From Desulfamplus sp. (lineage in GTDB: Bacteria > Desulfobacterota > Desulfobacteria > Desulfobacterales > Desulfobacteraceae), in contig JADFZJ010000012.1 in the NCBI GenBank assembly GCA_015232555.1, forward strand, positions 1-64,000: a stretch of 64,000 nucleotides of DNA. Reading direction: 5' to 3'. The position numbers and the translations under genes are program-made. This document shows, in pieces, positions 1 through 64,000 of this stretch. The number at the start of each line of letters is the position of its first letter. Position 1 is the stretch's first letter. Under the pieces are notes generated by a model. It had not been told where the DNA came from. It was given only the letters and a program-made list of their open reading frames with translations, and searched no databases.

Positions 1-2
1 AG

Positions 3-59
3 AAAGGTTTTATTGTGCCTGAAAGATTTGACGGGGTATGTTTTGAGGTGGTGAAATAA
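3..59 (+). CDS. possible 3' end of an upstream gene (partial)
   Basis: The reading frame is open from the window edge to a TAA and gives a short tail ending FEVVK. It is too short to identify. The sequence after the stop turns into a repeat-type spacer, so a gene end here is plausible but unproven. Confidence 0.3.
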   Translation, partial: KGFIVPERFDGVCFEVVK

Positions 60-72
60 AAGCTAAATTGTT

Positions 73-153
73 AGAATCAGGATAGCCAAGATAAAAGGAT
101 AAAACAAGATAACCTATCCTGAAAATCCTTAAATCCTGACCAATCCTGATTCT
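73..153. repeat. inverted repeat with iterated ATCCTG motifs
   Basis: The 11-mer agaatcaggat (73-83) recurs as its exact reverse complement at 143-153. Between them the motif atcctg or a close variant is repeated several times, including near 113, 133 and 143. The element lies between a gene end and the broken Rpn gene. Similar 'aatccttaaatcctg' spacers are, from memory, common next to Rpn-type genes in other bacteria. Its function is unknown. Confidence 0.55.
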
Positions 154-197
154 GACGACAATTAAAGATTAGATAAAAAATAAGAGAATATAGAACA

Positions 198-838
198 ATG
201 CCATACATCAAACCGACATCAGATATTTTCATAAAATACCTTCTTGGGACAGAAGAGCATAAAGACCTGCTGCTGAGTTTTATAAATGCAGTAATGACAG
301 ATTCAGGCTTTCCTCTTGTAAAATCAGTAGAATCCAGCATCCTGATTATATACTGACAGATCATCTTGCCATACACTTTATTGAGCTTCCTAAATTCAAG
401 AATTGCAATATAAATATGGATAAAAAACTTGAAAAATGGCTCTACTATCTAAAACAAGAAGGTATAGAAAAGGAGGATAATATTATGGAAATTTTAATAA
501 AAGAAGATGCAACCTTCAAAAAGGCACATGAAAAATATGCAGCATTTACAAGAGATGAAGAAATGGTAGAGGCTTATGAATCCCACATGAAATGGGTAAG
601 GGACTATAACACTAAAATGTTTATTGCTAAAGAAGAAGGTATCAAGATTGGATTAGAAAAAGGGTTAGAAAAAGGATTAGAAAAAGGATTAGAAAAAGGA
701 GGGTTTATTGGCAAAATCCAGCTTCTCCAGCAGATACTAAAAAAAACAGTTTCAGATGAAGATCAGCTTTTGAAACAAAATATAAACGAACTTGAAACAT
801 TGTTCCAAAATCTCCAAAAAGAGCTAACTATCCAGTAA
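198..838 (+). pseudogene. Rpn-family recombination-promoting nuclease/putative transposase, degraded
   Basis: The family is a PD-(D/E)XK nuclease linked to RecA-independent recombination. An N-terminal fragment starts at ATG 198 and reads MPYIKPTSDIFIKYLLG before a TGA at 354. The rest is in another frame, open from about 332 to 838, with the typical middle signature HFIELPKF (about 374-397) and then EKWLYYLK. Intact members have about 280-330 residues. Here the catalytic core that should lie between the two parts is absent, so this looks like an internal deletion plus a frameshift. The C-terminal piece could still be translated from ATG 416 (140 aa). It ends in a GLEK repeat and a coiled-coil-like tail typical of the family. 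A functional nuclease is very unlikely. Confidence 0.8.
650..697 (+). repeat. four 12-nt tandem units encoding GLEK
   Basis: Four near-perfect 12-nt units (ggattagaaaaa, one with an A-to-G change) encode GLEK four times near the end of the broken Rpn gene. This type of repeat is a usual trait of Rpn C-termini and can change copy number by slippage. Confidence 0.85.
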
Positions 839-903
839 TATTAGGAGCATAAAAGCAGCTTTGATTCCGCAAGGACAGACAAGATAAAAGAGTGGAACAC
901 CTA

Positions 904-1998
904 ATGAATAACCAAAACTTTAATTTATCCAACTACTTAAAAGAAAAAAGAGCTATTTTAGAAGAGCATCTAAATAAAATCCTTATTTGTTTTGACCAAA
1001 ACAGAGAACTTGTTCAAGCTATGCGTTACTCTCTTATGGCAGGAGGCAAAAGGCTTAGACCTATTCTTGCAATGGCATCAGCAGAAGCTGTGGGCGGTGA
1101 TTTCAGGCTTGCGATTCCTGCTGCCTGTGCAATTGAGATGATCCACACATATTCGCTAATCCACGATGATCTGCCGGCAATGGACAACGATGATTTACGG
1201 CGGGGAGTTCCTACATGCCACAAGGCTTTTTCTGAGGCAACGGCAATTCTTGCGGGTGATGCTCTCCTTACTCACGCTTTTAAAATTCTCTCAAAACCAG
1301 ATAAAATTCTGTTAAGTGTAAGTTCCATCAGTCAACAACCTATTTTTGAACTATTTCCTGATAAAGCAACGCTGCTTGAGCTTGTCTCTATTATTTCTGA
1401 TGCTGCTGGTATTGACGGCATGGTTGAGGGGCAGATGATGGATATGATGGGCAGCTCTTTTGTCAACGCCCTACCCTATTCTTATTCTGATGATTCACAA
1501 TCTATCACCACCTCTGAATCAGACAATTTGTTTTCTGATTCAATATCTGATTCAGTTTCTTCAGTTAAGATGGATTACTTAAAAAGACTTCACCACCTCA
1601 AAACTGGCAGAATGATAATTGCAAGCGTTCAGGCTGGTGCTGTCTCGGTTGGAGTTGGAGTAGATTCAAAAATTATGAAGATTCTTACTCAATATGCAGA
1701 AAATATAGGGCTTGCGTTTCAGGTAACTGATGATATTTTAAATGTTGAAGGAGATCCTACCATTATGGGAAAGGCTGTTGGATCAGATGAGCTAAACAAT
1801 AAACTCACCTTCCCTGCCCTGCTTGGTCTTGATGAATCCAAACAATTCGCTGTCCAGCTTGTCTCTGATGCCATTGAATCGTTGAAATTGCTGCCCAACG
1901 TTTTACAACAGAATACCGCCCTACCCTTTAATTGTGAACTGCACAGCGTCCTGCCGCTTAAAGCAATTGCTGAGTATATATTAAAACGAAAAAAATAA
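904..1998 (+). CDS. ispA: farnesyl/geranylgeranyl diphosphate synthase (polyprenyl synthetase)
   Basis: This enzyme condenses isopentenyl diphosphate with allylic diphosphates to C15/C20 chains in the cytoplasm. Hallmarks are GGKRLRP (about residues 47-53), the first Asp-rich motif HDDLPAMDNDD (about 87-97) and the second Asp-rich motif FQVTDDILN (about 272-280). The ORF can also begin at GTG 892. ATG 904 is preferred because that upstream GTG lies inside the likely ribosome-binding stretch gtgga. The protein has 364 aa, against about 300 for IspA. The extra length is two low-complexity inserts, one Ser/Asp-rich (about 187-222) and one near the C-terminus (about 332-352). It sits 20 bp before dxs, the enzyme feeding the same pathway. 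Chain-length specificity cannot be told. Confidence 0.93.
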   Translation: MNNQNFNLSNYLKEKRAILEEHLNKILICFDQNRELVQAMRYSLMAGGKRLRPILAMASAEAVGGDFRLAIPAACAIEMIHTYSLIHDDLPAMDNDDLRRGVPTCHKAFSEATAILAGDALLTHAFKILSKPDKILLSVSSISQQPIFELFPDKATLLELVSIISDAAGIDGMVEGQMMDMMGSSFVNALPYSYSDDSQSITTSESDNLFSDSISDSVSSVKMDYLKRLHHLKTGRMIIASVQAGAVSVGVGVDSKIMKILTQYAENIGLAFQVTDDILNVEGDPTIMGKAVGSDELNNKLTFPALLGLDESKQFAVQLVSDAIESLKLLPNVLQQNTALPFNCELHSVLPLKAIAEYILKRKK

Positions 1999-2018
1999 CT
2001 TTTGCTGGAGAAATATAA

Positions 2019-4019
2019 TTGACTCTGCTTAACACCATTAAAACAGGTGAAGATTTAAAAAGACTTTCTAAAAATGATCTTCCTATTCTTGCAAAAGAGA
2101 TCAGAGATAGAATTATAAGCGTTGTATCAAAAAACGGGGGGCATCTTGCATCAAGCTTAGGTGTTGTTGAGCTTACAATTGCAATCCACTATGTGTTTGA
2201 TATTCCATCAGACAGCCTTGTATGGGATGTAGGACATCAAGCATATACACATAAACTTTTGACAGGAAGAGATGATCGTTTTGACTCATTGCGAAAATTC
2301 AAAGGGATATCTGGTTTTACTAAAATAAGCGAAAGCCCATGCGATGCCTTTACTGTAGGACACAGCAGCACCTCAATTTCAGCAGGGCTTGGCATATCTG
2401 TTGCTAAACATTTAAAACAAGATAATTCCAAAGTAATTGCTGTTATTGGTGACGGCTCAATGACTGCTGGTCTTGCCTATGAAGGTTTGAATCAGGCTGG
2501 TGATTCCAAACGCGATCTAATCGTAATCTTTAATGACAATGAGATGTCCATCTCTGCAAATGTTGGTGCCCTATCCTCTTTTTTAAGCCGCACACTCTCT
2601 TCCAACTATCTTCAAAATATGAAAAAAGATTTTGGACTATTCCTCAAATCCCTGCCCGGAATAGGCGATGATATTTACCGTATTGCCAAAAAATCGGAGG
2701 ACTCATTTAAAACCTTTGTAACTCCAGGAATGTTATTTGAGGCATTTAATTTTGACTACTTTGGTCCAATTAATGGGCATCGTTTAAATCATCTAATTGA
2801 CATATTGGAAAATATCAAGCAACTCAATGAACCAGTGCTTCTTCATGTTACTACAACAAAAGGCAACGGGTACGGACCAGCAGAAAAAAATCCTGTCTAT
2901 TTTCATGGTGTCAGTTCGTTTGATATTGATACTGGTAACGGCATCAGCAGCAAATCCCTTATTCCGACCTATACAGAAATTTTCGGGAAAACAATGGTTG
3001 AAATTGCAAAATATGATAGCAAAGTTGTTGCAATAACTGCTGCAATGCCTGAAGGAACGGGTCTTACTGAATTTTCACGGCTCTTTCCAGAAAGATTTTT
3101 TGATGTTGGAATTGCAGAGCAACATGCAGTCACTTTTGCCGCTGGTATGGCGTCACAAGGCATGAAGCCTGTAGTTGCTATCTATTCCACATTTATGCAG
3201 CGGGCTTATGACCAGATTTTGCATGATGTCTGCATTGATGCACACCATGTAGTGTTTGCATTAGACAGAGGCGGTATTGTTGGTGAAGATGGACCAACTC
3301 ATCATGGTCTGTTTGACTACTCATTTTTAAGAAGCATTCCAAACATGACTATCATGGCTCCTAAAGATGAACATGAGCTTGCGTTGATGTTAAGAACGGC
3401 AGTTGATCATAATGGACCTATTGCAATTAGATATCCTCGAGGTAAAGGTGAAGGAGTTGTCAATTATTATGCTAACAAAACTACAGAAAATGGCTCGTTT
3501 ACAGATTTAGACTCTGATAAAAAGATAGTCAAAAATAGAAAAGAGATCGAGATTGGAAAAGCAGAGCTTTTGCGTGACGGAAAAGATGTATTGATTATTG
3601 CATCTGGCAGAACTGTTCAAGAGGCTGTAAAGGCAATTGATGAAATAGAGCAGAGTCAAAAAAATATATCTATTGCACTTGTAAATGCACGATTCATAAA
3701 ACCTATTGATTCAGAGATGATTCTTAATTTAGCAGCAAGAATTCACAATATCATTACAGTTGAGGAGCATGTTCTTGATGGCGGTTTTGGAAGTGCAGTT
3801 TTAGAACTTCTTGCAGATAGCGGAATTTTCACATCTACTGGTCAAAAATATAGAAGCCAAAATAATGCTTCAGAAGGTAACTCAACAGCCGGCTACAAAA
3901 TCAAAAGAATCGGTATTAGAGATAGATTTGTAGAGCATGGTGCACAAAATATTTTAAGGGCAGAATACAAGATTGATGCATCTGCAATTGTGGATAGTGT
4001 AATAGAAATTGTTCAATAA
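2019..4019 (+). CDS. dxs: 1-deoxy-D-xylulose-5-phosphate synthase
   Basis: This thiamine-diphosphate enzyme joins pyruvate and glyceraldehyde-3-phosphate, the first step of the MEP isoprenoid pathway. The start is TTG, with ggag 8 nt upstream. The protein has 666 aa, slightly above the usual 620-640. Visible landmarks are VWDVGHQAYTHK (68-79), GHSSTSISAGLG (114-125), the ThDP motif GDGSMTAGLAYEGLNQAG starting near 144 and ending in ND (172-173), and a transketolase C-domain ending in DRFVEHG. A roughly 25-residue insert sits near 485-510, and another near 605-625 before KIKRIGIRDRF. It is co-directional and close to ispA and tlyA, the standard arrangement in this group. Confidence 0.97.
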   Translation: MTLLNTIKTGEDLKRLSKNDLPILAKEIRDRIISVVSKNGGHLASSLGVVELTIAIHYVFDIPSDSLVWDVGHQAYTHKLLTGRDDRFDSLRKFKGISGFTKISESPCDAFTVGHSSTSISAGLGISVAKHLKQDNSKVIAVIGDGSMTAGLAYEGLNQAGDSKRDLIVIFNDNEMSISANVGALSSFLSRTLSSNYLQNMKKDFGLFLKSLPGIGDDIYRIAKKSEDSFKTFVTPGMLFEAFNFDYFGPINGHRLNHLIDILENIKQLNEPVLLHVTTTKGNGYGPAEKNPVYFHGVSSFDIDTGNGISSKSLIPTYTEIFGKTMVEIAKYDSKVVAITAAMPEGTGLTEFSRLFPERFFDVGIAEQHAVTFAAGMASQGMKPVVAIYSTFMQRAYDQILHDVCIDAHHVVFALDRGGIVGEDGPTHHGLFDYSFLRSIPNMTIMAPKDEHELALMLRTAVDHNGPIAIRYPRGKGEGVVNYYANKTTENGSFTDLDSDKKIVKNRKEIEIGKAELLRDGKDVLIIASGRTVQEAVKAIDEIEQSQKNISIALVNARFIKPIDSEMILNLAARIHNIITVEEHVLDGGFGSAVLELLADSGIFTSTGQKYRSQNNASEGNSTAGYKIKRIGIRDRFVEHGAQNILRAEYKIDASAIVDSVIEIVQ

Positions 4020-4042
4020 CAACAAAAAAAGACTACTCTCAA

Positions 4043-4816
4043 ATGGATAATAAACCAAACAAAATAAGACTTGATGTCCTTTTAGTAGAAAAAGGGCTGG
4101 CACAATCAAGAGAGAGGGCACAGGCACTTATCATGGCTGGCAGTGTTTTGGTCAATGGTCTGATTATTGATAAGGCTGGCACACGGATTAATGCTGATGC
4201 AGAGATATCTTTTAAAGGCAGTGGAAAAAATAGAGACGGCGATATCCCTTATGTAAGCCGTGGAGGGCTAAAACTTGCCAAAGCCTTGACCCATCTTGAA
4301 CTTGATGTAACTGGCATGACCTGTCTTGATATTGGTGCATCAACTGGCGGATTTACAGATTGTCTTCTTCAAGCAGGTGCAGAGAAAGTCTATGCGGTTG
4401 ATGTGGGATATGGGCAGATGGATTGGTCATTAAGGCAGAATCCTAAAGTTGTGGTGATTGAGCGAACCAATATCCGCCACATGCCATATCAAACCATTGG
4501 TCAAACTGTAGATTTGATAACTGTTGACACATCATTCATATCTTTGAAAATAGTAGTTCCAGCGGCTGAAAAATTTATGAGATCAGGCACATTAATATTT
4601 GCTCTTATAAAACCTCAATTTGAGGCGGGAAAAGATAGAATAGGCAAAGGTGGAATTGTCCGTGATCCAGTTGTCAGAGCCGATATTGTAAAGGAAATCG
4701 AACTTTTTTTTAGACAAAGAGGATATGAGACAGGAGATATTATTGAGTCACCTATCAAAGGACCAAAAGGAAATGTTGAATTTATAATATCTATGAGATA
4801 TGTAAATAGGCAATAA
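4043..4816 (+). CDS. tlyA: TlyA-family 2'-O-methyltransferase (S4 domain plus FtsJ-like)
   Basis: TlyA proteins methylate ribose in 16S and/or 23S rRNA; older annotations call them hemolysin. An S4 RNA-binding domain covers about residues 8-70 (LDVLLVEKGLAQSRERAQ). A Rossmann methyltransferase follows with SAM motif LDIGASTGGFTDCLL (about 94-108) and catalytic-type Lys in IKPQFEAGKD. Length 257 aa is normal. It starts 23 bp after dxs and is probably co-transcribed with ispA-dxs. Hemolytic function should not be assumed. Confidence 0.93.
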   Translation: MDNKPNKIRLDVLLVEKGLAQSRERAQALIMAGSVLVNGLIIDKAGTRINADAEISFKGSGKNRDGDIPYVSRGGLKLAKALTHLELDVTGMTCLDIGASTGGFTDCLLQAGAEKVYAVDVGYGQMDWSLRQNPKVVVIERTNIRHMPYQTIGQTVDLITVDTSFISLKIVVPAAEKFMRSGTLIFALIKPQFEAGKDRIGKGGIVRDPVVRADIVKEIELFFRQRGYETGDIIESPIKGPKGNVEFIISMRYVNRQ

Positions 4817-4955
4817 GATCAAAAAAATGCTAAAGTGAAAATAAAAAGCTGTAAATTTTTAAGAAAATTGATAAATTATCAATAAAAGGAACCAAATGTA
4901 AAATATATCTAACTAAAACTATGTTGTTTATTAATTAAATTCAAAAGGAGCTGTA

Positions 4956-7025
4956 ATGACTGAACAAATCGCAAAAATGAGAAATGTCGCTCTGGCTGGT
5001 CATGGAGGTGCGGGTAAAACTTCTCTGGCTGAGGCAATGCTTTTTAAAGCAGGCGTAATCAACCGTTTTGGAAAGGTAGAAGAGGGCAATACTGCCATGG
5101 ATTTCCAGCCGGAAGAAGTTAGAAAACAGCAGAGTGTAAGCAGTGCTTTTCATAAATACACATGGAAAAAGCATGATGTATCCATTATGGACACTCCAGG
5201 AGATCAGAATTTTGTATCTGCTGCCGTAACCTGCATCCCAAGTGCAGATAGTATTATTCTGGTCATTGACGGTGTGGATGGTCCAAGTGCTATGACCGAG
5301 GTTGTATCTGACTGTATAGACAAATACAACCTCCCCTCTGTTCTGTTCATTAACAAAATGGACAGAGAACGGTCAAATATTCAGACTGCGGTTGAAATGT
5401 GTGAAAAAAATCTAAAGAAAAAAACCATTATTGTTCAACTTCCAATTGGGTCAGATGCTAATTTCAAAGGTATTGTGGATATACTGTCAGGTAAAGCCTA
5501 TGTTTATGACAAAGATGGTAAATCCACCATATCTGAAGTTCCCGAGGATATGGTAGATGATGTTGAAGCTGCTCGGTCTTCTTTTGTAGAAAACGTTGCG
5601 GAGTTGGATGACACTCTTTTAGAAAAATACCTTGAAGGAGAAACTCTTTCTGAAGCAGACCTTATCAAAACATTTAGAAAAGGAATTCTTGCCTGTGCAT
5701 TCTCTCCGGTCCTCTGCGGTTCTGCTACAAAACTGATAGGAATAGACCTGCTGTTTGATTTTATCAATAACGCCCTACCCTCTCCTATTGACAGAGGGGC
5801 TTGGATTGGAAAAGACAAAAATGGTGAAGAGATTGAAATCGCACCTAATCCTGACGCACCATTCTGTGGTTTTGTATTTAATACCATTGTTGATCCCTAT
5901 GCTGGCAGACTCTCCGTATTCCGAGTGATTTCTGGTAAACTTGGTAAAGAGGGAAATTTTCTCAATGTCAATAAAGATACTAAAGAGAGATATACTCAGC
6001 TTCTTGAAATTCTTGGCAAAGAGCAAAAACCTGTTACAGAAGCCTTTCCGGGTGCTATTGTAGCTGTAGCAAAACTTAAAGAGACTTTTACTGGAGATAC
6101 AATTACAAGTGATAAATATATAACATTTGAAGCTCCAAAACCAATGCCTCCTGTTATCTCCTTTGCAGTATCATCAAAAAACAAGGGTGAAGACGACAAG
6201 GTTCATGGTGCTTTAAGAAAAATCATGGAAGAGGATACAGGGCTTCAGCTTAGAAGAGAATCTGAGACTAATGAAACTATTCTTTCTGGTCGTGGATTGG
6301 TTCACATTGAAACAACAATCGAAAAGATCAAACGTAAATTCAATGTTGATATGGAGATAAACACCCCCAAAGTTCCCTACAGAGAGACATTCAAGAAAAA
6401 AATCAGGGTGCAGGGAAGACACAAAAAACAGTCTGGTGGTCATGGTCAGTTTGGTGATTGCTGGATCGTTCTTGAACCTGGTCCCAAAAGCAGCGGATTT
6501 GAATTTGTTGATAAAATTGTCGGCGGCTCTATTCCAAAAACATACATTCCAGCAGTTGAAAAAGGTGTAATTGAAGCATCTCAAAAAGGTATCCTTGCAG
6601 GATTTCCGTGTGTTGATTTCAGGGTAACTGTAGATGATGGAAGTTATCATTCAGTTGATTCATCTGAAATGGCATTCAAGATGGCTGGCTCTATTGCATT
6701 CAAAAAGGCTGCTGAACAGGCTGGAGCAACACTTCTTGAACCTATCATGAAAATCTCGATTGTTGTACCTGATGAGTTTACTGGCGATATTATGGGAGAT
6801 TTAAATTCAAGACGCGGCAGAGTTTTGGGTATGGACACAGAAGGGACAAAGCAGGTTGTTAATGCTCATGTTCCTATGGCAGAAATTTTGAGATACGCCC
6901 CTGATATCCGCTCTATGACTGGCGGTCGCGGTACATTTACCCTTGAGTTTGACCATTATGATGAAGTGCCAAGCGATCTTGCAGCAAAAGTGATTGAGAA
7001 AATCAAGGCTGAACGAGAAGAGTAA
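4956..7025 (+). CDS. elongation factor G-like GTPase (non-canonical EF-G subfamily)
   Basis: This five-domain translational GTPase has the EF-G layout: G domain to about 270, domain II, domains III/V and domain IV (VPYRETFKKKIRVQGRHKKQ). P-loop is GHGGAGKTS (15-23) and NKMD is near 133-136. Two changes mark it off from true EF-G. The switch II motif DTPGH reads DTPGD (79-83), so the catalytic His is Asp. The switch I element RGITIT is missing. This matches the EF-G-like group, for example mycobacterial EF-G2, where the His is also lost and ribosome-stimulated GTPase is reported absent. Start is ATG with aaaggag 8 nt upstream. A second EF-G with a normal His lies at 17.7 kb. The cellular role is unknown. 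Confidence 0.9.
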   Translation: MTEQIAKMRNVALAGHGGAGKTSLAEAMLFKAGVINRFGKVEEGNTAMDFQPEEVRKQQSVSSAFHKYTWKKHDVSIMDTPGDQNFVSAAVTCIPSADSIILVIDGVDGPSAMTEVVSDCIDKYNLPSVLFINKMDRERSNIQTAVEMCEKNLKKKTIIVQLPIGSDANFKGIVDILSGKAYVYDKDGKSTISEVPEDMVDDVEAARSSFVENVAELDDTLLEKYLEGETLSEADLIKTFRKGILACAFSPVLCGSATKLIGIDLLFDFINNALPSPIDRGAWIGKDKNGEEIEIAPNPDAPFCGFVFNTIVDPYAGRLSVFRVISGKLGKEGNFLNVNKDTKERYTQLLEILGKEQKPVTEAFPGAIVAVAKLKETFTGDTITSDKYITFEAPKPMPPVISFAVSSKNKGEDDKVHGALRKIMEEDTGLQLRRESETNETILSGRGLVHIETTIEKIKRKFNVDMEINTPKVPYRETFKKKIRVQGRHKKQSGGHGQFGDCWIVLEPGPKSSGFEFVDKIVGGSIPKTYIPAVEKGVIEASQKGILAGFPCVDFRVTVDDGSYHSVDSSEMAFKMAGSIAFKKAAEQAGATLLEPIMKISIVVPDEFTGDIMGDLNSRRGRVLGMDTEGTKQVVNAHVPMAEILRYAPDIRSMTGGRGTFTLEFDHYDEVPSDLAAKVIEKIKAEREE

Positions 7026-7069
7026 GCTATATTCAATATACGCAAAGCCCCACCCCAGCACTCCCCACA

Positions 7070-7115
7070 GGGAAGAGTTATATTATTCCCCCCTCTCATT
7101 ATGGGGAGGGGGCAA
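7070..7115. repeat. GC-rich palindromic repeat, copy 1
   Basis: This GC-rich island in an AT-rich spacer contains attattcccccctctc (7082-7097) followed by a partly complementary tggggaggggg arm. The reverse complement of the 16-mer recurs exactly at 48345-48360. Related but looser copies lie at about 8648-8690 and 20961-20994. Confidence 0.6.
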
Positions 7116-7153
7116 ATTAGTGCACAACATGACTAAACAGTTAAATCATTAAA

Positions 7154-7194
7154 ATTTTAGTAGGGACATAAAAGTTTACTGCCCCTACTAAAAT
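7154..7194. terminator. hairpin between convergent genes
   Basis: A perfect 12-bp inverted repeat, attttagtaggg (7154-7165) and ccctactaaaat (7183-7194), has a 17-nt loop. It lies between the EF-G-like gene and the end of fabG and touches the fabG stop codon. The A/T-rich arm ends supply the T tract on both strands, so it could act as a bidirectional terminator. Confidence 0.6.
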
Positions 7195-8006
7195 TAATAT
7201 ATCCCGCCATTTACACCCAACACCTGCCCTGTAATGTATGAAGCCTCGTATGAACATAAAAATATAACAGCCTGTGCCACATCTTCTGGTTTTCCGACCT
7301 TTTTTGCAGGTATTGATTTTACAATTTCATCAAGCGGAAGCGTTTTAACCATATCTGTCTCAATAAATCCCGGGGCAACTGCATTTACAGTTATATTTCT
7401 TGATGCGACCTCCCGTGCAAGTGCCTTTGTTGCACCAATAAGCCCTGCTTTAGAAGCTGAGTAGTTGACCTGTCCTGCAACTCCAAGCTGTCCAGATGTT
7501 GATGTAATATTTACCACTCTACCAAACTGATTTTTAATCATATTTTTTACTGCTAATTTTGTGACATTATAAAATCCTGTAAGATTTGTGTTTATTACAG
7601 AGTCCCAACTATTTTTTTTCATCATAACCATAAGTTTGTCGTCTTTAATTCCAGCGTTGTTGACAAGAATATCAATTTTGTCATGCTTTTGAATTATGGA
7701 CTTTATTGCTGCTTCACTCTGCAACTGATCCGCAACGTCAAATTGGATTAGCTCTCCTCTGCCCCCTTGAAACTCTCCTTTTTCGTATTGTAAATCTTCT
7801 TCTTTGATTTGCTCATCGATCCCTGCCCTGCCCTGCCCTAATTTCTCTATAATATCTAATGTTTGATTTGCTGACGATTCATTGCTTTTGTAGTTGATAT
7901 ATACATACCTTCCTGTAGCAGCTAAAGCTATTGCAACTGCTCTACCTATCCCTCTACCTGCTCCAGTTACAAGAGCAATCTGATTCAAATATTTATCGTT
8001 GGTCAT
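7194..8006 (-). CDS. fabG: 3-oxoacyl-[ACP] reductase (SDR family)
   Basis: This NADPH-dependent enzyme reduces beta-ketoacyl-ACP in fatty acid elongation. It has the Rossmann motif VTGAGRGIG (13-21), NNAG (116-119), and the catalytic set Ser169, Tyr182 and Lys186 in the YSASK context. Length is 270 aa against about 245 for FabG. The surplus is a charged, Gly-rich insert at about 57-86, in the loop before the strand that reads IQFDV. The insert DNA contains three overlapping copies of CCCTGCCC on the plus strand. The start overlaps the tilS end by 14 bp, so the two are one transcript. Other SDR reductases are possible, but the FabG motif set fits best. Confidence 0.88.
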   Translation of the reverse strand: MTNDKYLNQIALVTGAGRGIGRAVAIALAATGRYVYINYKSNESSANQTLDIIEKLGQGRAGIDEQIKEEDLQYEKGEFQGGRGELIQFDVADQLQSEAAIKSIIQKHDKIDILVNNAGIKDDKLMVMMKKNSWDSVINTNLTGFYNVTKLAVKNMIKNQFGRVVNITSTSGQLGVAGQVNYSASKAGLIGATKALAREVASRNITVNAVAPGFIETDMVKTLPLDEIVKSIPAKKVGKPEDVAQAVIFLCSYEASYITGQVLGVNGGIY

Positions 8007-9273
8007 ACTCGTTTCCTATCTCCCTTAATGGTCTTGACTCTTTTCTGAAACAGATGCAGTTTTTGATTTTAATAACCCGTATTTTATCAGGAAGATGAAT
8101 GGCTTTTCCTCCGCTTTGTGATCGGATAAGTTTAAGTATATCGTCAATATGTTGAAAAGATACTCTTCTAAGCTCACCTTTAACCTCTTTAATTGCCCTT
8201 CTTATAACCCTTTTTGCAAGTGCTATGTGCATATTTTTTAAAGCCCTTGAATTGAGCTGCACCTCCTCAATATTATCAATACGCTTATTAACTTCGTCTT
8301 TCTGACTCTCTTTAGCCAGCTCTTTTTCTTCCACTAATTCCTTTTCACCACTCACTCTCTTTTCGATTTCAATCAAAGAGTTATTAAATATTTTTTCGGT
8401 CTCCTCCTCCATCCAACTATTTTCCTCCATTATGATTGTGCTCAACCTGTTCAAAGATTGTGTAATAGAAGGGTTGTAATTTTCTTTTAAATGGGGAATT
8501 AACAGATGCCTTATTTTATTTCTAAGATATGTTGTATCGTTATTTGAGCTGTCAAAAACATACGCCTGCTCTTTTAATTTAAGATATTCCAAAATCTCCT
8601 CTTTTGATATCTCAATCAAAGGACGGATAATTTTAAATGGGGTTTTCCCATTCCCCATCTCTTTATGGGGAGAGGGTGAGGAGGCTGGGCAGATTTTGCT
8701 GCTGATATGATGAATATCTCGAACAGGCAAAATACCCGCAATACCTTTTGTTCCGCTTCCTCGTAACAAATTCATAAGAACAAGCTCGGCATTATCATCA
8801 CTATTATGACCTAAAGCTATTTTACTGTAATTCTCTTTATATGCAATTTCTCTATAAAATGAATATCTTATCTCTCTTGCAGCCTCTTCAAAAGAGAGCT
8901 TGTTCTCTTTTGCAAAATCAGGAACATCAACTTTAATTGTGTAACATGGCAAGCTATATTTTTTTGCAAGATTAATTACAAAATTTTCATCTCTGTCTGA
9001 CTCCGCACCTCTAAGAGAGTGGTTAATGTGTGCTACTCCTATACGAATAGGAGAATATTGTGGACTTTCAAGCAAGTAAGGTTGTGCAGGATAGTTATTG
9101 AGGGTTATAGAATTTGAAATATCAATGAGGAACAGAAGCAGAGCCACAGAATCAGCCCCTCCTGAAATTCCTACAAGCAGAGAGTCTTCAGGTGATATCA
9201 TGGCATAACGCTCTACTGTCCTTTGTGCCGTATGAATAAGAGACCTGATAAGTTGTTTTGATTGACGTTTCAT
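7993..9273 (-). CDS. tilS: tRNA(Ile)-lysidine synthase
   Basis: TilS attaches lysine to C34 of the CAU-anticodon tRNA-Ile so that it reads AUA. The N-terminal PP-loop SGGADS is at 37-42. Family motifs VAHINHSLRG (80-89), GHNSDDNAE (155-163) and LRNKIRH follow. A C-terminal domain is present. The protein has a 27-residue insert (about 187-213, before IIRPLIEISKEE) encoded by a copy of the GC-rich palindromic repeat. It also has a second Lys/Glu-rich insert near 305-335. Both keep the reading frame, so the enzyme is probably active. It is co-transcribed with fabG. Confidence 0.9.
   Translation of the reverse strand: MKRQSKQLIRSLIHTAQRTVERYAMISPEDSLLVGISGGADSVALLLFLIDISNSITLNNYPAQPYLLESPQYSPIRIGVAHINHSLRGAESDRDENFVINLAKKYSLPCYTIKVDVPDFAKENKLSFEEAAREIRYSFYREIAYKENYSKIALGHNSDDNAELVLMNLLRGSGTKGIAGILPVRDIHHISSKICPASSPSPHKEMGNGKTPFKIIRPLIEISKEEILEYLKLKEQAYVFDSSNNDTTYLRNKIRHLLIPHLKENYNPSITQSLNRLSTIIMEENSWMEEETEKIFNNSLIEIEKRVSGEKELVEEKELAKESQKDEVNKRIDNIEEVQLNSRALKNMHIALAKRVIRRAIKEVKGELRRVSFQHIDDILKLIRSQSGGKAIHLPDKIRVIKIKNCICFRKESRPLREIGNEYDQR
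8648..8690. repeat. GC-rich palindromic repeat inside tilS
   Basis: The stretch ccccatctctttatgggg (8653-8670) and its GC-rich flank resemble the intergenic palindromes at 7.1 and 48.3 kb. It falls exactly where TilS has an extra segment read as CPASSPSPHKEMGNG. The DNA appears to have been inserted in frame. Confidence 0.5.
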
Positions 9274-9373
9274 GTTAAAGACTTATAGCTTCAAGGTGTA
9301 AAAACTGCAAATTCAAACTTCACTATTCAGCAATTCTAATTTTGTTTTGAGAATCGTGATATTCAAACCTTGC

Positions 9374-9397
9374 AGCCGATCGATAAATAGGTCGGCT
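9374..9397 (+). promoter_or_regulatory. small hairpin in divergent tilS/rlmD spacer
   Basis: agccga (9374-9379) and tcggct (9392-9397) form a 6-bp stem with a 12-nt loop, upstream of the RlmD-like start. It could be a leader hairpin or an operator. Nothing else supports a specific role. Confidence 0.3.
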
Positions 9398-9439
9398 AAA
9401 ATGTAAACATAGTCCTCTAAAAAATGGAGTAATAAATAT

Positions 9440-10993
9440 ATGTCTTTTCAAAAAGGAAAAACAACAGAACTTGAAATAATTGACCTTGCCTTTGGAGGAA
9501 TGGGGATTGCCAAACCTGATGGATTTCCAGTGTTTATCGACAGAACACTCCCTGGAGACAGAGTAAAAGCCAGAATTACCAAAAAGAAAAAAAACTATGC
9601 CGAAGGTGTGGTAATTGAGTTGATACAGCCATCATCTTTACGCCAAAAAGCCCTGTGTGCTTATGCTGACCATTGTGGCGGCTGCAGGTGGCAGGCGTTA
9701 CCATATAATGAACAGTTAAAATATAAACGGCAGCATGTTATTGATTCTCTTGAGCATATTGGACTCCTAAAGGACATTTTAGTTAAAGATGTGATTCCGT
9801 CAGAAGAGATTTTTGGATTTAGAAACAAGATGGAATTTTCGTGCAGTGACAGACGCTGGCTCACTGCTGAAGAGCTTGAAAATCCTGAAATAAAAAAAGA
9901 TTTTGGGTTAGGGCTTCATGTGCCGGGTACATTTGACAGGATAATTGATATTGAAAAGTGTTTAATTCAGCCAGATATTGGGAATCAGATATTAAGCGAT
10001 ATCAGGCAGTATATCAAAGATTCAGGTGTTCCTGCGTATAACCTTAAAACACATGAAGGTTTTTGGCGTTTTGTGATGTTGAGAAGCTCCAAAGCGTTTG
10101 GCAATTGGATGGTGAATTTTGTTACAAAACAGCAGAATGATCAGCTTTTAATTCCATTAGCTAATCAGTTGATGAAAAAATATCCTGCTGTTACCTCTGT
10201 AGTTAATAATGTTACTGCACGCAAAGCCTCAATTGCTACAGGTGAGTATGAAAAGGTGCTCGCAGGCGAAAGATGTATCAAGGAAAAACTTGGAGAGTTC
10301 ATATTTGAGATTTCAGCAAACTCTTTTTTTCAGACCAACACAAAAGGGGCTGAAACACTCTACTCCTTAGTTTCTACCTATGCCGACCTTTCAGGCAATG
10401 ATCATCTTAGAGATAAAGAGAGCATTGATGGTAAAAAAATTAATTGTGGTAAAAAGCATGTAATTGATCTCTATTCTGGAACAGGAACAATTCCTATATG
10501 GCTCTCAAAAGATGCGGGGTGTGTAACAGGAATTGAGATTGTTCAAAGTGCTGTGGAAGATGCTCGAAAAAATGCCGCATTAAATAATATCCAAAACTGC
10601 AACTTTTACGTTGGAGATATCAAAGATGTTCTCCCCTCTATTTTGTCAGAATATAAAATCACAGCGGACTCTAATAGATATGAAGTTAGTGTAGAGTCTG
10701 CCAAAAGAGTTTCAGAGATCATAGGAGTATCAATATCTGATAAAAAATGTAGTACTAAGATTGATGTTATGATTATTGATCCACCAAGAGCTGGTATGCA
10801 CAAAGATGTCGTTGAGCAGGTAATTGCCCTTGCCCCTAAAAGAATTGTCTATGTCTCGTGCAATCCAGCTACATTAGCTCGTGATCTTGCAATGCTAAAA
10901 TCAAATTACAAAGTGGTTGAAGTGCAGCCAGTTGATATGTTTCCCCATACATTTCATATAGAATCTGTAGCACTGCTTGAGGCTATGAGATAA
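9440..10993 (+). CDS. rlmD: 23S rRNA (uracil-5-)-methyltransferase, RlmD/RumA family
   Basis: This protein makes 5-methyluridine in RNA with SAM. A TRAM RNA-binding domain spans about residues 1-62. Iron-sulfur ligands Cys73, Cys79 and Cys82 (CAYADHCGGC) fit the RumA 4Fe-4S cluster, with Cys173 in EKCLIQ as the likely fourth. SAM motif DLYSGTGT, the motif DPPRAG and the catalytic YVSCNP loop are present. Length is 517 aa, above the 430-460 norm, because of inserts near 318-335 and 405-440. Start ATG has ggag 10 nt upstream. The exact target (U1939, U747 or tRNA U54) cannot be decided from sequence; the cluster Cys favour an rRNA enzyme. Confidence 0.87.
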   Translation: MSFQKGKTTELEIIDLAFGGMGIAKPDGFPVFIDRTLPGDRVKARITKKKKNYAEGVVIELIQPSSLRQKALCAYADHCGGCRWQALPYNEQLKYKRQHVIDSLEHIGLLKDILVKDVIPSEEIFGFRNKMEFSCSDRRWLTAEELENPEIKKDFGLGLHVPGTFDRIIDIEKCLIQPDIGNQILSDIRQYIKDSGVPAYNLKTHEGFWRFVMLRSSKAFGNWMVNFVTKQQNDQLLIPLANQLMKKYPAVTSVVNNVTARKASIATGEYEKVLAGERCIKEKLGEFIFEISANSFFQTNTKGAETLYSLVSTYADLSGNDHLRDKESIDGKKINCGKKHVIDLYSGTGTIPIWLSKDAGCVTGIEIVQSAVEDARKNAALNNIQNCNFYVGDIKDVLPSILSEYKITADSNRYEVSVESAKRVSEIIGVSISDKKCSTKIDVMIIDPPRAGMHKDVVEQVIALAPKRIVYVSCNPATLARDLAMLKSNYKVVEVQPVDMFPHTFHIESVALLEAMR

Positions 10994-11076
10994 TATATTT
11001 GTTTTATGGCTTAATTTGAGTGCAGCCTTTCTATTTGTTTAATTTTATAAGAATGGCGTAAAACCCCTATCCCTTT

Positions 11077-11102
11077 AGAGCTTGAATATTTAAACAGGCT
11101 CT
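11077..11102. repeat. AGAGCC palindrome, copy 1
   Basis: agagcttgaatatttaaacaggctct forms near-perfect terminal inverted arms around an AATATTTAA core. It overlaps the stop codon of the lipase-like gene. Sister copies are at 28197-28223 and 44272-44297. Confidence 0.8.
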
Positions 11103-12420
11103 ACGCTTTTACATAACTTTTTATGGTTTCATATACTTCTGGATGGTTGAGAATATCTATATGGTTCATATTACAGCCAACCCACTTATGAGTTTCAGGA
11201 AATAACAGGTTGAACTCGCTCTTCTTATGATAACCCAAAGCACTGCTTAATGTTACAAGACCGTCACCTATGATATCCGCACAGCAGTTCTCAGACTCTT
11301 TCGCTGTAGTTGCTGCTATTGAGTAACATTTAACTCCTTCTGGCAGAGGTACTGGTGTGCGTGTATCTCTGGAAAAGGCAAATCTATCTTGTCCTTTCCA
11401 GTCATCAGCAACAACATTGCCATAACGAAGATCTGTCAAACCGCAGCTTCTGATCTTTCCCAAGCGGGAAAAAGGAGCACTATACGGGTTTATTTCCAAA
11501 ATGTTATCAATCAAGCTCCCCCCTTTTGCCAATGGTGCACCGTGATGTGGTGTGCCAAGAAATATCATCTTATCAAGATAATTTAACCATGTATGACCTG
11601 ACTGTTTAGCATAATAACAGCCACTGCGAGAAACAAGCCCTCCCATACTATGAGCGATGATGATAAGTTTTATCGGTTGAGGTGATTTTATTGAAGCAGT
11701 CGAATTTAATGATTCAATTTTGTGTTGTGGTTGAGTTGGTTTTAAAGATTGAAACTGGTTTTGTTGTTCAAATAACTGATTGATAGCTGTTTGAAGGAGA
11801 TCGGATAATTTTTTGCCGTTTTCAGATATGTGAAGTCCTGTGTTATAATGGATATAAAGAGGAAGATATCCTAAATCTCTGGCAAGAGCTTCTCCATGAT
11901 CATGCCCCTGCCTGTTCCATTGTAGATCATTCATACATAATCCATGCAGCATTAATGCAACTTTGCCATTGGATTGTTGAATTGCTTCTAAGAGCTGTTC
12001 ACTGCTCAACGGCTTTCCATTGCTTCGAAACTGCATGGATGATATGGCAAGCGGATTGTTCTTTGACGCAAGATAATCACCTATCACACCGTTTAGTGCT
12101 GAAATAAAGGCTTCTCGATTTGGAGATATCTCCTTCTTATCAAAGGCAGATTCATTTTCTACTAATATTGGACTTAACCTCTCAAAAAGAGCATCAATTC
12201 CGCCTCCCACAAGTTTGGTAACAGTGCGTATGTTATTGTAAACCATGCTTGTTATACCTTTTGTCCGAGATTTATAAGGATCACCGAGGATGCCTGCAAC
12301 ACTTGTTATTGTCTGATGTAATGACTCTGAAATATCGGTAATACCTGTAATGGCATCAACCGTTAAACTTCCAGCACAGCGGATATCAGTAGTTGAAATA
12401 TTACGCAAATTGTGTAGCAT
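11101..12420 (-). CDS. alpha/beta hydrolase, PGAP1/lipase-like
   Basis: This is a predicted serine esterase or lipase. It has the nucleophile elbow AHSMGGLVSR (about residues 255-264), an oxyanion-type LMLHGLCMND segment near 152-161, and LGTPHHGAPL near 289-298, typical of PGAP1/DUF676-type lipases. The catalytic His is probably the one in CNMNHIDIL near the C-terminus. No signal peptide is obvious; the first 130 residues form a helical N-terminal region of unknown role. It stands alone, divergent from the THUMP methyltransferase. The stop codon lies within a palindromic repeat. The substrate is unknown. Confidence 0.75.
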   Translation of the reverse strand: MLHNLRNISTTDIRCAGSLTVDAITGITDISESLHQTITSVAGILGDPYKSRTKGITSMVYNNIRTVTKLVGGGIDALFERLSPILVENESAFDKKEISPNREAFISALNGVIGDYLASKNNPLAISSMQFRSNGKPLSSEQLLEAIQQSNGKVALMLHGLCMNDLQWNRQGHDHGEALARDLGYLPLYIHYNTGLHISENGKKLSDLLQTAINQLFEQQNQFQSLKPTQPQHKIESLNSTASIKSPQPIKLIIIAHSMGGLVSRSGCYYAKQSGHTWLNYLDKMIFLGTPHHGAPLAKGGSLIDNILEINPYSAPFSRLGKIRSCGLTDLRYGNVVADDWKGQDRFAFSRDTRTPVPLPEGVKCYSIAATTAKESENCCADIIGDGLVTLSSALGYHKKSEFNLLFPETHKWVGCNMNHIDILNHPEVYETIKSYVKA

Positions 12421-12561
12421 AAAGGCTCCTCATGGTTTAATAAAGATCATGCTTTAAATAGCATTAACCATTTAAATTAAGAACTCTGTTGAAGAGTATA
12501 ATAGAAATTTTTAATTTATGACCTTAAAGATTATAATTTCACATAAAAAGGTAATTGACAA

Positions 12562-13911
12562 ATGACAAAGAAAACACCTTTAGAAAAAAGAGTAAAAAGA
12601 CGAATTACAGCAAGGTCTCACCGTTTTTTTGCAGTCTGTTCTCCTGGTCTTAAACAGTTATGTTACAGAGAGATGACTGCCTTAATCAATAAATATAATC
12701 ATCAAACTAATGATAGTCATCAATTGGAATCTGATTTGTTGAAATCTGAGCTATCCATTCAGTTTAGAGATATTGAAATTATACCAGGAGGAGTTGAGTT
12801 TACAGGAAGTGTTCAAGATTGTTATTGTGCAAACCTCTATTTGCGAAGCCCGTCAAGAATTCTTATGAGGATTGCAACATTCAAGGCTGAAAATTTTAGA
12901 ACTCTTGAGAAAAAAATGGGTGAAATTGAGTGGGAGCTTTATATTAATCAATCTCTGCCTCTTCATTTTGAAGTTTCAGCCAAATCTTCACGACTTTACC
13001 ATACTGATGCAATTGCTCAAAGAGCACATCAGGTAATTAAAGAGCATTTTAGCAAATTGAGCAATATTTATGTTAGTTTGGACAATCCTGCGGTTCCTAA
13101 AATAGTGCAAACAATTATGATAAGAGCTGAAGATGATAGCTTTCAGATATCCATAGACAGCAGCGGAGAGCTTCTACATAAGAGAGGCTTAAAAGAGAAT
13201 GTAGGCTCAGCCCCAATTCGTGAAACTCTTGCATTTGCGGTACTTTCAGCTATGAATTACCCGTTTGGATATAACAAATCAGATAATTTATATAATTCTA
13301 ATCAACTCTTTAAATCTTCAACAAATAGGATAGATAACCTTCCCTTGATTGACGGAATGTGCGGCTCAGGCACATTTGCCTTAGAAGCTGCAATGATAGC
13401 CAATGATATTCCAGCAGGTTTTTTCAGAAGATTTGCATTTGAAAACTGGCAGTGTTTCAGCAGCAGGCAGTGGAATCATATTAAAAAGATTGCAGCAACA
13501 AATATTATAGACTCAGATAAAGACGGCGGTTCCCAACATCCATTTATATTTGCATTAGACAAAGACGCTGCTGTTCTGAAAGGTCTTGAACGCACAGTGG
13601 AGATATTTAACCTCTCATCATCAATTAAAATCATACAAGGCAATTTTTTTGATACAAAAACTATAAATTTGAGTGACAACAAGGGTTTTGTGGTTTTAAA
13701 TCCGCCTTATGGGAAGCGTATCGGAGAAAAAGGAGACTCTGAGCAGATATTTGTTGATATTGGCAAAAAACTTCAATCAGATTTTAAAGGTTGGCAAGCT
13801 GGCGTTATTATTCCAGACAAAAAATTTTTGGATCATCTGCCCGGAAGAAAATCCTTAATCCCTATATTTCATGGCGGGCTTGAAATTTATGCGGCTATAA
13901 TACAGATATAA
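12562..13911 (+). CDS. THUMP-domain RNA methyltransferase (RlmL/YpsC family)
   Basis: This is a predicted N2-guanine RNA methyltransferase of the COG0116 group. An N-terminal ferredoxin-like/THUMP region (about 15-190) binds RNA. The Rossmann domain has DGMCGSGTFALEAA (about 267-280) and the catalytic NPPYGKRIGE motif near 376-385. Length 449 aa is larger than YpsC (about 385) through Asn/Ser-rich inserts around 45-65 and 238-262. It starts with ATG and stands alone between divergent and convergent neighbours. Its target in 23S rRNA is inferred from the family only. Confidence 0.82.
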   Translation: MTKKTPLEKRVKRRITARSHRFFAVCSPGLKQLCYREMTALINKYNHQTNDSHQLESDLLKSELSIQFRDIEIIPGGVEFTGSVQDCYCANLYLRSPSRILMRIATFKAENFRTLEKKMGEIEWELYINQSLPLHFEVSAKSSRLYHTDAIAQRAHQVIKEHFSKLSNIYVSLDNPAVPKIVQTIMIRAEDDSFQISIDSSGELLHKRGLKENVGSAPIRETLAFAVLSAMNYPFGYNKSDNLYNSNQLFKSSTNRIDNLPLIDGMCGSGTFALEAAMIANDIPAGFFRRFAFENWQCFSSRQWNHIKKIAATNIIDSDKDGGSQHPFIFALDKDAAVLKGLERTVEIFNLSSSIKIIQGNFFDTKTINLSDNKGFVVLNPPYGKRIGEKGDSEQIFVDIGKKLQSDFKGWQAGVIIPDKKFLDHLPGRKSLIPIFHGGLEIYAAIIQI

Positions 13912-13914
13912 AAA

Positions 13915-13942
13915 GTAGAAACGCATAACCATGCGTCTCTAC
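13915..13942. terminator. bidirectional terminator hairpin
   Basis: gtagaaacgcat and atgcgtctctac form a 12-bp stem with one mismatch and a 4-nt loop. It lies between the convergent THUMP methyltransferase and pyrG, with A-rich sequence before it and T-rich sequence after it. Stems of this 'tagagacgca' type recur in other bacterial genomes. Confidence 0.7.
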
Positions 13943-13990
13943 AATTTAATTATTTTAATCATTAAAAATATATCAAATCTGTCCTGTAGA

Positions 13991-17224
<3,234 letters not shown>

Positions 17225-17530
17225 ATGTCAGATAATATGATTTCTGAAACTTATCGTTGTCCCTGCTGTAGAAAATTATATAAGTTTAATATGTTAAACA
17301 ACAGTATGATTAAAGACATTCTAATAAAAGAACTGGAATGTTGTCCATCAGGTAAGCTCTTAGGTATTCTTGTAAGAATGACACATCAACCTAAATGCCA
17401 TAAATGCGGGACACTCATTACAGACAATGATGAAGAGGATATCCGAGAAGGATTATCATACGGCAGGCACTGCTCTGTGTGTGGTCAAAGTCTATTTGAA
17501 ATAAGATTCCCAAAGGATAACGAAAAATAA
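17225..17530 (+). CDS. small Cys-rich, probably zinc-binding protein
   Basis: The 101-aa protein is not recognised. It has the Cys pairs RCPCCRKL (12-19), CHKCGTL (58-64) and CSVCGQSL (78-85), the usual look of one or two zinc ribbons, plus one isolated Cys pair at 39-40. No membrane segment is visible. Start ATG has aaggat 6 nt upstream. The gene is alone, 150 bp before EF-G, which has its own likely promoter. It may bind zinc in a regulatory or RNA-linked role, but nothing identifies one. Confidence 0.65.
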   Translation: MSDNMISETYRCPCCRKLYKFNMLNNSMIKDILIKELECCPSGKLLGILVRMTHQPKCHKCGTLITDNDEEDIREGLSYGRHCSVCGQSLFEIRFPKDNEK

Positions 17531-17588
17531 CTATATCAAAGACGGTATAAAGATGCCCTGTTTACAAGAAAAACGCTCTCTTATTTGC

Positions 17589-17617
17589 TTGACACTTTAT
17601 GCCTGCTACTATATCAA
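17589..17617 (+). promoter_or_regulatory. probable sigma-70 promoter for EF-G gene
   Basis: A perfect TTGACA (17589-17594) is followed 17 nt later by TATCAA (17612-17617), about 64 nt before the EF-G start. The -35 match is strong and the -10 is weaker. Confidence 0.45.
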
Positions 17618-17680
17618 CTATGATTTTATTACGGTGATAAAAAAGAGATAATTTTCTATATATTCAGGCATACTAAAATT

Positions 17681-19798
17681 ATGAAAAAACCAAATATTTC
17701 AAGCATAAGAAACATAGGCATCATGGCACACATTGATGCGGGTAAGACAACGGTAACAGAAAGAATTCTCTATTATACAGGCAAGTCCCACAAAATAGGG
17801 GAGGTGCATGATGGTGAAGCTGTCATGGACTGGATGGAAGATGAGCAGAACCGAGGTATCACCATCACATCTGCTGTTACCACATGCCAGTGGAAAAATG
17901 CACAGGTTCAGATTATTGATACTCCCGGGCATGTTGATTTTACCATTGAGGTTGAACGTGCCTTGCGTGTTTTGGATGGTGCAGTTGGGGTCTTCTGTGC
18001 AGTCGCTGGTGTGGAGCCTCAATCTGAAACTGTCTGGAGGCAGGCTGATAAATACGCAGTTCCAAGAATTGCATTTATCAATAAAATGGATCGTATAGGA
18101 GCTGATTTCTATAATGCAGTTGATATGATCCACGAAAAACTCAATGCAAACCCCTTGCCTCTCCAGATTCCAATTGGAAGCGAAGACTCATTTACAGGAG
18201 TGGTTGATCTTGTCAACATGCAGCAAATTATATGGGATGATGATACTTTAGGTGCGGAATTTTCTGTGTCCGAAATTGATGATTCTGATTTAGATTTAGT
18301 TTCAAAAGCAGAAGAGTATAGAATAAAACTTCTTGAGGCAATCTCTGAATTTGATGACAACATCATGGAAAAATATCTTTCTGAGGAGGAGATTCCAGCC
18401 TCAGACCTTATCAAAGCTATCAGATTAGCAACAGTTGGACGTAAAATCGTGCCTGTTCTGTGCGGCACTGCTTTGAGAAACAAGGGCATTCAGCCTTTGC
18501 TTGATGCTATCAAGGATTATCTGCCAAGTCCTGTAGATATCCCGCCTGTCAAGGGGATTCATCCTCATACACACGACACGGTTGAGTATCCGCCTCAAAA
18601 GTCAGCACCATTGTCAGCTCTTATCTTTAAAGTCTCAATTATTGAGGGAAGAAAACTCTGTTTTGTCAGAATTTACAGCGGCAAGATGATTGCTGGTGAA
18701 GATATTTTCAATCCTTGGCTCAAGAAAAAGGAGAAACCCTCTCGAATATTTCAGATGCACGCCAACAAGATGGAGCGAATTGAAGAGGCATCGGCTGGAG
18801 ATATTGTCGGAGTTATGGGACTTAAAGACTCTTCAACTGGAGAGACACTATGTTCTGCATCAACTCCTGTTCTGCTTGAAAGAATTGAGTTTTACAAGCC
18901 TGTTATTTCTATAGCGATTGAACCGAAGAGCCATGCAGATCAGGAAAAACTTGAAGATGTGCTTAAAAAATTCACTATGGAAGACCCGACACTTGAGGTT
19001 AAAACAGATGCCGATACAGGTCAGACAATTCTTTCAGGCATGGGAGAGCTTCACCTTGAGATTATCATCAGCCGCATGATAAGAGAATTTAACACCAATG
19101 TGAATGTTGGAAAACCGCAGGTTGTATATCGTGAGGTTGTAGAGTCTCCGTCTAATGGGCACGCTGTCTTTGAAAGAGATATCGCGGGCAAAACCCATTT
19201 TGCAGAGCTTGACATAACGCTCAATCCTTTGGAGCGTGGAGCAGGCATGAAATTTACCAACAATCTATCCAAAGAGACGATTCAAGGTTATGCAGAAACA
19301 GGTCGCAGTGCAGGAGAGAGCCGTCGTAATGCTGCTGCAGGAGGTGTTGAGACTCTCCTTCCAGTTGAATTTATTGCTGCTATTGAAAAGGGGGCAAAAG
19401 AGGCTCTTGAGAGTGGATTTCTAAAAGGATACCCTGTTGTTGATACCGAGATTGTAGTAAAAGGATGTTCGCTGCGAGAGGGGCAAAGCTATCCGCTTGC
19501 ATTTTCGGTCTGTGCATCAATGGCGTGTAAAGACGCAATGGAAAAGGGTAAGATGGCTCTACTTCAGCCAATCATGGAGGTTGAGGTTCTGGTTCCTGAC
19601 AATTACATGGGAGATGCCATCTCTGATCTCAACACAAGGGGAGGCAAGATTGAATCAATCGCTCCAAGGTCAAACATTCAGGCTATAAAGGCAACTGTGC
19701 CATTGTCAAAAATGTTTGGCTACTCAACAGCCTTGAGGTCAGCAACGCAGGGAAGAGGCAATTTTAGCATGAAATTTTCACGTTTTGGCAGAGCTTAA
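17681..19798 (+). CDS. fusA: elongation factor G (EF-G2 type)
   Basis: This translational GTPase drives translocation and/or ribosome recycling. Motifs are canonical: [17 protein letters not shown] (switch I), DTPGHVDF with the catalytic His, NKMDR, and a complete domain IV/V. Length is 705 aa. The [16 protein letters not shown] stretch is like the extra EF-G2 copies of Geobacter-type bacteria. The gene is not next to rpsL, rpsG or tuf, so it is probably a secondary copy. That cannot be settled from this window. A promoter-like TTGACA sits upstream. Confidence 0.93.
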
Positions 19799-19895
19799 AG
19801 CAATCATCAATTTTTTGATTGACAAAAAAGTTTACGATTTAAAAATATATCGTTCTCATAGATTTTAAAAACATATATTTATCAGGGAGTTTTTT

Positions 19896-20948
19896 ATGGA
19901 AACAGGATGTTATACTGCATTAGCAACACCATTTACCGCTAACGGGGAGTTAGATACTGAAGGGCTTGACAGGCTTATAAGGTTTCAGATTGACAATAAT
20001 ATCACAGGCATAATTGCAGCAGGCACTACTGGTGAAAGCCCAACGCTTCAATGGGAAGAACACAATAGATTAGTTGCTGCAATTGCTGCCGGCTCAAAGG
20101 GGAAATATGGGGCAGGTGAAAAATGTCTTTGCATTGCAGGTGCTGGAAGCAACAACACAAGAGAGGCTCTTGAAGCTGTAAAGCACGCTGTAGATGCCGG
20201 CGTTGATGGAATTTTAATGGTTGATCCATACTACAATGGCCCCAGTTCTCTTGAAATCAGGCGGGAGTATTATGAGCCAGTTGCAAACGCATTTCCAAAT
20301 ACAGAGATAATTCCGTATATCATACCCGGAAGAACTGGAACTCAGCTTTTGCCAGAAGACCTTGCAATATTAAGCCGTGAATATAAGAACATCAACTCTG
20401 TAAAAGAGGCGACTGGAAATATTGAAAACATGAGAAGAACAAGAGTCTGCTGCGGAGATGATTTTAAAATATTCTCAGGTGATGATGGAATTCTGCTTGA
20501 TATAATGGCTGATCCTTCAATAAAGGCTTGCGGAGGCATCTCTGTTATCTCAAACATTGCACCCAAAGCCCTCACAGACATGGTAAAACTTCAATTAGCA
20601 GGCGATATTAAAGGGGCAGAGGCTATTAATAAGGCATTATCTCCACTTTTAGGGCTTGTTACTGTAATAACAGAAGAGCAGACCCCTTATGGTATGGTAA
20701 AATGCAGGGCAAGAAATCCTCTCGCCCTTAAGACGGTTATGCAGCTTCTTGGTATGCCGTCAGGTACTTGCCGACAACCTATGGGTAAGATGACACAAAA
20801 AGGGCTTGATGTTGTAATTGAAGCAACAAAAAAAGTGCAAAGAGCAAATCCTGAAATTTTAGAACCACTTGCACGCTTTTTTGATGTTGATATTGACGCA
20901 AGACTTGAGAATCCTGAGTTTAGAAAAAATCTATATTATAACTATTAG
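19896..20948 (+). CDS. dapA: 4-hydroxy-tetrahydrodipicolinate synthase (DapA family)
   Basis: The family condenses pyruvate with aspartate semialdehyde in lysine and cell-wall synthesis through a Schiff-base Lys. Landmarks are GTTGESPTL (43-51), the catalytic Tyr141 before IIPGRTG, and the Schiff-base Lys170 in SVKEATGN. Length is 350 aa, about 55 more than E. coli DapA, mainly a long C-terminal extension after 290. The IIPGRTG variant differs from the usual YNVPGRT. Because of these features, another aldolase of the DapA superfamily cannot be excluded. It is monocistronic, followed by a strong hairpin. Confidence 0.8.
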   Translation: METGCYTALATPFTANGELDTEGLDRLIRFQIDNNITGIIAAGTTGESPTLQWEEHNRLVAAIAAGSKGKYGAGEKCLCIAGAGSNNTREALEAVKHAVDAGVDGILMVDPYYNGPSSLEIRREYYEPVANAFPNTEIIPYIIPGRTGTQLLPEDLAILSREYKNINSVKEATGNIENMRRTRVCCGDDFKIFSGDDGILLDIMADPSIKACGGISVISNIAPKALTDMVKLQLAGDIKGAEAINKALSPLLGLVTVITEEQTPYGMVKCRARNPLALKTVMQLLGMPSGTCRQPMGKMTQKGLDVVIEATKKVQRANPEILEPLARFFDVDIDARLENPEFRKNLYYNY

Positions 20949-20960
20949 ACAAACCTTTGG

Positions 20961-20994
20961 CTGCCCCCCTCTCTGCTTGCGATGAGGGGGGCAG
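20961..20994. terminator. strong GC-rich hairpin after dapA
   Basis: ctgcccccctc (20961-20971) and gaggggggcag (20984-20994) are a perfect 11-bp stem with a 12-nt loop, followed by a T-rich stretch. It lies between convergent genes. The stem belongs to the GC-rich palindrome type seen elsewhere in the window. Confidence 0.85.
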
Positions 20995-21015
20995 GTAAGT
21001 TTTCTTTTTGCTCAC

Positions 21016-21831
21016 TTACACCTGATCCCGAGGCTTAACATTAATCTCACCTTCTTTAAAGAAGATCGATTTCAACCACTCAAAACCAAATTGAAGAAGT
21101 TTTATATCATCATTTCTCATCTCTTCAAGCTGATCTTTGTCAACACTGAATCTCTTCAGAAATGTGCTTTCAAATATAAATTCCCTGAATTTGTCTATAT
21201 TGTAGCACGCAAGAAAAAACATCTGTTTGCTCTGCTCAGACAGTTTTATACTCATTGGAATAGTCTTTTTTCTAACAATCAGATCCGTCCAGCCTGCATT
21301 TACCTCATCTCTGATATTAACACCCTGATCCTCACGCCACGTTGCAACTGCCCACTCTTTTTTCTCATTAAAGCCAAGGCAGTGAGACTCCTTTACCATA
21401 AAGAAAAAGGCATCGTCGCTGCTCGTATCTTTACCCTTGTTAAGCTCGCTTGCATAACTTAATGAACCCATGCCAAGCGGATAGTAGCGGCATGCTGACG
21501 GTCTGAAGGGGTAAATCTGACATCCTTCGACATCTTTGACAAACGGGCATGACTTTTGTTCATCATCCAACTTTTTGAGTGTAACAATCGGCAAGTCTGC
21601 TTTTTCAAGCAGATGTATATCTGTGTAGATTGCCAAAAATTCCTCAGATGTCAGAGCAAGCTCTTTTCTCATTGTTAAAATATCGTAAGGGGTAAGCATG
21701 ATATCAATCCCTCTGCAACATTTTGTAAAGCACTTAACCCCTTTGTGGCATTCAAATTGAAATTTTGTATCGTATCCCATCTGCTCAGGGATAATTTCCG
21801 AAGAGTTTTCACTTTTTTTTGTTGTGTCCAT
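21016..21831 (-). CDS. YkgJ-family cysteine cluster protein
   Basis: This 271-aa protein has the zinc/iron-chelating YkgJ (CxxxCxxCC-type) pattern. Cys residues in FECHKGVKCFTKCCRG (27-42) are joined by CPFV, GCQIYPFRPSACRYYP near 94-117. The first domain ends around 165; the remaining helical region is unassigned. The biochemical role of this family is not established. The gene is convergent with dapA and divergent from the large hybrid kinase. Confidence 0.75.
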   Translation of the reverse strand: MDTTKKSENSSEIIPEQMGYDTKFQFECHKGVKCFTKCCRGIDIMLTPYDILTMRKELALTSEEFLAIYTDIHLLEKADLPIVTLKKLDDEQKSCPFVKDVEGCQIYPFRPSACRYYPLGMGSLSYASELNKGKDTSSDDAFFFMVKESHCLGFNEKKEWAVATWREDQGVNIRDEVNAGWTDLIVRKKTIPMSIKLSEQSKQMFFLACYNIDKFREFIFESTFLKRFSVDKDQLEEMRNDDIKLLQFGFEWLKSIFFKEGEINVKPRDQV

Positions 21832-22109
21832 TAATAAATGGTTCCTTTATCTGATTAATCTAATATTTATTTCCAATAAAACTCTTTAATTTAAAGATGT
21901 TATCGTAACACAAACTTAATAATAAATAAAGATAAAACCCCCAACCTTTAAAAAAACCTAAATCTGTATAACCATAGCTCTCTGTAAAAATAAATTGGCA
22001 TGACTTTTGAAATGATTTATTATTAATTTAAGTGTAGTATAAAATTTATACTTTACAGGCACAACTAACATATAAAAGAATTAAAAATATAAGGATTTAA
22101 ACTGTTTTA

Positions 22110-25100
22110 ATGCAATACTCAAGCAATACCCTTCAACACAGACTGGTCTTATACGTTACTGTTGGACTGCTCGTATATTCCACTATTGCGGGGATATTGA
22201 CATATAAATATTTTTATAAATATCAGCTTGATACCAGTAGTGCAACTATGCAGCAGCTTATAAATGCTGTTCAATCTCAAGCTGAAGTTGCTGCATTTGC
22301 ATATAATGAGGATATCTCCACGGAAATCATCAATGGTCTTCTTACGAGCCCGCTTATAGATGGTGTTCGGATTGAATCCACAGATAGTTTTAGAATGGAA
22401 AATAGTAACCTGCACGACATTGATTTTACTCAAGGTATTATCTATCCTCTCTACTCCCCTGTTGATAAGAAAGAACGGACAGGATCAATTATAGTTGTCC
22501 AAAACAATAAAAATATTCTGAGAGAGGCAACAAAAGTCTCAATCACATTTACCCTTCTTATGCTTTCTCAGCTTTTAATTGCTGCCATACTTATAGTCTG
22601 GGTATCAAAAAGGATTATAAGTAAACCAGTTGAAGATTTAGCCATCCAAGTAGTTAATATCAAGCCAGGCACAAATTCGCATATCAATGTGAATCCAATA
22701 CACTATAATGATGAGATAGGACTATTATCCAGAAGCATAAATTCTCTGATTAAAGAGGCAGAATGTGCATTAGCCTCAACTATAGATGCAAAAAAAATTG
22801 CTGAATCTGCAACTCTTGCAAAAAGTGAATTTTTAGCAAATATGAGCCATGAAATCAGAACTCCAATGAATGCTATCATGGGTTTTACAGGTCTTACACT
22901 TAAAACAGAACTAACTGCAAAACAGCACGATTACATATCCAAAATTCAATCTTCATCCAAAACCCTGCTTGAAATAATAAACGATATCCTTGATTTTTCA
23001 AAAATAGAAGCTGGAAAATTTACTATTGAATCAATTGATTTCAGACTTGAAAATATCATCAATAACACTGCTGCCATGCTCTCAGTTAAGGCTGCTGAAA
23101 AGGGGATTGAGCTTATAAGTTCAATAGCTAATAATGTTCCAGACTCTCTTGTTGGTGATCCTTTGCGTTTAGGTCAGGTATTGCTCAATCTTGCCAATAA
23201 TGCCGTAAAGTTCACCCAAACTGGTCATGTTCTAATAAAAGTTGAACTTGTGAACAATAATGAGTATTCATCAGATACAGAGGAATCTGTAAACTCTCCT
23301 GATAACAGATGTACCATTAAATTCTCTATTTCAGATACAGGCATAGGAATGACTAAAGAACAGGTCAGCAGACTCTTTCAGCCATTTACACAGGCAGATA
23401 GTTCTGTAACCCGCCGATTTGGAGGAACAGGTCTTGGTTTGAGCATATCAAAACGTATTGTTGAGATGATGAATGGAGAGATATCTGTTACAAGTGAAGC
23501 TGGTGCAGGCAGTACATTCTCTTTTACTGCTGATTTTAAAATTAGTCAGCATATCAAAGAAGAGGAAGATATACTACCCATTCCTGAATATTTGAGCAAT
23601 ATTAAAGTTCTTATTGTCGATGATAACGAGATGTCGCGTGAGGTCTTGCTTGAGAAGCTTGAATCATTTGGTTTTGAAACCAAGTCTGTTGACTCTGGGA
23701 GTGGTGCACTTCGTGAATTGGCAGAGGCAGAAGAATCTGTTAAACCTTACGATTTGCTTATTGTTGATTGGGAAATGCCTGAAATGGACGGTATTGAGCT
23801 GTCTAAGCATATTAAGCAGAATACCGATAGTCAAAAAATCCCGTTTATTATTATGGTAACTGCATTTGGTCGTGAAGAGATTATGCACCTTGCTGATAGG
23901 GTTGGCATAGATGCTTTTCTTATAAAACCTGTAATCCCTTCTCTTATGCTTGATGCTGTCATACATGTTTTCAAAAAAGAATCATCAGACACAATTACTA
24001 AAATAACTGTTACAGAGAGAGATTTAAAACCATTTACAGCTAAAATCAATGGAGCAAGGGTTCTTCTTGTTGAGGATAACCATATAAATCAACAGGTAGC
24101 AAAGGAAATTTTGGAGTCAGCGGGGCTTATCGTTGATATTGCTGAAAATGGTCGAGTAGCTGTAGATAAATTAGTTGCAGATATTACAGCAGTAGAGTCT
24201 AAAAAAGGAAAATTAATTACAGACAGCACAGCATCAGAGTCTAAAAGAGAAAATAGTGATATATTAAAACATTATGGCAGTTACGAGATTGTCTTGATGG
24301 ATATTCAGATGCCCGTTATGGGAGGATACGAGGCAGCATCTATTATAAAAAAAGATATCAGATTTAAAGAACTTCCACTCATTGCAATGACTGCCCATGC
24401 AATGAGTGGTGCTAAAGAGGCGTGCCTTGAGTCAGGGATGGAGGATTATGTTGCAAAACCGATAGAGCAGGAAGAGCTTTTTTCTGTATTGACAAAATGG
24501 ATAAAACCGCGGGCAGCAGATGATAGCAATATGATACTATCAGATAACATTACAATAAATAAGGAGGCAGAAGTGAATGGTCAAAATGTCAGGGAAGCTA
24601 ATAACGAAGAGCCTAAAAAGAGTATCGCTACAGATGTTGACCTGCCAGCGAGTCTACCAGGCATTGATATTGAATCAGCACTCAAAAGACTTAACGGCAA
24701 CAAAAAGTTATACAGGCAACTGCTTCTTGATTTTGTAAATAATTATTCATCTGTCTCTATAGAGATTAAAGAGCTTATAGCAAATGGAGATCTTCATACT
24801 GCGGAGCGTATTGCCCATACTCTCAAAGGTGTTGGAGGCAATCTTTCGGCTGGAGAGATACTTAACGCTGCACGTGAACTTGAGTATGAGATCACCCACC
24901 AAAAAGACGGAAGTTATGATATACTGCTGTCAAACTTAGATCGGGCAATGAAACCCGTTCTTGTGGGTCTCCAGTCTATTTTAAAGAGTCACAAAAAAAA
25001 TGAAGAACAAAATGAACTGCCAGTCGATCCAGAAAAGGTTGCTCCGATTATTATACAGCTAAACAAATATCTTCAATCTAACGATGCCAATTCGCTTGCA

Positions 25101-25256
25101 GCTTTTGATTCACTTAAAGAGATGATAGGTAATTCTACATTCAGAGATTCAATTTTGAATATGGAAAAACACATTGATAACTTTGATTTTGTCCCTGCTC
25201 TTTCTGCCTTGCAAAAAATTGCAGGTGATATGAATATATCTCTTGATGAATACTAA
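22110..25256 (+). CDS. membrane hybrid sensor histidine kinase with two receivers and HPt
   Basis: This is a multi-step phosphorelay protein of 1048 aa. TM1 spans about 11-35, a short extracytoplasmic sensor domain about 36-143, TM2 about 144-167, then a HAMP-like linker. The HisKA box [10 protein letters not shown] contains His247. The HATPase has SDTGIGM and FGGTGLGLS (about 415-445). Receiver 1 (about 498-620) has its phospho-Asp in [12 protein letters not shown], and receiver 2 (about 650-800) in [12 protein letters not shown]. The HPt domain has the phospho-His in [10 protein letters not shown] (near 901). A Ser/Lys-rich insert lies in receiver 2. The end overlaps the PIG-L gene by 11 nt. 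No output regulator is adjacent, so the target is unknown. Confidence 0.93.
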
Positions 25257-27054
25257 AAATAAGATCAGCCGCAATTTTTTATATCTTTGTCTATTTATAA
25301 TACTTATTGGAATTGTTAGCGTTTTAAGCCGTGTAATCCATTCCAGAATCTCTGCATATCCATATAATACAGCATCAGATTATAATTACGATTTTAGAGG
25401 AACTGATGCTAAAATCGTTAATTCTCAGTTACGCAGCGGAAGATTCAGCCTGCCCGCATTTCATAACTATCCTGACACACCCGCTGATAAGCCTAAAGAA
25501 TTTAATAAACTCTCCATTCAAAATTCCAGTTACTCTGCATTCTTGAAAATCAACATCTCTACTACATTCATGGGTAGATTTTTTCAGCCTGAAGCTCAAC
25601 TTATATCTTGTTTAAAATCTGACGGTGAGAGTGGACAAAACCCCGAATGTGTATCAATTTCCGAATATTTTGAAAATGGGGCAGAAGGAATCCGATATAT
25701 CAATATAACTCCTCTGCTCTCCTCTTTTTTATATCCAACTGAAATTGAATTAAAGACAAATAATGTTAAAGTTGATCAAAATTTGACAAAACCTAATCTT
25801 AATAATGAAAAATATAATAATCTAAAAAAATATAATTCAAAAACAAATAGAATCGAAATTCAACTAAAAGGACATAGAGTATTATTTAAAGATCAGCCAA
25901 TAGAGGTTATTCTGTTTAGAAATCAGGAGATTACAAACTCTAAAATACTCATCATTGCCCCCCATCCTGATGATGCTGAAATTGCAGCTTTTGGACTCTA
26001 CAGCGGTCAAGGGTATTATAGTGGCTCAAGTCCCTCTAATAGATCATTACAATCCAGAGGCAACAACCAAAAAAATATTTATATCGTAACCGTTACTGCT
26101 GGAGATGCTGGCACATATCAATATGATGAAATCTACAGTAACAGGCGAAACCATTTTTTGAAAAAAGGCAGGCTCAGAACATGGAACAGCATTACAGTTC
26201 CTCTGCTTGGCGGCGTACCACCTGAAAATATCCTGAACCTTGGATTTTTTGACGGCACTTTACAAAAAATGTTTGATGTAAATCCTGAAACTGTAAAATC
26301 ACTATATACAGGCATCTCAAACGTAAAAATTTTTAGGCGGCAGAACATCTCACCGCTTGCCAATATTCTTGAAGGAGAGGCAAACTGGGACTCATTGGTC
26401 ACAAATCTTGAGAATCTGCTTAACACAATTGAGCCTGATATTATTGTTGCACCCTACCCTGCCCTCGATCGCCACTCTGATCATAAATTTTCGTCAATTG
26501 CCCTGTTTGAAGCTATAAAAAGAGCGGCTATAAGCAATAAAAATAGACAATATAAAATTGATGTAGAGAATACAGATTATGCAGCAGATAAAAACTATGA
26601 AAGGCATGACAATTATGCAAAACATGAAAATAACAATTATGAAGACCATGCACACTATGACATAAGAAGAGGCTTTCTATACCTTTACACCAACCATTTT
26701 GTTTTAAACGAGTATTATCCCTATGGTAAAATGGGTGCTGTAATATCACCGCCGCCTGTTTTTGAGAAGACGATCTATTTTAAAAGCATCTACTCCCATC
26801 TTTTATCACCTGACAGGCAGAGGGAGAAAATTCTCTCTCTTGAGGCTATGAACGATTTGAGACCAGATACATCGTGGCGTTTTTCAGGTGATGCTCTAAA
26901 TATGGCTTTTGCAAGTATAAAACGGGATATTATGGGTAAGAATGTAAGTTACTACAGAAGAGCTATCCGTAATAATGAGCTTTTTTTTGTAGTGCCTGTC
27001 AGTGATATTTATAATCAGTCTGTGCTCAATCGCATAGTAGGTGCAATCGAATAG
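25246..27054 (+). CDS. membrane-anchored PIG-L (LmbE-like) deacetylase
   Basis: PIG-L/LmbE enzymes are zinc-dependent N-deacetylases acting on GlcNAc-type sugars. One N-terminal membrane segment (about 10-29) anchors it. A roughly 190-residue region of unknown fold precedes the catalytic domain, which begins [10 protein letters not shown] (about 236-245) with zinc ligands His, Asp and Asp. The second zinc-site segment LDRHSDH is near 406-412. ATG 25246 (or TTG 25243) overlaps the kinase stop by 11-14 nt, so the two are translationally coupled. An Asn/Tyr/His-rich insert (about 430-470) interrupts the domain. The substrate is unknown; cell-envelope or exopolysaccharide sugars are the likely class. 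Confidence 0.82.
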
Positions 27055-27094
27055 TAGTTGAGTATCCAAAACTGCGGGGAGATAATTAGCTTAT

Positions 27095-27619
27095 ATGAAC
27101 AAAAAAACAGTACGGCGTATTTTAATAACAACAAAAGATTTTAAAGCATTCTGGAAAAAGCAGGGACCTTTTAAATATGCCCTAACAAGTGCAGAGTTTC
27201 CACCTGTTCTTCTTGAACTTGAAGAGTGGATTTTTTCTGATAACATTATATGTCTGCTTAAAGAGTTGATGCAGTGGGATTTAAGGAAAATTGCCATTGT
27301 TGCTGCACCGTTCAACAAAAACAGAAGAGATGTATTAAAACCTGACACAATCATACCATGGAAAATTGATAATTTTCCGCAAGAGTGGGAATCGGCAGTG
27401 TGTGAAACCTTTACACCATTAGGATATCTGACAGAAGCTGTAAAGAATATAGACTCACGCGGCAGCAATATTGAAACAGTATTTTTTGAATCTCTTGAAG
27501 AGAATATAACTAAAATTGGTTATGTTCTCCTCAAACCAGAGCCTTCTATCGGTAATGAAGATGCAGCATATATAACAAGTTATATTGACGAGTGGCAGGC
27601 AGATGAAGATGATGGATAA
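27095..27619 (+). CDS. conserved-looking hypothetical protein
   Basis: This 174-aa cytoplasmic-looking protein is not recognised. It has no membrane segment, no Cys cluster and no clear catalytic motif. An aromatic, charged N-terminus (FKAFWKKQGPFKYALTS) is followed by alternating helix/strand composition and an acidic end. It follows the PIG-L gene by 40 bp on the same strand and is probably in the same transcript. It is convergent with the MGMT gene. Confidence 0.6.
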   Translation: MNKKTVRRILITTKDFKAFWKKQGPFKYALTSAEFPPVLLELEEWIFSDNIICLLKELMQWDLRKIAIVAAPFNKNRRDVLKPDTIIPWKIDNFPQEWESAVCETFTPLGYLTEAVKNIDSRGSNIETVFFESLEENITKIGYVLLKPEPSIGNEDAAYITSYIDEWQADEDDG

Positions 27620-27635
27620 ATCTTATCAAATAATG

Positions 27636-28127
27636 TCAGCAGGCAACACCTTCAAGGTTGAGCAGATATCGTTTAATATCCAGTCCACTTGCAAAACCTG
27701 TAAGTGACCCATCAGTACCGATTACCCTGTGGCATGGAATAATAATTGGAATTGGATTTTTACCGATTGCTCCTCCAACCGCCCTGCAAGCTTTAGGATT
27801 ATTTATGCTCTCTGCCACATATTTGTATGATACTGTAGTTCCAATAGGAATCATAATCAAGGTACTCCACACACGTTGTTGAAAAGGAGTACCCTTAGGA
27901 GCAAGTGTTATGGAAAAGGTTGTAAGTTCTTTATTAAAATAAGCCATGATTTCATCTGATGTCTGTTTAAGATAGATAGAATCCTCAATCCAGCTATGTT
28001 CAGGAGAAATCTTTATGCCGTTCAGTGGGAATAGAAGCTGTTCAAGTCCTTTTTCACCCTGTACAGCAAGAATATCTCCTAACGGTGTCGGGATGTAACA
28101 GTAGGCAGTAGAAGGTCGCAGATTCAT
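27636..28127 (-). CDS. ogt: methylated-DNA--protein-cysteine methyltransferase
   Basis: This suicide repair protein takes the alkyl group from O6-alkylguanine. The active site PCHRVIG holds Cys132. The helix-turn-helix segment with the Arg finger is CRAVGGAIGKNP (114-125), and the substrate loop is GFASGLD (144-150). Length 163 aa matches Ogt/MGMT proteins without an Ada domain. It is a single gene, with the AGAGCC palindrome upstream. Confidence 0.93.
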   Translation of the reverse strand: MNLRPSTAYCYIPTPLGDILAVQGEKGLEQLLFPLNGIKISPEHSWIEDSIYLKQTSDEIMAYFNKELTTFSITLAPKGTPFQQRVWSTLIMIPIGTTVSYKYVAESINNPKACRAVGGAIGKNPIPIIIPCHRVIGTDGSLTGFASGLDIKRYLLNLEGVAC

Positions 28128-28196
28128 AGCTCTCTCACGGTCTTATAATTATTAATGGGCTGCTCTTTATTTATTAAAAGTATCAAAAGTTCTATT

Positions 28197-28223
28197 AGAG
28201 CCTTAAATATTTAAGCAGGCTCT
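28197..28223. repeat. AGAGCC palindrome, copy 2
   Basis: The 7-bp arms agagcct (28197-28203) and aggctct (28217-28223) enclose a second perfect palindrome, ttaaatatttaa (28203-28214). The last base belongs to the stop codon of the neighbouring minus-strand gene. Confidence 0.85.
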
Positions 28224-28615
28224 TACGCAATAGTAAAAGATATGGGCAAAACATGGAGTTGACGGTTTTTTTCTCGAGTTGTTCCAACGTGCCATCCAGT
28301 ACATGAAAATTCACCATCTAAAAGAGTATCAATACTTTTTGCAAGCCCCTTAATATTTATAACTGGATGACGCTCAAAAACAGTTGGCAGTCCATAGGTG
28401 AGATTGCAGGCAAGACATTTACCAGGTCTCTGTTTAAGATGAAACTCAAACAGAAGCTGATTTTTTTCTATTCCTTTGAATTCAAGAGTAATATCATAGG
28501 CTCCTTCTGATACATCTCCATAAAGAGCTTCAAAAAAATTATCAGCTCTGTCAGATGGAAACATCTCATCTAATCTCTCTCTTGTAAAAATACCTGAACC
28601 GTCAATTAAAGTCAT
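28223..28615 (-). CDS. conserved small protein of sulfate reducers, function unknown
   Basis: The protein has about 130 aa. It resembles a family in delta-proteobacteria that databases oddly label 'pancreas/duodenum homeobox protein 1'. That name carries no functional weight. The recognisable block is FFEALYGD, then QRPGKCLACNLTYGLP and HPVINIKG. The two Cys (KCLAC) could bind metal or be redox-active. A TTG (28633) and an ATG (28624) in the same frame are alternative starts. 28615 is chosen because ggag lies 12 nt before it and only 3 nt before 28624. It follows gspN on the same strand after 150 bp. Confidence 0.65.
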   Translation of the reverse strand: MTLIDGSGIFTRERLDEMFPSDRADNFFEALYGDVSEGAYDITLEFKGIEKNQLLFEFHLKQRPGKCLACNLTYGLPTVFERHPVINIKGLAKSIDTLLDGEFSCTGWHVGTTREKNRQLHVLPISFTIA

Positions 28616-28765
28616 AATGATCATATTCTCCAAACAAAGTTAAAGTTAATTCCAAAAAGTATTTTTACTATCACATAAATTAATAATTATAAAATAAAAT
28701 TTATGAAAATTTGCCACCTTCCCAGAGTTTAACCTCACTCACGAGCAATAATGATAATCAAAATT

Positions 28766-29776
28766 CTATGGTAATGGTGTAACTATCGGTTTTTGCAGAG
28801 TTCCTGTTATGGTGAACGGAATAGTCCCTTTTGAAGAACCAGAGAAGAGTGATTTTAAAGATACAAGTCCTGAGGTTAATTTAGAAATAGAAGATGATAT
28901 ATTGGCTGAAAAGGGTTGAAGTTCTCCTTTTAAATTAAGAGTGCTCTTCTCTTGAGGTATTTTAAAGGTAATATCTCCTTTTAACCTGATTTTGATATCT
29001 GCCCCTTTTGCATCAAAATTTTGAATACTCAATATATTTTGATTTTTTGCCCATTCAATATCAACGTTGGTAAAATTTACCTTTCCTATGCCTATCTGTT
29101 GGAGAAATATGTTATTAGACCTTAAATTGCATTGAGAGAGTGCCATTTTGCCGCTTCCGCTTCCTGCACTATTATCTGACGCATTGTCAGTAATAATCCC
29201 TCTGCTGTTATCCTTAACAATATTATCACTTTTAGCCCCTGTAATATTATCAATGTATGTTCTGTAATTGAGATTTCCATTTATTACGAATGAAGAGCTA
29301 ATATCAAAATTTTCCAGCGAGTGTTTTAAATTCTTGATATCAATATCTTGAAGCTCCATTTGAAAATCAATGTCGTATGGCTTATCAGACGTTTTTTCTA
29401 ATCTATTTGATTCTGATAATTGTGTTGATACTTTTCCTAACCTCACAGAACCATCAATCTTTCCTCCGTAGGCTTGAGCCTTAACGTCTATCTTTTTAAC
29501 ATCCTTGTAAAGAGAAAGGATTTCTGGATAAAGAGCAATAGATTCCATCTTTATCTGATTGCCGTCATTAAAAAGAATATTGGAATGAGATGCTTTAAGA
29601 CCCAGCGGAAATACAGGAAGAACCTCTTCTATCGCAATCTGTCCATCTACAAATCCAGCATTTATCTGTTCACATAGAATATTTGCTGCTCTCTCTTTTG
29701 GAAAAAGGACAACCAGAAAAATAAAAAATGCTGTTAATCCATAAACAGCATAGAATAAAATATGTTTGAATCTCAC
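28766..29776 (-). CDS. gspN: type II secretion system protein N
   Basis: GspN is an accessory inner-membrane protein of some type II secretion systems. One N-terminal membrane helix (about 5-25, HILFYAVYGLTAFFIFLVV) is followed by a long periplasmic region rich in beta segments with AsmA-like character. The start is GTG 29776, because aaggag lies 8 nt upstream; the longer frame reaching into gspM has no such site. Length is about 336 aa. A Ser/Asn/Gly-rich, low-complexity stretch is near 175-205. It is the last gene of the gsp run. Confidence 0.8.
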   Translation of the reverse strand: MRFKHILFYAVYGLTAFFIFLVVLFPKERAANILCEQINAGFVDGQIAIEEVLPVFPLGLKASHSNILFNDGNQIKMESIALYPEILSLYKDVKKIDVKAQAYGGKIDGSVRLGKVSTQLSESNRLEKTSDKPYDIDFQMELQDIDIKNLKHSLENFDISSSFVINGNLNYRTYIDNITGAKSDNIVKDNSRGIITDNASDNSAGSGSGKMALSQCNLRSNNIFLQQIGIGKVNFTNVDIEWAKNQNILSIQNFDAKGADIKIRLKGDITFKIPQEKSTLNLKGELQPFSANISSSISKLTSGLVSLKSLFSGSSKGTIPFTITGTLQKPIVTPLP

Positions 29777-29792
29777 GTTGTTTACTCCTTTA

Positions 29793-30338
29793 TTACTTAC
29801 TATTTGATATCTCCGATGGCATGATAGTTTCAGTTTCAATTATGGCACTCAGTTTCTGCTCATCTCCTGTTTTAGAGATAGATAAAGACGGTATATAGAC
29901 CAGCTTATCTGATGCCTCTATTTTATAGATAAAATTTACAGCCTGTCGCATAACAATACCGTCCAATTTTATCTTGACGCTTGAAACTAAAAGGTCACCA
30001 TTGTCTGATTTACGTGTAGCTGGTTTCATGTAGGAGACGTTTTCTTTAACATTGCTCTCCTGTGCAAGTTTGTCTATAAACGAAAACAGGGTAAACGATT
30101 TATCACGTTTCATAGCAAGTGCCTTTTCCGCTGTAAGAGAACTCTTAATAGATTGATAACGTAGTGCAAGCTCTGACATCTCTTGCAACGTATTTTTCTT
30201 TGAATGAAGCTGGTTAGCTAATGCCCGCCGTCTATCTAAAGCTGGGAAAAAGATAAAACGAATCACGATAAATAAAATAACGATCACAGCCGCAATTGAT
30301 ACCATATCCCGTTCACGTATAGAAAGTCTCGATAACAT
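29793..30338 (-). CDS. gspM: type II secretion system protein M
   Basis: GspM is a bitopic inner-membrane protein that pairs with GspL. It has one membrane helix near residues 12-32 (MVSIAAVIVILFIVIRFIFF), then a coiled-coil stretch and a small ferredoxin-like periplasmic domain. Length 181 aa is normal. It sits between gspL and gspN in the operon, and family assignment leans on that position as well as on the topology. Confidence 0.8.
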   Translation of the reverse strand: MLSRLSIRERDMVSIAAVIVILFIVIRFIFFPALDRRRALANQLHSKKNTLQEMSELALRYQSIKSSLTAEKALAMKRDKSFTLFSFIDKLAQESNVKENVSYMKPATRKSDNGDLLVSSVKIKLDGIVMRQAVNFIYKIEASDKLVYIPSLSISKTGDEQKLSAIIETETIMPSEISNSK

Positions 30339-30385
30339 GCCGTATTTTATATCCTAAAGGTTTTGTTTGATTATCTTCTTATGAA

Positions 30386-31951
30386 TTAATTAAGCTCAAT
30401 TATAAAGTTGAATGAGACCCTTTTTCCTGTTTTATCTGCTGTTGCACTGCTTATGGTAACACTCTTGAATCTGTTATATTTTTCGATCATGGTCTTGATT
30501 CTATCAACGCTATTAAAATTATCAGTATTTCCTGCTATTACAACCCTTCCTTCACTGAGCAGAAAACGGGTAATCTCTACATCCAAAGATTCTGGTATCC
30601 TGTTTGACAGCTCATACAAAATTTCTACAGCTTTTATATTTCGGTAAGACGAACCACCTGCTTTGCCTGAGCTAAACCCAATCTCGGTCTCAGCCTCTTT
30701 GAGCTTTACCTGCATCTGCATAAGCGGTTCAACCACAGTTTTTACATCAGGAAAGGTTCTTTTAAAGCTTTCTGTTATGGCTTGATCAAAGGTTTTGACC
30801 TGCTCTTTGAGCTTAACAATATCATATTGAATATTTATAAAAAAAGCAGCAATCGCAATAGCTGCAAAGATAGAGAGCACAACAAAGTTATCTTTAAATT
30901 TATGAAAAAAAGAGCTTTTAGCATACTCTCCCTGACAAAAATTGACTGTCTTTTTTTGCTTAATATAACAGAGTGGGGCTGCTATGGCATTAAACCATTG
31001 AACATCATCTGACATAACAACTGATGCTTCAATATTAATATCAATCTTATCAATTATATTAATAGATGGAGAGGATTCCATATTATATCTATGACAAAGC
31101 CCTCTGATAGTTTGATGAACCGCCTTTTGAACATAAGCAGCTTCCTTGGAATGCTTGTTGGATTGAAATTCCTGAATAAGAACAAAAGCTTGATGTTTAG
31201 GAGTTATCTCTTTTTTATTCAAAAACGATCTAACAGCTACGATATTACCCCTGAGCATAACTGAAATAACTGTATTATAAGGAGTTATCTCAACAAAAAC
31301 ATCTGCATCATCAATCCTCTTTTCAAATCCGATATCTGCTATCTTTCGATCTTTTGGAGAAATAGTAGCTATTGCTGTACAAATTGGTGCAGCAATACCT
31401 TGTGATGTTACAATCTCTGGCTGAAATCCGTGCTTTTTCAAAACTGAAAAGCAGATATCCATAACATCGACTGGAAGAGATGCAGTAAAAATATGATTTT
31501 TATCTGATATGGAAATATTCTCAATCTCGTTTGCAATTGAGATTGAAGCGGAAGTTGAAATATCACCCTTTACAAGAATAAAATCGGAAATATAACCAGA
31601 ATGGCTCATGGGCAGGTGAGATGCGAGTTCAAAAGGGAGAATCTGTCTGATTTTACTCTCAGAAGCAAACGGCATCTGCAATGTTCTAAATGAGATCAAA
31701 GAGGCAGGCAGACACAACGCAGATGTAGAGCACCCTTTTAGGTCACATTTTGATATAAGAGTTGAAATTGCATTATCAAAAGATTGTGCACTCCATTTCC
31801 ATTTACATACCGCCTCGTCATTATCTTTATCTTTAATTGGGCAGGGTATCCAGCAGGCATCAACAAGTGTGCACTTCTTAAACGATCTGTTAATTACGAC
31901 TGCTGCCAATCCGCCGGCAGATAGTTCGAGTCCTAAAATTTTTTCACTCAT
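30386..31951 (-). CDS. gspL: type II secretion system protein L (actin-like plus periplasmic domain)
   Basis: GspL links the cytoplasmic ATPase to the pseudopilus assembly platform. A cytoplasmic actin-like region opens with ILGLELSAGGLAAVVI (5-20). One membrane helix is near 356-376 (NFVVLSIFAAIAIAAFFINI). The periplasmic PilN-like domain follows and ends in IIELN. Length 521 aa is somewhat long. Downstream gspM partners with it. The N-domain also resembles PilM, but the operon context decides for GspL. Confidence 0.83.
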   Translation of the reverse strand: MSEKILGLELSAGGLAAVVINRSFKKCTLVDACWIPCPIKDKDNDEAVCKWKWSAQSFDNAISTLISKCDLKGCSTSALCLPASLISFRTLQMPFASESKIRQILPFELASHLPMSHSGYISDFILVKGDISTSASISIANEIENISISDKNHIFTASLPVDVMDICFSVLKKHGFQPEIVTSQGIAAPICTAIATISPKDRKIADIGFEKRIDDADVFVEITPYNTVISVMLRGNIVAVRSFLNKKEITPKHQAFVLIQEFQSNKHSKEAAYVQKAVHQTIRGLCHRYNMESSPSINIIDKIDINIEASVVMSDDVQWFNAIAAPLCYIKQKKTVNFCQGEYAKSSFFHKFKDNFVVLSIFAAIAIAAFFINIQYDIVKLKEQVKTFDQAITESFKRTFPDVKTVVEPLMQMQVKLKEAETEIGFSSGKAGGSSYRNIKAVEILYELSNRIPESLDVEITRFLLSEGRVVIAGNTDNFNSVDRIKTMIEKYNRFKSVTISSATADKTGKRVSFNFIIELN

Positions 31952-31954
31952 AAA

Positions 31955-33103
31955 TCAGTTTCCTGTCAGTTGAAGAACGGTACATCCCCATTTACCGCTT
32001 TTTGCCATTCGTTCCCTTTTTATGAATCCTGTCAAATCAACATCAACGCCATTAAATTTAGCCGAGGCATCAACTCTGAACAGATCGCTTGAATATCTGA
32101 CTATCCTTTCAAACTTCTGTGCATCTTTTGGGGAAAGAGAGATAACCTTTTTATACCAGCCGCTATCAAGAGAATTTGTAAAGCTCTCTCCATTTTGATC
32201 TTTTTCCATTCTGAAATTGACAAGCTCAGATGCCTGATCCTCCATACCAGAAGGCAGCATTGCGGCAAGCACGGTAAGATCAGCAGTATTGATGTTGATT
32301 GTGCCTGAATATGTAAATTTTGAACCCTCTTTTTTACTCGAATCTATTCCGTAAACTGTAAAAATTATAGCTGGGTCTAAAAGTTGAGGCACAGACTCTG
32401 AATTGCTATTCATATCTGTCAGAGTTGAAGGCATGGCTGTCAGGTTTTGTGGAACGCCCTTGATCATAAAAAGTTCTTCTACGCTATTGAGCTGACCATT
32501 GCTACACACAACAGGCGGATCAAGTTCTTCATAGTAATCAGATTCTGCACCAGACAGACCGCTTATGGCATTATCGTCACCAGAATCAAGCCAGTCCTTG
32601 ATAGAGTTGATTATTTCAGCAGGATCACTCATATCAACAGATTTATCGCTTGAAATAACAAGATTCAAAAATCGTTCCCACAATGCACTCTGATCATCAT
32701 TAATCATATTCCCCGGAAACTGTGCTAAAAGAGCATTTACCTGAATTTTTCCAAGCTCGTCTGTAATTACGACATCAAGAGAACCCTGCTCGTGATCAAA
32801 TCCTAAAAGATCAACAGCAGATGCCAAAATTTCAGGATCAGCCCACACCTCCTGCAGAGAGTCAATCTCATTTTGCTGGGCATCACGAGTCAAAATAAAC
32901 ATAGCAAGCTCTATGCCTGATCTTGCCATCTGTTCTGCCTGAAAACTATCTGCCATCTTTCGTTCCATCTCTGCAGAATCTCCAGATGCTCGGACAAGCT
33001 CAAGTGCAGCAATCATAAGTACAGATATCAGGGCAAGAGTAACAAGAAGTGCTATCCCTTTATGATTTATATATATAATGTTTCTATATTCAATTTTTAT
33101 CAT
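31955..33103 (-). CDS. gspK: type II secretion system minor pseudopilin K
   Basis: GspK caps the pseudopilus tip with GspI and GspJ. The N-terminus has a Gly-containing leader and a hydrophobic helix, KGIALLVTLALISVLMIAAL, at about 15-34. The large globular insert domain is typical, as is the helix-hairpin-helix-like motif NINTADLTVLAAMLP near 290-304. Length 382 aa fits. It lies 3 bp before gspL and 9 bp after gspJ. Confidence 0.9.
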   Translation of the reverse strand: MIKIEYRNIIYINHKGIALLVTLALISVLMIAALELVRASGDSAEMERKMADSFQAEQMARSGIELAMFILTRDAQQNEIDSLQEVWADPEILASAVDLLGFDHEQGSLDVVITDELGKIQVNALLAQFPGNMINDDQSALWERFLNLVISSDKSVDMSDPAEIINSIKDWLDSGDDNAISGLSGAESDYYEELDPPVVCSNGQLNSVEELFMIKGVPQNLTAMPSTLTDMNSNSESVPQLLDPAIIFTVYGIDSSKKEGSKFTYSGTININTADLTVLAAMLPSGMEDQASELVNFRMEKDQNGESFTNSLDSGWYKKVISLSPKDAQKFERIVRYSSDLFRVDASAKFNGVDVDLTGFIKRERMAKSGKWGCTVLQLTGN

Positions 33104-33112
33104 AGTCGATTC

Positions 33113-33898
33113 TTACCGCAAAGGGTGTCTGAAGAGTGGCATTGAGATAGAGGTTGAAAATGTGTGGACAGAATCCATTATCTGAAAATCTATCTCAATA
33201 GTGATTGCAACAGGCGTGCCGTAGCTGTATGTGTCTGATTCTGAATTCCACTCTAAATGTTCATCTCCCTCAATATCGAGATATGTTACTTTGAACCTGC
33301 TTATATTTTTGCATATCACAGGATCGCACTCTGTCCCCTCAGTATCATCAAATCTGTTAAGAGTGTCAGACCTGCAAAGATCAACTCCCTGCTCCTCATT
33401 TGGACGAGCATAATACACAATTCTTGCAACTCCAGAATTTTTAAATGAAATATGAGCAAGCGAGGCAAATCTGATCCTTGAAAAACCAATCCTATCTTCT
33501 GTAGTTTCATCGCCTATAAACCTGAATTTATCAATATCGCTCTCAATTGATGAACTTAAAGTTGACGAATCAGAGATTGTAGATGATGAGCCTGTAATTG
33601 GGGAAGTTGAACGCTGCTTTGAATATTCAGGCGGTAGAGATATCCGCAAAGCCAGAAAATCTCTAAATATGATATTAGTAATAGAGGTGCTCACCTCTGA
33701 TGCGGCAATTTCAGCTTTTATAATCTTTGAAGATACCAGAAATGCCCGAAATGACGAAAATATAGTCAGCATAATAATTCCGAAAATCATCACTGCAACA
33801 AGAATTTCAAGAAGGGTAAATGCTGAATGATTTTTACTTATGCTGAGTTTACCTATTTTGAATAAATCTCCAAGATGAGATTTTAAAAGATAATTCAT
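33113..33898 (-). CDS. gspJ: type II secretion system minor pseudopilin J
   Basis: This minor pseudopilin has the prepilin cleavage/methylation segment AFTLLEILVAVMIFGIIML at about 27-45. The residue before the mature Phe is Ala, where pseudopilins usually have Gly. The leader is unusually long (about 27 residues) and its first 50 nt overlap the end of gspI. A Ser-rich loop (about 108-125) looks like an insert. Length 261 aa is within range. Confidence 0.87.
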   Translation of the reverse strand: MNYLLKSHLGDLFKIGKLSISKNHSAFTLLEILVAVMIFGIIMLTIFSSFRAFLVSSKIIKAEIAASEVSTSITNIIFRDFLALRISLPPEYSKQRSTSPITGSSSTISDSSTLSSSIESDIDKFRFIGDETTEDRIGFSRIRFASLAHISFKNSGVARIVYYARPNEEQGVDLCRSDTLNRFDDTEGTECDPVICKNISRFKVTYLDIEGDEHLEWNSESDTYSYGTPVAITIEIDFQIMDSVHTFSTSISMPLFRHPLR

Positions 33899-34283
33899 CT
33901 TTGTATGAAATTTGAATGGTTATATTTTTTAACTGCTGGAGTTCGCTTTTTGCAATAACTTCTTCTGGAATCTGAGAACCTGAAATATCAAAACTGCTGA
34001 TTAAACATTCCCATTTATAACCAGAAAACTGATCACCAAAATCTCCTGAAATCTGATTTGCCGATAGTTCGTTTGACATTGATGGATCATTTAAAATCTG
34101 TTCTATATCAGCCATTTTTTTGCGGGCAAGATGTGATGCTGTAGAGTAAAACTCTCCTGAAACAGATAGGCGGAGAGTAGATGATTGAATTTGAAAAACA
34201 GCTACAAGGACAAGAGCTAAAATAGATATACTCACCATCATTTCAAGCAGAGTAAAACCTTGATTTGAATATAACTGCTTCAT
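33849..34283 (-). CDS. gspI: type II secretion system minor pseudopilin I
   Basis: This is a short minor pseudopilin of 144 aa. It has a class III prepilin leader of nine residues and the cleavage site QG/FTLLEMMVSISILALVLVA. The Glu at mature position 5 is present. Its 3' end overlaps gspJ by 50 nt and its start is 6 bp from the gspH stop, so the order is fixed as G-H-I-J-K. Confidence 0.88.
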   Translation of the reverse strand: MKQLYSNQGFTLLEMMVSISILALVLVAVFQIQSSTLRLSVSGEFYSTASHLARKKMADIEQILNDPSMSNELSANQISGDFGDQFSGYKWECLISSFDISGSQIPEEVIAKSELQQLKNITIQISYKDELSFKISSWRFIQNR

Positions 34284-34289
34284 GGCTCT

Positions 34290-34868
34290 TTAACTGCATC
34301 TGTCAAAAGAGATGTATTCTATTTTTATCTCTGCATCAGATAGAAAAGGCTCAATGACAACAGTCAAAGAATTTCCTGTTCCCCGCTCTTTAAGGTGAAT
34401 AAGTGTCATGTCACAGTAGCCTTTCTTGCTGAATCGAATAAGATACTCCTCTTGGGATTTCTGGTCAGGCAGTCCGTAAATTTCAACGCCTGTAATATAG
34501 AAAGGCTCTGGAAGGGAAGTTGCATCATGTTTTTCCTTCTCTGTGCTCTCCATCTGTTTTAACTTGGTTTGACTCGCCATTTCAGGCAATCTATTCTCAG
34601 AAGTTACCCACATCAGAGATTTAGCAGCATCAAGATGAAGAATATAATCTCTACTATCAGCAATAGACTTTTTTTTAAGCTCTTTTATTGTATTGAGCAA
34701 AATATTAAGCTGTCTTTGGTTGTCATCAACAAAATTTAATGCCCTAAACTTTGGCAGAGTAATAAAAAGAACAGTCCCCATTACAGCGAGCACAACAATT
34801 AGTTCAATAAGCGTGAAGCCTAACTCTTTTGATTTATTCAATTTCCCAACTTTTAATATCAGCATCAT
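34290..34868 (-). CDS. gspH: type II secretion system minor pseudopilin H
   Basis: This pseudopilin has about 192 aa with the cleavage site [20 protein letters not shown]. The start is placed at ATG 34868 because aaggag with a 6-nt gap precedes it; a longer frame to 34922 has no such site. The coding region overlaps the gspG end by 35 nt. The C-terminal globular part is poorly conserved in the family, so it is placed partly by order. Confidence 0.85.
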
Positions 34869-35268
34869 TATCCTCTCCTTCTGGAGCACCATCAGCACCG
34901 TAGGAGATAATATCATACTCATTATGAACTCCTGGACTTAAATAGATATACTCTCTATTCCAAGGGTCTTTAGGAATATTCTCTCTATCAAGATAGCCAC
35001 CTTTGTGCCATTTGCGGGGCAGAGGTTCAGTTGTTGGCTCTTCAATCAACGCACGCAAACCCTGTTCTGTAGTCGGATAGTTGCCGTTATCAAGACGGTA
35101 GAGCTTAAGTCCAGTTTCAATTGCTGCAATATCAACCTTTGCCTTTACAATTCGGGCTTCATCTGTTCTTCCCATCAACTTTGGAACAATCAGACTTGCT
35201 AAAATTCCGAGAATAACCACCACGACCATAAGTTCTATTAATGTAAATCCCTTATTATTCTTTTTCAA
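34834..35268 (-). CDS. gspG: type II secretion system major pseudopilin G
   Basis: This is the main pseudopilus subunit. The short leader MKKNNKG precedes the mature [19 protein letters not shown]. The calcium-binding/C-terminal block with [15 protein letters not shown] and YGADG is diagnostic. Length 144 aa is normal. It heads the operon gspG-H-I-J-K-L-M-N. gspC, D, E and F are not in this window. The promoter must lie in 35269-35460. Confidence 0.97.
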
Positions 35269-35460
35269 ACTGCTATTATTTCAACCCCCATTAACTCTCT
35301 AAATTCTAATTTAGTTTACCCACTTTAAATCTTTACTTTTAAAATATCTGCAACTGCACTATTTGTTTTATTTATCCTAAGATTTTAAAGGTATCATCAT
35401 TATCACAGCCATTAACTAAACTCAATTTCATTATTTCATAAAAATGCGAAAGATACCAAC
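35269..35460. other. AT-rich spacer upstream of gspG
   Basis: The sequence between gspG and the glycerol-kinase remnant is AT-rich and presumably carries the gsp promoter. No clear -35/-10 pair or hairpin was seen. Confidence 0.4.
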
Positions 35461-35589
35461 GATTTGAAAGTCCACTGGTCTGTACATTCAACATGGAAGC
35501 CTGACATGGATGACAAAATAAGAACAAAAGGTTATGCAGGATGGAAAAAAGCTGTGCAAAAAACTCTTAACTGGGTAGATTCATATTGA
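35461..35589 (+). pseudogene. 3' remnant of a glycerol kinase gene
   Basis: One frame ends in TGA and encodes 42 residues containing YAGWKKAVQKTLNW preceded by TWKPDMDD. This is the characteristic C-terminal end of FGGY glycerol kinases. Nothing of the remaining roughly 450 residues is present upstream. It is therefore a gene scar, left by deletion or rearrangement next to the gsp operon. Confidence 0.75.
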
Positions 35590-35673
35590 CCAGTCAAGCA
35601 ACTTTGTTTATTATTTTTTTCTGACAAATATAACAATGCACTACCTAACCTAACAACAGGATAAAATAACATA

Positions 35674-35847
35674 ATGAACAGTTTTTATATATTTATTGTA
35701 AGGCTAATTCTTGGAATCGTGTTTGGCGTATTGCTTACAAGAATTTTCAGACCTGAATGGTCAATGTTACATGGGCTTGTTATGGGTTTACTGCTTGTAG
35801 CTGTATCATACCTTATGCAGCTATTCAGAAACAGAAAGACAAGGTAA
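35674..35847 (+). CDS. small membrane protein
   Basis: This 57-aa ORF starts at ATG 35674 and ends TAA 35847. It encodes two hydrophobic helices, FIVRLILGIVFGVLL and LVMGLLLVAVSYLMQL, joined by RIFRPEWS, with a basic tail RNRKTR. The composition is clearly protein-like and the gene sits 36 bp before selB on the same strand. No function is recognised. Confidence 0.6.
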   Translation: MNSFYIFIVRLILGIVFGVLLTRIFRPEWSMLHGLVMGLLLVAVSYLMQLFRNRKTR

Positions 35848-35883
35848 GATAAAATTGAGAGACCTCAAAGGAGCTAACGATCG

Positions 35884-37809
35884 TTGAAACAGATCATTCT
35901 TGGAACTGCCGGACACATTGACCATGGAAAGACCAGCCTCATCAGGGCATTAACCGGAATAGAGACAGACAGGCTCAAGGAGGAGAAAGAGCGTGGAATA
36001 ACCATAGAACTTGGATTTGCTTCCATTACTCTATCAGACGGCAATGTGGTGGGAATTGTTGATGTGCCCGGACACGAAAAGTTTGTTAAAAATATGGTTG
36101 CAGGTGCAAGTGGTATTGATCTTGTTGCAATGACCATTGCTGCTGATGAAGGTGTGATGCCTCAGACCCGTGAACACATGGAGATATGTTCACTTATGGG
36201 CATAAAATATGGATTCGTTGCCATGACAAAAATTGATTTGGTTGATGAAGAGCTTATGGAGCTTGCAATAGAAGATATCAAAGGATTTACTAAGGGGACA
36301 TTTCTTGAAAATGCTCCGATTGTTCCTCTCTCTTCAACCACTGGAGAGGGGCTTGACCTTTTCAGAATTACACTTGATAAAATATGCAACGATATACCTG
36401 AACGCCCATTTTCTCCAATATTCAGGCTGCCGGTTGACAGAGTCTTCTCCATGAAGGGATTTGGTACAGTAATTACAGGGACTTTAGCGTCTGGCAAGGT
36501 GAATATTGGTGAAAATATAATGGTCTTTCCGTCTCTTATTACCTCAAAGGTGCGCGGCATTCAGGTTCATGGGCAGAGCGTAGAATCAGTATCTGCAGGT
36601 ACCAGAACTGCAATTAACTTTCAGGGTTTAGATAAGGATATGGTAAATCGCGGAGATATTCTCTCCACACCAGACACTTTAAGACCCAGCTACATGGTTG
36701 ATGCCTATCTTCACTATCTTACAAGTAATGTAAAATCTGCAAAAGCACGCACAAGAGTTCGTTTTCATTCAGGAACCAGCGAAATTATGGGAAATGTTAT
36801 CCTGTTGGACAGAGAGGAGCTGATGCCGGGTGATACTGCTCCAGTTCAGATAAGACTTGAAACTCCTGTCTGCTGCATGAACGGCGACAGATTTGTTATC
36901 AGAAGCTACTCTCCTGTTAAAACAATTGGCGGAGGACATATTCTTAACCCTGCCCCAAAAAAACACAGACTTTTTAATCAAGAGATCATTCAAGGACTCA
37001 ACGCTCTTGTTGAAAATAACCCTGAACAGAGTATCTCATTTTTTATAAATCAGGGCGGAGCTACTGGTGTCTTATTTGATGATCTTCGCATAATGACAAG
37101 TATTGCAGACAAAAAACTTGAATCTTTTCTTCAGAAGATGCTTGCAGCACGTCAAATTATTCAGACAGACAAGGACAAACGAATTTTTGTTCACGGTGAT
37201 GTTGTTGATAAGCTATCTAAGGATATTGTTGTAAAACTTCAACAGTACCATCAGGAAAATCCTTTAAAAGAGAGCATGTCAAAAGAGGAGCTTAAATCTA
37301 AATTCAGAGCGTTTAGAGATAAAGATTCTAAACTCTTTCCTCTCGTAGTGGCAAGGCTTGTAAAAGAGGCAACCATTGTGCAGGAGGCAAACAGTATAAG
37401 ACTCTCTACACACAAAGTTGCACTTAAAGTTGATCTTCAGGCTGTAAAAGAGAAAATTTTCAATATATATGAAAAGAGTGGTCTTACACCTCCGTTTTTC
37501 AGGGATGTATGTAATGAACTTTCGGTTGACCCCAAAATAGGCAGAGATGTTCTACAGATGCTTATTGATGAAAAAAGAGTTATAAAAACTAAAGATGACC
37601 TCTATTTTAATTTCAAAGCAATTACTGATTTAGAAAAGCAGCTTGTTGAGTTTTTGAACAAATCTGGTGAAATTACAACACCACAATTTAAGGACATGAC
37701 AGGAATCTCCAGAAAATATGTCATTCCTATTATTGAATATTTTGACTCTATAAATTTAACTATAAGAGTTGGAGATACCCGGCAGTTAAGAAAAAAACAG
37801 ATAAACTGA
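35884..37809 (+). CDS. selB: selenocysteine-specific translation elongation factor SelB
   Basis: SelB delivers Sec-tRNA to UGA codons that carry a SECIS hairpin. The G domain has [10 protein letters not shown] (9-18), DVPGHEKF (60-67) and TKID. EF-Tu-like domains II and III follow, then four winged-helix modules (about 370-641) that bind the SECIS RNA. Length 641 aa is typical. The start is TTG 35884 with aaaggag 10 nt upstream. Its presence implies a selenoprotein-making host. selA, selD and tRNA-Sec are not in the window. Confidence 0.96.
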
Positions 37810-37946
37810 TTAAAATTTGATAACGTAAACACTCAAAAAAGTATAAATTAATCAGCAAGAGTATAAACTAATCAAAGCCAAGTCAGGAGTCTAACCAGCA
37901 GTAAAACCCATTATTAATTAACAATTTTAAGAGAGGAGAAAAATCA

Positions 37947-38999
37947 GTGAATCAGATATCAAACAAAATCGTTACAATCTGTTATCTCGTTTTGATGGTA
38001 GTTGTCATCGTTATGCTCAACAGCAGCACAGATGACGCAGTAAAGGAGCATGTTTCAGATGATCCGTCTGCACATAAAGAGGCAGTTGAACCAGATTCTC
38101 AAAATGCCAAAATATCATTGCTTAATAAGGTTCTTGAGGCAATAGCTTCAACTGATAACAGACCAGCAGAACCATCAAAAGATAAGAAAGAAAACCCTTT
38201 TGCGGACAAAATGTCTCCAGATGTTGCTATTGCAATGCTTCAACAGGGCAACATCAGATTTGCAAAAGGAGAGTCAACACATCCAAATCTTAATGCAGAA
38301 AGACGCCTTTTGGCAGCTACCGAAAGTCAGACAGCTCATGCTTATGCAACCGTACTTAGCTGCTCAGATTCAAGAGTGCCTGTAGAAGCTATATTTGATG
38401 CAGGAGTTATGGATATTTTTACAGTGCGTGTAGCAGGCAATGTCTGTGATGGTGACGAGATAGGTTCTATTGAATATGGACTTGCTCATGTTAATACACC
38501 TGTTGCTGTTATAGTTGGACATACGCAATGCGGTGCTGTAACTGCTGTTACTCATGCTTTGCAGGGACATAACGGACACGAACTCGAAAGAAACATTCCA
38601 AAACTTATTGATAACATAGAGCCTGCTGTTAAAAAAGCTATAGAACTCAATCCCGATGTTAAAGGTGACGATATAATTCCTTTTGCAATTGAAGCGAATG
38701 TATGGACAGCAATCGAAGAACTGTTTATGCAAAGCCCTGTAACAAGAGATTTTGTTGCAAAAGGTTATGCAAAAGTTGTTGGTGCAATTTATGATATTGG
38801 AACAGGTAATATTACATGGCTTCCAGAAGATAAGACCTTTGAAATTTTAACAAAAGTTGAGGCATCACCAGACAAGGCTGTAATTGAAGCAAAACATTCA
38901 GAAGAAAAAGAGCCAGAAGCAGAAGAAGATAAAGCAACTGAGAAAGAGACAAAGGACGATGCACCTAAAGCAGAAGAGCCTAAGGTTGACAAAGCATAA
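37947..38999 (+). CDS. exported beta-carbonic anhydrase with acidic tail
   Basis: This zinc enzyme interconverts CO2 and bicarbonate. Ligands are visible: Cys139 with the Asp141-Arg143 dyad (CSDSR), then His192 and Cys195 in GHTQCGA. An N-terminal signal or anchor (about 8-25, IVTICYLVLMVVVIVML) suggests a periplasmic or membrane-bound location. An Asp/Lys/Glu-rich linker leads to the domain at about 88. The last 50 residues are a Glu/Lys/Ala-rich low-complexity tail. The start is GTG with gaggag upstream. It is 146 bp before a bicarbonate-class cyclase gene. Confidence 0.93.
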   Translation: MNQISNKIVTICYLVLMVVVIVMLNSSTDDAVKEHVSDDPSAHKEAVEPDSQNAKISLLNKVLEAIASTDNRPAEPSKDKKENPFADKMSPDVAIAMLQQGNIRFAKGESTHPNLNAERRLLAATESQTAHAYATVLSCSDSRVPVEAIFDAGVMDIFTVRVAGNVCDGDEIGSIEYGLAHVNTPVAVIVGHTQCGAVTAVTHALQGHNGHELERNIPKLIDNIEPAVKKAIELNPDVKGDDIIPFAIEANVWTAIEELFMQSPVTRDFVAKGYAKVVGAIYDIGTGNITWLPEDKTFEILTKVEASPDKAVIEAKHSEEKEPEAEEDKATEKETKDDAPKAEEPKVDKA

Positions 39000-39071
39000 A
39001 TAATCAACCAATTGCATTTTGTCTGTTACGATATGTAAGGCATCTAATGTGTTAGATAATTTTATATTAAA

Positions 39072-39110
39072 ATGTATGGATGTAGGATCTTCATGGTTAC
39101 ATCCATACAT
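39072..39110 (+). terminator. 13-bp perfect hairpin between carbonic anhydrase and cyclase
   Basis: atgtatggatgta (39072-39084) and tacatccatacat (39098-39110) are perfectly complementary with a 13-nt loop. No T-run follows on the plus strand; an A-run does. It may be a terminator for the carbonic anhydrase or a leader element for the cyclase. Confidence 0.55.
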
Positions 39111-39145
39111 GAAAAAATAGCCTTTTTAAGGTGGAAGTATTTTCA

Positions 39146-40279
39146 ATGTATAAATTCGATAATAATGGCTTGCCAGAATTTAACTATATTTTTCCAGAAG
39201 AAGATGAACAGGAACATGAGACAAGGTATAGAGATATTTTAGAATCTCTTAATGTAGGTGTTTATCGAATAGCCGCAGATAATAAAAAATTCTTGCAGGC
39301 AAATCCTGCTGCTGCCCACATATTTGGCTATGGCTCTATATATGAGTTTTTACAAACAGCCTTATATGACCACTATAAATATCCTAAGCAGAGTAAAGAG
39401 ATAATTGAATTACTTAAACGAGATGGATACTGTAAAAACTTTGAAGTAGAAATGCTAAAAAAAGATGGCAGCACTATATGGGTCTCTTTCAATATTGCAG
39501 TAAAATATGAAACCAATAGTGATTTAACAACATCATCAGATCACTCTCCTAATAATGCAATAAAAAATCGGAAAATTAAATGGATTGACGGAGTTTTGGA
39601 AGATATTACAGAGAGAAAAGAAGCCATAAAAAGACTTGAGACTTTAAACGTTGCTTATGAACGCTTTGTTCCTCATGAGTTTCTCCATACACTTGGAAAA
39701 AAGAGCATTGAAGATGTCCAATTAAATGACCGTATTGAACAGGACATGTCTATACTTTTTTCAGATATACGACAGTTCTGTACGCTTTCTGAAACTATGA
39801 CATTGGAAGATAACTTTAGATTCATTAATTCATATCTGAGTTATATGGGACCGGCTGTACGTCAGCATCACGGATTTATTGATAAGTTTATAGGAGATTC
39901 TATAATGGCACTCTTTGGAAGGAGTGCTGATGATGCGGTATCAGCCGCTGTTATGATGCTTAGAAATCTTAAAAATTATAATGAAGGACGAAAACGTGCT
40001 GGTTACTCACCCGTCAAGATTGGTATTGGTATTAACACAGGAAACCTTATGCTTGGGACCATTGGTGAGACTCATCGCATGGAGGGAACCGTTATTGGAG
40101 ACGCTGTAAATGTCGCATCTCGCCTTGAAAAATTGACCAAACATTATAAAATTCCGCTTTTAATCAGCGAATACACTTTAAATGCTCTTAAAGACCCTTC
40201 AATATATACAATTAAATTTGTTGATTGTGTTCTTTTTAAGGGAAAATCTCGTCATATATCTGTTTATGAAGTATTGTAA
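39146..40279 (+). CDS. PAS domain - class III adenylate cyclase
   Basis: The gene encodes a soluble cyclase of about 377 aa. A PAS domain (about 27-160) with a PAC end (WIDGVLEDITERKEA) precedes the catalytic domain (about 195-377). Both metal Asp (207 in LFSDIR, 251 in GDSIMALF) are present. So are the adenine-selecting Lys247 and Thr315, and transition-state Asn322/Arg326 (VNVASR). Thr at the position where class IIIa cyclases have Asp places it in class IIIb, the bicarbonate-responsive group. ATG 39146 is chosen over GTG 39131, which lies in the ribosome-binding stretch aaggtgg. The product is probably cAMP. Confidence 0.88.
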   Translation: MYKFDNNGLPEFNYIFPEEDEQEHETRYRDILESLNVGVYRIAADNKKFLQANPAAAHIFGYGSIYEFLQTALYDHYKYPKQSKEIIELLKRDGYCKNFEVEMLKKDGSTIWVSFNIAVKYETNSDLTTSSDHSPNNAIKNRKIKWIDGVLEDITERKEAIKRLETLNVAYERFVPHEFLHTLGKKSIEDVQLNDRIEQDMSILFSDIRQFCTLSETMTLEDNFRFINSYLSYMGPAVRQHHGFIDKFIGDSIMALFGRSADDAVSAAVMMLRNLKNYNEGRKRAGYSPVKIGIGINTGNLMLGTIGETHRMEGTVIGDAVNVASRLEKLTKHYKIPLLISEYTLNALKDPSIYTIKFVDCVLFKGKSRHISVYEVL

Positions 40280-40383
40280 AGAATTTATATGAAAGTTCAT
40301 TTCAATATCTGTATATCCTCTTTTAAAACCAAGCCCTAATATTTAAGTTAAACCAAATTAAAGATACAAAAGGAATTTTTTAT

Positions 40384-40986
40384 ATGAAAAAGAAGCCTTC
40401 ATTGCTTGATATAGAGATTTTTGTTCAGAAAAGAAAAGATGAAAAGGAGCAAGAGTTATCCCATATAGAATCTGGTGCAGATGCTATAATTATTGAAAAC
40501 GGATCATCTAACACTGTTCCAACAAAATCAGACATTGTTTCACCACAATCAAAAGATAATGATGTAGCGACTCAACCGCAAAATCAGTTAGTTGTTGGGG
40601 AGATGCTGACCAGTGTTATTGAAGTAACAGATACGCAAAGGGATGATATCAATAAACTTAAACAGGATATGTTTAAACTCAGAGAGCAGCTTCGTGTATA
40701 TCACTCGTTTTTAAGCAATCAGCAAAAAAAGATTTTAGAGCTTGAAAAGAGTATTTCAGAAAAAATTTTGCCTGAAAGTGATTCTAATAGAGGGATAATA
40801 GATGCCAATTATTCAAAGCTGCTGCTGAAAAATATCGTATGGCTTAAAGAGGAAAAAGATTTTTCGTCCAATGACGTTGCACGGCTTTTTAGAGCAGAAG
40901 GTTTTCAGACTCCCCATCCTCACGAAAATTGGGATGAAAAAGTTATCAACACCCTTTACAATGAAGCAAAAAAAAGTTTTCTTTAA
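40384..40986 (+). CDS. hypothetical coiled-coil protein
   Basis: This 200-aa protein is not recognised. It starts MKKKPSLLDIEIFVQKRKDEKEQ. It has a disordered Ser/Thr/Asn-rich stretch (about 35-70), a coiled coil (about 82-135) and a C-terminal region with WLKEEKDFSSNDVARLF that resembles a short DNA-binding or effector-like helix-turn-helix. It is 104 bp after the cyclase on the same strand, with aaaaggaa before the ATG. A role downstream of the cyclase is only a guess from position. Confidence 0.6.
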   Translation: MKKKPSLLDIEIFVQKRKDEKEQELSHIESGADAIIIENGSSNTVPTKSDIVSPQSKDNDVATQPQNQLVVGEMLTSVIEVTDTQRDDINKLKQDMFKLREQLRVYHSFLSNQQKKILELEKSISEKILPESDSNRGIIDANYSKLLLKNIVWLKEEKDFSSNDVARLFRAEGFQTPHPHENWDEKVINTLYNEAKKSFL

Positions 40987-41025
40987 TTAACGGGTATTTT
41001 TGACTAAACGGATATTGTGACTAAC

Positions 41026-41055
41026 AAGTTGTATAGAAGAAAGTTGTATAGAAGA
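41026..41055 (+). repeat. exact tandem 15-mer
   Basis: aagttgtatagaaga is repeated twice without a gap, ending 7 nt before the ATG of the hydrolase. The duplicated agaag may help as a ribosome-binding site. Confidence 0.9.
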
Positions 41056-41062
41056 GTTCAAA

Positions 41063-41818
41063 ATGACAATACAAAATATAGAAATCCAATTTACATCCTC
41101 GAATAAAGTTCTTAACGGTATGCTCCATCTTCCTGATAGAGCTATCTATTCAACTGCCTTGCCTCCCCTTGTTATTGGTTCTCATGGGCTTGAAGGCTCA
41201 ATAGATTCGTCAAAACAACAGGTGTTATCCCGTATTCTGCCTGCAAACGGCTTTGCGTTTTTAAGATTTAGCCACAGAGGCTGCGGTAAGAGTGAAGGCA
41301 AGTTTGTTGAAGATACATCGATTGAAAAACGGACAGAGGATATGATTAACGCAATTGACTATGCTCTTTCTTTGAAAATGACAGACCAAAAAATTTTTCT
41401 TTTTGGAAGCAGCCTTGGAGGATCAACATGTATCTCAGCGTGGTCAAGACTTGTGGAGAAAGGACTAACTCCGTTAGGAGCTATTTTATGTGCTGCTCTG
41501 GTCAACAGCATTACTATCCAGAGAATTCCCCTGAATGGCAATGACCGCCGCCCTACCCTGCCCTTAAGTTTTTTTGAGCAAAACCTTCTTTTTGACCTTA
41601 CTGATAGAACAGTGGACCTGAGAAATATCCTTATTTTTCACGGAGATCAAGATAAGACTGTACCTGTAGAAAACGGCTATACTATTTATAAAAACGCCAA
41701 AGAACCCAAAAAGTTAATCATTTTAAAAGACGGCGACCACCAGATGTCAAACAGAGATGACCAGATGCTTTTTGAGGTTGAAGTTATTAAATGGTTTGGG
41801 TGTAATTCGTCATATTAA
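41063..41818 (+). CDS. alpha/beta hydrolase
   Basis: This serine hydrolase has 251 aa. It has the nucleophile motif FGSSLGGST (about 115-123), Asp in HGDQDKTVP (about 195-203) and His in DGDHQMS (about 225-231), a full catalytic triad. SHGLEGS near 45-51 is the oxyanion segment. No signal peptide is seen. This resembles cytoplasmic dienelactone hydrolase/esterase-like proteins. It is convergent with the U32 gene. The substrate is unknown. Confidence 0.8.
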   Translation: MTIQNIEIQFTSSNKVLNGMLHLPDRAIYSTALPPLVIGSHGLEGSIDSSKQQVLSRILPANGFAFLRFSHRGCGKSEGKFVEDTSIEKRTEDMINAIDYALSLKMTDQKIFLFGSSLGGSTCISAWSRLVEKGLTPLGAILCAALVNSITIQRIPLNGNDRRPTLPLSFFEQNLLFDLTDRTVDLRNILIFHGDQDKTVPVENGYTIYKNAKEPKKLIILKDGDHQMSNRDDQMLFEVEVIKWFGCNSSY

Positions 41819-41866
41819 AAAGGATACTAAAAGACACTAAATCACACCAAAAGATAGGTGAAATTT

Positions 41867-44050
41867 TTATAGAAGATCGATTTCCCAGTTCCATAAACCA
41901 GGTCTTATCTTCATCTCAACCCCTTGTGGAATGCACTCTTCAATGGTTAAAAATAGTTCGTATCCCGCCTGTTTAAGGGCATCTTTTTTATTGGACAGAT
42001 CAAGCTGCCAGTTGGGAAAAATCCAGAAATCCTTATCTTTTTTAGTAACCCATGCACTCTCTCCTCTTGGGCTTGCAAACAACTCATCTAAAATAATTTC
42101 ATCAGAGACGATTCTGGATACTGCAAGAGGCCAGCTTCCTTTTACAGCAATACCAAGGGGCAGAGGAGATTGTGACGGAAGGGTTAAAATATTTTCTTCG
42201 CCAAGCTCTGGAGTGACAAAAGCACCTGAAAACCCGCATTTTTTCAAAAATGTGAGATAAGCAGCGTTGGCAATATTGCAGAATGGTCCTGCCCACAGGT
42301 TCAGACGGCTGAGAGAATTTTTAATATTTATATGAGAATTTGTTTCTGCTTCACCCTGCTTAGTAATCTGATTGAAACAAGATATTTGCCAAGGCATGTT
42401 GAGAACAAAATTTTTGGCACCTTTTGATAGAACTTCTTCAAGAGTCTCAAAAAAAACTGTTTGATTAACAGGCCAAACCACTGGAGGCAGAAACCACCAA
42501 ACATCTCTAATCTTTTTTGGAGAACACCGTTTTACAGAACTCTGGGACAGCCAAAGCCCCCCATCTGTCATTGATCTACCTGCTGTTTTTATTTTTGATT
42601 CATCGCCATATCCATAAAGACATATTTCAGAATATTTTGTAGACTGTCTTGTATGACTGTTTATAGATTGCCTTATACGATTATTTATAGACGGCTTTAT
42701 ATGATTGTTTATATATTGTCTTGTATGATCGATTATAGATTCTGCTTCAGAAGATTCAAATTCATTGATTTCTTGTGGACGAACATCAGGAGAACTGTAT
42801 TTTTCAAGCTCTGTCTCAAGTTCTTTAATAAGCAGCCACACCTCTTTTTCCCGCCTGTCAACAATAAATACAGGAGACCCCTTCTTAAAACGCATCCCTT
42901 TCCCTTGTTTAAGACTTTCTCCTTTGCTTTTGTTTTGCTTAATAATAAATCGTCCTTTTTTAGGCACTGGCATTGTAACCCGCTGAACAACGTGAAACGA
43001 ATCATCTTCATATCCAATTCTTAGAAGATCATCTGTTAAAAGAGCTTCCCGTGTAATAAAGTTTGGAATATCAGGTTTTAAATTTTCTCCACCATATCTT
43101 ACCCTTCCTGCAAAAAGACCAGAACCAGTCTCCATATCCTTATCTTTTTTAAGGGGATTAATGGGATTTTGAGGCAGCAGATTGTAGTGGGTTGAGGGTC
43201 TGCCAAGTGCATAATCTAAAAACGAAAGTGCGATTTTTTTCTGTGCTGGATCGTGACCATGATCTCTTAGCATCTTATATGCCTTAACCGTATAAAACAC
43301 ATAATGAGGGCTTTTTTTTCGTCCTTCTATTTTCCATGTAGTCAAACCCGGAATATCTTTGAGCACCTTTACAAGCACATCTGCAGAAAAATCAAGACAC
43401 GAGAAAAACCGTTTCTCATTAGATTGCTGTTTATAAAGACGCCTGCATGGCTGAACACACCTCCCTCTCATACCGCTTCTTCCTCCAAACCAACTGCTCC
43501 AATAGCATCTGCCTGACACAGCATAACAAAGAGCACCATGAATAAAGACCTCAAGGTCAATGTTAGCAGATTTGTTATTTGCCATGAGCTTTATTTCGTC
43601 TATGGTGAGTTCGCGAGGGAGCACAACCCTGCTAAAACCAGCATTTTCAGCAGATTCAAGTCCCATTGGAAATGAACAGTTTCCCAATGTAGAAAGATGA
43701 AATTCTCCTTTAAATCCTGCTTTACGGGCAACTTCAATAAGCCCCGGGTCTTGTATAATCAAAGCATTAGGGCGGACATATTTGGCAAGTTTTGCAATAA
43801 TTCGAGATGTTGTTTCAAGCTCGTTCTGCTTAACAAGAGAGTTGAACGCAACATAAACCTGAATGTTTTTGCTTCTTGCAAGAGCATTGAGCCGTGAAAG
43901 CTCTTCAATACTGAAATTTTCAGCTTCCATGCGGGCTGAAAAATTTTTGAGTCCGCAATAAATAGCATCTGCCCCTGCAGCAACAGCAGCAAGAAACGAA
44001 TATTTATCTCCTGCTGGGGCAAGAATTTTGGGTTTACCTGCTTTGCTCAT
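41867..44050 (-). CDS. peptidase U32 family protein
   Basis: U32 proteins include RlhA (23S rRNA C2501 hydroxylation) and the ubiquinone factors UbiU/V; true peptidase activity is doubtful for most. The start KILAPAGDKYSFLAAVAAGA, EVFIHGALCYAVSGRC and GGRSGMRGRCVQPCRRLY (Cys ligands of an Fe-S cluster) are diagnostic. About 727 aa from ATG 44050; aggag lies upstream and the longer GTG start covers it. The C-terminal half has an in-frame run of four 8-residue repeats (about 441-472). Sequence and length fit the long, RlhA-like bacterial type best, but the substrate is uncertain. Confidence 0.85.
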   Translation of the reverse strand: MSKAGKPKILAPAGDKYSFLAAVAAGADAIYCGLKNFSARMEAENFSIEELSRLNALARSKNIQVYVAFNSLVKQNELETTSRIIAKLAKYVRPNALIIQDPGLIEVARKAGFKGEFHLSTLGNCSFPMGLESAENAGFSRVVLPRELTIDEIKLMANNKSANIDLEVFIHGALCYAVSGRCYWSSWFGGRSGMRGRCVQPCRRLYKQQSNEKRFFSCLDFSADVLVKVLKDIPGLTTWKIEGRKKSPHYVFYTVKAYKMLRDHGHDPAQKKIALSFLDYALGRPSTHYNLLPQNPINPLKKDKDMETGSGLFAGRVRYGGENLKPDIPNFITREALLTDDLLRIGYEDDSFHVVQRVTMPVPKKGRFIIKQNKSKGESLKQGKGMRFKKGSPVFIVDRREKEVWLLIKELETELEKYSSPDVRPQEINEFESSEAESIIDHTRQYINNHIKPSINNRIRQSINSHTRQSTKYSEICLYGYGDESKIKTAGRSMTDGGLWLSQSSVKRCSPKKIRDVWWFLPPVVWPVNQTVFFETLEEVLSKGAKNFVLNMPWQISCFNQITKQGEAETNSHINIKNSLSRLNLWAGPFCNIANAAYLTFLKKCGFSGAFVTPELGEENILTLPSQSPLPLGIAVKGSWPLAVSRIVSDEIILDELFASPRGESAWVTKKDKDFWIFPNWQLDLSNKKDALKQAGYELFLTIEECIPQGVEMKIRPGLWNWEIDLL
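42633..42728 (-). repeat. four 24-nt tandem repeats inside the U32 gene
   Basis: Four 24-nt units (42633, 42657, 42681, 42705) differ by a few bases and encode variants of DHTRQYIN. The frame is kept. They sit in a linker of the protein and look like a recent expansion. Confidence 0.8.
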
Positions 44051-44083
44051 CTTAAAATAGAACTCCTTGAACCTTACACTCAC

Positions 44084-44342
44084 ATTTATATATAATTTTC
44101 ATAAGTAACCCTTTTCATAAATCTTATAGGATAAATATCAACTGTTATTCTCAAAAGCAAACATATAATATTATCTTTTACAAGTTTGAGATTGATATGT
44201 GCATATAAAACATTTACTGTTATTTAAGTTAAATCATATTCATTTATATAGTATCAGAGCCGTTCAAACTAAGAGCCTGAATATTTAAACAGGCTCTAAT
44301 ATTGTATGAGAAAATAGAGCTGTTTTTTACAGGACGAACAAC
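44084..44342. other. AT-rich divergent spacer holding AGAGCC palindrome copy 3
   Basis: This region lies between the U32 gene and the B12-binding-protein operon. It holds the palindrome agagcct/aggctct at 44272-44297 and otherwise AT-rich DNA. The operon promoter should be here; no clear boxes were seen and no cobalamin riboswitch (B12 box) was found. Confidence 0.5.
44272..44297. repeat. AGAGCC palindrome, copy 3
   Basis: The 7-bp arms (44272-44278 and 44291-44297) enclose gaatatttaaac. This copy matches copy 1 except for one base, but it is upstream of a gene rather than at a stop codon. Confidence 0.85.
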
Positions 44343-45092
44343 ATGAGGAGGAATCAACAAAGTATGATTAAAAATGACTCCAACACCTTCGTTAAAGACG
44401 ATACAGCCTTAAAAAATGTATGCAATCAACTTGTAACTGCGATTCTTGAGGCTAACCGTAAAATCGCCAACGCTCTTCTTGAAACATTTGCAGAAAAACA
44501 TGGATTTGATCTTACAGTTACAGAAATTTTAGAACCTTCACTTGAACGCATAGGGCACATGTGGGAGCAGACAGCACAGGTTTCTCTTGCTCAAGGGTAT
44601 GTTGCAGGCAAAATAGCAGAAGATTTTATGACAAAAATGGTAGAGCGTTATGGACATCTTGATCTCGCCGTATCTGGCACAGAGAGAGTCGGCGGAGACC
44701 ATATCAAAAAGGTTGCCGTTATTGGCAATATTGAAGATGATTATCACGCACTTGGACGTAAATTAGTCGGCACATTCCTTACAATGTCGGGCTGGCAAGT
44801 TCATGATCTTGGCAATGATGTTCCTGCAGAAGAGTTTGTTCAAACTGCTATTGAAACCAATGCACAAATAATCGGTGCATCGTCAATGATGTACAGCTCT
44901 GCAATGAACATCGCACGAGTGCGTGACCAAATTGAGAGGCAGAATCTGGCAAAACAGATAAAATTAGCAGTAGGCGGGGCTGTTTTTCGACTAAGACCAG
45001 AACTTGTCCACGAAGTCGGAGGAGATGGGACAGCTCCAAATGCAGTCAAAGCCCCTGCTCTGTTTGATCAGCTTTTAGTGCAATTGCAATGA
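44343..45092 (+). CDS. cobalamin-binding protein of the sensor/corrinoid type
   Basis: This 249-aa protein has two B12 modules. A four-helix cap (about 25-105) contains LERIGHMWEQTAQVSLAQ. This looks like the cap of B12-dependent regulators (W-x9-EH in CarH; here W74 then Gln84-Gly85) rather than the methyltransferase-type cap. The Rossmann domain (about 121-249) has the base-off motif DYHALG (133-138), with His135 as the likely lower Co ligand, plus GASSMMYSS and GGAVF. It opens an operon with a UroD-type methyltransferase. It could be a corrinoid methyl carrier or a corrinoid/light/methyl sensor. Confidence 0.85.
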   Translation: MRRNQQSMIKNDSNTFVKDDTALKNVCNQLVTAILEANRKIANALLETFAEKHGFDLTVTEILEPSLERIGHMWEQTAQVSLAQGYVAGKIAEDFMTKMVERYGHLDLAVSGTERVGGDHIKKVAVIGNIEDDYHALGRKLVGTFLTMSGWQVHDLGNDVPAEEFVQTAIETNAQIIGASSMMYSSAMNIARVRDQIERQNLAKQIKLAVGGAVFRLRPELVHEVGGDGTAPNAVKAPALFDQLLVQLQ

Positions 45093-45148
45093 TTTCAGCT
45101 CAGTTTTCAATAGGAATTTTAAAATTATTGTAAAAAATAGAGGTGCTA

Positions 45149-46180
45149 ATGAACAGTCTTGAACGAGTTTTAGGAAAAATTGAGGGCAGCCCTACAGATT
45201 ATCCTGCTGTTACATTAACGCTTTCTCTATATGGAGCACGGCTTACAAAATATCCGCTCAAAGAGTATTACACGAGAGCCGATGCCTATATTGAGGGGCA
45301 GATAGCAGTCAAAGAGACATTTAATCCTGATATCATCTTTACTCCATTTGCACTCACAGCAGAAGGAGAATCTTTTGGAAGCAAAGTGAAATTTTTTGAA
45401 AAGAACCCTCCAAATATTTCAAGATATGCAGCCAAATCCCCTGACGATGTGCTGAGTATAGATTTGCCCGATGTAAACAGCCACCCAAGACTCTGCTTTA
45501 TACGTGATGCTATAAGAGGTATCGCAGCAAAATATGGTAAAAATACTGCAATCTGCGGCGTTATGCTAAGTCCCATTGATCTGCCTCCGTTGATAATGGG
45601 TATTGATGGGTGGCTTGAAACTCTGCTGTTTGATCAAGATAATGCAAAACGAATTATTGATATGACCACACAATTTTTTCTTACATGGTCAAAAGCCATG
45701 TTTGAAGACGGTGTACATTTTATAGCTCTGCCGATTGTCTTTTGTAATCCCGCTATCGTTACAGATAGTATAATTCAGAATATCACCTTTCCAGCCCTTA
45801 AAAATGCTGTAAGTAATGCAGCGGGTCCTGTTGTTTTGCATCATGGCGGTGCTCCTATGTTCTCCTCTCTTGAAATGCTCGTCTCCATTCCAAATGTTGC
45901 TGCTTATGCAATAGATCACCGTGACGATTTTAAAACAGCCAGAGATATTGTTGGGTCAAATAAGGTGCTGCTTGGCAATATTGACGGTCCAACCCTATAC
46001 TCACACAATATTCAAGATATTGAGCAGATGACTTACAATATACTTAATGACAGAAAAGATGATTCCCATTTTATACTGGCATCTTCAAGTGCTGATATCG
46101 CTTTTGACACTCCGCCTGAAAATATCAATGCTGTTATCAAAGCTGCAAGAACTAACACTTTGCACAAAATCTCCAATTAA
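45149..46180 (+). CDS. uroporphyrinogen decarboxylase family methyltransferase (MtaA/CmuA-like)
   Basis: This 343-aa TIM-barrel protein is of the UroD/MtaA group. In this group, members without the UroD Arg motif transfer methyl groups between corrinoid proteins and thiols such as coenzyme M. The middle GVMLSPIDLPPLIMG and the C-terminal block VLHHGGAPMFSS with GNIDGP fit MtaA-like enzymes. A Cys-x-His zinc motif was not found with certainty. The start is ATG 45149 with agaggt upstream. It lies 57 bp after the B12 protein gene, its likely partner. True heme-pathway HemE is unlikely. Confidence 0.82.
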   Translation: MNSLERVLGKIEGSPTDYPAVTLTLSLYGARLTKYPLKEYYTRADAYIEGQIAVKETFNPDIIFTPFALTAEGESFGSKVKFFEKNPPNISRYAAKSPDDVLSIDLPDVNSHPRLCFIRDAIRGIAAKYGKNTAICGVMLSPIDLPPLIMGIDGWLETLLFDQDNAKRIIDMTTQFFLTWSKAMFEDGVHFIALPIVFCNPAIVTDSIIQNITFPALKNAVSNAAGPVVLHHGGAPMFSSLEMLVSIPNVAAYAIDHRDDFKTARDIVGSNKVLLGNIDGPTLYSHNIQDIEQMTYNILNDRKDDSHFILASSSADIAFDTPPENINAVIKAARTNTLHKISN

Positions 46181-46231
46181 TATGAAAGATGCGGGCTTCA
46201 ACTAACACATATAGAATCAGGAATGATGAGC

Positions 46232-46825
46232 ATGAGAAATAAACATGACAACATCACAATAATATCCTGTTCCCTTTTCCGTAATGAGATAGAAGCACTA
46301 TTCAATAGCGGTGAGCTGCAACTGCCTGTTGTCTACCTTGATTCTATTCTCCATATCTATCCTGAAAAGCTGAGAGCTGTTATGGACAAGGCTATCTTAC
46401 GAGAAGTGAACAAAAAAAGACAGGTGATACTGCTTTACGGAGAGTGCCACGCCTATATTTACGAATCTATCAAACATCCTGATGTAGAGCGTGTCAAAGG
46501 TCTCAACTGTATAGAGATCATAGTGGGAAAAGAGAAATATAAGCAGATACGCAAAGAGAGAATCTTCTGTTTTCTGCCTGAGTGGATAAATCGGTGGGAA
46601 GATATTTTTAGAGGTCATTTAGGGTTGAATCGTGAAAACTCAAGATCATTTATGCAGGATATGCACTCAGGTCTTCTCTATCTTGATACAGGACGCTTAG
46701 CTGTTCCGCCTGAGATTATAAAAGATATTGAAGATTACACAGGACTCAAGATGGATATCATGCCTGTTACTTCAGCTCACCTGCTTGCTTCTATTAATGA
46801 CGCATATACAAGGCTTGCAAGATGA
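46232..46825 (+). CDS. DUF1638 protein
   Basis: This roughly 197-aa protein is similar to the DUF1638 family, known from clusters with corrinoid methyltransferases in methanogens and anaerobes. It has YLDSILHIYPEKLRAVMD near 36-53 and LLYGECHAYI near 69-78, including the Cys of the family YGLCG-type motif. The function is undetermined; a role with the corrinoid enzyme is inferred from the operon. ATG 46232 is preferred, 9 nt after agga; earlier ATGs at 46223 and 46226 are too close. Its stop overlaps the kinase start by 4 nt. Confidence 0.75.
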   Translation: MRNKHDNITIISCSLFRNEIEALFNSGELQLPVVYLDSILHIYPEKLRAVMDKAILREVNKKRQVILLYGECHAYIYESIKHPDVERVKGLNCIEIIVGKEKYKQIRKERIFCFLPEWINRWEDIFRGHLGLNRENSRSFMQDMHSGLLYLDTGRLAVPPEIIKDIEDYTGLKMDIMPVTSAHLLASINDAYTRLAR

Positions 46826-48315
46826 TACCAATTGCTAACATTAAAGATAACCATAACCAAAATGATATATTGCCAAGAAGCGATATGCCAGCAGTTCAGT
46901 TTATGATAATGGACATTATTGAGCAAACTCTTGCCAATGCTGAAAATCCCGTATGGCTTGCTGAATATCTTACTCAGCAGATACGCTCATTAATCGGAGG
47001 TAAAATTGTTGTTCTTCTCGAATGTCAAAGTCAATGTGATAATGCTCCCACCGCTATATTATCAAATACCCCGCACTATAACCATACTATAACTGCAACA
47101 TCCCATCACAGAATTATAAGTGTATGCCCTGCTCGACATACTAAAGTGGTGGATACTCCTGAACTTCAACAGCTTGCTGAGTTCAGCCACAGAATAAAAA
47201 AGGCTGAAATCTGGAGTCCAACAGAGGGAGAACCAGATATACAGGAGATTCTCAAGAAAAAGCAGTGGGGAGTTTCAGTGGTTATGCCCTTGAATTTAGG
47301 TGCCAAGCGTTTTGGTCTTCTTTTGGTGATTAATCTGCTAAATACGCACAGGCTTGAAGAGATAATTCAAACGCTTGAAATGATGCCCAATATTATTGCT
47401 TTGGTGCTGAAAAACTCTCTTATTTATGAAGACCTTGAAAACATGGTCAAAATAAGGACATCAGAGCTTGAATCACGAACAGAAGAACTTGCAGCAAGAA
47501 CCCAAGAGCTTACTAATCTGACAGAAGAGCTTGCAAAGACAAATGAGGAGCTGGAGCAACTCAACAACGAGCTTGAAGAGAGAGTAAAACAGAGGACAGC
47601 ACAGCTTGAGGCATCCAACAAAGAGTTAAAGATAGCCAACAGAGAGCTTGAAGCGTTCTGCTACTCAGTTTCTCATGATCTTCGTACACCGTTACGCGGT
47701 ATTGACGGCTGGAGCTTTGTACTTGCAGAGGAGTTTGACGATGTGATAGGTGAGACAGGTAAACAATACATAGAGAAGATAAGATTAGAAACAGAGCGTA
47801 TGAGCGAACTGATTGACGATCTTCTTAATCTCTCTCGCATTACAAAAACCGAATTGGCTATAACTCCTATCAATATTTCCACACTTACAGCAAGTGTGGT
47901 TGAAAGGCTCAAAGAGAGATATTCTGAACGCAAAGTTGAAGTTGCGATTCAGCCCGAATTGACCGCTTATGGTGATATCAGGATGCTTGATATTGTTTTG
48001 ACAAATTTGATAGAGAATGCTTTTAAATTTACCAGTAAAACACCTGTGCCTAAAATAGAATTTGGAAAGATAGAAAATTTAAGATTAGAAAGCAGAAACA
48101 GACAGATATTTTATGTTAAAGATAATGGTGCTGGCTTTGACATGGCTTACTCTGCCAAACTTTTCGGAGCTTTCCAGAGGCTCCATAAGATAAGTGAATT
48201 CTCGGGAAACGGCGTTGGTCTGGCAACAGTTGATAGGATTATCCAGCGGCACGGTGGAAGAGTCTGGGCAGAGGGTGTTGTTAATCAAGGGGCAACATTC
48301 TATTTTAGTTTGTAA
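46822..48315 (+). CDS. cytoplasmic sensor histidine kinase
   Basis: This 497-aa protein has no membrane segment. A GAF-like N-terminal region (about 25-200) precedes a long coiled coil (about 205-280, repeated ELxxRTEEL). Then comes the phytochrome-like HisKA box SYSVSHDL-type (CYSVSHDLRTPLRG, His285), and the HATPase with NLIENAFKFT, DNGAGFDM and GNGVGLATV. The start overlaps the DUF1638 stop as ATGA, so it is translated with the corrinoid operon. No receiver gene is next to it. Its kinase core is nearly the same as in the 51-kb kinase, so they are paralogues. Confidence 0.88.
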   Translation: MIPIANIKDNHNQNDILPRSDMPAVQFMIMDIIEQTLANAENPVWLAEYLTQQIRSLIGGKIVVLLECQSQCDNAPTAILSNTPHYNHTITATSHHRIISVCPARHTKVVDTPELQQLAEFSHRIKKAEIWSPTEGEPDIQEILKKKQWGVSVVMPLNLGAKRFGLLLVINLLNTHRLEEIIQTLEMMPNIIALVLKNSLIYEDLENMVKIRTSELESRTEELAARTQELTNLTEELAKTNEELEQLNNELEERVKQRTAQLEASNKELKIANRELEAFCYSVSHDLRTPLRGIDGWSFVLAEEFDDVIGETGKQYIEKIRLETERMSELIDDLLNLSRITKTELAITPINISTLTASVVERLKERYSERKVEVAIQPELTAYGDIRMLDIVLTNLIENAFKFTSKTPVPKIEFGKIENLRLESRNRQIFYVKDNGAGFDMAYSAKLFGAFQRLHKISEFSGNGVGLATVDRIIQRHGGRVWAEGVVNQGATFYFSL

Positions 48316-48324
48316 TATTCGCTC

Positions 48325-48385
48325 CACCCCCTTCCTCAAAAATGGAGAGGGGGGAATAATGACATCCTCACCTTGGGGAGGGGCA
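48325..48385. repeat. GC-rich palindromic repeat, copy at 48.3 kb
   Basis: gagaggggggaataat (48345-48360) is the exact reverse complement of 7082-7097. The flanks ccacccccttcctc and ccttggggagggg add further complementary arms. It lies just behind the kinase stop and may stop transcription. Confidence 0.65.
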
Positions 48386-48437
48386 AAATAATATAGTTAA
48401 AAAATCCAAAATTGAAATGAGAGAGAAAGAACAATTT

Positions 48438-51017
48438 ATGAAAAAAAGTTATATTATTATTTTTACAGCTTTGGCTTTGTTATTTTTGTTATATCAGTCT
48501 GACTGCAATGCTGGTCAGAAGATACGGGTAGGCGTGTATAATTTCAAACCCCTTGTCTTTATAGACGAAAATGGAAATGCAAGCGGATTTTTTCCTGATA
48601 TTCTCAATTATATTGCCGAAAAAGAGGGATGGGAAATTACCTATATTCACGGTTCATGGAGCGAATGCCTAAGTCGTGTTGAAACAGGCGAGGTAGATAT
48701 TCAGACAGCTATTGCCTATTCAGAAAAAAGAGATGAGATGCTTGATTTTTCTGAATACCTGATCATGGACTGGTCATCAGTATTTAAACAGAAAGGCAGT
48801 TCTATTCAGACAATTTTTGACCTTAAGGATAAAAAGGTCAGTGTGGTAAAAAGTGGCATAACTACTGATGATTTTAAGCGAGTGATTAAGCAGTTCGGGA
48901 TCAACTGCCAGATCATTGAAAAAAATGAAAACGTGGAAAATCTTGAAGCTGTCCACAATCGGGAGGCTGATGCAGGCATATCTCCTAACATCTACGGAAC
49001 AATGGTCGAAAACAGTTACAACATTGAAAGAACTCCAATTGTATTCTCACCGATAAAACTTGGATTTGCATCAAAAAAAGATGGAAACCGTGAGATTCTG
49101 TCAGTGCTCAACAAATATATTATAGAGATGAAAGCAGACGATGAGTCTATCTATTATCATTTTAGGGATAAATGGACAGGGGGTGGTGGAAAAGAGGAGA
49201 TGATTCCTGAATGGTTCTTCCCTGTGATGCTGATATTGTTATCCCTGTTTATAATGCTTGCTGTTTTTAACTTCATGTTAAAAACACAGGTGAAAACAAA
49301 GACATCAGAGTTTGTTGCTGCAAATAAAAACTTAACGCTCTCAAAAGAGAATTACCGCATTTTGCTTGAACAGGCAAAAGAGGAGATAAAAGAGCGTAAA
49401 CTTGCAGAGGCTGCATTAAAAGAGAGTGAAGAAAAATTTAAGGTTGTGTTTGAACAGGCTCCTGTTGGTATAATTATTTCAGACTCCAAGAGTGTGATAC
49501 TTAATTGCAATAATCATATTGTCAGCATATTCGGAGCTAAAAGGGAACAGTATTACGGTATGAATCTTCTTGAAAAGCTGCCAGATGGGGCTATCAAACA
49601 AAATCTTGCCAGTGCTCTTGCAGATTATGAACTCCACCAATATGAAGGTCCTTACACCTCTGTTTTAAGCGGTAAACATCTCCACCTGAGCATATTGAGC
49701 AAAAAAATATCTCCTGATTTAATAATCAGCATACTCATGGACATGACTAAACATAAGGAGGCAGAAGAGGAAAACAAAAAACTACAGCAGCAGCTCCTTC
49801 AGGCACATAAGATGGAATCTATCGGACGTTTAGCAGGCGGAGTAGCTCACGATTTCAATAACATGCTGGGAGTTATCATAGGTCATGTTGAACTGCTTCT
49901 TGATAAGGTTGATACGACAGAACCCTCTTATGGTGGATTGGCTGCTATTCAGAAAGCTGCAACCAGATCTGCTAATCTAACTAAACAGCTTCTTGCCTTT
50001 GCAAGAAAACAGATAGTAAATCTTCAGGTGGTTAATCTAAATGAGGCGGTTGAAGGGATGCTGTCAATGCTTGAACGGCTCATAGGAGAAGATATTAATT
50101 TGGTCTGGAGATGCTGTGAAAGTGTTGGAAATATAGAGATAGACCCATCTCAGATTGATCAGATTATGGTAAATTTGTGCGTAAATGCTAAAGATGCGAT
50201 TACAGAGAGAAGCAAAGATAATGCTGGCAAGACAGGCATAATAAACATTGAGACTGGAAAATCACTCTTTGATGCCGCCTATTGTGCAGATCACGTTGAG
50301 GCATTACCCGGCAGATATCTAATGCTTGCTGTAAGTGACAACGGCTGCGGTATTGATAATGAACGTCTTACTATGATTTTTGACCCGTTTTTTACAACAA
50401 AGGATATACATAAAGGGACTGGACTTGGACTCGCATCAGTCTATGGAATTGTCAAACAGAATAACGGTTTTATAAATGTTTACAGCGAACAGGGAGAAGG
50501 CACAACATTTAGAGTCTATCTGCCAGAGTATTATGAAGATGAAAATGGAGGCGATGTTTCAAAATACAATATCGAAAATCCCTCAAAATATAATAATGGA
50601 GGTTCTTCAGAATACTTAACAGAGTATGCACTTGATGGGAGCCTCAAAAAGGGAAAAGAGACAGTTCTGCTGGTAGAGGACGAACTGTGGCTTTTAGAGC
50701 TTGGTGAGACAATGTTGAAAAGGCTTGGTTATACTGTATTGACAGCCAATACACCTAAAGAGGCTGTCAATATTGCCAGAACATATCCAGAACAGATAAA
50801 TCTGCTTCTAACTGACGTTATCATGCCCGAGATGAACGGTCGAGACCTTGCAATACAGATGATTACAATAAGACCTGAGTTAAAATGCCTGTTCATGTCT
50901 GGATATACTGCAAATGTAATTGCTCATCATGGCGTTTTAGATGAAGATGTCAATTTTATCCAGAAACCATTCTCAATACAGGAGCTGTCAAGTAAAATAC
51001 GTAAATCTTTACAATAG
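48438..51017 (+). CDS. hybrid sensor kinase with solute-binding-type sensor, PAS and receiver
   Basis: About 859 aa in a BvgS/EvgS-like layout. A signal sequence is followed by a type-3 periplasmic solute-binding domain (about 22-255, [18 protein letters not shown]). One membrane helix (about 260-282) leads to a PAS domain (about 330-440). The NtrB-type HisKA box [12 protein letters not shown] contains the His, then an HATPase with DNGCGID and GTGLGLASV. The C-terminal receiver has phospho-Asp in [15 protein letters not shown] 48438 is chosen because it begins a standard signal peptide; 48417 is the alternative. The ligand is unknown. Confidence 0.88.
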
Positions 51018-51099
51018 AGGATAACGCATTGATAATTAAGGAGCTATGAAGAAAAATACGTAAACCTTTAAAATAGAGAGGATAAGGCATTGATAATTA
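50980..51099 (+). repeat. tandem duplication spanning a gene junction
   Basis: Copy 1 (50980-51038) and copy 2 (51039-51099) are directly adjacent and about 85% identical by eye, with a 2-nt length difference. Copy 1 holds the end of the upstream kinase gene and its stop. Copy 2 holds a decayed duplicate plus the TTG start of the next kinase. Confidence 0.8.
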
Positions 51100-53042
51100 C
51101 ACACTCAAATGACAAAAAATCCAATAAAACTGCCTCGACTGTCCGCAGGTGGAGACTTCGCACTCTTCTGTTTGTTTTAATTGTTATTATATTTATTCCG
51201 ATATCTATGCTTTTGATATTCCAAGGATACCAAGACAGAGAACAGAGTTTGACGGAAATAAAGAATCAGGCAGAGCAGTTGACAGAATTTTTTATTGATG
51301 AACAGGAGCATATCATTGAGCATAGCCAGCATCTTCTTGAAATAATAGCTCAAATACCAGCGGTACGAAATTATGATATTGAAGAGTGTAATAGTTTTCT
51401 AAAAACAATCCATAAATCTCATCTCCAATATTCCACTATTGTTGCAGCAAACAGGGAAGGTATTATTAATTGCTGTGCAATTCCGTTAAAAAAATCAATA
51501 AATGTCAGTGATCGTAACTGGTTTAAACGTGTGCGTGAGACAGGCAAGTTTGTGATAGATGAGTTTATAATCAGCAGATCAGCAAATAAAGCATCTCTCC
51601 CGTTTGCCTATCCTATCCTTGATGATAAGGGTAATTTTCAGATGGCAGTAGGTGCAGCCTTTGATTTATCGTACTATAATCAGATTTTCAAAAAAATTCC
51701 CCTTCCACCTGAGTCAGTTGTGATTATAACAGACAAGGAAGAGAATATATTGCATTTATATTCTGATTCCACAACAGAACAATGGCTTGGTCAACCACTT
51801 GCAAAGGTTAGAGGATTTTCAGTACCATCTGACACCAAAGGTAGTTTTACAGTAGAAGATATCGGTAAAAATGAACGGATTTACTTCTTTGAACACCTTT
51901 CAGTTGGACACCCAAACAATGAAATCTGTCTGTTTGTTGGATTTTCAAAAAAGATAATTTTTTATAAAGCTGACGAGCTTATGTCTATTAATATATTTGT
52001 GTTATCTATTACTGGACTGCTTTCATTGAGTCTTGGATGGTATTTTGGAGAAAAATATATTGTTACACCTATTAATCTGCTGGTTCAAAAGATTCAAAAA
52101 GTATCTTATCAAGGAAAGAATTTAGGGGATAAGGAGATAAATATAAGTATCTCTGAAAATATCTCTTATCCAAACCAAGAATTAGAATTGTTATCTAAAA
52201 ACTTTGATGATTTGGTTGATAGACTTTCTCAAAGAGAGATCAAGCAAAATCAGGCAGAAGAAGAGATACGAACTCTAAACATTGAACTTGAGTCTCGTGT
52301 AAAAGAGCGGACAGCCGAACTTAATGAATCCAATAAAATACTTGAAGCAATTAACAAAGAGCTTGAATCTTTCTCATATTCTGTCTCCCACGATCTGCGG
52401 GCACCGCTCAGAGGCATTGACGGCTGGAGTCTTGCTCTTTTAGAGGACTTTGAAGCATTACTTGGTAAGGAAGGCAGAAGATACGTAGAGAGAATAAGAG
52501 CAGAAACTCAGCGTATGGCAAGCCTTATTGATGATCTGCTCAAACTCTCTCGGCTTACCCGTTCTGAGATGAATATAAATTTGGTAAATCTTTCTGAATT
52601 AGCAGCTCAAGTGGCTGATACACTCAATGAATCTATAAGAGAAACAGAGCCTGAATGTCGAGTAGAATTGATAATTCAACCAGATATGACTGCTTATGCT
52701 GATGTTGGTATGATTGATATTGTTCTGACTAATCTGATGAGCAATGCTTTTAAGTTCACCAGCAAGGTAGGCAATCCTAAAATCGAATTTGGAAAATTAG
52801 AACAAAAAGAGAACGGCAGAGAGATATTTTTTGTCAAAGATAATGGTGCAGGTTTTGATATGCAGTATGCTTTTAAACTTTTTGGTGCGTTTCAGCGTCT
52901 GCACAAAGCCAGCGAATTTCCAGGAACAGGAATCGGGCTTGCAACTGTTCAACGTGTTATACACAAACATGGTGGAAGAGTCTGGGCAGAAGGTGAGGTG
53001 AATAATGGGGCAACATTTTATTTTACACTATCTTCTGTATGA
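51090..53042 (+). CDS. membrane sensor histidine kinase with dCache domain
   Basis: This 650-aa kinase has TM1 about 24-46 and a periplasmic PDC/dCache sensor domain about 50-290 (DRNWFKRVRETGKFVIDE is typical). TM2 is about 302-325, followed by a HAMP-like and coiled-coil linker. The HisKA box YSVSHDLRAPLRG contains His434, and the HATPase has NLMSNAFKFT and GTGIGLATV. The start is TTG 51090 with gagg 8 nt upstream; the first ATG is far inside the membrane helix. The kinase core closely matches the 46.8-kb kinase. No receiver domain is present. Confidence 0.88.
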   Translation: MIITHSNDKKSNKTASTVRRWRLRTLLFVLIVIIFIPISMLLIFQGYQDREQSLTEIKNQAEQLTEFFIDEQEHIIEHSQHLLEIIAQIPAVRNYDIEECNSFLKTIHKSHLQYSTIVAANREGIINCCAIPLKKSINVSDRNWFKRVRETGKFVIDEFIISRSANKASLPFAYPILDDKGNFQMAVGAAFDLSYYNQIFKKIPLPPESVVIITDKEENILHLYSDSTTEQWLGQPLAKVRGFSVPSDTKGSFTVEDIGKNERIYFFEHLSVGHPNNEICLFVGFSKKIIFYKADELMSINIFVLSITGLLSLSLGWYFGEKYIVTPINLLVQKIQKVSYQGKNLGDKEINISISENISYPNQELELLSKNFDDLVDRLSQREIKQNQAEEEIRTLNIELESRVKERTAELNESNKILEAINKELESFSYSVSHDLRAPLRGIDGWSLALLEDFEALLGKEGRRYVERIRAETQRMASLIDDLLKLSRLTRSEMNINLVNLSELAAQVADTLNESIRETEPECRVELIIQPDMTAYADVGMIDIVLTNLMSNAFKFTSKVGNPKIEFGKLEQKENGREIFFVKDNGAGFDMQYAFKLFGAFQRLHKASEFPGTGIGLATVQRVIHKHGGRVWAEGEVNNGATFYFTLSSV

Positions 53043-53096
53043 TTCAAAATAAACACTTTCTTTATATTATGTTTTTAAAAAAGGTTACTATTAAAT

Positions 53097-55343
53097 ATGA
53101 ATACAATACCACAAATAATAAGCCCTGACGGCTATATAAACACAATTCAGGAAAAAAAAGGAAGGGCAGATTCAGCAAAACAGTCAGAGTCAATAGATGC
53201 AAGTTTCTATTTCCCCTCTGTTTCCGATTATATTAGAGGTTCAATTGCAGAAGGCAAACCCTATTTTTTTGTCGGAAGAAGTGGCAATGCTCAGATTGGC
53301 GTAAAAACAGATCAGACCAATTCAGGATCAATGCCTGTAATTGACAATCAAGATATCTATATTGAAGGTCAGATTCAAAACCTAAATCCGCTTTTAGATA
53401 TAGGATTACAACCCGGAAATGTTCTGGAGCTTTTTAAAAAAGGAGATGAGATAGGCAGGCTTGTTGTTATGGATCCTGAACTTAGAATCGATGATGTCCG
53501 CCACTATCTACACAAAAGGCTCTTTGTTGGCAGAGAGATTACCAAGGGCTATTATAAGGGGTTTGAGATTCATCAGGAGAGAGACCCTTTAACAGGAAAG
53601 GTGGCAGACTATATCACAATTGACATTGAGCCGTTTCAATACATTTTTGAACCATACTCAATTAATCCTTCAAGTATAAATGCGGTTATTAAAGAGGGTA
53701 GAAGTGCATTGAGTAAAATCAGGTCAAGAGTGGCAATTGATCTCACAAATCAAGTATTAAAACCCAATGAACTCTTTGTGGGTGATATAAAAATATCTCT
53801 TGGAGATGTTTATGCCATAATTGATGCTGTGGTTGAACCTGAATCAAGCCGTATTGAACACCTTCCAGCAAGAGTTCTTGATCCTTTCCGAACTTTTCGC
53901 AATCGTCAGGTAGAGTTGTATAATTTTGGCAGCTTGGATATTCCATTGAATGAGATAAAAATCAGAGTCCGTTTTTTCAGAACTAAAAATCCGCTTACTG
54001 TTCCATTGGAAAAGAATAAAGTTAAAGAGGGGTATAGGCTCTACGATCTTCTGACCAACGCAGAAATCAGTAATCTTTTCAGCTCCATTCATCACAACTC
54101 TCTTGGTATGATTTTGAATAAAGGAAATTTTGTTCAGATTCCAAGGGCACAAAACCCTGAAGGAGAGGCTCAGTTTGAGATTATTAAAAATTCTGTTGTG
54201 CAGAGCACCTCTCGAAAATCAGAGTTGGTGCTGCCAATTTCAGGAAGAGGAGAGTTGCAAAATGGCGAATTCCGTAAAACTCTTCAGAAACTTTCAGTTC
54301 TTGGAGGGATTAACAGCCGTGTCTTTATCGGAGAGAATTTTCCTTCTCCTGATGTTATAAATGCCCTGAACAGAAGCGGAATCAGAACTTTTTTAATAAA
54401 CGCAGTAGGTTCATCTTCATCCAAATCTGATTTAAACGACTCTGATTCAGCCACTCAAATAGAGTATTTAATCGGTTCAGCCACTCCATCATTTGAAGAT
54501 GACTATGTAAAAAGAATGATAGTACTCACGCATACTGACCACGCTGCCTGTGAATTTTTAAGGTATGATGCAGAGACTGACAAGCTCTACACTTTTTATC
54601 GCGGGTGCTTTATTGAGCCTGATGATAAAGAGCGGTTTGACAGGGTGAGATACTGGTTTGCATTTTACGGTTCTCACACTAAAGATGCAGACAATCGCCT
54701 AACAATTGATCTTATCAATCAGCTTGCAGCAAAACTTGGTGATGAGATGGGCATTGCTCACGGAGGAGGTCCGGGGCTTATGAAAGAGTCGAACGATCTT
54801 GCACGCAAACACAACATAATGAGCGTGGGTATTGCAATTGATCTTGAAGGAGAGCGTCAGTTGTCTCTTACCACCTGTGACGGGCTTATCAAGTATAAGG
54901 AGGGGTTACGCTTGGCAAGGCAGGATCACCTTCAGAAACTGAGCAACCTGCCTATTATCAACACTGGCGGCTATGGTACGTCAGAAGAGCTTGCAATCTC
55001 TATTACATCTATGAAAATCCATGAAAGCCCTCTTGCACCCATAATTTTGCTTGATCCTGATAATTTGTGGAGTCATGCACAGCGGCAGACTATTGAAATT
55101 GCAGAACGAAAATATGGTCCAGCTTTTATTCCAAATCTTATTAAACCATGCCGCAATGCTGATGAAGCAGTAAAAGAGATTATCCGTTTTTTATCTCATC
55201 CTGACAACTGGTATAAAAAGAATAAAATTCCACGAGAGAACATCGAAAAATCAAGAGTCAAATCAAGACGTATCAGGCAGGAGACACTTGGACAAGATTA
55301 TGTTGAAGTGTTTGAAAATCCGAATCACAGGCTGATGGTTTAA
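53097..55343 (+). CDS. large LOG-family protein (nucleotide-binding Rossmann domain)
   Basis: LOG/PpnN-type enzymes hydrolyse the N-glycosidic bond of nucleoside monophosphates. The C-terminal third has the family signatures GGGPGLMKE (about 556-564) and GGYGTSEE (about 623-630, standing for PGGxGTxxE). Length is 748 aa, much more than typical LOG (about 200) or PpnN (454). The first roughly 500 residues form a separate region of unknown fold. It follows the kinases by 54 bp on the same strand. The older label 'lysine decarboxylase' should not be used. Confidence 0.78.
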   Translation: MNTIPQIISPDGYINTIQEKKGRADSAKQSESIDASFYFPSVSDYIRGSIAEGKPYFFVGRSGNAQIGVKTDQTNSGSMPVIDNQDIYIEGQIQNLNPLLDIGLQPGNVLELFKKGDEIGRLVVMDPELRIDDVRHYLHKRLFVGREITKGYYKGFEIHQERDPLTGKVADYITIDIEPFQYIFEPYSINPSSINAVIKEGRSALSKIRSRVAIDLTNQVLKPNELFVGDIKISLGDVYAIIDAVVEPESSRIEHLPARVLDPFRTFRNRQVELYNFGSLDIPLNEIKIRVRFFRTKNPLTVPLEKNKVKEGYRLYDLLTNAEISNLFSSIHHNSLGMILNKGNFVQIPRAQNPEGEAQFEIIKNSVVQSTSRKSELVLPISGRGELQNGEFRKTLQKLSVLGGINSRVFIGENFPSPDVINALNRSGIRTFLINAVGSSSSKSDLNDSDSATQIEYLIGSATPSFEDDYVKRMIVLTHTDHAACEFLRYDAETDKLYTFYRGCFIEPDDKERFDRVRYWFAFYGSHTKDADNRLTIDLINQLAAKLGDEMGIAHGGGPGLMKESNDLARKHNIMSVGIAIDLEGERQLSLTTCDGLIKYKEGLRLARQDHLQKLSNLPIINTGGYGTSEELAISITSMKIHESPLAPIILLDPDNLWSHAQRQTIEIAERKYGPAFIPNLIKPCRNADEAVKEIIRFLSHPDNWYKKNKIPRENIEKSRVKSRRIRQETLGQDYVEVFENPNHRLMV

Positions 55344-55350
55344 AATATGA

Positions 55351-55380
55351 AAGGGGATATCTTTACAGAGACACCCCCTT
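55351..55380. terminator. possible hairpin between LOG gene and phoH
   Basis: aagggg (55351-55356) pairs with cccctt (55375-55380), with an 18-nt loop and T-rich downstream sequence. It lies between convergent genes. The stem is short. Confidence 0.35.
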
Positions 55381-55392
55381 ACTTTAACTTTT

Positions 55393-56838
55393 TTAAAGCA
55401 TCTCAACACCAAGTTTTGCAAGCTCTGACCTTACAGATGTCTGAAATTTAATTGATGCGACAAGAGGCTGACCAGAGAGGCGGCTGATAGCATAAGCAAG
55501 CCCGCTTGAGAGCTTGTCAAGACGGCGTTTGCGGTCAATCTGATCAAGGTCTCCTGTAAAGATAATCTTTGTCCCCATTCCAGCACGGGTGATAATAGTC
55601 TTCATCTGGTGAGGAGTTAAGTTCTGTGCCTCGTCAATAATAAGAATGCTCTTCCAGAAGGTTGTGCCTCGTATGTAATCCAATGGTTCAATATCAATCT
55701 TCTTTTCAATCAGCATCTTGTCAATCAACTGTGTGTTTTCGCTGCTTAACTCTTTAAGCACTGAAAGATTCTGCCAGATTGGGCGAAGCCATGGATCCAT
55801 CTTCTCCTTGATATTGCCGGGCAGAAACCCCATGTTATCCATATCTTCTAAATGCACCATTGGACGGGTGATAAGTATTTGACGGTAATCTCTTCTCTTT
55901 TCTAAAGCCGCAGCAAGTGCAAAAAGTGTCTTGCCTGTGCCAGCACCGCCTTCAAGAAAAATAAGCGAAAGATCAGGGCGTGTAAGCTGGTAGAGAGCTA
56001 CAGTTTGGGGCCAGTTCTGAGGCTGATTGATCTCATTATGAGTCTGGCTGCTTTTATTCTCCCTACTTATCTGATTCTCCTGCTTCTTCTTTCTGCCTTT
56101 CTTTTCCTGATTTCCCTGTTTCTGCTGATTATCATCTATATTTCCATTATAAGATGGTCCGCCATAAGGACGGATACCAAACACCTGTATATTGTTTGGC
56201 ACTATATGAAACTTGTTGTCTATTCTGACAGCAGCAAACTGCTCGCTCGTATTGCAGGTCTCATCAAGTCTCTTAAAATTGCCTCTCCAATCACTTACGC
56301 AGACAACACCCTGATTGATAGCAATCTCTCCATATTTTTGGGAATTGTATGGAAATGTGAAACTCTTCTTGTCAATCTCTTCACCATTGACTTCAATTCT
56401 TGGAAGGTCTTTATCTGTATCTGTCTCTGCCTGATCTTTATAATAATCCTCAGCTTTGAATCCAAGCTCTCTAACTTTAATCCTCATCATTGAGTCTTTA
56501 GATATCAAATCCACACTGCCAAACTCTTTTCTGACTGAATTGGCTGAGGCAATAATTTTGTGATCGTTGATGCGGTGCTCTAGAAAATCAATACCTGTCC
56601 AGTCCATATCCTTGATTATTTTGATATAAGGAGAGCGGTTGAGTCTCAATGCTTCAATATTGCGTATCGCTTCACGGGCATCAAAACCGACATCTGTTCT
56701 GCGTTTTAGACCATCTAACTCCTCAAGCACAATCCATGGGATACATGCAAGAATCTTGTTGTTAATCAGATGATCTAAACATGAAGGATCATGAACTAAC
56801 GTACTGGTATCAACTATTTTTGCTTTTTTTATAGGCAT
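55393..56838 (-). CDS. PIN-PhoH (PhoH2-like) ATPase/ribonuclease
   Basis: The N-terminal PIN nuclease domain (about 6-130) starts KAKIVDTSTLVHDP with acidic catalytic residues. The C-terminal PhoH ATPase domain (about 265-481) has Walker A GGAGTGKT and Walker B-like SILIIDEAQNLTPHQ. PhoH2 proteins of this order show RNA helicase/RNase activity and in mycobacteria form toxin-antitoxin-like pairs. Here no antitoxin-like ORF is next to it. A Gln/Lys-rich low-complexity segment (about 240-265) links the domains. Length 481 aa is normal. Confidence 0.88.
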   Translation of the reverse strand: MPIKKAKIVDTSTLVHDPSCLDHLINNKILACIPWIVLEELDGLKRRTDVGFDAREAIRNIEALRLNRSPYIKIIKDMDWTGIDFLEHRINDHKIIASANSVRKEFGSVDLISKDSMMRIKVRELGFKAEDYYKDQAETDTDKDLPRIEVNGEEIDKKSFTFPYNSQKYGEIAINQGVVCVSDWRGNFKRLDETCNTSEQFAAVRIDNKFHIVPNNIQVFGIRPYGGPSYNGNIDDNQQKQGNQEKKGRKKKQENQISRENKSSQTHNEINQPQNWPQTVALYQLTRPDLSLIFLEGGAGTGKTLFALAAALEKRRDYRQILITRPMVHLEDMDNMGFLPGNIKEKMDPWLRPIWQNLSVLKELSSENTQLIDKMLIEKKIDIEPLDYIRGTTFWKSILIIDEAQNLTPHQMKTIITRAGMGTKIIFTGDLDQIDRKRRLDKLSSGLAYAISRLSGQPLVASIKFQTSVRSELAKLGVEML

Positions 56839-56861
56839 GGTTTTAATCCTTAATTCTATTA

Positions 56862-56977
56862 TTTAGGAGTTTTAATCCAACAATATTAATCCAACAATAA
56901 TTGCAGCAACGATGCTTATGTTTTTATTTTAGGAATTTCAATCCAATAATAATTGCAGCTAAGCTGCCTATGTTCCC
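56862..56977 (-). repeat. left pair of 51-nt GCAGC-hairpin repeats
   Basis: Read on the minus strand, one unit (56927-56977) goes ggaacataggcagcttagctgc, then aattatt, and ends in gattgaaattcctaa. A second, more diverged unit lies at about 56877-56926, with a fragment behind it. The unit covers the stop codon of the hybrid kinase. It is in opposite orientation to the right pair. Confidence 0.75.
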
Positions 56978-58725
56978 AGCACTTTACTGATCTTAGAAAG
57001 CATATCAAATCTGGACACAGGCTTTTGAATAGTATCGTAATTAGTTTGAGACAATATATTTTTAGGTAACATCCCTCTGCTGTATCCAGTTAAGAATATA
57101 ATGGGCAGTTCAGGCTTGGTTTGCCTGATATATTCCATCACTTTATCGCCTCCCATTACAGGCATCACAACATCCAGCAGTGCAATATCTATATTCTTGC
57201 TGTTTTGCTTGAACAGATCAATTGCCTGCTCACCATTTTCAGCCGCAATTACCTGATAATTTGCACCTTCAAGAATCTTCACAAGCATTTTACGGACAAT
57301 CTCTTCATCTTCTGCAACCAGAATGATCTCTCTATTTCCGTTAAAGATTTTGACATCAGTATTTGTCTCATCCATACAAGATGTAACTTTTTCTGATGAC
57401 GGAATATAAATTTTAAATACAGTTCCTTTGCCAGCTTCACTGTAAAGATTGATCATCCCTTCATGTGACCTGACAATACCATATACCGCTGCAAGCCCCA
57501 TTCCCGTACCTTTGCCAACATCTTTTGTGGTGAAAAATGGCTCAAAAACCCTTTTATGCAGCTCACGGGGAATACCGCAGCCTGTATCTGAAATTGTAAG
57601 AAGAACATAACACCCTTTTTTTGCTCCTGTATTACAATCATTAAAGAAAATACCTTCATCTTTTCCAAATTCATTATTTTTCCAGACTGTATTAACTTCG
57701 CTGAATTCGTTTTGAATAAAGACATTTTGCGTTTCAATTACTATTTTGCCGCCATCTGGCATAGCATCTCTTGCATTTATGCAAAGGTTCATTAATACCT
57801 GCTCCATTTGACCAGGATCAGCACAGATATTGTTAAGATTAAAACCGGGCATGAACTCAAGCTTAATATTCTCACCAATAACTCTTCGTATCATCTTCAT
57901 CAGATTAATGATAATTTCGTTCATATCAATAATGACAGGCTTTCTTGCACTTTTTCTGCTAAATAGAAGGAGTTGTCGAACTAAATTTGTTGCCCTCTGA
58001 GCCGCACCCATAATCATATCAAGATTCTGGTATGCAGGATTATCAGGTGGGATAGTCTCCATCATAAGTTCTGTGCAGCCTGTAATTATAAAAAGCATGT
58101 TGTTAAAATCGTGTGCAACTCCACCTGCAAGCTGTCCTACTGCCTCCATCTTTTGAGCTTGACGCAGTTGCTCCTCTAAATTTTTCTGCTCTTGCTCAGT
58201 TTTTATTTTCTGATAGCGAAGTTCAGCTTCACGAAGCTCTCTTTCAATAGCAGGAATAAGACGAGGTAGATTATCTTTCATCACATAGTCATGTGCACCA
58301 GCTTTCATTATTGCTACAGCAGTGTCTTCTCCTATTGCTCCAGAAACAACAATAAATGGAATATCCTTTCCAGTTGCATGAAGAACATTTAACGCAGAAA
58401 GGGCGTCAAATTGAGGCAGATTATAATCAGATAAAACAATATCCCAATCGTTGTTATTCAGTGTTTCGGTCATCTCGTGGTTAGTTTGAACCAGCTTAAA
58501 GCTTAAATCAAATCCAGCACGTTTGAGCAAACGTATGATAAGTTCTGCATCACTTTCTGAATCTTCAACAAGCAGGAGACGAAGAGTTTTTTTTATATGA
58601 AAATCCTTTAACTGACTTTCATTTTTATTTGTATCAGGCACTGCATGGGCTTTAGTAGTGAACTGACTTTCATTTTTCGTTGTGTCAGCCATTTCATGGG
58701 TTTTATAAGAAGAGTCCATAATCAT
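56968..58725 (-). CDS. cytoplasmic hybrid histidine kinase (receiver-kinase-receiver)
   Basis: This 585-aa protein has no membrane segment. An N-terminal receiver (about 48-165) has phospho-Asp in LSDYNLPQFDA. It is followed by an NtrB-like HisKA box [11 protein letters not shown], an HATPase (SDTGCGIP, GTGMGLAAV) and a C-terminal receiver with LLDVVMPVMGG. The first 45 residues contain a 17-residue tandem duplication. ATG 58725 overlaps the stop of the response-regulator gene upstream (ATGA), so the pair is translated together. The stop lies in a repeat unit. Confidence 0.9.
   Translation of the reverse strand: MIMDSSYKTHEMADTTKNESQFTTKAHAVPDTNKNESQLKDFHIKKTLRLLLVEDSESDAELIIRLLKRAGFDLSFKLVQTNHEMTETLNNNDWDIVLSDYNLPQFDALSALNVLHATGKDIPFIVVSGAIGEDTAVAIMKAGAHDYVMKDNLPRLIPAIERELREAELRYQKIKTEQEQKNLEEQLRQAQKMEAVGQLAGGVAHDFNNMLFIITGCTELMMETIPPDNPAYQNLDMIMGAAQRATNLVRQLLLFSRKSARKPVIIDMNEIIINLMKMIRRVIGENIKLEFMPGFNLNNICADPGQMEQVLMNLCINARDAMPDGGKIVIETQNVFIQNEFSEVNTVWKNNEFGKDEGIFFNDCNTGAKKGCYVLLTISDTGCGIPRELHKRVFEPFFTTKDVGKGTGMGLAAVYGIVRSHEGMINLYSEAGKGTVFKIYIPSSEKVTSCMDETNTDVKIFNGNREIILVAEDEEIVRKMLVKILEGANYQVIAAENGEQAIDLFKQNSKNIDIALLDVVMPVMGGDKVMEYIRQTKPELPIIFLTGYSRGMLPKNILSQTNYDTIQKPVSRFDMLSKISKVLGT
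58610..58704 (-). repeat. 51-nt period tandem duplication at kinase N-terminus
   Basis: Blocks 58610-58653 and 58661-58704 match closely with a period of 51 nt. They encode two 17-residue units sharing DTTKNESQ/DTNKNESQ. The frame is kept. Function is unlikely, as the segment lies in an unstructured leader before the receiver. Confidence 0.7.
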
Positions 58726-59156
58726 TCTCTCCTCATAGGTGGAGGTTCATTCAATTCTAACCAATACATTCCCAATGTGCGTATAGATTCAACAAATTGT
58801 TTGAAATCTACTGGTTTACGAATATAGCTGTTTGCTCCGTTATCATAAGCAGCAGCAATATCTTGCTCCTCTTTGGAAGAGGTAAGCATAACAACAGGCA
58901 GCCGTTTTGTTCGCTTGTCTGAGCGGATACGATTCAGAACTTCCAGACCATCTATTCTTGGCAGTTTCATATCCAGCAGTGTAAGCACTGGCATCTGTTC
59001 TGGAGAGGTTGACAGGTTGAACAGATAGTCCAATGCTTCCTGTCCATCTTCCATTACAAGAATTTCGTTGACAATATTGTTCTTTTTAAAAGCACGTTTT
59101 GTCAGCTCAATATCACTTGGATTATCTTCTATGAGTAAAACTGTCTTAGAGTTCAT
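58722..59156 (-). CDS. single-domain response regulator (Rcp1-like)
   Basis: This stand-alone receiver has 144 aa. The acidic pocket is in VLLIEDNPSD (6-15), phospho-Asp is in TLLDMKLPRIDG, Thr/Ser is in VMLTSSKEEQD and Lys is in IRKPVDF. There is no output domain, so it passes phosphate or acts by binding, as Rcp1 does with phytochrome kinases. It is in one operon with the receiver-kinase-receiver protein. Confidence 0.92.
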   Translation of the reverse strand: MNSKTVLLIEDNPSDIELTKRAFKKNNIVNEILVMEDGQEALDYLFNLSTSPEQMPVLTLLDMKLPRIDGLEVLNRIRSDKRTKRLPVVMLTSSKEEQDIAAAYDNGANSYIRKPVDFKQFVESIRTLGMYWLELNEPPPMRRE

Positions 59157-59537
59157 AAGTTTGTCTCATATACTCCTGTAAAGGAACATAAGCAGCTTCG
59201 CTGCAATTATTGTTGATTGAAATTCCTAAATAAGGAACGTAAGCAGCTTTGCTGCAATTATTTTGATTGAAATTTCTTAAGCAGAGAAAATAAAGACTAT
59301 TATTTTGAGAATAGTGCAGTTTCTGAATCAAGTCCAGTTTTTTTCTCAAAGATCGATGTTAGAGTTTTTTTTGTAATTGACTTGAGATTATGATAAAAAA
59401 ATGATGTATATTCTAAATATCCTAAATTTTATCTCTTTTAAAAGCTGTTTTTGTTATGAACGCCTCATGATAAGCTAATAAATTTCATTGAGGCTTTTGA
59501 ATTTTAAAAAGGTCATTAAATATATAAAGGCTCGTTT
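59157..59537. other. spacer with repeats and coaBC leader
   Basis: The first 125 nt are two repeat units. The remainder is AT-rich DNA that must hold the promoters for the response regulator and coaBC. An ORF across the repeats (59146-59349, minus) is judged spurious. Confidence 0.5.
59181..59281 (+). repeat. right pair of 51-nt GCAGC-hairpin repeats
   Basis: Two head-to-tail units, 59181-59231 and 59232-59281, each begin aaggaac and contain the stem gcagc-tty-gctgc. They continue into aattatt and end in gattgaaatt. They are inverted relative to the pair at 56.9 kb, so the kinase/regulator operon lies between inverted repeats. Confidence 0.85.
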
Positions 59538-60770
59538 ATGTTAAAAAATAAAACAATCATTTTGGGTGTATGCGGAGGCATTGCTGCCTATAAATCGGTA
59601 GAGCTTTTGCGGCTTATGAAAAAAGCAGGGGCTAACGTAAAAGTTGCTATGACCCGCTCTGCTACAAAATTTGTTGGAGAGACAACTTTTCGGGTTCTTT
59701 CAGAAAATGATGTTATGACAGCTCTTTTTGACTTTGAAGGAACAGGCACTCTTAACTCACAAGAGGCATCAGTTCAACACATTGAGTGGGCAAGTCAGGC
59801 TGATGCTGTTGTTATTGCCCCTGCCACAGCCAATATAATCGGAAAATTAGCAAACGGCATTGCAGATGATGCACTCTCCACAATGATGATGGCAGTAACT
59901 TCTCCAGTAATCATCTGCCCGTCAATGAATACTCACATGTATGAAAATAGGGCTGTTCAGCGTAATCTTGATATTTTAGAGCAAGACGGAATGTTTATTC
60001 TTGAACCAGGAACAGGAGAGCTTGCCTGCAAAACAAGCGGGGCTGGTCGTCTCCCTGAACCTGCGTTGATTTTTGACAGGCTTGTCAAAATTTTCTATTC
60101 AAAAGATTTCACAGGTAAAAATATTCTCATATCAGCGGGTCCCACAAGAGAAGCACTTGATCCTGTAAGGTATATAAGCAACCACTCTTCTGGCAAAATG
60201 GGATATGCAGTTGCTGAAGCTGCGGAAAAAAGAGGAGGTTTGGTTACTCTTGTGTCTGGTCCAACTGCCCTTTCTCCGCCCGTTGGTGTCAATTTCGTAC
60301 CTGTAGAGAGTGCAAGAGAGATGGCAGACGCAATGCTCGAACTTATGGACAATGCTGATATAATTATTAAGGTTGCTGCAGTTGCTGATTACAGACCTTT
60401 AGTATCACATGAAAACAAGATAAAAAAGCGGGATAATCCTAAATCATCTATCTCAATTGAGCTTACAGAAAATCCTGATATCCTTAAAATGTTAGGCAAA
60501 AAAAAACAGAAACATCAATTCCTTGCAGGTTTTGCAGCAGAAACCACTAATCTTGACACCAATGCTATGTCAAAAATGGAGGAAAAAAATTTAGATATGA
60601 TTGTCGGCAACATTGTTGGGGTAAAAGGTTCGGGATTTGAAGCTGATACCAATAAGGTTAAATTCTTTTTTCGAGACGGCACGATTGATGATCTGCCGTT
60701 GATGGAGAAAGCTCAGGTGGCTCACATGCTTCTTGATCATATAATTTCAAATGTAAATTTTAAAAAATAG
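59538..60770 (+). CDS. coaBC: bifunctional phosphopantothenoylcysteine decarboxylase/synthase
   Basis: CoaBC makes 4'-phosphopantetheine for coenzyme A. The FMN-binding CoaC half (about 1-190) has GVCGGIAAYKS (10-20), the active-site His in VQHIEWA (about 80), PSMNTHMYEN and the flap Cys in GELACKTSGAGR. The CoaB half begins KNILISAGPTREALDPVRYI and ISNHSSGKMG and ends with the Lys loop. Length 410 aa is normal. It opens the run coaBC-UDG-xerC-hslV-hslU. Confidence 0.97.
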   Translation: MLKNKTIILGVCGGIAAYKSVELLRLMKKAGANVKVAMTRSATKFVGETTFRVLSENDVMTALFDFEGTGTLNSQEASVQHIEWASQADAVVIAPATANIIGKLANGIADDALSTMMMAVTSPVIICPSMNTHMYENRAVQRNLDILEQDGMFILEPGTGELACKTSGAGRLPEPALIFDRLVKIFYSKDFTGKNILISAGPTREALDPVRYISNHSSGKMGYAVAEAAEKRGGLVTLVSGPTALSPPVGVNFVPVESAREMADAMLELMDNADIIIKVAAVADYRPLVSHENKIKKRDNPKSSISIELTENPDILKMLGKKKQKHQFLAGFAAETTNLDTNAMSKMEEKNLDMIVGNIVGVKGSGFEADTNKVKFFFRDGTIDDLPLMEKAQVAHMLLDHIISNVNFKK

Positions 60771-60788
60771 TCAGATTGGAATAAGGCT

Positions 60789-61568
60789 GTGTTAAGAAAC
60801 GAATTTTTTCAGATACTTCAAGAGAGTGTAAACCTATTTTCATGGAACAAGGAAATAGGGATTGAATACCTTGATATATCTGAAGAGTCTGTCAGAATAA
60901 TAAACGGCTGGGAGACTAAACAGACATTTATTCTTTCTCAGCAGTCTTCACAGATTGAAAAATCTCTTTTGACTCAAGAGAGTAAACTTAAGCCTTTACC
61001 CCCTGCAAATAGTTTTAAACCAGTTCAGGTTAATGCTTCAAGCAGTTTGAATCTTCAAACACAGAGCAATATTCATCTTGATAGTAATATTAACTGTGAA
61101 GGAGATATTAATTCACAAATATTTTTTTTTGCTGAACACTTCTTTTATACAGACCCTGCTGGTGAGCTTTTTACTAAAATATTGAAAGCCATGAATCTCA
61201 GAAGTGAGATAGTCTGTCTATGCACCTTTCCAACGCTTGATTATAAAGCTGGTATTCCACGAGTGCGTCAACAGGTAACTGCTATTAGAGATCAGGTAGA
61301 GCAGTGCATAACAGATGTCAAATTGCGTACCAATGGCTTCTATCCTCAAATAATCTGTACGCTTGGGGATTCGGCATTAAAAATTATGATGGGAAGAGAG
61401 TATCTGCTCACAGCCTCAAGAGGAAGGTTTCATAACTATAACGGAGTTCGCCTTATGCCTACTTATCATCCGACACAGATTGTATCTGATGCAAGCCTAA
61501 AACGGCTCGTGTGGGAAGATATAAAGCAGATTATCTCAATAATGCGGCTACAATCCCCTAAAGTTTAA
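60789..61568 (+). CDS. uracil-DNA glycosylase-like protein (family 4 fold, degenerate)
   Basis: The C-terminal half matches family-4 UDG: ICTLGDSALKIMMG, SRGRFH and the DNA-binding motif MPTYHPTQIV, then WEDIKQI. The N-terminal signatures are changed. Motif A, normally GEGPG with acidic residues, reads AEHFFYTDPAGELF, and the CxxC pair that starts the 4Fe-4S site is absent. A Gln/Ser/Asn-rich insert fills about 60-105. Start GTG is 19 bp after coaBC. Repair activity is therefore uncertain; it may be a diverged enzyme with another substrate. Confidence 0.72.
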   Translation: MLRNEFFQILQESVNLFSWNKEIGIEYLDISEESVRIINGWETKQTFILSQQSSQIEKSLLTQESKLKPLPPANSFKPVQVNASSSLNLQTQSNIHLDSNINCEGDINSQIFFFAEHFFYTDPAGELFTKILKAMNLRSEIVCLCTFPTLDYKAGIPRVRQQVTAIRDQVEQCITDVKLRTNGFYPQIICTLGDSALKIMMGREYLLTASRGRFHNYNGVRLMPTYHPTQIVSDASLKRLVWEDIKQIISIMRLQSPKV

Positions 61569-61577
61569 TGGATTATA

Positions 61578-62501
61578 ATGCTAACGCTTTTAAAATCATT
61601 TCTTGATACTCTTGAGGCTGAAAAGGGATACTCTCGGCATACCATTACTGCATATAAAAAAGATCTGAGTGACTATATCCGCTATCTTGAAACAAAATCT
61701 GAAACAGTGTCAGAAAACAGTGAAAAAGAGTTATTGACCGATGAAACTTTTTTGATTCTTGTAAGAAATAACTATAAAATGATTGTTAGAGATTATATTG
61801 CCTATCTTGCTGGAACTGGAATCAAAAAAAGCTCTACTGCAAGAAAACTGTCAGCCCTAAAATCTTTCTTCAATAATCTTGTCCGCAGCAAAGCGATTGA
61901 AGTTAATCCTGCAGATATGGTTCCAATGCCAAAATTGCCCCGTAAAATTCCAGACTTCCTAACTGTAGATGATATATTCTTTTTGCTGGACTCTATTGAA
62001 TCAGATTCTCTGTTTGGAAAGAGAAATCTTGCCATTATTGAGACATTTTACTCAACTGGCATCAGATTGTCTGAAATGGCTGCCCTTAACTTTGACGATA
62101 TTGATTTTGAAAGACAGTTTATAAAAATTTCATCGGGTAAAGGTGATAAAGACAGGATTGTACCTGTTGGAGAGAGAGCTTTACAGGCAATTCTTCAATA
62201 CAGGCATACACTTGGGTATAGATTTGCTCCTCTTTTTTTGAATAAAAATTTAACACGCCTTTCGACTCGTTCCATGGGACGCATTCTTGACAATATTGTT
62301 AAGGCGTGCAGTCTAAGAATACACGTATCTCCGCATACTCTTCGACACTCATTTGCAACCCACATGCTTGATGCAGGAGCTGATCTTCGCGGCATACAGG
62401 AAATTTTGGGACACGCAAGTTTATCTACAACACAGATATACACACATGTTACTATTGATAAGCTGATGGAGGTGTATGACAAGGCACATCCGAGGAGTTA
62501 G
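61578..62501 (+). CDS. xerC: tyrosine recombinase XerC
   Basis: XerC/D resolve chromosome dimers at dif with FtsK. The core-binding domain (about 3-105) and catalytic domain have the full set: Arg163 (TGIRLSE), Lys188 (SSGKGDK), His253 and Arg256 (HTLRHSF), His279 (GHASL) and Tyr288 (IYTHV). Length 307 aa is typical. It sits in the conserved gene neighbourhood before hslVU, as in many bacteria. No dif-like site was recognised in the window. Confidence 0.95.
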   Translation: MLTLLKSFLDTLEAEKGYSRHTITAYKKDLSDYIRYLETKSETVSENSEKELLTDETFLILVRNNYKMIVRDYIAYLAGTGIKKSSTARKLSALKSFFNNLVRSKAIEVNPADMVPMPKLPRKIPDFLTVDDIFFLLDSIESDSLFGKRNLAIIETFYSTGIRLSEMAALNFDDIDFERQFIKISSGKGDKDRIVPVGERALQAILQYRHTLGYRFAPLFLNKNLTRLSTRSMGRILDNIVKACSLRIHVSPHTLRHSFATHMLDAGADLRGIQEILGHASLSTTQIYTHVTIDKLMEVYDKAHPRS

Positions 62502-62655
62502 GAATTATCATTAGAGCAAAAAAAATAAATGTATTTTTAAAAGTTAGAAGCAAGCCACTCGTTTTATGAGATTACGCTGGTAAAAATTCAGCTTTAAATG
62601 TAAAAAATCAGGGTGTATAAATGTTACGCCCATAAACAAAGGAATACAAATAATT

Positions 62656-63192
62656 ATGACAGAACAGTTTCACGGAACAACAATTCTTGCACTGCGTCAC
62701 AAAGGAAAGGTTGTTGTGGCAGGCGATGGACAGGTAACTTTGGGCAATACAATTACAAAACACCATGCAAAAAAGGTTCGGCGGATATATAATAATAAAA
62801 TTATCACAGGATTTGCAGGGGCTACGGCTGATGCCCTTCATCTTGCGGAAAAGTTGGAGCAAAAACTTGAGCGTTTCAACGGAAATTTAACAAGAGGTGC
62901 AGTAGAGCTTGCAAGAGAGTGGAGAACAGATAAATATTTAAGAAAACTTGAGGCAATGATGATTGCAGCAGACGAGATAAATACATATCTTCTTTCTGGT
63001 AACGGAGATGTTATTGAGCCTGACGAGGGGGTTATCAGCATCGGCTCGGGAAGTGTGGCAGCCCATGCAGCAGCACAGGCAATGATGCGACACACTGACC
63101 TTGATGCAAGGACTATTGTGGAGAATGCTATGGCTATTGCAGCGTCACTTTGTATTTACACCAATACCCATATAACTATTGAAGAGATATGA
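62656..63192 (+). CDS. hslV: ATP-dependent protease subunit HslV
   Basis: This is the proteolytic core of the HslUV (ClpQY) protease. The mature N-terminal catalytic Thr is Thr8 in HGTTILALR, so a seven-residue propeptide must be removed. E. coli HslV lacks such a propeptide, but short ones are usual elsewhere. KVVVAGDGQVTLG and GSGSVAAHAAAQAM are conserved. Length is 178 aa. hslU follows 59 bp downstream. The C-terminal codons are repeated in the gap. Confidence 0.97.
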   Translation: MTEQFHGTTILALRHKGKVVVAGDGQVTLGNTITKHHAKKVRRIYNNKIITGFAGATADALHLAEKLEQKLERFNGNLTRGAVELAREWRTDKYLRKLEAMMIAADEINTYLLSGNGDVIEPDEGVISIGSGSVAAHAAAQAMMRHTDLDARTIVENAMAIAASLCIYTNTHITIEEI

Positions 63193-63234
63193 GAAAAGTA
63201 ATCAATTCATTCAAACAAACCATTGAAGAGATAT
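63178..63234 (+). repeat. duplicated hslV 3' end
   Basis: The 13-mer attgaagagatat at 63178-63190 (end of hslV, then TGA) occurs again at 63222-63234 before TAA. The flanks agree partly (gagaaaa near both). Confidence 0.75.
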
Positions 63235-63251
63235 AAAAGAGAAAAATTATA

Positions 63252-64000
63252 ATGATGAAAGATTTAAAACCACGAGAAATAGTAGAAAAACTTGACAGAT
63301 ATATAATTGGACAAAAAAATGCAAAAAAATCGGTTGCTATTGCCTTGAGAAACCGCTGGAGAAGAAAGCAAGTATCTGAAGACCTTAGGGACGAGATTGC
63401 ACCTAAGAACATTATCCTTATTGGCTCAACAGGCGTTGGTAAGACAGAAATTGCAAGACGTCTTGCAAATCTTACTGATTCGCCATTCTACAAGGTAGAG
63501 GCATCAAAATTTACAGAAGTTGGATATGTTGGACGTGATGTTGAGTCCATGATTCGTGATCTTGTAGAGCTGACAGTTAATAACGTAAAGGCAAAACAGC
63601 AGGAGGCGGTTCAGGAAAAGGCAGCAACCATTGCAGAAGAGCGGGTGCTGGATTTGTTGTTGCCAGGTTCAGAAGCAAAACCAAATGGTTCTATTGCTGG
63701 TTTTGAACCTGATGGGCAATATGAAAATGAGATAGATATTAATAATTCCGTTAATTTTCCCACTAATATAGCTACTGAAATAATAGAGTCTATTCAAGAG
63801 AGCGAAAACAAGATTGATATTGTTACTTCAAAGTCAGATAAAAATATATCTTCAACCCGTGAAAAGCTGCGAAAAATGCTTAAAGCTGGAAAGTTAGATA
63901 GCCGTCTTGTTGATATGGATGTTCCATCAAGAGCCATGCCAATGATTGAGATTTTTACCAATGCAGGCATGGAGGAGATGGGTATTAACATGAAGGATAT
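63252..64000 (+). CDS. hslU: HslU ATPase subunit (5' part, cut by window end)
   Basis: This AAA+ unfoldase pairs with HslV. About 249 codons are present. The start is [20 protein letters not shown] and Walker A is GSTGVGKTE (normally GPTGVGKTE). [20 protein letters not shown] follows, which is diagnostic. The I-domain begins near 115 and carries an Asn/Glu/Ile-rich insert around 145-185. The start could be ATG 63252 or 63255. The rest lies beyond the window. Confidence 0.95.

Follow-up and report, generated by a model that had tools for sequence, protein, structure and literature searches.

The window analysed here, a 64,000-nucleotide stretch of DNA from a Desulfamplus sp., carries four tightly packed genes on the plus strand, encoding a B12-binding protein, a UroD-family protein, a DUF1638 protein and a histidine kinase, HK1. 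The first-pass annotation had described them as one operon, and all four open reading frames lie where it placed them, with the domains confirmed by Pfam.

44343..45092, + strand: B12-binding (corrinoid) protein, 249 aa (Pfam PF02310, 70.5 bits)
45143..46180, + strand: UroD-family protein (Pfam PF01208, URO-D, 168.5 bits)
46223..46825, + strand: DUF1638 protein, 200 aa (Pfam PF07796, 82.2 bits)
46822..48315, + strand: HK1, soluble histidine kinase, 497 aa (Pfam HisKA, 52.5 bits; HATPase_c, 68 bits)
46876..47490, + strand: N-terminal GAF-fold domain of HK1 (profile A1, leave-out profile test, AlphaFold2 model)
47653..48312, + strand: output part of HK1, HisKA and HATPase_c (Pfam)

The DUF1638 stop and the HK1 start share the ATGA at 46822-46825, as had been reported, and translation of the UroD protein likely starts at the ATG at 45149, which is the better-looking start and has GAGGTG ahead of it. 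The operon is not a chance arrangement, since the same order is found in relatives, with 44-56% identity in the B12 protein. Riboswitch control was rejected because an Rfam scan of the window gave no match at the gathering score and thus no cobalamin riboswitch. Scans for promoters and terminators gave 14 promoter-like sites versus 13.7 in shuffles and 6 terminator-like sites versus 3.6 in shuffles.

The four proteins of the window operon

The B12 protein has the features of an MtbC/MtgC-like corrinoid protein, namely a B12-binding domain, a base-off D-x-H-x-x-G motif (DYHALG, D133-G138) and an upstream cap. W74 of the GxxW cap (codon 44562-44564) and H135 of the base-off motif (codon 44745-44747) are each present in 24/24 aligned proteins. 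The Q84-G85 pair listed earlier together with W74 and DYHALG is also there, and nine residues separate W74 from Q84, the same as in the CarH-type W-x9-EH. The cap model PF02607 scored 19.7 bits on this protein, below its cut-off of 23.

Two residues of the UroD protein, H233 (codon 45839-45841) and D318, are invariant in 23/23 window-type sequences (the window and 22 loci). The zinc site of MtaA, which we take to be H-x-C ... C with these residues as ligands, was located by aligning UroD to the MtaA structure 4ay7. The window protein retains H233 and lacks both zinc cysteines, and no window-type protein has a Cys at aligned position 235 (0/23) or 317 (0/23), that of L027 having one a residue earlier, at 316. 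Scores against the NCBIfam methylcobamide methyltransferase models were 118.7 versus a cut-off of 244 and 89.1 versus 235.4, and an ordinary MtaA was rejected on the basis of the missing cysteines.

The DUF1638 protein matches PF07796 well above the cut-off of 27 bits. Four of its residues, C16, H44, C75 and C96, are invariant throughout the window-type set and constitute a candidate metal or corrinoid-handling site. Its predicted model (pLDDT 93.9) found no clear fold relative by structure comparison or Foldseek (E of 7e-3 at best); the best match, Z 9.6 over 83 residues to 3lfh_F (ManX), is weak and leaves a known fold possible, and the next ones had Z 8.4 and then 7.7, the latter to 2pju_A (PrpR).

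HK1 has the HisKA and HATPase_c domains of a two-component histidine kinase and is without a receiver domain. Its highest 19-residue hydropathy mean is 1.45, and therefore no membrane span is expected. Over residues 221-497 HK1 shares 57% identity with the kinase part of HK3, the product of gene 51090-53042. The part of the fourth gene that is conserved among relatives is not this kinase core but the N-terminal approximately 190 residues, which we assign to the GAF fold by structure comparison of a model; Pfam GAF models gave no match to HK1 itself at E 0.001. The AlphaFold2 model (pLDDT 85.3) aligned to 8bor_D, a phytochrome sensory module, with Z 17.2 over 159 residues at 2.4 A and to other GAF structures with Z 15-16.7, and Foldseek matched it to phytochrome modules with GAF at E 6.1e-6. 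A profile made from a 10-row subset of A1 (22 rows) recovered the other 12 rows at E <=3e-16. Only four residues of the domain are invariant (G59, P103, P156 and G165), and no conserved Cys or His was found in the alignment. The GAF domain could bind a small ligand of its own.

Recurrence of the unit and variation of its output

A scan with the window B12 protein gave a seed set of 23 loci, which from their record titles presumably span about eight phyla. Contig ends cut three of them (L013, L017 and L020), and the Pfam scan covered all but L012. UroD follows the B12 gene in 23/23 (L020 ends inside UroD), and DUF1638 comes after UroD in 21 of the 22 loci with room for it, L016 being without DUF1638. 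The first-pass annotation had named loss of the neighbouring kinase in relatives as a result that would speak against it; a fourth gene with the N-terminal domain of HK1 stands beside the others in 22/22 loci with room (that of the contig-cut L017 assigned by its blastp match). With starts chosen mechanically, L014 left out and fused or DUF1638-less loci not applicable, 15/17 loci have the earliest possible start of the fourth gene overlapping the DUF1638 stop, and the widest gap is 4 nt. Outside the four, the genes common to at least three seed loci are kinase or receiver relatives and a mixed group of ABC ATPases. From these alignments and gene orders, the B12 protein, the UroD protein with its altered active site, DUF1638 and the GAF-domain protein appear as a conserved, tightly packed unit.

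The earlier view that the kinase as such is the output was not borne out. The fourth genes mostly carry HisKA, with HisKA_2 in L023 and L026, GGDEF in L029 and HD-GYP in L098; those of L015, L031 and L122 have PAS only and that of L016 has a tail with a Cys motif, and no named output domain was found in these last four. Judged from the sequences, the kinase part of the fourth gene is exchangeable and the GAF domain stays. Loci L100-L102 have a kinase whose GAF region matches poorly (hhalign probability 52, 71 columns), and H233 is lost from their UroD proteins. The second cluster encodes a 256-aa protein that gave an hhalign probability of 6 against the GAF domain and matches the fourth gene of L016 (37% over 145 aa).

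Sensor-type UroD/DUF1638 loci in two genome samples had a GAF, kinase or PAS protein without exception, at 8/8 loci among 395 genomes and at 6/6 among 241 genomes, where G411 and G416, among the six, also belong to the seed set. Among the matches scored, 5/5 GAF-profile matches above 100 bits in the 395 genomes adjoin DUF1638 and 5/5 DUF1638 matches above 200 bits in the 241 genomes adjoin the GAF domain; the A1 search scored the best <=8 candidates per genome in the former sample and the best <=13 in the latter, and some domains may therefore be missed. A GAF, kinase or PAS regulator accompanies 11 of the 12 UroD matches of at least 160 bits in the 395 genomes, the remaining one, L157, having none adjacent. 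The carriers include two culture-collection strains, Malonomonas rubra DSM 5091 (L018) and Desulfocicer vacuolatum DSM 3385 (L025).

UroD phylogeny and the neighbourhoods of DUF1638

The UroD proteins of sensor-linked loci form a clade of their own in a tree of 83 rows, built with a quick method and containing two rows with long branches. This clade (35 rows, SH-aLRT 98) includes the window UroD and a paralogue from its own genome, and 33 of its rows are labelled as sensor-linked, along with one DUF1638-PAS fusion. The sensor-neighbour label needs 4 changes on the tree versus 27.5 in shuffles, none of 500 being as low; the window and the C26 rows were labelled by hand and the others by kinase or GAF profile matches only. 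A later look for PAS, GGDEF and HD-GYP turned up L157, L159 and L163 only, none of them a new control locus. As controls, 38 stretches were fetched of the 77 UroD matches below 160 bits; four of the 38 have a kinase, and PAS, GGDEF or HD-GYP genes within 2.5 kb added no further loci among them. L157 (G119) has a sensor-clade UroD with no B12 or DUF1638 gene beside it and a GGDEF gene about 1.3 kb off. In a second small clade the B12, UroD and kinase genes are accompanied by the corrinoid activase RACo, which is fused to UroD in L158 and L159 and separate in L163; none was seen in L165.

The first-pass annotation had stated that no reactivase is present, and this fails as worded because DUF1638 is genetically linked to corrinoid reactivation in the available text of PMC5764234. 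There, in Phaeobacter inhibens with its split methionine synthase, DUF1638 is required together with a RamA-like protein, and the same portion of the paper, in which the phenotype was found, makes no specific proposal for DUF1638. It is likely a reactivation protein. None of the window proteins scanned matched the RACo_C_ter domain, and two RACo genes lie elsewhere in the same genome, outside the operon. RACo is found in 13/24 carrier genomes.

We chose 59 DUF1638 neighbourhoods, made up of 58 stretches, which cover 59 of the 128 matches listed, plus G042:C256. Of the 51 DUF1638 genes without a sensor-type UroD, two (L104 and L131) lie within 0.5 kb of a kinase on the same strand, and some of those outside sensor-type loci are near RACo or fused to it (L198). 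Pfam identifies fusions of DUF1638 to a regulator in L022, L026, L098 and L122 and of UroD to DUF1638 in L018, and a custom profile only identifies a further DUF1638-regulator fusion in L156. These natural fusions were beyond the knowledge of the first-pass annotation. These neighbourhoods and fusions are also consistent with an enzyme that has a co-transcribed regulator.

Possible function and relation to known systems

We consider it probable, at roughly 0.6, that the B12, UroD and DUF1638 proteins form a corrinoid methyl-transfer module now serving as the input of a signalling protein. The trio ahead of a changeable signalling protein suggests an undescribed B12-based sensor and not a food-digesting pathway; by title or start of abstract, no paper on this system was seen in the literature searched, which lies mostly outside subscription journals. 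The UroD protein would bind a methylated effector, whose methyl group it would transfer to the Co(I) of the B12 protein. DUF1638, which in other settings adjoins RACo or is fused to it, would bind the corrinoid protein and couple the state of that protein, be it methylated, Co(I) or inactive Co(II), to the GAF domain. The GAF domain would then switch the output, whether kinase, cyclase or phosphodiesterase; in the window lineage this output is the soluble kinase without a receiver domain. This exact chemistry, from methyl transfer by UroD through B12 and DUF1638 to the GAF output switch, is offered tentatively and at somewhat less than even odds. It is possible, if rather doubtful, that such loci make up a sensor class in which a corrinoid relay (UroD, B12 protein and DUF1638 or RACo) demethylates a compound to read it, with the cobalt state passing via DUF1638 to a GAF domain that drives phosphorylation or c-di-GMP synthesis or breakdown. 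If this is true, the chemistry of vitamin B12 would serve many bacteria as a general input for signalling, methylated compounds or corrinoid redox health would be sensed by enzymatic methyl transfer and not by simple binding, and DUF1638 would gain a testable role as an adaptor between corrinoid proteins and an activase or sensor. The two culture-collection strains make the system testable now.

A catabolic corrinoid methyltransferase operon with its own regulator, similar to the mec cassette, is an unlikely alternative that nevertheless deserves attention. The UroD protein itself could then be the substrate methyltransferase, by analogy with what the available text of PMC9768040 proposes for MecE, and the GAF domain of the kinase would bind the substrate and turn the operon on. 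That text describes the cassette (MecA-MecJ) in anaerobic dichloromethane degraders and fermenters, with a PocR histidine kinase, a receiver, a corrinoid protein and an MtaA/CmuA-family methyltransferase together and reactivation proteins in most members. MTTB genes are indeed present in 5/24 carrier genomes, and some carriers are rich in methyltransferases, such as G411 with 23 MTTB matches. However, the MTTB genes in G000, G402 and G411 are on other contigs (L013 had no room for MTTB and L029, in G415, was not part of this mapping), the window operon has no second methyltransferase, and RACo has no match in the open reading frames of the 23 seed loci. The earlier claim that the operon lacks a substrate-specific MtaB/MttB-type partner holds for these two families, and such an enzyme does not always accompany the cluster elsewhere: MtaB is absent genome-wide from 24/24 carriers and MTTB from 19/24, although most carriers are metagenome bins and such absences may therefore be gaps. 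Moreover, GGDEF and HD-GYP outputs have no direct action on operon transcription, and DUF1638 is itself fused to regulators in some loci.

A sensor of corrinoid supply or oxidation, in which the signal is the apo, base-on or Co(II) form of the B12 protein and UroD only docks or gates, appears less probable still. The link of DUF1638 to B12 reactivation in the available text of PMC5764234, its ties to RACo (gene neighbourhood and a single fusion), and RACo in the place of DUF1638 in three kinase-linked loci would all fit. Retention of UroD throughout the seed loci with H233 and D318 invariant exceeds what a supply sensor would be expected to need, and the window has neither a cobalamin riboswitch nor any other Rfam family. 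A CarH-like light sensor, in which AdoCbl bound to the B12 protein is photolysed and the regulator receives the resulting change, was rejected as highly improbable. The GxxW cap, kept in 24/24 aligned B12 proteins, and a CarH model match of 34.4 bits on the window protein, far below the cut-off of 400, would fit it, but the other elements of the light signature given in the available text of PMC11796333 are not kept (EH 0/24, GxxH 1/24, GxxxP 4/24).

The circuit proposed by the first-pass annotation is partly supported: the neighbouring gene is conserved, MtaB/MttB is no constant companion and DUF1638-regulator fusions exist, whereas the absence of a reactivase and the kinase as such as the output did not hold. 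Methyl or corrinoid status is a putative signal of this circuit.

Compared with known systems, HK1 resembles GAF-domain two-component kinases in its GAF-fold input and HisKA/HATPase_c output, but its input gene is coupled to a corrinoid trio and the output class varies by locus. CarH shares the B12-binding domain, the Trp cap at the same spacing and the regulatory setting, whereas window-type B12 proteins do not keep three of the four light-signature elements and that of the window has no fused output domain. The UroD protein belongs to the URO-D family of MtaA, MtbA and CmuA and can be aligned to 4ay7 over nearly its whole length, yet it lacks both zinc cysteines of MtaA and scores far below the NCBIfam cut-offs. 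The split methionine synthase of Phaeobacter inhibens, as far as the text of PMC5764234 was available, likewise has a corrinoid protein adjacent to DUF1638, but its partners are the homocysteine and pterin halves of methionine synthase with no sensor, whereas those in the window are UroD and a regulator. The mec cassette, within the same portion of PMC9768040, also joins a histidine kinase, a corrinoid protein, an MtaA/CmuA-family protein and usually reactivation proteins in one cluster, and adds two more MTI, an MTII, a receiver, a transporter and a PocR kinase. The window operon has none of these extras: HK1 gave no match to PocR, and the scan of the window proteins showed no additional methyltransferase; instead it has a GAF input, and its relatives carry DUF1638-regulator fusions.

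Conservation and outputs of the unit

The four open reading frames of the window operon (44343-48315, plus strand), their close packing and the ATGA overlap are all present as the first-pass annotation gave them. Pfam recognizes B12-binding, URO-D, DUF1638 and HisKA/HATPase_c domains in the products; neither the B12 protein nor the UroD reaches the curated NCBIfam cut-offs, the DUF1638 protein has no NCBIfam match, and hydropathy indicates no membrane span in the kinase, HK1.

A scan of genome contigs with the window B12 protein found 23 loci (the seed loci) with B12 proteins 44 to 56% identical to it, under record titles naming Chloroflexi, Nitrospirae, Clostridiaceae, several Desulfobacterota-type organisms, Sedimentisphaerales, Spirochaetes/Treponema, Myxococcota, Holophagaceae and unclassified bins. 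UroD lies downstream of the B12 gene in all 23; where the contig extends far enough, DUF1638 is found in 21 of 22 loci and 22 of 22 have a fourth gene bearing the HK1 N-terminal domain. The scan started from the B12 protein and so did not favour loci with the fourth gene; as a control, a profile made of 10 of the 22 fourth-gene rows recovered the other 12 at E values of 3e-16 or better. The DUF1638 stop overlaps the first possible fourth-gene start at 15 of 17 loci measured, and at one locus (L018) UroD and DUF1638 are fused. GxxW and the base-off His occur in 24 of 24 B12 proteins, EH in 0 of 24.

The conserved part of the fourth gene is its first ~190 residues, predicted by AlphaFold2 on 22 sequences to form a GAF fold (pLDDT 85.3); this model matches a phytochrome module with a Z of 17.2 over 159 residues. 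Its outputs are HisKA kinases, with or without a receiver, and those listed below. The regulator is fused to DUF1638 at L022, L026, L098 and L122, and also at L156, where the fusion was seen with our own profile only.

Fourth-gene outputs, by locus
HisKA_2 output: L023, L026
GGDEF output: L029
PAS only: L015, L031, and L122 (sampled genomes)
Cys-motif tail: L016
HD-GYP output: L098 (sampled genomes)

Further along the same strand, 48417-55343 holds two more kinase genes and one for a 748-aa product with a C-terminal part that we take to resemble a LOG-family protein:

46822-48315, plus strand: HK1, the fourth operon gene
from 48417, plus strand: kinase with SBP_bac_3, PAS, kinase and receiver domains (Pfam)
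51090-53042, plus strand: HK3, a Cache match below cut-off and a kinase part (Pfam)

Residues 221-497 of HK1 share 57% identity with the kinase part of HK3, so the output of HK1 was probably exchanged locally while its input was retained.

Sequence comparison gives good support to a widespread genomic unit in which corrinoid protein, UroD and DUF1638 are coupled to GAF regulators, and we found no published description of it in the literature searched. The first-pass annotation proposed a circuit in which the B12 protein and UroD signal to the kinase; as to the signal and the chemistry, we can only infer what they would be.

Occurrence in two genome samples

Among 395 genomes of the window's phylum, 94 have DUF1638 (128 matches). 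The GAF profile gave five matches above 100 bits (the window's own genome, G042 twice, G067 and G362), all adjoining DUF1638, and the next best reached 38.2 bits. UroD of the window kind (sensor-type, defined as above 200 bits in our own profile) was present in 8 of the 59 DUF1638 neighbourhoods fetched (L096-L102, L122), and in each of these DUF1638 adjoins a GAF, kinase or PAS protein or is fused to one; in the 51 without it, a same-strand kinase lies within 0.5 kb in two. A UroD search of these genomes at E 1e-20 gave 89 matches in 65 genomes, with a regulator at 11 of the 12 scoring at least 160 bits; for the remaining 77, 38 stretches were fetched and four had one (L158, L159, L163, L165).

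The second sample comprised 241 genomes from the order of Desulfocicer vacuolatum. Each of its five DUF1638 matches above 200 bits adjoins the GAF domain, and the sixth GAF match belongs to the genome of L016, a locus without DUF1638. There are 12 DUF1638 matches in total: six stand with a sensor-type UroD plus a regulator (two of the six in seed genomes), five have the corrinoid activase RACo beside or fused to them, and one has neither.

UroD relationships and the second cluster

A quick maximum-likelihood tree of 83 UroD rows contains a 35-row clade (SH-aLRT 98) made up of the window, the seed loci, L096-L102, L122, L156, L157 and the second UroD copies of L015 and of the window's genome (contig C26). 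The sensor label falls on 33 of its rows, the other two being L122, a DUF1638-PAS fusion missed by the labelling rule, and L157, without an adjacent regulator. A second clade (support 99) holds the kinase-linked L158, L159, L163 and L165, the first three with RACo. The label changes 4 times on the tree versus a shuffle average of 27.5, and 0 of 500 shuffles were as low. Aligned with the methylcobamide methyltransferase MtaA, 23 of 23 window-type UroD proteins retain the first zinc His, 0 of 23 have the zinc Cys at either aligned position, and D318, beside the second Cys position, is Asp in all 23; in L100-L102 the zinc-position His is also lost.

The second cluster (L034 6658-13328, on C26) encodes a 1385-aa PAS/GAF hybrid kinase, a B12 protein, UroD and a 256-aa protein. 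DUF1638 is missing from it; the one match in this genome is that of the window. The 256-aa protein has no Pfam match, ends in a Cys-rich tail (ICxxCKxIRDDxGYW ... ICxxC) and is 37% identical to the L016 fourth gene over 145 aa. Outside both clusters this genome has one MTTB, two RACo and no MtaB. In two genomes that carry the unit, G411 and G415 (Desulfocicer vacuolatum and a Desulfobacterium bin), several MTTB matches have a single in-frame TAG, the pattern expected of pyrrolysine. A 648-aa sensor-type B12 protein (L196 1975-3918) has a weak N-terminal metallo-beta-lactamase match (20.5 bits, below the cut-off of 22.7).

DUF1638 and corrinoid reactivation

All 22 window-type DUF1638 proteins, and all 8 others above 95 bits, share C16, H44, C75 and C96; among 50 weaker proteins these residues are kept in 48, 47, 49 and 49, respectively, the rest being gaps. 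Within this sample the tetrad therefore characterizes the entire family.

Of the 51 DUF1638 neighbourhoods that lack a sensor-type UroD, 13 contain RACo; it occurs in 0 of the 8 with such a UroD and in 0 of the 23 seed loci, and 11 of 24 genomes carrying the unit show none anywhere. At three kinase-linked loci RACo is present and DUF1638 absent. At L158 (4741-7623) and L159 (1834-4488), UroD is fused to a ferredoxin-RACo activase and adjoined by a B12 protein and a histidine kinase, with a GGDEF gene in addition at L159; L163 has the same order with RACo as a separate gene.

Methionine synthesis in P. inhibens requires both DUF1638 and a RamA-like protein, which are thought to reactivate B12; for DUF1638 itself the authors put forward no specific role (PMC5764234). 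SPO2162, a DUF1638 protein, and RamA are reported as more abundant on N-osmolytes (PMC12478193). The single 848-aa protein at L198 (4956-7499), DUF1638 fused to Fer2-RACo, supports a role for DUF1638 in corrinoid reactivation. DUF1638 is thus probably a helper that acts on corrinoid proteins and can be coupled with either an activase or a sensor.
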